From a virus, in the IMG/VR virus record IMGVR_UViG_3300048928_000194, positions 1 through 34,158 of that record: a DNA stretch of 34,158 nt; one strand, written 5' to 3'. Below are positions 1-34,158 of the stretch, piece after piece. The notes beneath the pieces are model-generated. The model worked only from the letters and a program-made list of their open reading frames with translations, made no database searches and was not told the DNA's origin. Both the position numbers and the translations under genes were made by a program. Each line of letters starts with the position of its first letter. Positions within the stretch are counted from its first letter, which is position 1.

Positions 1-51
1 GGCGATTCCTGCTGGATTGCGAGGGTAAGTTACTCTATAATTCACCGCCAC

Positions 52-127
52 GGCCCCTTAGCTCAGTGGTTAGAGCAGGCGACTCATAATCGCTTGGTCG
101 TTGGTTCAAACCCAACAGGGGCCACCA
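52..127 (+). tRNA. ileX/ileY-like: tRNA-Ile2 (anticodon CAU, read as lysidine-modified)
   Basis: This 76-nt cloverleaf has acceptor arms GGCCCCT and AGGGGCC, discriminator A and an encoded CCA. Anticodon CAT is at 85-87 in loop CTCATAA, and the T loop is TTCAAAC. The body matches the enterobacterial minor isoleucine tRNA, whose C34 is changed to lysidine so that it reads AUA, rather than a methionine tRNA. The 5' half (52-81) is host DNA. The 3' half lies in the att core and is supplied by the phage, so the gene stays intact after integration. A TATAAT hexamer at 36-41 is a plausible -10 element. Confidence 0.95.
82..127 (+). repeat. attL: attL core (46-bp direct repeat)
   Basis: These bases, from the anticodon-stem side through CCA, are identical to 33948-33993. 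Similarity continues imperfectly beyond the core through the terminator. Upstream of base 82 the two copies diverge, which places strand exchange inside the tRNA 3' half. Confidence 0.95.
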
Positions 128-153
128 GATTTTAGCTTTAAAATCATATACTT

Positions 154-180
154 AAGCCACTCGAAAGAGTGGCTTTTTTA
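154..180 (+). terminator. Intrinsic terminator of the tRNA gene, phage-borne copy
   Basis: A 9-bp perfect stem (AAGCCACTC, loop GAAA, GAGTGGCTT) is followed by a T run. A near-identical hairpin lies right of attR at 34020-34046. The phage therefore carries not only the tRNA 3' end but also a copy of its terminator, so the host tRNA transcription unit is restored after insertion. Confidence 0.9.
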
Positions 181-196
181 TTTTTTGATTTCTGAG

Positions 197-242
197 TGGC
201 GATAAAATGGCGGTGGATTTTTGGTGTGGCGGTAGAATGGCA
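197..242 (+). promoter_or_regulatory. Candidate integrase arm-type sites, left arm
   Basis: TGGC motifs start at 197 (TGGCGAT), 208 (TGGCGGT), 227 (TGGCGGT) and 238 (TGGCAT), with spacings of 11, 19 and 11 bp. The same TGGCGAT word is repeated in tandem near attR (33834 and 33845). Repeats on both sides of the att core are what arm-type sites for a tyrosine integrase look like. The assignment to Int is inferred from position and sharing between arms. Confidence 0.6.
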
Positions 243-243
243 T

Positions 244-271
244 AAAAAAACCCGCACAAGGGCGGGTTTTT
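244..271 (-). terminator. Bidirectional intrinsic terminator after ogr
   Basis: Stem CCCGC/GCGGG with loop ACAAGG is flanked by an A run on the left and a T run on the right, so it could work in both directions. It abuts the ogr stop codon. It would end the late tail transcript and shield the att region. Confidence 0.85.
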
Positions 272-490
272 TCACATCCATAACTGGCGCTGTCCGGTAT
301 TAGTGGGGTGTGGTGGCGCAGGGTCGATTTTGCCCGGAGTAACAATATAGCGTTCTATCGACTCCATTGTTACAAAGGTGCAACTGCAATTAATATTGGT
401 GCACTGGTGGTAACGCTCTTTGGTATTTTCACTGAGATAACGACTCGTACGTGCATGAGCGGCGTGCTTGCATTGCGGGCAATGGAACAT
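272..490 (-). CDS. ogr: Late-gene transcription activator Ogr (186 gpB homologue)
   Basis: The 72-aa zinc-finger activator starts at the ATG giving MFHCPQCKHAAHARTSRY; the frame is open further upstream, but this start gives the 72-aa length of P2 Ogr. The metal ligands are CPQC near the N-terminus and CTNINC about 25 residues later. In P2 and 186 this protein binds about 55 bp upstream of late promoters, contacts the RNA polymerase alpha subunit and turns on the head, tail and lysis operons. It is the last gene of the tail block, next to attL, as in P2 where ogr lies beside attP. Very close similarity to P2 Ogr, including KERYHQC and the RYIV..PG stretch, makes the call secure. Confidence 0.96.
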   Translation of the reverse strand: MFHCPQCKHAAHARTSRYLSENTKERYHQCTNINCSCTFVTMESIERYIVTPGKIDPAPPHPTNTGQRQLWM

Positions 491-660
491 CTGAAACTCC
501 AATTCACTTTTAGTGAATCTATGATACACATAACAATCAAAATTTAGAACAACCATTCACCCATACCAACATCAATCATAATTCTGAAAGTTTAACACGC
601 AGAATTGCCGAAAAAGTGGGCATAGAAGCTTTTCAAGACCAATGTAAATTGATGACCTTG

Positions 661-1815
661 CTATTCTAATTCATCATTTTCATCGAACTCACACGCTATA
701 TCTGAGAGTTTTACCTCCAGTTCTAACGAGGTGGTGTAACCATTGCTGTTAAGCGCATGGGTTACTTTAGTAATTATCCACGCCTGATCGTCAATGATGC
801 TTTTAAATCCTGATACCGCAACCGGTGTCTCGGGATAAAGATCGGCACGGCCAAGCGCCAGCGTGATGGAAAACTCCGCCACGCCGCGCTGTAGCTTGTC
901 CCATTTCGCCTGCGCCGCGCGCATCGCCTGCGCTTTTGTTGAGAAAACGGTCGTCAGGGCAAAGACATTATCCGCTTCCCCGGCCATATATTCGCCCTGG
1001 CGTGCTTCAGGCTCTTTCTCTTCCTTCTTTTTTGCGTTCGGATGCTTCGGGGTGCCCGCCTGCTGCTCCTTTGGCTTGCGCTTCACCTTCACTTTTTTCG
1101 GCTTCGGCTCTTTGGTGTGCAGCCACTGCGCCGTTACGCCGGTGTAAGCGCCCCGGTCAGCGATGGAAAACTGATGCCGGTCGCCATCACTGCGGGCGAT
1201 GGTGACCTGCGGAATGGGTTTCCCGCTCGCGGTGAGCGCCTTTCCGGCCTGGAGGAATAACAGTTTCCCGGATTTAACCGACACCTCGCCGCCGTTCCGG
1301 TCAGCGAGCCGCGTCAGAAATTTGATATCCGACTCCTGCGACTGGTCGATATGCGGGATCGCAATCCGGGCAAGCTCGGATGCGACAGCCGCCTCCAGTT
1401 TGTTACGCGCCGCGATGGCCTCGACAATCATGCCGAGGGTTTTGTCATGCCATGACTGCTCACGCCGGGAATTGAGCGAGCCCCGAAAATCCGCGCTGCG
1501 GGCGCGGATCGTCACCGTATCAGGTGCGCCCCGGTGCTCGACCTCATCCACGGTAAACCGGCCTTTCTCGATAAGCGCCGACCCTTTCCACCCGAGCCAG
1601 AGTGAAAGCACCGCGCCGCGCACCGGCAGCACGACCCGCCCGTCGGCGTCGTTAAGCTCAAGGTCGAGCTGGTCAGCCTCAAAGCCCCGGTTGTCAGTCA
1701 TGGTCAAGCTTATCAGGCGATCGCTGATGTTGCCGGTAATATCCTTGCTCTCGATTTTCAGCATATAGGCCGGGGTGAGCGTGCTCCCCGGCGAACTGTA
1801 AAGGGCATCAGTCAT
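661..1815 (-). CDS. D: Tail protein gpD (baseplate hub / late control D)
   Basis: A 384-aa protein, close to the length of P2 gpD (387 aa). gpD forms the hub at the junction of tail tube and spike in contractile tails and resembles the T4 gp27 hub. A low-complexity Lys/Pro/Glu-rich linker lies around residues 235-270 (EPKPKKVKVKRKPKEQQ followed by KKKEEKEPE) between two folded parts, as in other members. The start codon shares one base with the stop of gene U (TGATG), which suggests coupled translation. The ogr gene follows after 170 bases. Confidence 0.95.
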   Translation of the reverse strand: MTDALYSSPGSTLTPAYMLKIESKDITGNISDRLISLTMTDNRGFEADQLDLELNDADGRVVLPVRGAVLSLWLGWKGSALIEKGRFTVDEVEHRGAPDTVTIRARSADFRGSLNSRREQSWHDKTLGMIVEAIAARNKLEAAVASELARIAIPHIDQSQESDIKFLTRLADRNGGEVSVKSGKLLFLQAGKALTASGKPIPQVTIARSDGDRHQFSIADRGAYTGVTAQWLHTKEPKPKKVKVKRKPKEQQAGTPKHPNAKKKEEKEPEARQGEYMAGEADNVFALTTVFSTKAQAMRAAQAKWDKLQRGVAEFSITLALGRADLYPETPVAVSGFKSIIDDQAWIITKVTHALNSNGYTTSLELEVKLSDIACEFDENDELE

Positions 1816-2291
1816 CAGAACCCCAGCGATGCGGTGATTTTAGTAGCGGCGTCTTTGGCCTTGCCGGCCAGTTCACCGGCCTGTTTATTCAGGTCGCCGT
1901 AAATGGCCGCGAGCGACTCATCAACACGCGTGAGCGCCAGATTAAACGTGATTTTTCGCGGCGAGCCATCCGTGAAAAACTCCGCGCCGGTCTCGCTGAC
2001 GCTGTTGATAACGTACATCCCGTAAATCATCCCGTTGCCCGACAGGAGAGGCCATGCCCGCCCCTCTTCAGCCATCAGCCTGACCGCCGTCAGGGTCAGT
2101 TTGCCGCCGGTAATCTCCGGGTAAAGCTCACCGCTGAGGGTGATTTTCTCCTCCCCGACGCCGAGAAACTGAAAGGCGTCACGCTTGCCGATGCGTCTGT
2201 TTGACGGCCAGCGATATTCCGCGTCCCGCTGCATGCTCTGAAAGGGCAGCGTCTGGCGCATGAATACGAAAAACCCGAGTGCGAGCATCAT
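1815..2291 (-). CDS. U: Tail protein gpU
   Basis: A 158-aa homologue of P2 gpU (159 aa), a tail-tip protein that links the tape measure/tube end to the baseplate. The N-terminus MMLALGFFVFMRQTLPFQ followed by R.Y.WPSN is characteristic of the family. A strong ribosome site (AGGAGG) precedes the two consecutive ATG codons, so either could start. It lies between T and D with gaps or overlaps of only a few bases, consistent with a single FI-to-D late operon. Confidence 0.94.
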   Translation of the reverse strand: MMLALGFFVFMRQTLPFQSMQRDAEYRWPSNRRIGKRDAFQFLGVGEEKITLSGELYPEITGGKLTLTAVRLMAEEGRAWPLLSGNGMIYGMYVINSVSETGAEFFTDGSPRKITFNLALTRVDESLAAIYGDLNKQAGELAGKAKDAATKITASLGF

Positions 2292-2305
2292 GTTATTTGT
2301 CCTCC

Positions 2306-4792
2306 TTATCCATCGTGTCGCATGCTGGAGCGGTCACGGGCGCGTTTGTCCCGGTCGGCTTTCTCGATGGCGTCCTGCAACTGCCGCCCGAGATCGCCAC
2401 CCGGCGCGCCGCCGTTATTCATCGTGATGGTGTAATTGCTCTGACGGTTGTCGACGTAGGATTTCCCGCCCGGTGCGGTCACCGGCTGATAAGCCTGATA
2501 CCCGCCATAGTTCGCGGTCGCCGGTACATAGGCGCTTCCAGTATTCACTGCACCGGCGGTTTCCCCGCCGCGGGCAGCGCTGACTTTTCCGGAGGTCTGG
2601 TCAATCGTGCCGGACTCCTTGTTAATCACGCCGAGCTTTTCAAGCACCCAGTCTATGCCCGCTTTCAGCTTGTTAAATGCCCTGAGTGGCAGCATCAGCG
2701 AATCCGCCAGCGCCTGCCCGAACCGCACGCCCGCATCCCGACAGGAGTTGAGCTGCTCCTGCGAGGACTTCACCGGCTCAAGCAGGTTTTTAAACCAGTC
2801 CCACGCGGCCTTAAGCTTTTCGCCCAGCCAGTCAAACATCGGTTTAAGGGGGGAAAACAGCTCCCCGACCGGGGCGAATGCAGCCTTAAGCCCCTCCATC
2901 ACTCCACCGAAAAAGGCGGAAATGGGCTCCCAGTATTTGCGGATGAGCAGCGCCCCGGCGACGATGGCAACACCAATGGCGACAATCGGCCAGGTGAGCG
3001 CGCCAAGTACCGTCATGATCGCGCCGCCGACCACACTGAATACCGTCCCCAGCACGCCCGCTGTGGCAACGATGGCATTGATGCCGGTAATCACCGGCCA
3101 GACGACAAGACCGATACCGCCGAGCACCGCTATCACACCGGCAACCGCGCCGGTCAGCATGACAATTTTTGTCACCAGTTCGGGGTTTTTGCTTACCCAG
3201 GCATTTAATTTTCCCAGCCATCCGGTGACGGTCTGCGTCAGTTTGCGGACACTCTTGTCCATTTCCGCGAATACCTGAAAACGTAGGTGAGCAAATTCGC
3301 CCTGGAGTTTCGCCACATCACCCGACAGGTTGTCGCGCAGGGTGCCGCCCATTCTTTCAGCGGCTCCGCTGACCTCCCCGAGCTCGTTGCGTGTCCCGGC
3401 CAGTGCCGACAGAAACTTCGGTATCTGGTCAACGGACAAATCTTCTATCGGCGTACCAAAAAGCATGATGGCGGTGTTTGCCCGCTCTGCCGGGTCTTTG
3501 ATTTTTAACAACCCCTTCGCCGTCTTCTGCATCGCCTGACGCGCTTTTTCTCCGCCGCTGGCGATGGCTGTCGACATTTTTGCCGCATTCAGGCCTATTT
3601 TCTTGTAAGCCTCGACGCTGTTTTTTGACATATCCGATCCGCGAATACTGAACTCTTTAATCGCATCACCGGTTTTATCGAGGGCAAATTTACCCTGGCG
3701 GGACATATCAACAAGCAGCGACATCGCCTCCGCGCCGGTAAAGCCCATGCTGCGGAAATGGGTCGAATATTCGTGAAGGATTTCCGGCAGTTCACCGCGC
3801 ATCTGCGCAGAGACTTTCTGCATGCCCGAGACAAGCAAATCCATCGCCTCATCGCTGTTTGCAGCGAGACCATTTTTCATCATGATCGCCGCTATCTGGA
3901 TGCTCTCCGGCACGTCATTACCGAAAGTCGTCTGCATATCCAGTGCCTTACGGGTGATGCGGCTGAGCTCTGCCTCACCGGTTGCGCCGAATGAGCCGAG
4001 GGTGCTGCGTACTGCGGACAGCGCCTCGGTGATTTGCTCGATGTTATCGCTGACGCCCGAGCCGTTAATGTCCTGAATAATATGCGTGTACTGCTTCCCC
4101 TGTTCGGCGCTTTCTCCCTGCCGCGCGGCTATCAGCGTGCCGCTTTTCTGTGTTTCCACCACCGGCGCCATCATGCGACTGCCCGCGTACAGGCTCGCCG
4201 TTCCGATACCGAATGCCGCCGCGCCGGTGTTTCTCACACTCGCCGCGATCGCTTTGCCGCGCTCGTACCGCTTACTGACGGCGTTAAGCTTTTCCTGCTG
4301 ACGGCTGACCCGGATAAGCTCCGCGCGCTGTTGCTCCATCGTCGCCGTGGTGCGGGCGATATCGTTGCGCAGGCTTCGCTCGGCACCGGATAAATTCCGG
4401 GTATCAATACCGGCATCCCTCAGCGCGGTACGCTGGCGGTGTGCGGATTCTTTGAGGCTGTCATATTTTGTTTTCAGTGCGGCGGCGCTGCGTCTGGCCT
4501 CCTCAAACGCCTTAACCTGTGCGCGTGTCGGGCTGGCTGTGCTGCGCATCTCTGCGGCCAGTCTGGCGACATTCTCCTGCGCTTTTTTCATGGCGTGACC
4601 AGTGACAGCCAGCTGACCGCTGGTCTTACGAAAGCCCTCAATGCGCTCGGCCTGCGCATTCAGCTCCCGTAACTCACCCTGTGAAGTGCGGATATTTCCC
4701 GCCAGCGTGCGGCTGGCGTCCTGTACGGCTTTAAACGGGCGGGTCGCCTGGTCAACGGCCTTGAGCAATACCTGAAGTTTTACATCACTCAT
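2306..4792 (-). CDS. T: Tail tape measure protein gpT
   Basis: At 828 aa it matches the size of P2 gpT (815 aa), which sets tail length and leaves the tail on infection. The N-terminal third is helical and charged with coiled-coil character. A hydrophobic stretch lies at about residues 540-630 (for example VAGVIAVLGGIGLVVWPVI and IVAIGVAIVAGALLI), usual for tape measures. The C-terminus is disordered, Gly/Asn-rich and then basic. The start codon overlaps the end of the E' reading frame, so T translation may be coupled to the frameshift product. Confidence 0.96.
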   Translation of the reverse strand: MSDVKLQVLLKAVDQATRPFKAVQDASRTLAGNIRTSQGELRELNAQAERIEGFRKTSGQLAVTGHAMKKAQENVARLAAEMRSTASPTRAQVKAFEEARRSAAALKTKYDSLKESAHRQRTALRDAGIDTRNLSGAERSLRNDIARTTATMEQQRAELIRVSRQQEKLNAVSKRYERGKAIAASVRNTGAAAFGIGTASLYAGSRMMAPVVETQKSGTLIAARQGESAEQGKQYTHIIQDINGSGVSDNIEQITEALSAVRSTLGSFGATGEAELSRITRKALDMQTTFGNDVPESIQIAAIMMKNGLAANSDEAMDLLVSGMQKVSAQMRGELPEILHEYSTHFRSMGFTGAEAMSLLVDMSRQGKFALDKTGDAIKEFSIRGSDMSKNSVEAYKKIGLNAAKMSTAIASGGEKARQAMQKTAKGLLKIKDPAERANTAIMLFGTPIEDLSVDQIPKFLSALAGTRNELGEVSGAAERMGGTLRDNLSGDVAKLQGEFAHLRFQVFAEMDKSVRKLTQTVTGWLGKLNAWVSKNPELVTKIVMLTGAVAGVIAVLGGIGLVVWPVITGINAIVATAGVLGTVFSVVGGAIMTVLGALTWPIVAIGVAIVAGALLIRKYWEPISAFFGGVMEGLKAAFAPVGELFSPLKPMFDWLGEKLKAAWDWFKNLLEPVKSSQEQLNSCRDAGVRFGQALADSLMLPLRAFNKLKAGIDWVLEKLGVINKESGTIDQTSGKVSAARGGETAGAVNTGSAYVPATANYGGYQAYQPVTAPGGKSYVDNRQSNYTITMNNGGAPGGDLGRQLQDAIEKADRDKRARDRSSMRHDG

Positions 4793-5212
4793 TGGTGTTT
4801 CCGCTTCGCTGGAGCGCTTTTTCGCGCCATGTGGTGAGCTCGGTCAGGCTCATGGGATAAAGCTCTGATGGCGGCCAGTGGAAAATAACCGCAATATCCG
4901 CCATCAGGTCATCAACCGACAGATTTTTCGGGAAGGTTACTGCGCCGAACTCGGCGACAAAAAACCGATCACCTTACCGGCCAGCGCCACAAGGTCAGGC
5001 AGCTCCAGCGCCGCGACCTCATGCTCGGTCAGCGACGGGGACGTCACGCGCGGCAGCACCTTAATCAGTGCATCAACGTCAGAGTTTGCCACCGAGGCCA
5101 GGCTGACGCCGCGCAGCGTTCCGGCGGTGGGTTTAATCAGGGTGACCTGGTCGATAATCTGCTCGCCGCGTTTAACCGGGTTTTCGAGGGTGATTACGTT
5201 ATCGTTTGTCAT
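4785..5212 (-). CDS. E+E': Tail assembly chaperone gpE+E' (-1 ribosomal frameshift fusion)
   Basis: The first 85 codons are shared with E. After the TTG codon of the slippery heptamer a -1 shift gives 57 further residues starting VAEFGAVTFPKNLS and ending RSGNTNE. The E' part contains HWPPSELYPMSLTEL and W.EKAL, typical of tail assembly chaperone extensions. The fused product is 142 aa, the length I recall for P2 E+E'. The E' stop (TGA, 4787-4785) overlaps the start of T. I see the frames and the heptamer; that the shift is used is inferred from the established P2 mechanism. Confidence 0.9.
4937..5212 (-). CDS. E: Tail assembly protein gpE (unshifted product)
   Basis: The 91-aa protein corresponds to P2 gpE, one of two chaperones made from the gene just upstream of the tape measure. 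In contractile and flexible-tailed phages this position encodes a short product and a frameshift extension (G and GT of lambda). The frame ends in FLSPSSAQ just past a T-T-T-T-T-T-G slippery site. Its neighbours are tube gene FII upstream and tape measure T downstream. Confidence 0.93.
   Translation of the reverse strand: MTNDNVITLENPVKRGEQIIDQVTLIKPTAGTLRGVSLASVANSDVDALIKVLPRVTSPSLTEHEVAALELPDLVALAGKVIGFLSPSSAQ
4958..4964 (-). promoter_or_regulatory. Programmed -1 frameshift slippery site (TTTTTTG)
   Basis: On the minus strand the E frame reads GGT TTT TTG, giving an X-XXY-YYZ heptamer of six T and a G. Slipping back one base enters the E' frame, which stays open to the start of T. P2 and its relatives use this same kind of T-run/G site in gene E. 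Confidence 0.9.
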
Positions 5213-5273
5213 GGTGTTCTCGTCTTAATCAGGTTTCAGGGTTAACCGGCCAGCGGCGCTGGCCGGGTGAGCA

Positions 5274-5792
5274 TTACAGGCCGATATTGCGGCGGTGCTG
5301 TTCGAGGCGGTCGGTGCCGTTCACCTTCTCGACCATGTTGAGGGTGTCGATTTCGATGAGCTCTTTGCCGTCCATCGTCAGGCGGAAATAGGTGCAGATA
5401 ACCGAGATTTTCGACTCGGTGTCTTCACCCTGTTTGCCCTCGCCGGTGTCGATTTCCTTCTGACGTCCCCGCATGACCACCTCAACGGCCACGGTTTCGC
5501 CGGTGTCGTCACGCTGGTAGGAGCCCGCAAAACGGATCGGCACGGCATCAACGCCGGTTGCACCGTAGAGCGCCCAGATAGCGGAATCGGGGAAGCCACC
5601 GAGCGACCACTCCATCGAGAGCGCATCATCATCGAGCCCCATATCAACCGGCGCGACGCCGTTCATCCCCGCCCCGCGATAGTTCTCCAGCTTGCGGGTG
5701 AGCTTCGGCAGGGTGATGGATTTGGCGATCCCCTGATAGCTGAAGCCATTCAGAAACACATTCATGTATTTGAGCTTGCGCGGCATGGCCAT
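5274..5792 (-). CDS. FII: Major tail tube protein gpFII
   Basis: The 172-aa protein is the same length as P2 FII, which stacks as hexamers to form the inner tube through which DNA passes. The N-terminus MAMPRKLKYMNVFLNG is highly characteristic of P2-type tube proteins. It directly follows the sheath gene FI with a 13-base gap, the constant sheath-tube order in contractile tails. Confidence 0.96.
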   Translation of the reverse strand: MAMPRKLKYMNVFLNGFSYQGIAKSITLPKLTRKLENYRGAGMNGVAPVDMGLDDDALSMEWSLGGFPDSAIWALYGATGVDAVPIRFAGSYQRDDTGETVAVEVVMRGRQKEIDTGEGKQGEDTESKISVICTYFRLTMDGKELIEIDTLNMVEKVNGTDRLEQHRRNIGL

Positions 5793-5805
5793 GTAACCAG
5801 GCTCC

Positions 5806-6996
5806 TTATTTGCTGTTGACGGCCGAGACCAGCGTCGCCAGATATTTATCAGTGATGCGCTGGCGCAGGGTCAAATTTTCGAGAGGGGGAACCGGCGTAT
5901 AGTCATAATCGATATACAGTTTTCCGGCCTTGAGGGTCTCCTTGTCGTTGGCTTCCTCGTCAAACCAGCAGGTCGCATCGATGATGTAACCGTTAGTTTT
6001 CAGCTCGCGGAATTTGGCATTGATGCCATCAACGATGTCGCGGATGAGCGTCGCGGTGATCGGCTTGTCGACCGCCCACATATGCGCCGCCGCCATCGTG
6101 TCAGCGATAACCTGTGCGGTGCGGGTGTAGTTCTCAAACAGGAATAACGGATCGTCCGAGCAGGTGCGGTTGCCCCAGAAGCGGAAACCATCCTTGCGGA
6201 CAAGCGTGGTGATGCCCGCCTCGTTGAGCAGGTCGGCATCGGTGCCGGGCTCCTGTAAATCCCAGAACACGCTCGCGCTGATGCCGGTGACGCCGTTCAC
6301 GCCAACGTTAGAGAGGGTTTTATGCCAGCCGACAGACTGGTCGATAGCGGCGCGCAGGCCGAGCGCGCGGGCGGTGGCGTAAGCCGTGGCGGTGGTGCTG
6401 GTCACGGTGTCCCAGGCGAGAAAATCCGGCCAGATGACCATCAGCTCGCGCTGGCTGAAATTGTCACGATAACCGATAGCCTCTGATACCGTTTTGCAGC
6501 CCCACGCGCTGATGTAGCCAAACGCGCGCAGCTTCTGGCAGACAGGTGCAAGGGCGCTCGCCACCTCATGCGTGTCGTAACCCGGCACGCCAAGAATGCG
6601 CGGTTTGACGCCGGTCACCGCTTCGGCGGTAAGCAGCGCTTTAAGACCGGTGTATTTGCCGTTTTCATCCGTGGTGCCGATGATGTTGGAAATCGTCTGC
6701 GCGAATGCGGCCTCTTTATCGGTGCCGGTGCCCTCGACAACGCGTACAACGACAATCACCGGTTTTGACTGGTCGGCGATGGCCTGTAGCGAGGCGGCAA
6801 GGGTGCCTTTTTTCCCGGCTTTTGCGATGGCGCTCTGGACGCTGGTAATCAGTACCGGCTCATTGAGAGGGAACGTTGCCGGGTCGGCATCGCTTGCTGT
6901 ACAGACCATGCCGACAATTGCTGTTGAGACGGTGGAAATAAGGCGCGTGCCGTCGTTGATTTCGACGACCTGCACGCCGTGATGATAATCACTCAT
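5806..6996 (-). CDS. FI: Tail sheath protein gpFI
   Basis: The 396-aa protein is identical in length to P2 FI, the contractile sheath. The N-terminus MSDYHHGVQVVEINDGTR and the C-terminal region containing YIDYDYTPVPPLENL are family hallmarks; the latter is part of the C-terminal domain that interlocks neighbouring subunits. A clear ribosome site (GGAG, nine bases upstream) supports this start. It is the first gene of the FI-FII-E-T-U-D late operon, so a late promoter is expected in the upstream gap. Confidence 0.97.
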   Translation of the reverse strand: MSDYHHGVQVVEINDGTRLISTVSTAIVGMVCTASDADPATFPLNEPVLITSVQSAIAKAGKKGTLAASLQAIADQSKPVIVVVRVVEGTGTDKEAAFAQTISNIIGTTDENGKYTGLKALLTAEAVTGVKPRILGVPGYDTHEVASALAPVCQKLRAFGYISAWGCKTVSEAIGYRDNFSQRELMVIWPDFLAWDTVTSTTATAYATARALGLRAAIDQSVGWHKTLSNVGVNGVTGISASVFWDLQEPGTDADLLNEAGITTLVRKDGFRFWGNRTCSDDPLFLFENYTRTAQVIADTMAAAHMWAVDKPITATLIRDIVDGINAKFRELKTNGYIIDATCWFDEEANDKETLKAGKLYIDYDYTPVPPLENLTLRQRITDKYLATLVSAVNSK

Positions 6997-7346
6997 CCGT
7001 TTAACTCCGTGGTGTTGGGGTGAGTACTATTTTCCAGGGTGTGCGGGGGCGGGGCTATTTATCCGGGATGGGTGCCGTGCTGGACAACAACGGACAAGAA
7101 AAATATATCGTACTGCTGCGCTTGTTGTTGATAAGCGCCAGGCCATGCTTAACGTAACGCGTGAAGGATACACGCCAGCCCGGGGAAACAGGCGCAATGA
7201 TGGTCATATGTAATATCGTGATTATAAGAAGATCCGCGCAAAAACATTGCCCTCGCATGGAGGGCTTTTTTTCTGGGGCTGTATTTTATCAGCACATCTC
7301 TTCTTCAGACTTACAGGCAGCAGGGACGTTCAGACGAGTCATGTTA
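6997..7346. other. Intergenic gap between G and FI
   Basis: This 350-base stretch has no convincing gene. In P2 the non-essential Z/fun gene sits here. An Ogr-dependent promoter for FI is expected: on the minus strand, TGT at about 7092-7090 followed after 12 bases by CAC is an imperfect match to the TGT-N12-ACA site, and an AT-rich AAAATAGTACT about 40 bases further on could be its -10 region. It also holds the plus-strand terminator at 7249-7272. Confidence 0.45.
7249..7272 (+). terminator. Orphan plus-strand intrinsic terminator
   Basis: Stem GCCCTC/GAGGGC with a five-base loop is followed by seven T. No plus-strand gene ends here, while all flanking genes are on the minus strand. It is in the slot where P2 carries Z/fun, so it may be what is left of a lost cargo gene, or it may block antisense transcription. 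Confidence 0.75.
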
Positions 7347-7763
7347 TTAAGCTGGTTTCTGAGGCCAGACAATATTCGACCCGCCGGAAGTATCCACGGC
7401 TTCCAGCGCATCGAGATAATCAAGCCACTCGTTGTACTGCTTTACATCGTCACTGGTCAGCCGTGACAGTGCGGCTTTTCCCGGCCACTGTTTACTGTTG
7501 ATAAAGTCACTTGCCTGGCTGAGTAGCGCATGTTTATGAAGGGCTGCACCTTCGGCAATTTCCGTCGGGCTTCGGTCGAGCCATACTGGTTTGCCTTTTC
7601 TGTCTGCACCCAGCTTTTTACCGGCGGGCGGGCTGAAATTAAACGTGTCGCGGATGTCATCGGCTACCTCGTTAACATCCTCCGGGAGTGTACCGGCAGC
7701 TTTATACACATCAATCTGATCGCACGGATAAAATGCGAGGGTTTGTTTAGAAAATAAATACAT
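7347..7763 (-). CDS. G: Tail fibre assembly chaperone gpG
   Basis: The 138-aa protein belongs to the P2 G / lambda Tfa tail-fibre assembly family (Caudo_TAP). It helps fold or trimerise the fibre encoded just upstream. The start is set at ATG (MYLFSK...) because AGGTGG lies five bases before it; a GTG three codons earlier is possible. It is shorter than P2 G (175 aa), and such size variation follows exchange of the fibre tip. The C-terminal half (DDVKQYNEWLDYLDALEAVD, W.Q.P) is typical of the family. Confidence 0.88.
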   Translation of the reverse strand: MYLFSKQTLAFYPCDQIDVYKAAGTLPEDVNEVADDIRDTFNFSPPAGKKLGADRKGKPVWLDRSPTEIAEGAALHKHALLSQASDFINSKQWPGKAALSRLTSDDVKQYNEWLDYLDALEAVDTSGGSNIVWPQKPA

Positions 7764-7772
7764 AGCAGCCAC

Positions 7773-9977
<2,205 letters not shown>

Positions 9978-9985
<8 letters not shown>

Positions 9986-10886
9986 CGTTACCCCCGGCGA
10001 TGATGCTGTACCCGGTGCAGTAAGACGCCTGGTGTTTGCCGAGAACAACGTCGCTTTGCGGCTCGCTCAGCTCCACGCGCTGGACACCCTCGACATGCAG
10101 CGCGGCATAAATTGCAGACCGGCGGATATCACGCCCGAGCCGGTGCTGGGCGGTGATATAGGCTTTTAGTTTCTGCTCAGCAGTGGCACGGATGGGCTCC
10201 GCTTCGGGACCAGGGTAAAACCACAGCGTGGCGGCAACCTGATACGGCACAATTAGCGCAGCCTGCACCGTCACGCGGTCGCCCACCGGGCGCACATCCT
10301 CAGCGTTGAGGGCGTTCGCTACCACATCGAGCAGATCAGGGCTTGCCGTGCCGTCGCCAGCGCGGGCTAACACGGTGATAGTCACGCAGGCCGGGGACGG
10401 GCTCAGCACTGAAATATCGGCGACACGTCCGTCGGCGCTGCGGCCGTGGTACTCATAAGCGCCCGCCGGACCCGCCACGCTCAGCCCCTCAAAGGCCTGT
10501 TGCGCCCGCATACGTAAATCGGCGTCAGACTCCATAACCGCCGCCACCGGCGGAATGGCAGTTTCGTCTGCGGGTGTGATCGTCAGTCGCGCGGTATTGG
10601 TGTTCGCAGCGATAACATCGAGGTCAGCCCCGGCAGCACTAGCCAGCGTGACCGCTCTCGCGGCCTCGTTAACACGCTGACGCCAGATAACTTCCCGGTA
10701 GGCATTTTCCTCAAGGAATTTGGTCAGCGGCTCCGATTCGAGCGCCAGCGTGCGGGCGACCGCCTCCTGTTGCTCTGCCGGAAACAACGAGACAAGCGTC
10801 GCCTTGCGCTCAGTCAGAATGCTTTCGTAATCGAGCTGCTCGACCACATCAGGCGCGGGGAGCTGGCTTAAATCAACAATCGGCAT
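9978..10886 (-). CDS. J: Baseplate wedge protein gpJ
   Basis: The 302-aa protein is the same length as P2 gpJ (302 aa). It forms the outer wedge of the baseplate, similar to T4 gp6 and the Baseplate_J family. The N-terminus MPIVDLSQLPAPDVVEQLDYE is a family signature. It lies between W (3-base gap) and I (8-base overlap) in the V-W-J-I-H-G operon. Confidence 0.95.
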
Positions 10887-10889
10887 GGG

Positions 10890-11237
10890 TTAGCTCACAG
10901 GGATGGTTAACGAAAGGGGTTCGCCGGTGGTGGCAATCTCGCCGGTCAGGCTGACCACCATACGGCCATCAGGCAGACGCTCGGTCGTTACCGCGCTCAG
11001 GGTGATACGCGGCTCCCACTTCAGCACGGCAAAATAGCAGGCCACCTTAATTTGCAGCTCAAGCGCCGGGGTCTGGGGCTGGTCAATCAGGGAGGACAAC
11101 AGCGAGCCGTAATCACGGCGCATCACCCGCGAGCCTACAGGCGTGCGCAGGATATCGCTGAGGCTCTGGCTGATGTGTTCCGCATCCGTCAGCGCCCTGC
11201 CGGTGCTGCGGCTCATACCGATATAACGCGCGGTCAT
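10890..11237 (-). CDS. W: Baseplate wedge protein gpW (gp25-like)
   Basis: The 115-aa homologue of P2 gpW belongs to the T4 gp25 lysozyme-like fold family that links sheath and baseplate wedge. The motif RTPVGSRVMRRDYGS is diagnostic. Its start overlaps the stop of V by four bases. Confidence 0.95.
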   Translation of the reverse strand: MTARYIGMSRSTGRALTDAEHISQSLSDILRTPVGSRVMRRDYGSLLSSLIDQPQTPALELQIKVACYFAVLKWEPRITLSAVTTERLPDGRMVVSLTGEIATTGEPLSLTIPVS

Positions 11238-11869
11238 AGTGGCGCTCCAGTTGTTCCGCCGCTGTCGCCGGGGTGCTTATGGGTGTGCAGTGCCTTGCCG
11301 TTAGAGGAGAGCGCGCCGCCGGTGTGCTCGATGTTGCCGCGAAGGGTGCCGCCCTGCTGAACTTCCAGCGAGCCGGTGATCAGCCTCCTGGTACAGACCA
11401 CTTCCGGCGTATCGAGCGTGATGCGCGAGGACGCTTTAACGGTCACCATCGGCACCGTCGCGGTAAGGGATTCAGAGGCGGTTACCGTGGCGGTTTTGAT
11501 GCCGCTGACGGTCAGGGCGCTGGTTCTGGGTTCGTACTCAATTTCCGCGCCATCGGGGAACGTTACATGCCACGCATCGGCTGAGGCAGACGGAGCGGGG
11601 TTGCCGTCGGAAAAAATGCCCGGCAGCACAAAAGCGGTATCAAGCTCGCCGCCCACGGCCAGAATCAGCACCTGCTCGCCGATGGAGGGTGCCCACCATG
11701 TGCGGGCGCGACCGGCGCGCTGCGTCAGCCACTGGAGCCAGTCGGTAACGATGCCGCCGGTCTGCACACGGCAGCGCCCGGTACTGAGATCGGTTTCGAC
11801 CACAATGCCGGTGCGTACCATGTTGCGGAGTGCGCGGGCAAGTTCATTGATGTTTGCTGGTATGTTCAT
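11234..11869 (-). CDS. V: Baseplate spike protein gpV
   Basis: The 211-aa protein is the same size as P2 gpV, the trimeric membrane-piercing spike at the tail tip. The N-terminal OB domain is followed by a beta-helical stretch rich in Thr/Val (about residues 110-170). The C-terminus contains HTHKHPGD, the His-rich segment that binds the metal ion in the spike apex. The start was chosen at MNIPANINELARALRN. It heads the V-to-G late operon. A decayed copy of its 5' part lies further upstream (12065-12210). Confidence 0.95.
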   Translation of the reverse strand: MNIPANINELARALRNMVRTGIVVETDLSTGRCRVQTGGIVTDWLQWLTQRAGRARTWWAPSIGEQVLILAVGGELDTAFVLPGIFSDGNPAPSASADAWHVTFPDGAEIEYEPRTSALTVSGIKTATVTASESLTATVPMVTVKASSRITLDTPEVVCTRRLITGSLEVQQGGTLRGNIEHTGGALSSNGKALHTHKHPGDSGGTTGAPL

Positions 11870-11880
11870 ACGACAAAGAA

Positions 11881-11904
11881 TGCCGCCGGGATAATCCGGC
11901 GGCA
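11881..11904 (-). other. Perfect GC-rich hairpin just upstream of V
   Basis: A nine-base inverted repeat (TGCCGCCGG / CCGGCGGCA) with a six-base loop lies only 11 bases before the V start codon. On the minus strand it is followed by a T-rich tract (TTCTTTG). It could be a terminator for transcription from the S side, or a 5'-leader structure of V mRNA. Its function is unknown. Confidence 0.55.
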
Positions 11905-12348
11905 ATCAACGTCAGTTATGTCAGGAATGGCACAGCTTTAAACTATCTGCTAAATAAACACTCCATTGTTAAAGCTTTATGCCATGCATCCAGCAAGAGG
12001 CTTTGATTAGAAAATGACTAGGTAGCGCTAGACTATATCGGGCTCTTAGTTAATGGCCTGAATGCAGACAAGCTCGCCGATGGGGGGACACCATATGCGA
12101 ACGAACGCCATTGTCGCGCAGGGTCAGTTAGTGGAGCCTGTCTCTGGCAATGCCCCAGCCTGCACTAGGTATCGCCCAGCTCTGGGATCGGTTTCGACCA
12201 CAATGCTAGTGCATAAAAAATCACATTCAGTACACCGAATTTTATTGAGTTAAATTTTAGTGGAGCCATAATGCTGTTCATATGAAGCGAAAAAATCCAT
12301 TAAGTTTTTTTGGATTCGACACAGCAATGCATTAATGAGGACATATAA
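11905..12348. other. Gap between V and the cargo membrane gene
   Basis: This 444-base stretch holds a decayed V fragment (12065-12210) and, near its right end, the promoter region of the plus-strand cargo gene, including an AT-rich tract at about 12210-12330 and the GAGG ribosome site. A late promoter for V should lie in its left part; TGT at about 11935 is followed by ACA too closely (10 rather than 12 bases) for a confident call. Confidence 0.5.
12065..12210 (-). pseudogene. Decayed 5' fragment of a gene V copy
   Basis: This stretch aligns with 11670-11812 inside gene V. Shared blocks include AGCTCGCCGATGG-like and CACCAT.TGCG segments and an exact 21-base match (12186-12206 equals 11788-11808). 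Frame-disrupting differences make it non-coding. It appears to be a relic of another phage's V gene, left where the cargo gene joined the genome. Confidence 0.8.
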
Positions 12349-13425
12349 ATGTCTATAAAGCAATTTTTTGATACACGTGATATAAAAGATAATCTTAATC
12401 GGTACGTTCTTGCCATGCATGAAATGCCAACTAATAACAATTTTGATAAGGAACGGAACTCCAAATTACTCAACATGCTGGGTCATTTTATAAGAGAACC
12501 AACATACTGGGATGAAAGAACACAATCCAGCATAGAATCTATAGGCGAAAGTTTTAGAGAACACGTTGCGTCTCTCACTATTACACGAGACGCTTTAAAT
12601 CTAACTTTTGCATTATCTTTGCGTTTTGTTTTAGAAGCTTCTTTGTTCGGTCAGTCCCAAGATAGCACACTACCTTTCAAAGTAATGCAGGACTTTGCTG
12701 AATATAATATTCATCATTTTGATGAACTGAGTCGAAGTCAGATTAGGTACGCAATTTATGAAATGCCAATAAACGTTGTTCGTGCATTTATAGCTAACGA
12801 TGAAGTTAATAGCTACGTACAATTTATTGATGCATTGCAAAAAGCTAAAGCCCTACAAGAGGTTTGGATTGCTGAACTTGAAGAGAAGAAAAAACGAGTA
12901 GAAGAGCTGAATGAAACACTCACAAAACAAGAGTCAGCATTCAATTTTGTTGGTTTGTATGCAGGTTTTGCAAAATTAGGAAGAATTAAGGCTAAAGAGC
13001 TACACTGGTCAAGGTTAGCTATGTTCGCGTTAGGCGCTTTGATGCCAGCACCACTGATTTATGAGATTATTTATGGTGGTAATTTAATTAATCCTGACGT
13101 AGGCGTTAATGGTTTAATTAAAATAATACCCATTGCATCAATAACACTCATCCTCATATATTATTTCAGGGTTGCGCTCGGCAATTACAATTCAGTAAGG
13201 GCGCAGGTGATGCAAATTGAACTAAGAAAAAGCTTATGTAGATTCATTCAAAGTTACGCCGACTACGCAAAAGAATTACCTAGAGAAAACACAGCATTGC
13301 TTTCAAAATTTGAAGATGTCATTTTCTCTAACATCATGACATCTGAAGAAAAAACCCCATCTACATTTGATGGGATAGAGCAGTTAGCCTCACTTCTTTC
13401 ATCTATTAAAGGTGGCAAGAATTAA
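12349..13425 (+). CDS. Unrecognised two-TM coiled-coil protein, lysogenic cargo between S and V
   Basis: I do not recognise this 358-aa protein. The N-terminal 160 residues are helical and soluble. A coiled coil rich in Lys/Glu follows (about 162-196, AELEEKKKRVEELNETL). Two membrane helices come next, at about 222-242 (LAMFALGALMPAPLIYEIIY) and 256-277 (IIPIASITLILIYYF), and then about 80 soluble residues. A GAGG ribosome site lies nine bases before the start, and its own terminator follows. It is AT-rich and opposite in direction to the late genes, so it is probably expressed in the lysogen. A membrane-anchored exclusion or defence protein is possible, but no motif proves it. Confidence 0.85.
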   Translation: MSIKQFFDTRDIKDNLNRYVLAMHEMPTNNNFDKERNSKLLNMLGHFIREPTYWDERTQSSIESIGESFREHVASLTITRDALNLTFALSLRFVLEASLFGQSQDSTLPFKVMQDFAEYNIHHFDELSRSQIRYAIYEMPINVVRAFIANDEVNSYVQFIDALQKAKALQEVWIAELEEKKKRVEELNETLTKQESAFNFVGLYAGFAKLGRIKAKELHWSRLAMFALGALMPAPLIYEIIYGGNLINPDVGVNGLIKIIPIASITLILIYYFRVALGNYNSVRAQVMQIELRKSLCRFIQSYADYAKELPRENTALLSKFEDVIFSNIMTSEEKTPSTFDGIEQLASLLSSIKGGKN

Positions 13426-13433
13426 AAATTACA

Positions 13434-13466
13434 GATTCAAGGATGTAACAAATCCTTGAATCATTT
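13434..13466 (+). terminator. Convergent terminator between the cargo gene and S
   Basis: An 11-bp perfect stem (GATTCAAGGAT / ATCCTTGAATC) with loop GTAACAA is followed by ATTTTG. It overlaps the S stop codon and lies nine bases after the cargo gene stop, so it can serve both convergent genes. Confidence 0.75.
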
Positions 13467-13916
13467 TGCATCCTTAAGTGATTTAATAATAACATCTTCT
13501 ACAATTCCTTTATCTTCATTCGAGAACCCAAGTAACTGACGCATCGGGTACTGAACCTCGATACTTTTAGGACTCGCTTTATCCTTTAATCCTAACTGGT
13601 GAATTCTGGCGATACGTTGCACTTTGCCAGTAAATTCCACCACCGCTGCACTGTCGTTGCCGCTGGCCTTCAGGTAACGCGCGTTACATAGTTTCGCAAA
13701 CATCGCGCGTTTAACCTGGCCTTTCTTGTCCCTGATGCGCTGGGGTTTGCGCGGGGCATATGCGGTGCCGTCCGGCGCTTTCTGCGATTTAATGCGCTGC
13801 TGCTGACTCTGGCGCAGCCTCTTCGCAATATCCACAGCCAGACGGCGACGAGCAGCGGGTGACATCGCATCGAGCAGACCTTTCAGCTTCTCCTCGAACG
13901 GCTTAAATTCACTCAT
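13461..13916 (-). CDS. S: Tail completion protein gpS
   Basis: The 151-aa homologue of P2 gpS (150 aa) is needed to finish the tail or join it to the head. The N-terminal helix-rich part, with MSPAARRRLAVDIAKRLRQSQQQRI, is conserved. The last 45-50 codons are strikingly AT-rich compared with the GC-rich first two thirds, marking a recombination joint inside the gene at about 13620-13640. The start overlaps the end of R by eight bases. Confidence 0.93.
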   Translation of the reverse strand: MSEFKPFEEKLKGLLDAMSPAARRRLAVDIAKRLRQSQQQRIKSQKAPDGTAYAPRKPQRIRDKKGQVKRAMFAKLCNARYLKASGNDSAAVVEFTGKVQRIARIHQLGLKDKASPKSIEVQYPMRQLLGFSNEDKGIVEDVIIKSLKDAK

Positions 13917-14376
13917 CCCACTTACTCACCAGCTCGCCGTGCACATAAAGCTCGACCGGGCGTGTCACCGGCTCCGGTGGCGGCGGTTCGGGGATGTTCT
14001 CCACATGCAGCGCCGCGCCCACCTCCCTGACCAGCGTGCGCTCGGTCATTAACAGGCTGATGCTGATATCGAAACTGCTGTCGTTGTTGATATCCGCCTC
14101 AAAGGTAAAGCCCTTTTTCTGCCCGGTGTCGGTGCTGAGAATATCCGGCTGATGCTCGCGCAGCCACGCCAGCACCGGCACGAGGATCAGGTCAAAATCG
14201 CCGGTAAAATCGGTCACCACCACATTCAGGCTGTACTGCTTTTCGAAGGATAACGAGCTCGCCAGCGTGGCGGCGATATTGCCGCCGTCCACATACAGGC
14301 GCAGCATTTCCGGGTTTGTTGCCAGCACCGGCACGGCATCAGCCAGGGCTTTTCGCAGGCTCTCGGGTTTCAGCAT
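13909..14376 (-). CDS. R: Tail completion protein gpR
   Basis: The 155-aa protein equals P2 gpR in length. It works with gpS at the head-tail connection end of the tail. The start MLKPESLRKALADAVP is preferred over an earlier in-frame codon because it matches the family. The Pro-rich segment PEPPPPEP lies near the C-terminus. It begins inside the end of lysC. Confidence 0.93.
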   Translation of the reverse strand: MLKPESLRKALADAVPVLATNPEMLRLYVDGGNIAATLASSLSFEKQYSLNVVVTDFTGDFDLILVPVLAWLREHQPDILSTDTGQKKGFTFEADINNDSSFDISISLLMTERTLVREVGAALHVENIPEPPPPEPVTRPVELYVHGELVSKWDE

Positions 14377-14629
14377 CAGTTTCGTCCTGGCAGTGTTTGA
14401 TGGTTTCGACCTGGAGCGCGCAGTTTTCCAGCGCGCGCTCAAGGTTGCGTATGTCAGCGCTTAAGTCGCCGTTGGTCTGCGGATCACTTCCCGGCATCGG
14501 GCAGAGGCTGACCTTCGGGCAGGCGCTGTAAACAGTCACCGGCACTGGCGCAGGCGGCGCGGTGGTGCAACCGGCGCACAGCATCAGGCAGGTCAGCGCT
14601 GTACCAGCGGCGAAAGGCGTCATTTTCAC
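14339..14629 (-). CDS. lysC: Outer-membrane spanin subunit LysC (o-spanin lipoprotein)
   Basis: This 96-aa lipoprotein has signal sequence MKMTPFAAGTALTCLMLCAG cleaved before Cys21. It then has a Pro-rich stretch (TTAPPAPVPV) and a helical tail. It pairs with LysB to fuse inner and outer membranes as the last step of lysis. The gene starts inside lysB in another frame and runs past its end, the embedded/overlapping o-spanin arrangement typical of P2 and lambda. Position -3 of the lipobox is Cys rather than Leu, a mild oddity. Confidence 0.9.
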   Translation of the reverse strand: MKMTPFAAGTALTCLMLCAGCTTAPPAPVPVTVYSACPKVSLCPMPGSDPQTNGDLSADIRNLERALENCALQVETIKHCQDETDAETREPAKSPG

Positions 14630-14897
14630 TGAGTAACCTCGTTATGGTCTGCTCACGGCGGGCTTCCCGCGCGCTGGCAGCGTCAAGCTTCTGGCGCAAA
14701 TCCACCTGCGCCCGTTCGTTTTTGTCCGCCCGGTCATGGGCGACACTGAGCTGAACTTTCAGCATCCCGATTGTATTTTTTTGCTCGCCGGCAACCCGGT
14801 TTGCGCGCTCGAACGACCCGCGCAGCGTGTTGTTTTCCTGGCGCATCCACAGCAACCCGGTCACAGCCAGAACCAGCAAAATAATCAGTGTCTTCAT
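14484..14897 (-). CDS. lysB: Inner-membrane spanin subunit LysB (i-spanin)
   Basis: The 137-aa protein has an N-terminal membrane anchor (MKTLIILLVLAVTGLLWM) and a long periplasmic helix rich in Arg, Glu, Asp and Ala, the standard i-spanin design. It is equivalent to P2 LysB (141 aa). Its start overlaps the endolysin stop by four bases, and lysC begins within it in a different frame. Confidence 0.92.
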   Translation of the reverse strand: MKTLIILLVLAVTGLLWMRQENNTLRGSFERANRVAGEQKNTIGMLKVQLSVAHDRADKNERAQVDLRQKLDAASAREARREQTITRLLSENDAFRRWYSADLPDAVRRLHHRAACASAGDCLQRLPEGQPLPDAGK

Positions 14898-15403
14898 TGC
14901 GCCCCCTTCCGGCAGTATTCGCGCTCGCGCTGTCGCCGGTTTTCGAGGCCGGTGCTTTTCACGCCCCTGACATAGACCCAGCGCGGGAGCTGGTCACATG
15001 CCTGTTTCCATTTTTTCTCGTTGAGGAAATACACCAGCGTTGACCGGCACGCTGCACCGGTGCCGACGTTAAAGGCGAAACTGACCACGGCGTCATAAAC
15101 GTGCTGAGGCATATCGACCGGCGCGCAGACCGCGAGACGCCGCTCGGTGCCGAGCACATCCGCAACAAGGTTTGTCGCCGCCTCCCGTTCGGTAATGTCA
15201 CGCACAGGCGTGACCCCGGCAGTGTGACCGATGCCTGACGTCCACACCCCGGCGCTGCACTGGTAGGGGCGCAGGCGACACCCCTCAAGGTCAGCCAGCA
15301 GGGCGAGACCGTCCTGCGAGGTGTGAAGCAGACGAAAATCAGGCACCAGTACCGCCAGCAACAGCACGGCGGCCACACTGCAACGCTTAACGACTGATGA
15401 CAT
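14894..15403 (-). CDS. K: Endolysin gpK, GH24 muramidase, probably SAR type
   Basis: This 169-aa lysozyme-family endolysin starts MSSVVKRCSVAAVLLLAVLV. A weakly hydrophobic N-terminal segment (about 9-21) without a clear cleavage site suggests a signal-anchor-release enzyme exported by Sec and activated when the membrane is depolarised. Catalytic spacing is Glu40-8 aa-Cys49-5 aa-Thr55; the middle residue is Asp in most members and Cys in some. It overlaps the holin gene at its start. This type fits phage 186 better than the cytoplasmic endolysin of P2. Confidence 0.9.
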   Translation of the reverse strand: MSSVVKRCSVAAVLLLAVLVPDFRLLHTSQDGLALLADLEGCRLRPYQCSAGVWTSGIGHTAGVTPVRDITEREAATNLVADVLGTERRLAVCAPVDMPQHVYDAVVSFAFNVGTGAACRSTLVYFLNEKKWKQACDQLPRWVYVRGVKSTGLENRRQREREYCRKGAQ

Positions 15404-15608
15404 TACCGATCTCCTTACCGCCGAGAGTGCGTTGTCCGAGCTGAGCCAGAAGGACATAACTTTTCCGGCGGTAATACCAGTTAACACCTACCGTCAGCGC
15501 CACCCCGATCACACCGGCGTAAGCCGCAAAATCCTGCGGGGTGACCGCGCCAAACGCTGCCAGTGCGGCACTCAGCCAGTAGGCGATAAAAGAGGTGATG
15601 CGTTCCAT
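15387..15608 (-). CDS. Holin (HP1/186-type, pinholin-like)
   Basis: A 73-aa small membrane protein with two hydrophobic segments: residues about 5-20 (FIAYWLSAALAAFGAV) and 26-42 (YAGVIGVALTVGVNWYY). They are followed by basic RRK and a polar tail. It makes the membrane lesion that times lysis and frees or activates the endolysin. It resembles the HP1-type holin family and not P2 Y (93 aa). The ATG start at MERITSF is preferred; an in-frame GTG four codons upstream is an alternative. Being next to a SAR-type endolysin, it could act as a pinholin. Confidence 0.85.
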   Translation of the reverse strand: MERITSFIAYWLSAALAAFGAVTPQDFAAYAGVIGVALTVGVNWYYRRKSYVLLAQLGQRTLGGKEIGNVISR

Positions 15609-15610
15609 AG

Positions 15611-15814
15611 TCAGTCCCACAGGTTGACGGCCTCCGCGACAGGTGAAGTGTGAATGTCCGGCAGCTCGACGGGTGTGCCGTGCGGCAGCACAGCCCCGAA
15701 CTCTGCCAGACCCGGATTAACCGCGAGGACGGTCTCGACAATGCCCGCCGTGCGCCCGTAATACCGGGCGCAGATAACGTCGAGCGTGTCGCCCTGATGC
15801 GCGATGGCTTTCAT
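15611..15814 (-). CDS. X: Tail protein gpX (LysM-like)
   Basis: The 67-aa protein is the same length as P2 gpX. The sequence MKAIAHQGDTLDVICARYYGR is a LysM-type fold start found in tail proteins that join tube and baseplate. The start shares one base with the stop of L. Confidence 0.94.
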   Translation of the reverse strand: MKAIAHQGDTLDVICARYYGRTAGIVETVLAVNPGLAEFGAVLPHGTPVELPDIHTSPVAEAVNLWD

Positions 15815-16317
15815 CAGATCTGCCCCACGATGCAGCGGGGTTTGTCCTGGATGCGTGCCACTGACCAGCGCATATCCCGCCACAGCTCATCGACCGTGGT
15901 GTCGATGCTGTCGGCTTTCTTGTCACCACGGGCGCTCGCATCCACGCCGCGATAACGCTCGTACAGCGTGGCGGTTGCCATCGCACACACGGCGCGCTCG
16001 TAATAAAAAACGCGAACGCTTTCACCGTCGAGCGAGTCCGACGGCACATCCGCGAGGCGGGCAAACCCGGCCTTAATCTGGCTTTCGCGCCAGTCGTAAA
16101 GCTCCGCGTTGGTCTCGGCGATGCCGGTTTTGATGGCATTGCGCAGCCGTGCCGGGGCGATGGTCTGCTCAAGGCGCATCAGTTCGCGCACGCGCTTCGG
16201 GTCGATGGCGGGAAAGAAAAAGGTGTTTTCAATCACCGGCTCGCTGTCCGCGTTCGGCGGGATAACAACTGTCCTGCCCGGCTGCGGTACATCGTTTTTA
16301 ATAATCAGCGTCGTCAT
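15814..16317 (-). CDS. L: Head completion protein gpL
   Basis: A 167-aa homologue of P2 gpL (169 aa), which closes the filled head by binding the portal after DNA packaging. Conserved RL..A...A...N.EL..WR is visible at about residues 59-76. A GAGG ribosome site lies upstream. A 94-base gap separates it from M. Confidence 0.93.
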   Translation of the reverse strand: MTTLIIKNDVPQPGRTVVIPPNADSEPVIENTFFFPAIDPKRVRELMRLEQTIAPARLRNAIKTGIAETNAELYDWRESQIKAGFARLADVPSDSLDGESVRVFYYERAVCAMATATLYERYRGVDASARGDKKADSIDTTVDELWRDMRWSVARIQDKPRCIVGQI

Positions 16318-16411
16318 GACAACCTCAGAAAGGGTGGGCGGTGGACGCCGGTCGCAGAGAAGGAAAATCCCTCATTGACCGGCGTGCCGCCCTGGCGCGG
16401 GGCGCATTCTT

Positions 16412-17170
16412 TTAACCGGTGACCTTGCGCGGGCGACCCCGCCCACGCTTCACCGGCGTCGTTGTTTTTTTCGCTTGTGCAGCTTTCGCGGGCGCTTTCG
16501 GCGCGGGCTTTGCGGCGGCGGGCTTCGGATTCAGTTCCCGCGTGAGGCGCTCAATGTCTTTCCTCACTCCGGCATTGCGGTCGAGCTGTACGGCGCGCTG
16601 CAAATGGGTCATCGCGTCATTAAGCTGACCCGCATCACGCAGCGTCAGGCCGGTGACTTTATGCAGGCGCGCACGCACCTCATCAGGCATATCCGACTGC
16701 GCCGTCAGGCTGAGGGTCTCCAGCAGGATCGCAGCACTCACCGGCTGACCGGCATCGCGGGCACGCAGTGCGGCGAGCGCCACCTCTTCGGCCAGCATGT
16801 AAGGCACGGTGCGGGCGTGTTTTTCCGGCATCGACAGGCTGTAGCGCAGGGCGTAGCGGGCAATTTCCAGTGCACCGGGAAGATCACCGGCATCGAGACG
16901 CCACAGCATCACCGTCACCAGAATGTCATCCTGCGCACCGGTGCCGTTTTCCAGCACGGCAGTTACCCACGGCAGATAAAACGGCAGCAGGTCGCGCTTT
17001 TTCTCTGCCTTGAGCTCTTTCGAGTGGATTTCTTTCAGCGTTCTGCGGTCTGCGGCCAGCTTGACGAGCATCTGCTCGTAAGGCGTGGCATGACGCAGCG
17101 GGGCGTTATCCCGCTGCGCGGCCTGGATGGCCGAGACCCGCATCGCATGGCGCTGCGCCGGGGTCGTCAT
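16412..17170 (-). CDS. M: Terminase small/endonuclease subunit gpM
   Basis: The 252-aa homologue of P2 gpM (247 aa) works with the large subunit P to recognise cos and cut covalently closed circles. The N-terminal region TPAQRHAMRVSAIQAAQ is family-typical. The C-terminus is an Ala/Lys/Pro-rich tail ending RGRGRPRK, an AT-hook-like DNA-binding motif that could help hold cos DNA. Confidence 0.94.
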   Translation of the reverse strand: MTTPAQRHAMRVSAIQAAQRDNAPLRHATPYEQMLVKLAADRRTLKEIHSKELKAEKKRDLLPFYLPWVTAVLENGTGAQDDILVTVMLWRLDAGDLPGALEIARYALRYSLSMPEKHARTVPYMLAEEVALAALRARDAGQPVSAAILLETLSLTAQSDMPDEVRARLHKVTGLTLRDAGQLNDAMTHLQRAVQLDRNAGVRKDIERLTRELNPKPAAAKPAPKAPAKAAQAKKTTTPVKRGRGRPRKVTG

Positions 17171-17173
17171 TGT

Positions 17174-18331
17174 TTACGCTCCTTCACCGGTTGCAGGAGC
17201 GGCAGTAGCGGCACCGGATGCCAGCGCCTGCATGGCGAGCGCCAGCTCGCGCGCGATGACTTTCGCCGCGTCCGCTTCCGGGGTGTCGCTCTCCTCCGGC
17301 TCAAGAACTTCGATGTTCTCAATCAGGCACCCTGCTTCGTAATCCTCGATAACGAAATCGACTTTTACCTGCTCGTAGTTTTCCACCTGGTCGAGCTGCG
17401 GGTTTTCGATGAGGTGGCGGCGGTGACCGTCCTCGTAGAGATAGATGGAAATGTTATCCAGCGTGGTAATAAAAATGCTGTTCGCCGGGAAGAACGGCGC
17501 GCGCACCGCCTGCAACTGTCCGATAGTCTTCTGGCCGATAATCAGCTCACCAGCGAGCTGTTCGCTGTTCGGCTGGAATTTATTGATCATCGGGAAATAT
17601 TTGTCGGTCAGAATGCGACGACCACAAATCACGACCATATCCGGATTTTCGCGGTGGATTTCAGCAATCAGCGACTCATGCGCATCCATAACCAGCGCGT
17701 CGAGATTTTTGTAATGACCGGCTTTGCCAACTTTGATGGTCGGGGAAATCACCTTTCCGCTTTCGTCCGTGACGCTGCTCATCACGCGCTCTGGCGCGTC
17801 GTTGCGGTATTTCTGCAACCAGCCGACCGCCACATCCTGAAGAAGCGGATTGTTCTGGCGGTCAGAGGTTGCCGCACGGCTCACGCCGTTAAAGCCAATG
17901 GTGATGTAATCCAGCGCCTGACGTTTGACGATCGCGTCGCGGATGCGGGTCTGGAAATCCTGAAAGCGCGCCCACAAATCGAGCTTGTTATATTTCAGGT
18001 GGTAATCGAAGTTCACCGGCTTACAGAAATAGCGGTAAGCATCCATCTTCGAAAAATCGGCGGTCTGGCGCTTAACACCGTTGTCGGTGTCGGCGGTGCT
18101 GGCAATGGTGCCGTTAACATCGATGCCGACTTTCTCTTCGGTCAGCTCGCGCACCACCACCATGTTGATCTGTTGCAGAAAGGAGGACGATTGCTGGATT
18201 TTTTCAAACAGCGTCTGCGTTACCGACGGCTCAACGCTGAATTTTTTATTCAGGTCTTCAACCCCGATGCCGTTCAGCTCGGCGAGGCGAGTCAGGTACT
18301 GGTTAAACTTGAAACGTGTCTCTTTACGCAT
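17174..18331 (-). CDS. N: Major capsid protein precursor gpN
   Basis: This HK97-fold capsid protein starts MRKETRFKFNQYLTRLAELNG, the hallmark P2-type N-terminus; in P2 the first 31 residues are removed by the gpO protease. At 385 aa it is longer than P2 N (357 aa) because of a C-terminal extension rich in Ala, Thr and Gly (about residues 350-385). A good AGGA site precedes the start. The order O-N-M-L is the P2 head operon. Confidence 0.97.
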   Translation of the reverse strand: MRKETRFKFNQYLTRLAELNGIGVEDLNKKFSVEPSVTQTLFEKIQQSSSFLQQINMVVVRELTEEKVGIDVNGTIASTADTDNGVKRQTADFSKMDAYRYFCKPVNFDYHLKYNKLDLWARFQDFQTRIRDAIVKRQALDYITIGFNGVSRAATSDRQNNPLLQDVAVGWLQKYRNDAPERVMSSVTDESGKVISPTIKVGKAGHYKNLDALVMDAHESLIAEIHRENPDMVVICGRRILTDKYFPMINKFQPNSEQLAGELIIGQKTIGQLQAVRAPFFPANSIFITTLDNISIYLYEDGHRRHLIENPQLDQVENYEQVKVDFVIEDYEAGCLIENIEVLEPEESDTPEADAAKVIARELALAMQALASGAATAAPATGEGA

Positions 18332-18360
18332 TGTATTTTCCTGTTGTGAAATTGGTCGGA

Positions 18361-19218
18361 TTAGCAGTCGGTCAGGGTGACGGATGCCCCTTCGCCGCCG
18401 GTGCTGAGCGTGCGGCGCGGCTGCGTCCCATCCGGTGTTTTGTCCAGGGTGGCGGTGATCGCACTGAGCTTCGCGCCGGTTGTGGTTGCCTGGTCAATCA
18501 GGCGCTGATTCAGCGTGGCGATTTCGCTTTCGAGAGATGAAAAGCGCGTCTCAGCGCTGTCGGTGCTGGTCTGCACACGCTCGGCGATGGTGGTGACCGC
18601 TTCATGCACGTCGCTGAAACGCGCGTCGTCGCTGGTCTGTTTGCGGTTGAAAATGGATTTAACGGAGTCGGTCAGTTTGTTAAGCAGGGTGTCGGGCACG
18701 TCCTCAAACTCCAGCTCGGCCAGGGAGGCGACAGAGAAGAGATTCTCCGGGCTCATCTTGAAACGCTGTAGCGGGTTGTGTTTCGCCTTGCTGCAAAACT
18801 CCAGATACTCAGTGCCAAGGCTTGCCGGGTCATCAGTGACGGCCAGGCCGACCAGATAGCACTTGCCGCTGTTGGCAAAGTTCGGCTGAATTTCCATGGA
18901 GGTATAAACCTTCTGGCCTTTTGTCACCATATCGACCAGGGTGTCGAGCGGCGCGATTTTGCCGTAGAGCGCCAGCTTGCCGTTAAGCGCGGAGTTGTCC
19001 TCGATTGTCTCCGCTTTAAGCTCGATCACATCGCCGTAACGGGCAAACGCGCCATCCGGCAGAAGCCCGCGCAGATGCTCAAGGTTGATGCGGCAACCGT
19101 AGACGCGCGGGTCGAATGAATCGGCCATTTCCTGAATATCCGTCGCGCTGATTACACGCCCGTCGCAGGTGTCGCCCTCTACGCCGATACGAAAGAATTT
19201 TGATACTTTTTTTGCCAT
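18361..19218 (-). CDS. O: Capsid scaffold and maturation protease gpO
   Basis: The 285-aa protein is close in length to P2 gpO (284 aa). The N-terminal serine protease triad of P2 (Asp19, His48, Ser107) is conserved at exactly those positions: Asp in TCDGR, His in INLEHLRG and Ser in KVYTSMEI. The C-terminal half is a helical scaffold that directs capsid assembly. An AGGA ribosome site precedes the start. It heads the O-N-M-L-X-lysis-R-S operon and diverges from P. Confidence 0.97.
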   Translation of the reverse strand: MAKKVSKFFRIGVEGDTCDGRVISATDIQEMADSFDPRVYGCRINLEHLRGLLPDGAFARYGDVIELKAETIEDNSALNGKLALYGKIAPLDTLVDMVTKGQKVYTSMEIQPNFANSGKCYLVGLAVTDDPASLGTEYLEFCSKAKHNPLQRFKMSPENLFSVASLAELEFEDVPDTLLNKLTDSVKSIFNRKQTSDDARFSDVHEAVTTIAERVQTSTDSAETRFSSLESEIATLNQRLIDQATTTGAKLSAITATLDKTPDGTQPRRTLSTGGEGASVTLTDC

Positions 19219-19391
19219 CGTCAGGAGTCCTGATTGTGTGAAGGATTGCGTTCTGTCGGGGTGTAGTTTCCCGGCTCGTCCGCTGGTTCGCCATCAGTCA
19301 CAGATGGCTTGCCGCCTGCACATCAGCCCCTTAGCGAATCGCTGCCCGTGCTTCAGTAGCCTTGCCCTGTACTGATTACGGCGAGGCACCC
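19219..19391. promoter_or_regulatory. Divergent late promoter region between O and P
   Basis: This 173-base gap separates the oppositely directed head operon and terminase genes. In P2 it carries two Ogr-dependent promoters. On the minus strand TGT-N12-ACC and TGT-N12-CCA occur, both one base off the TGT-N12-ACA consensus, so I call the region and not exact sites. Confidence 0.6.
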
Positions 19392-21161
19392 ATGACCATC
19401 ACCACCGACACCACTCTCCTGAACGACCCGCGACGGCAGGCCGCGCTGCTTTACTGGCAGGGATTTTCCGTGCCGCAAATCGCGGAAATGTTGCAGACCA
19501 AACGCCCGACGGTGCAGAGCTGGAAACAGCGCGACGGATGGGATGAGACCGCCCCGCTAGACCGGGTGGGGAACACGCTTGAGGCGCGCCTGATTCAGCT
19601 TTACGCCAAGCCCGAGCTGACCGCGCATGATTTCAAGGTTGCTGATTTTCTGGCGCGCCAGCTGGAGCGCTTCGCCCGCATCAATCGTTACGGCCAGACC
19701 GGCAACGAGGCGGATCTCAATCCCAGGGTGGCGAACCGTAACAAGGGCGAGCGTAAGAAGCCGAAAAAGAACTATTTCAGCGAAGAGGCGATCGGGAAAT
19801 TACAGGAGATTTTTTTCGATCAGTCTTTCGGCTATCAGCTTGGCTGGCACAAGGCGGGGCTTGAGCACCGTATTCGCCACATCCTGAAATCCCGCCAGAT
19901 TGGCGCGACATTTTATTTTGCCCGCGAGGCGCTGCTGCGCGCCCTTGCGACCGGCCAGAACCAGATATTTTTATCGGCATCGAAAACACAGGCGTATGTG
20001 TTCCGCAAATACATCATCGCGTTTGCGAGGCTGGTTGATGTTGACCTGAGCGGCGACCCGATTGTCATCGGCAATAACGGCGCAGAGCTGCTTTTCCTCG
20101 GCACCAACAGCAACACCGCGCAGAGTCATAACGGCGACCTGTATGTCGACGAGATTTTCTGGATACCCAACTTCCAGAAATTACGCAAAGTTGCCTCGGG
20201 TATGTCGTCACAAAAGCACCTGCGCACGACCTATTTTTCGACCCCGTCCTCACTCGGTCACGGTGCTTACCCGTTCTGGTCAGGCGACCTGTTTAACCGC
20301 GGGCGCGCCAGCGCCAGCGAGCGGGTCGAGATTGATATCAGCCACGCCGCACTCGCGCACGGTGTGGCCTGCGCCGATGGTCAGTGGCGTCAGATTGTGA
20401 CCATCGAGGACGCACTCGCCGGGGGCTGCACCCTGTTTGACCTGGACACACTGCGCCGCGAAAACAGCGCGGACGACTTCCGCAATCTATTTATGTGTGA
20501 GTTTGTCGATGACAAGGCGTCGGTATTCCCGTTCGAGGAGCTGCAACGCTGCATGGTCGACAGCATGGAGGAGTGGGAGGACTACGCGCCGTTTGCCGAC
20601 CGGCCATTTGGTCAGCGTGTGGTATGGATTGGTTACGACCCGTCTCACCGGGGCGACAGTGCCGGGTGCGTGGTTATCGCGCCGCCGGTGGTCGCCGGGG
20701 GCAAATTCCGCATCCTGGAGCGCCATCAGTGGAAAGGCATGGACTTTGCCACCCAGGCCGAGTCCATCCGCGCCCTGACGCAGAAATATAACGTGGAGTA
20801 CATCGGCATTGACTCGACCGGTCTCGGTCAGGGCGTGTTCCAGCTTGTGCGCTCGTTCTATCCGGCTGCGCGTGATATCCGCTACACCCCGGAAATGAAA
20901 ACCGCAATGGTGCTCAAGGCCAAGGACACCATCACGCGCGGTTGCCTGGAGTATGACGTCAGTGCAACCGACATCACACAGTCGTTTATGTCGATCCGTA
21001 AAACCATGACCAGCAGCGGGCGCAGCGCCACCTACGAGACCAGCCGCACCGAGGAAGCCAGCCACGCAGATTTAGCCTGGGCAACCATGCACGTACTGAT
21101 TAACGAACCGCTGACCGCCGCAACCGGCCAGCCATCATCCTCCATTCTGGACTTCAACTGA
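19392..21161 (+). CDS. P: Terminase large subunit, ATPase gpP
   Basis: The 589-aa protein (P2 P is 590 aa) powers DNA packaging. An N-terminal helix-turn-helix (SVPQIAEMLQTKRPTVQSWK, about residues 26-45) precedes the ATPase core. The core has an atypical Walker A around KSRQIGATF (about 166-174) and Walker B LYVDEIFW (about 248-255). The C-terminal nuclease-fold part has acidic clusters GYDPSHRGDS and GIDSTGLGQG. The ATG at MTITTDTTLLND is chosen over an earlier in-frame codon by family length. It overlaps Q by one base. Confidence 0.96.
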   Translation: MTITTDTTLLNDPRRQAALLYWQGFSVPQIAEMLQTKRPTVQSWKQRDGWDETAPLDRVGNTLEARLIQLYAKPELTAHDFKVADFLARQLERFARINRYGQTGNEADLNPRVANRNKGERKKPKKNYFSEEAIGKLQEIFFDQSFGYQLGWHKAGLEHRIRHILKSRQIGATFYFAREALLRALATGQNQIFLSASKTQAYVFRKYIIAFARLVDVDLSGDPIVIGNNGAELLFLGTNSNTAQSHNGDLYVDEIFWIPNFQKLRKVASGMSSQKHLRTTYFSTPSSLGHGAYPFWSGDLFNRGRASASERVEIDISHAALAHGVACADGQWRQIVTIEDALAGGCTLFDLDTLRRENSADDFRNLFMCEFVDDKASVFPFEELQRCMVDSMEEWEDYAPFADRPFGQRVVWIGYDPSHRGDSAGCVVIAPPVVAGGKFRILERHQWKGMDFATQAESIRALTQKYNVEYIGIDSTGLGQGVFQLVRSFYPAARDIRYTPEMKTAMVLKAKDTITRGCLEYDVSATDITQSFMSIRKTMTSSGRSATYETSRTEEASHADLAWATMHVLINEPLTAATGQPSSSILDFN

Positions 21162-22195
21162 TGAGCAAAAATAAAAAGAAATACACACCGAAACCGCGCC
21201 AGCAGACTACTGTACCCGCACAGAGCATGGAGGCATTTACCTTCGGCGAACCGGTGCCGGTGCTCGATAAGCGTGACATTCTGGATTATGTGGAGTGCAT
21301 CGATAACGGTCAGTGGTACGAGCCGCCGGTCAGCTTCTCGGGGCTGGCGAAAAGCATGCGCGCCGCCGTTCACCACAGCTCGCCGATTTACGTGAAGCGT
21401 AATATTCTCGTGTCGACTTATATTCCGCACCCGCGCCTTTCCCGGCAGGATTTCAGCCGCTTCGCGCTCGATTACATGGTATTCGGGAATGCGTTTATTG
21501 AGGAGCGCCTGAGCGTCACAGGTAAGCCGGTGAAGTATGAAACCTCCCCGGCTAAATACACCCGGCGCGGCGTCGAACAGGACACCTACTGGTATATTCA
21601 GAATTTCACAAAACCGCACCAGTTTGCGCCCGGCTCGGTATTCCACCTGCTGGAGCCGGATATCAACCAGGAGCTTTACGGGGTGCCGGAATACTTGAGC
21701 GCCCTTAACTCGGCCTGGCTTAACGAGAGCGCCACGCTGTTCCGTCGCAAGTATTACCAGAACGGCGCGCACGCCGGTTACATCATGTATGTCACTGACG
21801 CGGCGCAAAGCAGTACTGACGTTGAGGCGCTGCGCAAGGCCATGCGAGACTCGAAAGGGCTCGGCAATTTCAAGAACCTGTTTTTCTACGCGCCGAACGG
21901 AAAGGCCGACGGCATTAAAATTGTGCCGCTGAGCGAGGTCGCTACCAGAGACGATTTTTTCAATATCAAAAAGGTAAGTGCGGGAGACCTGCTTGATGCG
22001 CACCGCATCCCGTTTCAGCTGATGGGCTGCAAGCCAGAAAATGCGGGCTCTGTCGGGGATGTAGAAAAGGTGGCAAAGGTGTTTGTGCGCAACGAATTGA
22101 TTCCGTTGCAGGCGCGCTTTCAGGAGCTTAACGAGTGGGCGGGCGAGGAGATCGTCAGGTTCCAGAAATACAGCCTCGACGGCGACAACGAATAA
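21161..22195 (+). CDS. Q: Portal protein gpQ
   Basis: At 344 aa it is exactly the length of P2 gpQ. Twelve copies form the ring at the head vertex through which DNA enters and leaves. The family segments AFTFGEPVPVLDKRDILDYVEC and the C-terminal KVFVRNELIPLQ are present. A terminator follows directly. Confidence 0.97.
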   Translation: MSKNKKKYTPKPRQQTTVPAQSMEAFTFGEPVPVLDKRDILDYVECIDNGQWYEPPVSFSGLAKSMRAAVHHSSPIYVKRNILVSTYIPHPRLSRQDFSRFALDYMVFGNAFIEERLSVTGKPVKYETSPAKYTRRGVEQDTYWYIQNFTKPHQFAPGSVFHLLEPDINQELYGVPEYLSALNSAWLNESATLFRRKYYQNGAHAGYIMYVTDAAQSSTDVEALRKAMRDSKGLGNFKNLFFYAPNGKADGIKIVPLSEVATRDDFFNIKKVSAGDLLDAHRIPFQLMGCKPENAGSVGDVEKVAKVFVRNELIPLQARFQELNEWAGEEIVRFQKYSLDGDNE

Positions 22196-22203
22196 TCCAC
22201 CTC

Positions 22204-22226
22204 AGCCGCCTACGGGCGGCTTTTTC
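22204..22226 (+). terminator. Intrinsic terminator after portal gene Q
   Basis: Stem AGCCGCC/GGCGGCT with a small loop is followed by five T, nine bases after the Q stop codon. Confidence 0.9.
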
Positions 22227-22489
22227 ATTCCCCCGCACCAGACGCCTTGAGCACGCGCACACGGCGCGCTGTCGTCTTGTCTCATCTTTAACACCTTAGC
22301 CGTCCCCGACGCCTCAGCGCACCGCCCAGGGCGTAAATAAATTAATTATTTATGCCTCCGGCGCGCAGTGCTTTCCCCGCCTCGCCTGCCCGCTTTCCGG
22401 GTCGGTTTTAATGCAGTTGCATAAGAACTTCGGATCCTTGGGAACCTTGGAGCGGATCATTACCAGACGGGGCAAGAAACGCATGCAAA
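22227..22489. other. cos region without genes
   Basis: About 260 bases hold no gene. They contain the cos cut site, an AT-rich dyad (AAATAA...TTATTT, about 22334-22352) next to it and an inverted repeat at the right end. Binding sites for the terminase should lie here. Confidence 0.7.
22368..22386 (-). other. cos: cos: phage cohesive-end sequence
   Basis: On the minus strand this reads GGCGAGGCGGGGAAAGCAC, the 19-base cohesive end that I recall for P2. It sits just after the portal gene, at the standard place in P2-like genomes, and marks the ends of the packaged linear DNA. Confidence 0.93.
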
Positions 22490-22510
22490 CTAATGCAACA
22501 GATGCATGCG
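22480..22510 (-). terminator. Inverted repeat at the end of the small membrane gene
   Basis: Arms CGCATGCA and TGCATGCG are separated by 15 bases and overlap the stop codon of the minus-strand gene at 22490. On the minus strand the repeat is followed by TTTCTT. It could be a weak terminator at the edge of the cargo locus. Confidence 0.4.
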
Positions 22511-22801
22511 CTCTAAATAAAAGGACATATGATTGTTTTTAAACGGATTTATTGACCATCGGAACGGGATAAAACTCAGTAAATTTTCCAACAAGAGCAA
22601 CGGTGAAAACAGCCAGGATAATCGAAGATAAGCCATGAAAAGAATCATAGAAAGAAAGGGGCTAAACGTTTCGCACAGGCTTGTAAAGTCGCTAATCCTG
22701 CCCAGCAAATCCTTCGAAATATACCCTAATGCGGACTCTGAAATAATTAGAAATAAAATAATTGCAACAATAACATAAATCGCTGTTTTTTCCTTTATCA
22801 T
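22490..22801 (-). CDS. Small membrane protein of unknown function, cargo locus
   Basis: The 103-aa protein is strongly hydrophobic, with predicted membrane segments at about residues 7-28 (AIYVIVAIILFLIISESALG) and 46-80 (FLSMILFMAYLRLSWLF followed by LLLLENLL). It ends with a short basic tail. No family is recognised. It is AT-rich and sits between cos and the retron-like genes, where P2 carries tin and old. It could be an unrelated exclusion protein or a part of the neighbouring system. Confidence 0.55.
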   Translation of the reverse strand: MIKEKTAIYVIVAIILFLIISESALGYISKDLLGRISDFTSLCETFSPFLSMILFMAYLRLSWLFSPLLLLENLLSFIPFRWSINPFKNNHMSFYLERMHLLH

Positions 22802-22869
22802 TTTCTGTCTTGCCCTTTGACGAGCATGATCAATTTTTAAGCAAAAATGCTACAACAAAGCTAATTGAA

Positions 22870-23037
22870 ATGGCAGAAAACTATCTTAAATTGAAAATGC
22901 TGGCTGATAAACGGATGGCTATCGCTGTAACAAAAGCATTACGCGAGATACATGCCAGTCGTATGGAGACTGTTGAGCAAGTGAAGGTACTAATTTCTTT
23001 ATATAAGCCTATTTATAAACCTATAATATCACAGTGA
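22870..23037 (+). CDS. Small helical protein, uncertain
   Basis: A short plus-strand frame starting MAENYLKLKMLADKRMAIAV, about 55 aa, helical and charged, ending YKPIYKPIISQ. The frame is open to a TTG at 22810, and no good ribosome site is seen for either start. It converges on the OLD-like gene and diverges from the small membrane gene. It is either a true small gene or a relic. Confidence 0.35.
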   Translation: MAENYLKLKMLADKRMAIAVTKALREIHASRMETVEQVKVLISLYKPIYKPIISQ

Positions 23038-23049
23038 GATCTTATGATA

Positions 23050-24390
23050 CTAAAATTCTCTCTGCAGAAACGATCTCACTTGTTGACGAAAACGCTCACA
23101 CTCTTCCGGTTTTAAATTTTCAAGGTATCTGTAAACACGATTCTCATCCCACCCATTACCGTATGTTTTAACTACACCACGATATGCTTGTTTATCTCGA
23201 TTTTTCTCTCCATTAATGCGCACCCGTGGAATGCTAAGATCAGCCTCGTATGCTTGATAAAAATCTTTTTCGATACTTTGGAATGGTATGCAAAGTGTAT
23301 TATTACCCGCAGCGTGACGCAATTGGGCTTGGTCTCCATCTAATATCGACATTACGTTTTCCTGCGTAGAAAAAAAATTCTCTTCCTTATTTCGACGCAT
23401 TAGATCTATAACATTAGACCCACCACCAACATATATTATTTTATAAGTATAAAAATATTCATTTTTTACTGAATCTATAATATATTCAAGAAATCCTTGC
23501 AAAGTATCATCTTCGGTCAAGATATATTTATCCCACCCCTTGAACCCAAACAATATGCTTTTGATATAATTGTACGAACGCCTTTCTATTAGTGTACCTC
23601 CTTCATTCTCTGACATATAATAGAGTTCATCATTGTGAAGTGTTTGCATCAAGGCAAGAGAATGTGTAGTAAAAAGAATATTAACAAAATGTTCTCGACA
23701 AAAATCCCTCAGAATCTTCACAAGGTGAATTTGTGCTGATGAATCCAATGATATATCAATTTCGTCGATAACAATTAATCTACGCTTGAGATCAATCATT
23801 CTGTACAAATTTAATACAAAGTATTCCCCAGAACTAAAGTAATCTTCTCTGATATAAGTTCCATTATCATTGATTCTAAAGTAATACTTTTCACTTTTAA
23901 CTGAAAAAGATTTAAGATTATTATATGATTCTGTTTGATATACAAAATTTAATATTCTAATCAAATCAACTGGAGTTTCAAATGTCTCAAATGCAATACT
24001 TTTTCTTAATTCAGTGTCAATTTTACTAAGCGCTGGGAAATTATTAAATCTCATTCCATGAGGGATTGGCAACTCTACATATAAATTATTTTTTATATAA
24101 TCAGGAACAATTTGTTTTGTATCTATCGCTTTTAACTTACTATCATAAAAATATGTCACTGACTCCCCACCAATAATATACTCAATAACACTCCCGCTAT
24201 TAAAAATATATTTTGAAGAAGTCTTCAAAAAAGTATCTGCTGATTGAAGGTTTTTTATCGCTTTAATTAAAGTTGTTTTCCCAGTTCCATTTTTACCTAC
24301 TATACACATCAATCTATTCTCAGAGAGATCGATTGAAAAAGACATTCTGTAAACATGCTGTATGTTACGTATATCAATAGAAATATTCAT
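23050..24390 (-). CDS. OLD-like ATPase-TOPRIM protein, predicted retron effector
   Basis: This 446-aa protein joins an ABC/SMC-type ATPase to a TOPRIM nuclease domain. Visible motifs are Walker A GKNGTGKTT (32-40), signature-like SSGEYF (about 184-189), Walker B RLIVIDEID (about 203-211) and switch His in TTHS (about 242). The TOPRIM part has acidic LTEDDT (about 291-296), VGGGSNV (about 325) and LDGD (about 348-351). The layout is that of OLD nucleases, as in P2 Old and the effector of retron Eco8. It starts three bases after the RT stop, so both come from one transcript. The likely role is a toxin held in check by RT-msDNA and released by phage infection; that is inferred from known retrons. 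Confidence 0.85.
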   Translation of the reverse strand: MNISIDIRNIQHVYRMSFSIDLSENRLMCIVGKNGTGKTTLIKAIKNLQSADTFLKTSSKYIFNSGSVIEYIIGGESVTYFYDSKLKAIDTKQIVPDYIKNNLYVELPIPHGMRFNNFPALSKIDTELRKSIAFETFETPVDLIRILNFVYQTESYNNLKSFSVKSEKYYFRINDNGTYIREDYFSSGEYFVLNLYRMIDLKRRLIVIDEIDISLDSSAQIHLVKILRDFCREHFVNILFTTHSLALMQTLHNDELYYMSENEGGTLIERRSYNYIKSILFGFKGWDKYILTEDDTLQGFLEYIIDSVKNEYFYTYKIIYVGGGSNVIDLMRRNKEENFFSTQENVMSILDGDQAQLRHAAGNNTLCIPFQSIEKDFYQAYEADLSIPRVRINGEKNRDKQAYRGVVKTYGNGWDENRVYRYLENLKPEECERFRQQVRSFLQREF

Positions 24391-24393
24391 AAG

Positions 24394-25386
24394 TTAATTC
24401 GCACTTTTATAAAAAACCATATCCACAACTGTATTTCCATATTTTTTTCTTAATTTATTTAGATAACTTTTATCTATTGTATTAATATGGTTAAGTAGTC
24501 CGGATATAACCCCCACCCCTTTTTCTTCTACTTCTCTGTCACTGAGAACATCAGTTTTTTTTATTTTAGGATCAGATTTAACAGCTTTTATGAATTTGCT
24601 TTTATCGGTGACATAGAAATGAATTAAATGTTCAACTCTTTTTTTAACTCGAATATCAACAGAAATTTTCCCTGAAGGTAAAACTACCATGCCGAGTAAT
24701 TTTATTTTATTACCCTTTCGAACTAACTTTGTCTTTTGCTCATTGATTTTAAATACGCCCCCATTAAAATCCCTCAACATATTTCTGATAATAACAGGCA
24801 CATCATTAAAAGCTTCATCACTTGGAGAGGAAACTATTATATCATCAGCATATCTAGAGTATTTAAAACCTAGAGAAAAACAAAGTTGTTCAAGAGTATT
24901 ATCAAATTCATATAGACAAGCATTGCTTAAGGATGGAGAGGTAGCAAAACCAACAGGAAGAGAATCTTCTATAATAAGATAATTTAACAATACCTCGATA
25001 TAATCTCGAAGATCTGTAATAGGTATATTATCAATATTATTGACCATTATCTTCTTTATAAACTCACCTGAGATCGAGGCAAAAAAATCTTTAATATCAG
25101 TATTAAAAAAAACCTTACTGTCGGCATGAATTTTTATTGCATCATAAGTACTGCTACCTTTTCTATATGAAAAAACAACATTTTCATTCACTTTTAAATA
25201 TGAAAGAATAAATTCATTGATAAACTTATGATATTCTTTTAGCTTAGTATTAGGCTCAATAACTTCCCGCCCATCAAAATGACTAAACTTAATTTCTTGA
25301 GAAGGATTAAAAGATAAGAAGTTTTGGAAAGAATCCTTTTCGTAAAAGGCAATATTAAACGCTTTTTCGAGTGTTAAAGGTTTCAT
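24394..25386 (-). CDS. Retron-type reverse transcriptase
   Basis: A reverse transcriptase of 330 aa from the ATG at MKPLTLEKAFN; a TTG 15 codons upstream is also open, and neither start has a clear ribosome site. The polymerase motifs are FFNTDIKDFFASI (A), LPVGFATSPSLSNA (B) and YSRYADDIIVSS (C), the last with catalytic YADD at 179-182. There is no maturase or endonuclease domain, so it is not a group II intron protein. The VTG triad usual in retron RTs is replaced by LLG (KLLGMVVLPSGKISV). It follows a structured non-coding stretch and precedes an OLD-like gene, the retron order. Function predicted: copying the adjacent RNA into msDNA. Confidence 0.87.
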   Translation of the reverse strand: MKPLTLEKAFNIAFYEKDSFQNFLSFNPSQEIKFSHFDGREVIEPNTKLKEYHKFINEFILSYLKVNENVVFSYRKGSSTYDAIKIHADSKVFFNTDIKDFFASISGEFIKKIMVNNIDNIPITDLRDYIEVLLNYLIIEDSLPVGFATSPSLSNACLYEFDNTLEQLCFSLGFKYSRYADDIIVSSPSDEAFNDVPVIIRNMLRDFNGGVFKINEQKTKLVRKGNKIKLLGMVVLPSGKISVDIRVKKRVEHLIHFYVTDKSKFIKAVKSDPKIKKTDVLSDREVEEKGVGVISGLLNHINTIDKSYLNKLRKKYGNTVVDMVFYKSAN

Positions 25387-25468
25387 TAGGTGACAAATTT
25401 TATTTATTAAATTTTTGGATGGGATATGCAAAAATGGCAGAGATCAATAGTAAACCAATCGCCTATTT

Positions 25469-25668
25469 GCAAGATAACCTTTATCGAGGTTCAAAGCCTT
25501 ACTTCCTGTACATACCTTCACCAAACGGTAGAAGGTAGTACAAGAGTAACACTACATAAAGGCCTGTAGAGGCCAACATTATTGACTGGAGATGCTCCTA
25601 GTCGTTGGCATGAACTCACTCTAGATCAGAATTTAACCTTTGACAAGCTTTATAAAGGTATACGTTGC
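25469..25668 (-). ncRNA. Candidate retron msr-msd RNA
   Basis: About 200 bases upstream of the RT fold into retron-like elements on the minus strand. Outer arms at 25652-25668 and 25469-25484 both contain GCAA and CCTTTAT pairing blocks, a likely a1/a2 stem. Hairpin 25584-25603 (GACT-GGAG/CTCC-AGTC) and hairpin 25561-25574 (GGCC/GGCC) resemble msr stems. A long hairpin at 25507-25542, with stem blocks TGTAC, TACCTTC and ACC around loop GTTT, resembles the msd. The branching G and the exact ends cannot be fixed from sequence alone. Confidence 0.7.
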
Positions 25669-25669
25669 C

Positions 25670-25852
25670 CTAGTCTCTTAATGGATGATTGGATAGCGCG
25701 CTATAGAAAGGCATTAAATTATGTTTAACCAGTTCAGCAATTAAATCTAAGGCTATTTCGCGATCCCTTTCATGACAGGTTCCCTCAGTAGTCAGACGCG
25801 CGATCAACTCAACACGCTCAAGTATGACCTGTTCTTTTAATTCGTTTCTCAC
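25670..25852 (-). CDS. Small SOS-controlled phage protein
   Basis: A 60-aa protein starting at GTG (read MRNELKEQVILERVELIARL), chosen because GGGGGAA lies six bases upstream; the frame is open further up but would pass through the LexA box. It is helical and acidic, ending SALSNHPLRD. Its promoter carries a near-consensus LexA box 21 bases before the start. In 186 this position, downstream of A and next to cos, holds the LexA-controlled orf95/tum unit, whose Tum protein inactivates CI. This protein is much shorter than Tum (about 146 aa) and I see no clear similarity, so its role is unknown. The retron-like RNA begins directly after its stop. Confidence 0.65.
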   Translation of the reverse strand: MRNELKEQVILERVELIARLTTEGTCHERDREIALDLIAELVKHNLMPFYSALSNHPLRD

Positions 25853-25872
25853 AGAACTTCCCCCACATGAGA

Positions 25873-25892
25873 TACTGTATAAACATACAGTA
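25873..25892 (-). promoter_or_regulatory. LexA (SOS) box
   Basis: TACTGTATAAACATACAGTA has the full CTGT-N8-ACAG core with AT-rich centre and matching TA flanks, very close to the E. coli consensus. On the minus strand it overlaps a TATACT -10 element, the usual way LexA blocks transcription. It lies just upstream of the 60-aa gene. Confidence 0.9.
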
Positions 25893-25972
25893 TAATGATT
25901 GTTAGCACAAAGTGAAATAAAAAAATCAATCATAACCCGTTGTATCATCGAGACATAAATTTGAATGTCTGC

Positions 25973-28189
25973 TCAATTTTCTTTCACCATTCCAGACAAA
26001 ACGGCAACACGGGCAAGGATTTCCTTAGCCTTTGCAAAAAAAGGTGGGGTGGTAGGAAAAACCTCTCCCGCTTCGGATCCCCGACACCATTTCCCGTTAA
26101 AACAGCTTTTGCCATGCGCCATTAAGTGCAGCGCTTCTCCCCGGCTTATAGTGATGCCGGTTAAAATCTGTATTTCGTCAATCGTCCTGGTTATAGCGCC
26201 GTCCTGTGCTGGCGTTCCGTGGATAAAATTTCGGCGCTCGGTCGGTTTTTTATCTCTTAACCGGTTCGTTAGTTGCCGTCGCTGATATCGATTTAATTGT
26301 TTTGATAAATCCAGCTCCGGAGGATCGCTTTCGCCCCCCGTACAGTTATTGACAGAACTCCGAGAGGGCGCGGTCGCGCCCTTAAAGTCAACGGCCAAAT
26401 CAACGGCATGCTTCGGAACAATTTTCCACTGCGTGAGGCGGGTCAGAATAGGGGAGGCAGCGCCGACCGTTGCGTCGTAGACGCCACGAATGCAGACGTT
26501 CTCTTCACCGTACTGGTTAAACTCGGCGCGCGGCTCGTAAAGCGTACGCACCTGCAATTCGTCACGACGCACGAACGCGCCGCCCTGCGCATTGACATAG
26601 CCTGCCCAGTCACCTGCGTCAGCGGCATCATGTACCGCTGCAAATTCGACACTCAGACCGTGGGCGGTCTCGGTATCAGCCAGACGCCGTAATTCACGGT
26701 ATACGGTCACCGGTGCGCCACCGATAAACTGAAACTGACGGATGTGCCAGCGAGCCGCCCAGGCAGAAACTGCGGGAGCAGTCTCTTTCAGCAGCTCACC
26801 GCTTTCATCGTCTTTCTCACTGTCGAGAGCGTAACCATCAATATTTTTTGAGATGTATTTAGCAACATAGCCCGTTGCGCTTCCCTTCTCCGGATCGATG
26901 GCTTCAGCATGAAAACGTGCCTTTTTCGCCTTGTCACTCCTGAGCTCACTTTCATCTTCCTGCCACGCATAATCACGGATGATCTTACGCACGCGCTCAA
27001 CATCCTCCGGCAGCATAAACATCAGCATGTGCCAGTGCGGGGTAGCGTCGTGGTGTGGTTCCGCAACGCGGATGCCAAATATGCGGATATCTTCCCGATG
27101 GAGTTTGGCGCGGATGCGCGCCCAGAGTGAGGTTAAATAGCCCTGAGTGTCGGAGGGGCTCGCGCCGTTCCACTTGTGGTTACGGTAGCCCGCTTTTGTT
27201 GTGGCGTGATATTTCGACGGCGCGGTCAGCGTATAGAACTCACCCACATAGCCCAGCTCGTTGCAGATATTTTCAAAGCCACGAATGCGGGTCATCAGCT
27301 CGCAGCGGCGAATGGCCGGATTAGCGACCGAGCCATCATATTTATCGATGAGGCTGATGCGGTTCCCGTCTTCGTCCTCGAGCTCCAGCCCTTTCAGAAA
27401 TTCGCGGGTGCGCCGCTTCTGCTCGCGCCAGTCAGTCACGCAGTTTTTACTCGCGTAAACATGCTTTTTCTTGCTGACGTTACCGACGGCAATTTGCAGA
27501 TGTTCACGCCATGCAGCTGCGACCCGGCGCAACCGGCCACGCCACCATGTTTCGTTAAACATGCGCATGACAGCCGGGGCAATTTCGTCCTGGCCTGCAT
27601 ATTTCTTTGTTACGCGCTCCCAGTGGGGCGGCGTTACGTTGAACTGCAACGCAATCATTCCGGCGCGCATATACCAGCGATACAGCGTTTTCAGCTCACC
27701 GGCTTCGGTGTCGTCATTGTCTGCCAGTTCTGAGCGGATAAAGTTGGCGATATCAGCCGACAGCAGATCGATATCGGCTTTAGACATATCCGGAAGCCGG
27801 TTGTAACGCGCAACCATATTCACCAGACGCGACGCCATATACTGCTGATCTTTTGTGTCGAAATGTCCGTTGAATACAGCGGCAGAAACGTCGCTCCTGA
27901 TGCCGGAGGCCTGGTATTTTCTTGCGACCAGTTCAAGGCGCGGCAATGCTTTTTTGCAGAAGATGATTAAAAAGGTATTGGCTCGCTGACTGTCATGATG
28001 TTGCTCCAGCGTGGAAGCAGTGCGCATCACGTCATAGCGCACACATTCAGGCTGGAGGGATAACGCTTTGCGCGCATGCAGCAACGCCGCAATCATGCGA
28101 TCGCGGCGATGCTGTTCTGAATAGGTCAGATAAGGGCTGGCTATTGCTGAACGAGGAGCATTCCAGGCGTAAGCGTAAGAAATTGCCAC
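25973..28189 (-). CDS. A: Replication initiation endonuclease gpA
   Basis: The 738-aa protein (P2 A is 761 aa) starts rolling-circle replication by nicking the origin in cis and joining covalently to the 5' end. The metal-binding histidine motif ATPHWHMLMFM is at about 380-390. The paired active-site tyrosines are in TGYVAKYISKNID (about 441-445), as in P2 (Tyr450/454). In P2 and 186 the origin lies inside this gene; I could not locate the nick site here. It directly follows the small zinc-finger gene in the early operon running from apl. Confidence 0.96.
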   Translation of the reverse strand: MAISYAYAWNAPRSAIASPYLTYSEQHRRDRMIAALLHARKALSLQPECVRYDVMRTASTLEQHHDSQRANTFLIIFCKKALPRLELVARKYQASGIRSDVSAAVFNGHFDTKDQQYMASRLVNMVARYNRLPDMSKADIDLLSADIANFIRSELADNDDTEAGELKTLYRWYMRAGMIALQFNVTPPHWERVTKKYAGQDEIAPAVMRMFNETWWRGRLRRVAAAWREHLQIAVGNVSKKKHVYASKNCVTDWREQKRRTREFLKGLELEDEDGNRISLIDKYDGSVANPAIRRCELMTRIRGFENICNELGYVGEFYTLTAPSKYHATTKAGYRNHKWNGASPSDTQGYLTSLWARIRAKLHREDIRIFGIRVAEPHHDATPHWHMLMFMLPEDVERVRKIIRDYAWQEDESELRSDKAKKARFHAEAIDPEKGSATGYVAKYISKNIDGYALDSEKDDESGELLKETAPAVSAWAARWHIRQFQFIGGAPVTVYRELRRLADTETAHGLSVEFAAVHDAADAGDWAGYVNAQGGAFVRRDELQVRTLYEPRAEFNQYGEENVCIRGVYDATVGAASPILTRLTQWKIVPKHAVDLAVDFKGATAPSRSSVNNCTGGESDPPELDLSKQLNRYQRRQLTNRLRDKKPTERRNFIHGTPAQDGAITRTIDEIQILTGITISRGEALHLMAHGKSCFNGKWCRGSEAGEVFPTTPPFFAKAKEILARVAVLSGMVKEN

Positions 28190-28411
28190 TTACACGCCCC
28201 GGTAATGTCTGGTTTTGAGCTCTGCTATCTGCTGGCAGGTCACGCAGAGTGCGACGCCGTATATCGCCATACGGCGGGCTTTCGGGATTGGTGCGTCGCA
28301 ATCCTCACAGGTGAAGCGGGAAGGCGCAGAGATACGGCTGCGCGCGATGCTGATAAGGCGCTCGCGTTCTTCCTGCTCGCGTTGCTGAATGAGATCCATT
28401 GCATCGGCCAT
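28190..28411 (-). CDS. TraR/DksA-family C4 zinc-finger protein
   Basis: The 73-aa protein has an N-terminal helix and a four-cysteine zinc finger: Cys35, Cys38, Cys56, Cys59 (CEDC...CVTC), with the IPKARR segment common to TraR/DksA proteins. Such proteins bind the secondary channel of RNA polymerase and change promoter choice. It is common in P2-like early operons just before A. Its start shares a base with the previous gene's stop. Confidence 0.9.
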   Translation of the reverse strand: MADAMDLIQQREQEERERLISIARSRISAPSRFTCEDCDAPIPKARRMAIYGVALCVTCQQIAELKTRHYRGV

Positions 28412-28638
28412 CAGTGCAACTCCTGAGATTCGTTGTCGTAGCGGGTGGCTTCGCGGCGCAGTAATTCAGCCGCTTCGTTGCCGCTCATACCTTCGCGCGT
28501 GATGTATACAGCCAGAGCCTCAAGGCGCGATGAAACGGCAGCAGCACGCGCGCAGCGTTCTTCACGTTTTGCCTTTTCGAGCATCATGCTCAGCGGCTCT
28601 TTTTCAGCGACAAACATTTTTGGTAATTCCTGCTGCAT
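28411..28638 (-). CDS. Early protein, DUF2732-like
   Basis: A 75-aa helical protein, with LEKAKREERCARAAAVSSRL and EGMSGNEAAELLRREA segments typical of a small family found in P2-like early regions (DUF2732, from memory). Its function is unknown. A GGAGAAAG ribosome site lies a few bases before the ATG. Confidence 0.75.
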   Translation of the reverse strand: MQQELPKMFVAEKEPLSMMLEKAKREERCARAAAVSSRLEALAVYITREGMSGNEAAELLRREATRYDNESQELH

Positions 28639-28704
28639 AGTTCTTTCTCCAGATTTCGGGCAAAAGAATGCCCGGCGGGTTTACGCCATTAATTGCGGGT
28701 TTAT

Positions 28705-29079
28705 TTATTTAGCTAGAATGCATTCATGAATTGAAAACCGGCGAGGAAGGATACTTCCCCAGCGCGCAATTTCATTCATGGCGTTAATTATCATTTTGCG
28801 GCGATTAACGTCGAAATACTCAAACGGTTTGCCGATCTCTTCAGTGCGAAATGCGCCGGGATGAGCGCGATTAGCCAGCGTCATGACGACAAATTTAAAA
28901 TTGTCATCGAGCTTATTAAAATTACGCAGCGCACGATTCTCAGTCATTTTTAATTTCTGATGAAAACGGGCGAGACACTCCTCACCGCTCATTGTTTGCG
29001 GCTCAGCCTCAATGCAGTCAGAATTGTTAAATAACGTTGTCGCGGGAACATTCCGGGCAGTGCTATTTAATCCGTTCAT
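28705..29079 (-). CDS. Early-region protein of unknown function
   Basis: A 124-aa protein with Cys-containing N-terminus and a helical core (ALRNFNKLDDNFKFVVMTLANRAH). I do not recognise a family. The ATG overlaps the fil stop (ATGA), so it is translated in the same early operon. In 186 the corresponding genes affect host functions or replication, but no specific role can be claimed. Confidence 0.75.
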   Translation of the reverse strand: MNGLNSTARNVPATTLFNNSDCIEAEPQTMSGEECLARFHQKLKMTENRALRNFNKLDDNFKFVVMTLANRAHPGAFRTEEIGKPFEYFDVNRRKMIINAMNEIARWGSILPRRFSIHECILAK

Positions 29080-29279
29080 TTTGACCTCTTAATAATTCTC
29101 AGCAAAATTTCAACCACTGACGGTTTGCGCTTCGTCTGTAAACTATTTAACAGTTCTGACTGTCCATATGACGGGTGCCAGCGCTTACCGTTTTGTCCTG
29201 CGATCCAGCCGTGTCCGTAATGCATAGAAGGGCTTTGCTTAACCAGGAGGGACGCGAACGACGGTTCAGTATTCATCAT
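29076..29279 (-). CDS. fil: Filamentation protein Fil homologue
   Basis: The 67-aa protein starts MMNTEPSFASLLVKQSPSMHYGHGWI, closely resembling 186 Fil, which blocks host cell division when expressed and causes filaments. A GAGG site lies just before the first ATG. It follows cII with a short gap, the same cII-fil order as 186. The C-terminal part differs from what I recall of 186 Fil, so the degree of inhibition cannot be judged. Confidence 0.82.
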   Translation of the reverse strand: MMNTEPSFASLLVKQSPSMHYGHGWIAGQNGKRWHPSYGQSELLNSLQTKRKPSVVEILLRIIKRSK

Positions 29280-29283
29280 CGCC

Positions 29284-29793
29284 TCACATATACCCGAAAG
29301 AAGCACCGAGGCCGTTTACGGCGTCAACCATGCTCGACATCGCCGGGTTAGCCTGTAGGCGAGCCTGCAATGCCAGTGCAGTAAGCGAAAGCATGCGAAT
29401 CCCGGAGTTAACGCTCTCTATCATGCTGTTTTTACGTGACGGCGTGAGGCGCTCTTGCGAAACCGTGTTGCCGGCCAGTTGGCCAAGCTCGTTCATGGCG
29501 CGCATGACGTAGGTTTGCAGATTTTCCTGAGCCAGCTCATTTACCGGCACGCATGGCAGACAATGAATCTGCGCCAGAAAACCATCAACGAGGGTCGAGT
29601 CTTCGGTCAGGTCAGTCAGCAGCCACAATTCAGGAGGCGTGAACTGGTGAGGCTGTTCCGGGTTAAGCTTGTTACGTAACGTTTGAACGTTCATACCTGC
29701 ACGTTCGGCCAGCTTTGCCATGTTGTGACGCTGAGCAAAGGCCCGGCACGCTTCGTCGTAATGAGGATGTTTGGAAACCTGAAAATCAAACAT
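29284..29793 (-). CDS. cII: Lysogeny activator CII (186 type)
   Basis: The 169-aa protein equals 186 CII in length. It has an N-terminal helix-turn-helix (NMAKLAERAGMNVQTLRNKLNPEQPHQFTPPELW trimmed: residues about 24-58). In 186, CII activates the pE promoter to establish CI synthesis; it is unrelated to lambda CII in sequence. The AAGGA ribosome site is clear. It lies between apl and fil in the pR operon. Confidence 0.93.
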   Translation of the reverse strand: MFDFQVSKHPHYDEACRAFAQRHNMAKLAERAGMNVQTLRNKLNPEQPHQFTPPELWLLTDLTEDSTLVDGFLAQIHCLPCVPVNELAQENLQTYVMRAMNELGQLAGNTVSQERLTPSRKNSMIESVNSGIRMLSLTALALQARLQANPAMSSMVDAVNGLGASFGYM

Positions 29794-29813
29794 GTTGCAT
29801 CCTTATAATTCAC

Positions 29814-30089
29814 TTAAAGTGAATATGGATTCTCAATAATGAGCTGAAAGCGAGCGTGCCCCAAAGCCTTACGCAGCTGTTCTTCTTTCCAGCGAGCGTA
29901 ATAAATTCGGATAGGCCCCCCGGCTTTCTTACAACCTTTCCGGATAACACGCTTTTCAATTGGTACACGTGGGGTGTCGCCTGTCGTCCAACGATAAGCA
30001 GTACGTTCGGAAACACCCTCAAGCTCCGCAAATTGCTGAAGCGTAACTACAGGAGACGGGATTTTGATGATTGCGATTTCAGAAGCCAT
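29814..30089 (-). CDS. apl: Apl: Cro-like repressor and excisionase (Cox analogue)
   Basis: A 91-aa helix-turn-helix protein, start MASEIAIIKIPSPVV chosen by the GGGGA ten bases upstream. HTH at about residues 17-40 (LQQFAELEGVSERTAYRWTT). In 186, Apl represses pR and pL and is needed for excision, binding short direct repeats one helical turn apart. Such GGCA repeats occur both just upstream of this gene (30131-30162) and beside attR (33869-33903). Confidence 0.9.
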   Translation of the reverse strand: MASEIAIIKIPSPVVTLQQFAELEGVSERTAYRWTTGDTPRVPIEKRVIRKGCKKAGGPIRIYYARWKEEQLRKALGHARFQLIIENPYSL

Positions 30090-30130
30090 GTTGCATGATT
30101 CCCCTTTTGCTAAAGATTGCAATTAATGGC

Positions 30131-30200
30131 TGCCTGTTTGCCAACGTCTGCCATTAACTGCCTAGGTTTAGACTTAAGGTAACTCCCTTAATGGGAGTTG
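30131..30200. promoter_or_regulatory. apl-cI switch region with Apl and CI operator candidates
   Basis: On the minus strand GGCA motifs recur with 10-bp spacing (plus-strand TGCC at 30139, 30149, 30159, and a further one at 30131). The inverted repeat AACTCCC-TTAAT-GGGAGTT at 30181-30199 and the overlapping TTAAGG/CCTTAA pair (30174-30191) are dyads suited to a dimeric repressor, probably CI. The face-to-face apl and cI genes mean the lytic and lysogenic promoters lie here. Confidence 0.75.
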
Positions 30201-30218
30201 TAAATAGGTTAAAGCTAC

Positions 30219-30794
30219 ATGAAAATTGAAAGCCTTGGATTAAATAACGAAGAAGTCTTGGATAGGATTTGCGAGGCTTATGGTTTTTCTCAGAAGATTC
30301 AATTAGCTAGGCATTTTGAAATTGCATCTAGCTCACTCGCTAACAGGTACAGCCGCGATTCTATTTCTTATGATTTTATTGTGCATTGCGCCCTAGAAAC
30401 AGGTGCAAATCTCGCGTGGCTTCTCACTGGCAAGGGATCACCAGCAATCGGAAACGCGAAAAACGATATCCAAATCGTAGAAAGATTCACATTAAGTGAA
30501 GAATCACTAGTGAGTGATGGCGATTTGAGCATTGCTGGTAAGTTCTTTAGCAAACATCTTACAAATCCGATTGCAGTCTACGCTGACGCAAAACTTCATT
30601 TCATCGAGCGAGACGCATCCCTGTCAGATGGAGAATGGCTCGTCGATATTGAAGGCGCTGTTAGCATCCGAGAACTAACGAAGCTGCCCGGCAAAAAACT
30701 GCATGTCGCTGGCGGTAAGGTTCCCTTTGAATGTGGGTTTGGCGACATTAAAGCGTTAGGTCGCGTGATGGGTGTGTATAGCGAGGTTAACTAA
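30219..30794 (+). CDS. cI: Lysogeny repressor CI (186 type)
   Basis: The 191-aa protein is nearly the length of 186 CI (192 aa). It has an N-terminal DNA-binding domain (about 1-70, with GFSQKIQLARHFEIASSSLANRY as HTH region) and a C-terminal oligomerisation domain (about 90-190, PIAVYADAKLHFIERD). It keeps the prophage silent. Unlike lambda CI it lacks a RecA-stimulated self-cleavage module; 186 uses Tum as an SOS antirepressor. The stop overlaps the int start (TAATG), so both come from one transcript. Confidence 0.93.
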   Translation: MKIESLGLNNEEVLDRICEAYGFSQKIQLARHFEIASSSLANRYSRDSISYDFIVHCALETGANLAWLLTGKGSPAIGNAKNDIQIVERFTLSEESLVSDGDLSIAGKFFSKHLTNPIAVYADAKLHFIERDASLSDGEWLVDIEGAVSIRELTKLPGKKLHVAGGKVPFECGFGDIKALGRVMGVYSEVN

Positions 30795-31786
30795 TGACTG
30801 TCCGTAAAAATCCTGCTGGCGGCTGGATTTGCGAACTCTATCCAAACGGGGCAAAAGGCAAGCGCATAAGGAGGAAATTCGCAACTAAAGGCGAGGCTCT
30901 GGCGTTTGAACAGTACACCGTTCAAAATCCGTGGCAGGAAGAAAAGGAAGACAGGCGCACGTTAAAAGAGCTGGTTGACTCATGGTATAGCGCTCATGGT
31001 ATTACCTTGAAAGACGGCTTAAAACGCCAGCTAGCGATGCACCATGCCTTTGAGTGCATGGGCGAACCGCTCGCACGTGATTTCGATGCGCAGATGTTTT
31101 CCCGCTACAGGGAAAAGCGCCTAAAAGGTGAGTATGCCCGTTCAAATAGAGTAAAAGAAGTATCTCCTCGCACATTGAATCTTGAGCTGGCCTACATTCG
31201 CGCGGTGTTCAATGAGCTAAATCGACTCGGAGAATGGAAAGGAGAAAATCCGCTAAAAAATATGCGCCCTTTCCGCACGGAAGAAATGGAAATGGCCTGG
31301 CTAACGCAGGAACAGATTGCGCTGTTGCTCAGCGAGTGCAAACGGCATGACCACCCCGATTTAGAAGCCGTGGTAAGAATCTGCCTCGCTACTGGCGCGC
31401 GGTGGTCTGAGGCCGAAAGCATGAAAAAAAGCCAGCTTGCAAAATACAAAATTACCTACACAAATACGAAAGGCAGAAAAAACCGCACCGTTCCCATCAG
31501 CAAAGAGCTTTTTGAGTCACTTCCTGATAATAAAAAAGGCCGGTTGTTTAGTGACTGTTATGGCGCGTTCCGATCTGCACTGAAAAGAACAAGCATCGAA
31601 TTACCAGCGGGACAACTAACTCACGTTTTGCGCCACACTTTCGCCAGCCATTTTATGATGAATGGTGGTAATATTTTGGTGCTACAACGCGTGCTAGGAC
31701 ATACCGACATCAAAATGACAATGCGATACGCACATTTTGCACCTGATCACTTTGATTCAGTACTAAAATTTAATCCATTAAAATAG
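30794..31786 (+). CDS. int: Tyrosine integrase
   Basis: The 330-aa P2/186-type integrase carries the catalytic set Arg203 (ATGARWSE), His277 and Arg280 (HVLRH), His303 (LGHTD) and nucleophile Tyr312 (MRYAHF). The N-terminal 150 residues form the arm- and core-binding domains. It recombines attP with the tRNA-Ile2 gene. Translation is likely coupled to cI. The TIR-like gene follows after only three bases. Confidence 0.96.
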   Translation: MTVRKNPAGGWICELYPNGAKGKRIRRKFATKGEALAFEQYTVQNPWQEEKEDRRTLKELVDSWYSAHGITLKDGLKRQLAMHHAFECMGEPLARDFDAQMFSRYREKRLKGEYARSNRVKEVSPRTLNLELAYIRAVFNELNRLGEWKGENPLKNMRPFRTEEMEMAWLTQEQIALLLSECKRHDHPDLEAVVRICLATGARWSEAESMKKSQLAKYKITYTNTKGRKNRTVPISKELFESLPDNKKGRLFSDCYGAFRSALKRTSIELPAGQLTHVLRHTFASHFMMNGGNILVLQRVLGHTDIKMTMRYAHFAPDHFDSVLKFNPLK

Positions 31787-31789
31787 AGC

Positions 31790-32803
31790 ATGAACATGAA
31801 ACCTCGGAAAAAAATCGTAAGGGTATTTTTTAGTTGGCAGAGCACCTTAGATAAAAAGCACAACACTGATTTTATAAGATATGCACTCAAAAAAGCAAAA
31901 ACCAGAATAGAGAGTAGTCAACATGAGATCGAAATATTATTAGATGAAGCAACGCGAAACGTACCAGGAAGTCCAGACATAGCTACAACAATACAAAGCA
32001 AAATCGCCCTATCGCAAATAGTCATTAGTGATATTACCATAATACAAGGACTTGATACCAAAAAATCATATCCTAATCCAAATGTAATGTTTGAATTAGG
32101 GTATGCCGTCTCAGAATTAGGTTGGAATAGAATTATTGCGCTATCTAATGATCTTTATAATTTCAAACCTGAAGATTTACCTTTTGATATAAATAAGCAA
32201 AGAGTATCACCTTATAATTCTGAAAATGGAAAAGATAAGCTTATAGAATTATTATGCATCGCTATCACAACAATCTTAGAGCACAATCCTAAAACACCAC
32301 AAGAATTAAGAGGAGTCACTCCAGAGAAAATTAAACATGAAAAAGACTTAGAAAATATTAGCTTACTTATGAGTTATATTCACACTCATACTATAGAAAA
32401 TTTCCTCGAGCAATTACCAAACATCTTTATCTACGAAGCTGGGATATGTTGGGCTTCATTCCACGCTTACATGAATGCCAATTCATTTCATATTTATGAT
32501 GAAAGCATCGCCACTCTACTGAAATCTTTATATAATAACTGGTCTAACATATTAGAAATTGGATTACCATACTATGAAAACGTTAACGGTAGCATTCACC
32601 AAACATTCAAAAAAAGAAGAAGATATGACCACCTAAATGGAACCGAGGCAAATAACGCATGGAATGTAATTGGAAAACTTGCAATGGATATGCAAATTAC
32701 ATTTAAGAGACTTTTAGAAAACATTCACAATAACTACATTGAGATAAACATCAATGAAACAAACGCCAAAGCTTGGAATGATATAAGAAAAAACAGACCG
32801 TAA
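31790..32803 (+). CDS. TIR-like domain protein, predicted defence effector
   Basis: A 337-aa protein with an N-terminal TIR-like Rossmann-type domain (about 9-150). Visible parts are VRVFFSWQS (11-18), LLDEATRNVPGSPDI (50-64), VISDITII (78-85) and NPNVMFELGYA (96-106), where Glu102 is placed like the catalytic Glu of NAD-cleaving TIR enzymes. The remaining 180 residues are helical with no recognised fold, possibly a sensor. It starts three (or nine) bases after int and so may share the cI-int transcript and be made in the lysogen. AT-rich composition indicates acquisition. Biochemical activity is inferred. Confidence 0.75.
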   Translation: MNMKPRKKIVRVFFSWQSTLDKKHNTDFIRYALKKAKTRIESSQHEIEILLDEATRNVPGSPDIATTIQSKIALSQIVISDITIIQGLDTKKSYPNPNVMFELGYAVSELGWNRIIALSNDLYNFKPEDLPFDINKQRVSPYNSENGKDKLIELLCIAITTILEHNPKTPQELRGVTPEKIKHEKDLENISLLMSYIHTHTIENFLEQLPNIFIYEAGICWASFHAYMNANSFHIYDESIATLLKSLYNNWSNILEIGLPYYENVNGSIHQTFKKRRRYDHLNGTEANNAWNVIGKLAMDMQITFKRLLENIHNNYIEININETNAKAWNDIRKNRP

Positions 32804-32881
32804 TTCAAACTATTTTTTTGGATGAATAGGAAGAAAAAAACTGCCACTATAAAATCTTTAATAAAGACTGAAAGTTGCTCA

Positions 32882-33286
32882 CTAGAACCTGAATTCTAAA
32901 AATCGTTGAGGAATTGTATTAGGTGGAGAACGGGCTAACCTTCTCGAAGCTTTGAGTAGTTGGATTGTAGTAACGGAAAACAATGCATCACAAATCGAGA
33001 AATTTTGGGGTGCATTTTTTACTGAGATGACAAAAGCTCTAACAAGACCATAATAAGGAAGAAGAAAAACAAAGTTCTGTATCTCTATCTTTCCGATATT
33101 TATCTTGGGATCGCTTAAAGAACGACCAACGATAACCCTCATAGCCTGATCAAGATAACTACTTTCTAGGCCATCATCGCTAGCATCAAAGCCTAAAGCA
33201 GCAGCCGCACGCGATAGCACCTCATGAATTCGATCAATGCTGATCGCTTCCAGGTTACCATTTCGCTTTGTGACTAGTACTTGCAT
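32882..33286 (-). CDS. ATP-cone-like fragment or small protein, cargo
   Basis: A 134-aa frame with a good ribosome site (GAGGAAAGG, seven bases upstream). Residues 1-31 (VLVTKRNG.LE.I..DRIHEVL..AA) resemble the N-terminal ATP-cone of class I ribonucleotide reductases and ATP-cone regulators. After about residue 70 the similarity stops and the sequence looks unlike a folded family member, which suggests truncation or frameshift decay. It could instead be a small nucleotide-sensing protein in its own right. Confidence 0.5.
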   Translation of the reverse strand: MQVLVTKRNGNLEAISIDRIHEVLSRAAAALGFDASDDGLESSYLDQAMRVIVGRSLSDPKINIGKIEIQNFVFLLPYYGLVRAFVISVKNAPQNFSICDALFSVTTIQLLKASRRLARSPPNTIPQRFLEFRF

Positions 33287-33351
33287 TAATGCCTTTCCTC
33301 GTTACATTTACCCTAACGTTCCTGAAGAGCTACTCCTCTCCAACGGAAGCT

Positions 33352-33376
33352 AAAATGGAGGGGATTCCTCCGTTTT
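33352..33376 (-). terminator. Hairpin terminator candidate between the two right-end cargo genes
   Basis: AAAATGGAGG and CCTCCGTTTT pair around loop GGATT. A/T tracts on both sides could allow use in both directions. It lies downstream of the small basic gene on the minus strand. Confidence 0.6.
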
Positions 33377-33442
33377 GAGTGGTTTTTATGATTCAGAAAT
33401 CGTAGAAGATAGGTATGCAATTTTCATAAGCCCTCCCTTATT

Positions 33443-33691
33443 CTAAAGAAATCGTTTAAAAACCATTAATATTGACTTCAAAACTACGCCTATTTTCTCC
33501 CCAAGCGCTGGAAGGTGTTCTAACCAACCGAGGTCTCGCATGGATCTATACATTGAAAAAGCACATGAAATAAATTGAAATGCTTTCAATGCTTTACATG
33601 ACAACTTGCTTTTTGCAACAGTTCGACCTGCACGAGAAACTTTAACGCTTTTAGCGTAGGTTTTTTGTTTTCTCTTAAGCTTCTTTTTCAT
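33443..33691 (-). CDS. Small basic protein, unknown
   Basis: An 82-aa protein beginning MKKKLKRKQKTYAKSVKVSR, very Lys/Arg-rich for its first 35 residues. A mixed helical part follows, then a hydrophobic C-terminal stretch (KIGVVLKSILMVFKRFL). AAGGA lies six bases before this ATG; an ATG two codons earlier would be too close to it. No family is recognised. A DNA- or RNA-binding or membrane-active peptide is conceivable. Confidence 0.5.
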   Translation of the reverse strand: MKKKLKRKQKTYAKSVKVSRAGRTVAKSKLSCKALKAFQFISCAFSMYRSMRDLGWLEHLPALGEKIGVVLKSILMVFKRFL

Positions 33692-33829
33692 ATCCATTCC
33701 TTAGGGATTAAGGGATATGAGGAAGCCACCTTACCACTTTCAAACAAGCCAGTGCGGGCATACTCACGGCTTAACTGAGAATGTAGGGCTATAATTTCGT
33801 TGAAACAATCCCTTAGAACGTAAAGAAAT

Positions 33830-33860
33830 GAAATGGCGATGAAATGGCGATAGAATTGGC
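33830..33860 (+). promoter_or_regulatory. Candidate integrase arm-type sites, right arm
   Basis: GAAATGGCGAT occurs twice in tandem (TGGC at 33834 and 33845, 11 bp apart), followed by a third TGGC at 33857. The TGGCGAT word matches the left-arm repeats at 197-214. Confidence 0.6.
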
Positions 33861-33868
33861 AGAAAATA

Positions 33869-33903
33869 GGCAATCATAGGCAAATGATGGCAATCTATGT
33901 CAA
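33869..33903 (+). promoter_or_regulatory. Candidate Apl (excisionase) sites beside attR
   Basis: GGCAA begins at 33869, 33879 and 33889, with GTCAA at 33899: four copies at an exact 10-bp period, one helical turn. The motif and period match the repeats in the apl-cI region. The location between the arm sites and the att core fits an excisionase. Confidence 0.75.
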
Positions 33904-33947
33904 TGATAAATAAAGTAAATCATTGATTTTTAGTTGTTACGGCAGGA

Positions 33948-33993
33948 ACTCATAATCGCTTGGTCGTTGGTTCAAACCCAACAGGGGCCACCA
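33948..33993 (+). repeat. attR: attR core (partial tRNA-Ile2 copy)
   Basis: These 46 bases are identical to 82-127. The copy lacks the 5' half of the tRNA and is not a functional gene. Confidence 0.95.
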
Positions 33994-34019
33994 AATTTTA
34001 GCATTGAAATCATATAATT

Positions 34020-34046
34020 AAGCCACTCGAGAGAGTGGCTTTTTTG
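34020..34046 (+). terminator. Host copy of the tRNA terminator
   Basis: AAGCCACTC and GAGTGGCTT pair around a GAGA loop, followed by a T run. It matches the phage-borne copy at 154-180. Confidence 0.88.
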
Positions 34047-34158
34047 TTTCTTGTTTACCGACTGTCGCAAAAGTGTCGCATGATGTTTTGAGAATTCCTT
34101 TTCATAGCCCAGCGTCTTACTCTGTCTTTCTTTTACAAAGCAAAAGGGGGCCACGTTA
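34047..34158. other. Right host flank with 11-bp-spaced TGTCGCA repeat
   Basis: No gene is visible. TGTCGCA occurs at 34063-34069 and 34074-34080, 11 bp apart. This resembles arm sites of a different integrase and may hint at another element using the same tRNA. Confidence 0.35.

Follow-up and report, generated by a model that had tools for sequence, protein, structure and literature searches.

In phage 186, the p95 promoter is LexA-regulated and drives Tum (PMC7708051), in which an antirepressor is fused to a DinI-like domain; in PSP3 and Fels-2 the two parts are split, and the antirepressor activity of the split PSP3 tum lies in its upstream half (PMC3121763). The retrons Ec67 and Ec86 were placed between cos and a terminator of a 186-related prophage by Dodd and Egan 1996 (cited in PMC6868368), a paper that mentions in its title a transcription terminator at the junction. 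The site behind tum is a known cargo bay, occupied by Ec86 and Ec67 in a 186-related prophage and by other defence systems elsewhere. How defence systems of prophages are kept quiet or raised in lysogens is, to our knowledge, poorly known.

The window analysed here, the whole 34,158 nt of IMG/VR virus record IMGVR_UViG_3300048928_000194, was found to be an entire P2/186-like prophage integrated in tRNA-Met (Table 1). On the minus strand, the gene order is gpA, a LexA box, a 60-aa gene with a GTG start, a retron ncRNA, a reverse transcriptase (RT) and an ATPase-Toprim effector, beyond which the portal gene lies on the plus strand. No near DNA match to the region was found in plasmids, and phages and E. 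coli matched only pieces of it. Between int and the attachment-site repeat, a 337-aa protein (31790-32803, plus strand) matched the CAP12/Pycsar TIR domain with an E-value of 2.5e-5, exactly at the Pfam cut-off, and is possibly a second defence gene of the prophage. A 358-aa protein (12349-13425, plus strand), encoded amid tail-region genes that run the other way, had no match in Pfam or PADLOC and is a possible accessory gene. The short open reading frame at 32882-33286 (minus strand), with a weak ATP-cone match under the Pfam cut-off (E = 0.0015), is perhaps a ribonucleotide reductase fragment within the prophage.

Table 1. Features of the window, with positions counted from its first nucleotide.
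Feature	Position	Strand	Evidence and remarks
Attachment-site repeat, copy 1	82-127		3' end of tRNA-Met, prophage boundary; 46-bp perfect direct repeat
ATPase-Toprim effector	23050-24390	-	PADLOC ATPase-Toprim_I-B, E 2.7e-177; Walker A and DGDQ motifs
Retron reverse transcriptase	24394-25386	-	PADLOC RT_I-B, E 1.4e-109; YADD motif; relatives 55-67% identical
Retron ncRNA (msr-msd) with a1/a2 stem	25465-25668	-	Core conserved in 11 retron relatives; fold; duplex analysis
tumN, stand-alone antirepressor module of 186 Tum, 60 aa	25670-25852	-	PHROG 189, E 8e-20; alignments
LexA (SOS) box, TACTGTATGTTTATACAGTA	25873-25892	-	Beyond chance; core box common to viral tumN loci
p95-like sigma70 promoter	25889-25916	-	Consensus scan and PWM
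gpA replication protein	25973-28189	-	Pfam Phage_GPA, E 7e-133; upstream neighbour of tumN, same strand
CI repressor	30219-30794	+	68% identity to 186 CI over 192 aa; expected TumN target
Attachment-site repeat, copy 2	33948-33993		46-bp perfect direct repeat with copy 1

The LexA box (TACTGTATAAACATACAGTA) matches the consensus TACTG(TA)5CAGTA at all but 2 of 20 positions, and none was obtained in 100 dinucleotide shuffles. The exact pattern CTGT-N8-ACAG occurs once in the 34 kb, and that single occurrence is this box. It overlaps the -10 element of a p95-like promoter consisting of TTCACT (25916-25911), a 16-nt spacer and TATACT (25894-25889). Scored with the same matrix, this promoter reached 8.9 as compared to 9.0 for 186 p95, and its position is that of the annotated p95 (U32222), where promoter and LexA site overlap as well. 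An earlier, sequence-only reading of this DNA had placed a near-consensus LexA box over the -10 element of the 60-aa gene, and these results bear it out. Among 147 viral tumN loci surveyed for a perfect core box no more than 220 nt upstream, all those with enough upstream DNA had one (144/144); the other three were cut by the contig end.

The 60-aa gene starts with GTG at 25852 and its TAG codon ends at 25670. Residues 1-47 of its product are conserved and align with the N-terminal 47 residues of 186 Tum, while the 13-residue C-terminal tail is divergent. Neither a DinI domain nor a DinI gene lies behind tumN in the window, and among the 147 viral tumN loci there were 56 at which DinI was not found, some few of these being cut short. 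About 60 distinct stand-alone versions of Tum, of 60-77 aa, exist, and in phages Midge, SW9, 613R3 and RCIP0057 dinI comes after a gene of 60 aa. Judged by its alignments, the 60-aa gene is the antirepressor half of 186 Tum, an SOS protein by which the repressor of that phage is inactivated; together with the conserved upstream boxes, the alignments identify it as an antirepressor with known relatives under SOS control. The earlier description of an SOS-regulated gene is narrowed from any SOS gene to the Tum antirepressor part specifically. The tie to the prophage's own exit proposed at the same time is stronger than could then be seen, because the gene is a Tum-type antirepressor and the CI of the prophage is 68% identical to that of 186.

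The idea that a full-length tum had been cut by the retron was weakened by the many stand-alone versions of similar length, but the last 13 residues of TumN do diverge. In E. coli 675SK2 (L024, 4596-4796), tum is annotated as truncated with its C-terminus missing, and the remaining 67 residues stop immediately ahead of the DinI half, suggesting that a cargo-bay boundary within tum is possible. Other E. coli genomes also matched this part of the gene.

The retron ncRNA begins with an a1/a2 stem, in which GCAA pairs with UUGC and then ACCUUUAU with AUAAAGGU; the stem starts at about position 25668, so that one or two bases separate it from the tumN stop. Folding of a 218-nt ncRNA gave -69.6 kcal/mol (z about -4.1). 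A weaker outer pairing of CCAAUC with GAUUGG would move the start of the duplex to about 25693, in the last tumN codons, although this six-pair extension across a loop could be chance. The core of the ncRNA is kept in relatives from P2-type and other settings, and covariation was slight (2 of 42 pairs by RNAalifold) because the core hardly varies. No Rfam retron family matched the ncRNA at the gathering score or with an E-value up to 5.

The RT start codon, ATG at 25386, was chosen by homology, and a longer TTG frame runs from 25431. NAxxH and VTG motifs are found in many retron RTs; the window RT, the only one scanned, contains neither literal pattern. The ATG of the effector follows the RT stop by three bases. 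With its RT, adjacent ATPase-Toprim effector and structured upstream ncRNA with a1/a2 repeats, the cassette is by composition a PADLOC type I-B retron. A retron-like RNA two bases behind the stop of the 60-aa gene had been predicted from the sequence, and a structured ncRNA is indeed predicted there; what follows the gene is a whole retron operon (ncRNA, RT and effector), however, and not an RNA alone.

No recognisable terminator was found on the minus strand between tumN and the ncRNA, in agreement with the earlier observation. Ahead of the RT start, that strand gave a single terminator-like match (25574-25561), which belongs to the ncRNA as one of its conserved hairpins, and t95a, the terminator behind tum in 186 (-18.5 kcal/mol), has no counterpart in the window. 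Nor did a rough PWM scan of 150 nt around the ncRNA start reveal a sigma70 promoter above chance between tumN and the ncRNA; the top score was 6.2, whereas shuffled sequences averaged 6.6 and had their 95th percentile at 9.8. Since the same matrix also misses strong promoters in most relatives, giving weak candidates alone, this is weak evidence against a separate promoter of the retron, and the separate strong promoter that the sequence-only reading named as its counter-case was not found by a simple scan of limited weight. A stronger-looking sigma70-like site was observed inside the ncRNA (25646-25618, minus strand; TTGTCA, 17 nt, TAGAGT; PWM 10.8), which could drive the RT and effector without the ncRNA.

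With neither a terminator nor an above-chance promoter between gene and ncRNA, the best-supported source of a full-length ncRNA is transcription that continues past tumN from the SOS promoter. The box, tumN, the junction, the missing terminator and the operon order are read directly from the DNA, and we consider that they are best explained by a retron in a 186-like bay that forms the distal part of a LexA-controlled transcript and is co-induced with TumN, a reading to which we give a probability of roughly 0.6. A type I-B retron would have entered the accessory-gene bay that a 186-like prophage has between its SOS operon and cos, and the junction would have taken away the DinI half of tum together with the downstream terminator, leaving the ncRNA, RT and effector as the distal end of the transcript from the p95-like promoter. 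On DNA damage, LexA, which presumably binds there, would be lifted from the promoter; TumN would block CI and bring about phage induction, and the read-through transcript would increase ncRNA, RT and effector jointly. Since the toxin and antitoxin components would go up in step, raised expression need not harm. The same DNA-damage alarm thus probably switches on both prophage and retron, and a coupling of SOS response and retron is plausible. The benefit may be that the cell is guarded against competing phages during replication of this phage. If the effector is triggered by invading phages alone, replication of the prophage would be protected by the cargo that it carries.

The strongest rival to this coupling is that the retron has a weak constitutive promoter of its own, at or inside the 3' end of tumN, so that the SOS promoter adds little and the location in the bay is incidental. 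The closest type I-B retrons lie in P2-type or other loci without a LexA box and must be expressed otherwise, from which it follows that SOS control cannot be needed by this retron family; in one of these relatives (L008), an extended -10 candidate would start transcription at a point matching the ncRNA 5' end. For Eco8, which belongs to another I-B branch, the tests used its native promoter, and unrelated cargo occurs in either orientation in the bay behind tum. Against this, the window DNA before the ncRNA scores no better than shuffles and is made of tumN codons, with nothing between there and the SOS promoter. We regard an own promoter with an incidental SOS link as possible, though rather unlikely. 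A bolder form of the coupling is doubtful: the retron would lack its own promoter and act as an SOS-induced defence, its components being made along with the antirepressor, so that protection from rivals would fall exactly in the period of prophage exit; the final codons of the antirepressor might also come from the a1 arm of the ncRNA, which would fuse the two functions at the level of the RNA. It is very improbable that the retron is nearly silent in the lysogen and is expressed mainly in the lytic phase from a CI-controlled early promoter through gpA, with SOS acting only indirectly via induction: gpA, tumN and the retron share a strand, the only hairpin behind gpA is weak (-5.5 kcal/mol, with a T-run) and the record of 186 mentions anti-termination in its early lytic operon, but a comparable weak hairpin lies behind gpA in 186, and the p95-like promoter is intact and nearer.

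In 47 of 66 distinct viral loci, the first open reading frame of at least 90 aa behind tum is on the tum strand (p = 0.0004, assuming random strands and independent loci, in a set that still holds related loci), and it often begins no more than 150 nt away. Ten bay cargo proteins were scanned, and among them were Lamassu LmuB, IetA, IetS, PD-Lambda-5 and DNA methyltransferases. Lamassu-like LmuB, IetAS and PD-Lambda-5 follow a LexA-tum module in the orientation of tum (L042, 8264-10201; L095, 6934-10270; L028, 6438-8868), and these other defence systems may therefore share the SOS transcript. A terminator-like hairpin was observed behind tum in L042. If the main bay of 186-like prophages lies in a LexA-controlled transcript, cargo loaded without a terminator becomes SOS-regulated. 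The window is a clean natural case, having one box, one short gene, no terminator and a retron, and it is the single natural example of the arrangement: no second LexA-tum-retron locus was found among the 147 viral tumN loci, among RT relatives from IMG/VR and a genome scan, in 395 genomes of one bacterial order, or by ncRNA-core scans.

Of the known systems, Retron-Eco8 is alike at the level of class, with an RT and an ATPase-Toprim (OLD-type) effector, and belongs to another branch, the best PADLOC models for the window being those of a 316-aa RT and a 443-aa effector. Searches of the PDB gave distant matches alone; the solved Eco8 RT is a weak match to the window RT, and the effector finds no retron structure. 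Triggering by a phage SSB, as in Eco8, cannot be assumed for the window retron. The P2-like defence hotspots (PMC9122126) likewise hold variable defence cargo, while a search of that article's text gave no mention of LexA, SOS, tum or terminators. The type I-B retrons of P2-type prophages (L003-L012, L176) share the ncRNA core, RT, effector and gpA-portal site with the window, and differ in that the upstream tum and LexA box are missing.

As compared to the 186 SOS operon (p95, tum, t95a, orf97, t95b), the window has the LexA box, the promoter position, the N-terminal module of Tum and the CI partner, whereas the DinI domain, t95a and orf97 are missing and a retron stands in their place. Ec86 (Eco1) and Ec67 (Eco2) likewise occupy the interval from the tum region to cos in a 186-like prophage. 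The Ec86 cassette of E. coli B REL606 is preceded on its own strand by a LexA box, a gene of 62 aa and a DinI gene; dinI is retained there, and some 1 kb of DNA, including a gene on the reverse strand, lies between it and the effector gene. The Ec86 prophage was reportedly found to be SOS-inducible in 1992. In the light of the window, Ec86 and Ec67 are worth reconsidering for a possible partial read-through. A retron behind a 186-type SOS region is thus known, and what is new in the window is that the retron is of type I-B and that both dinI and the terminator are gone.
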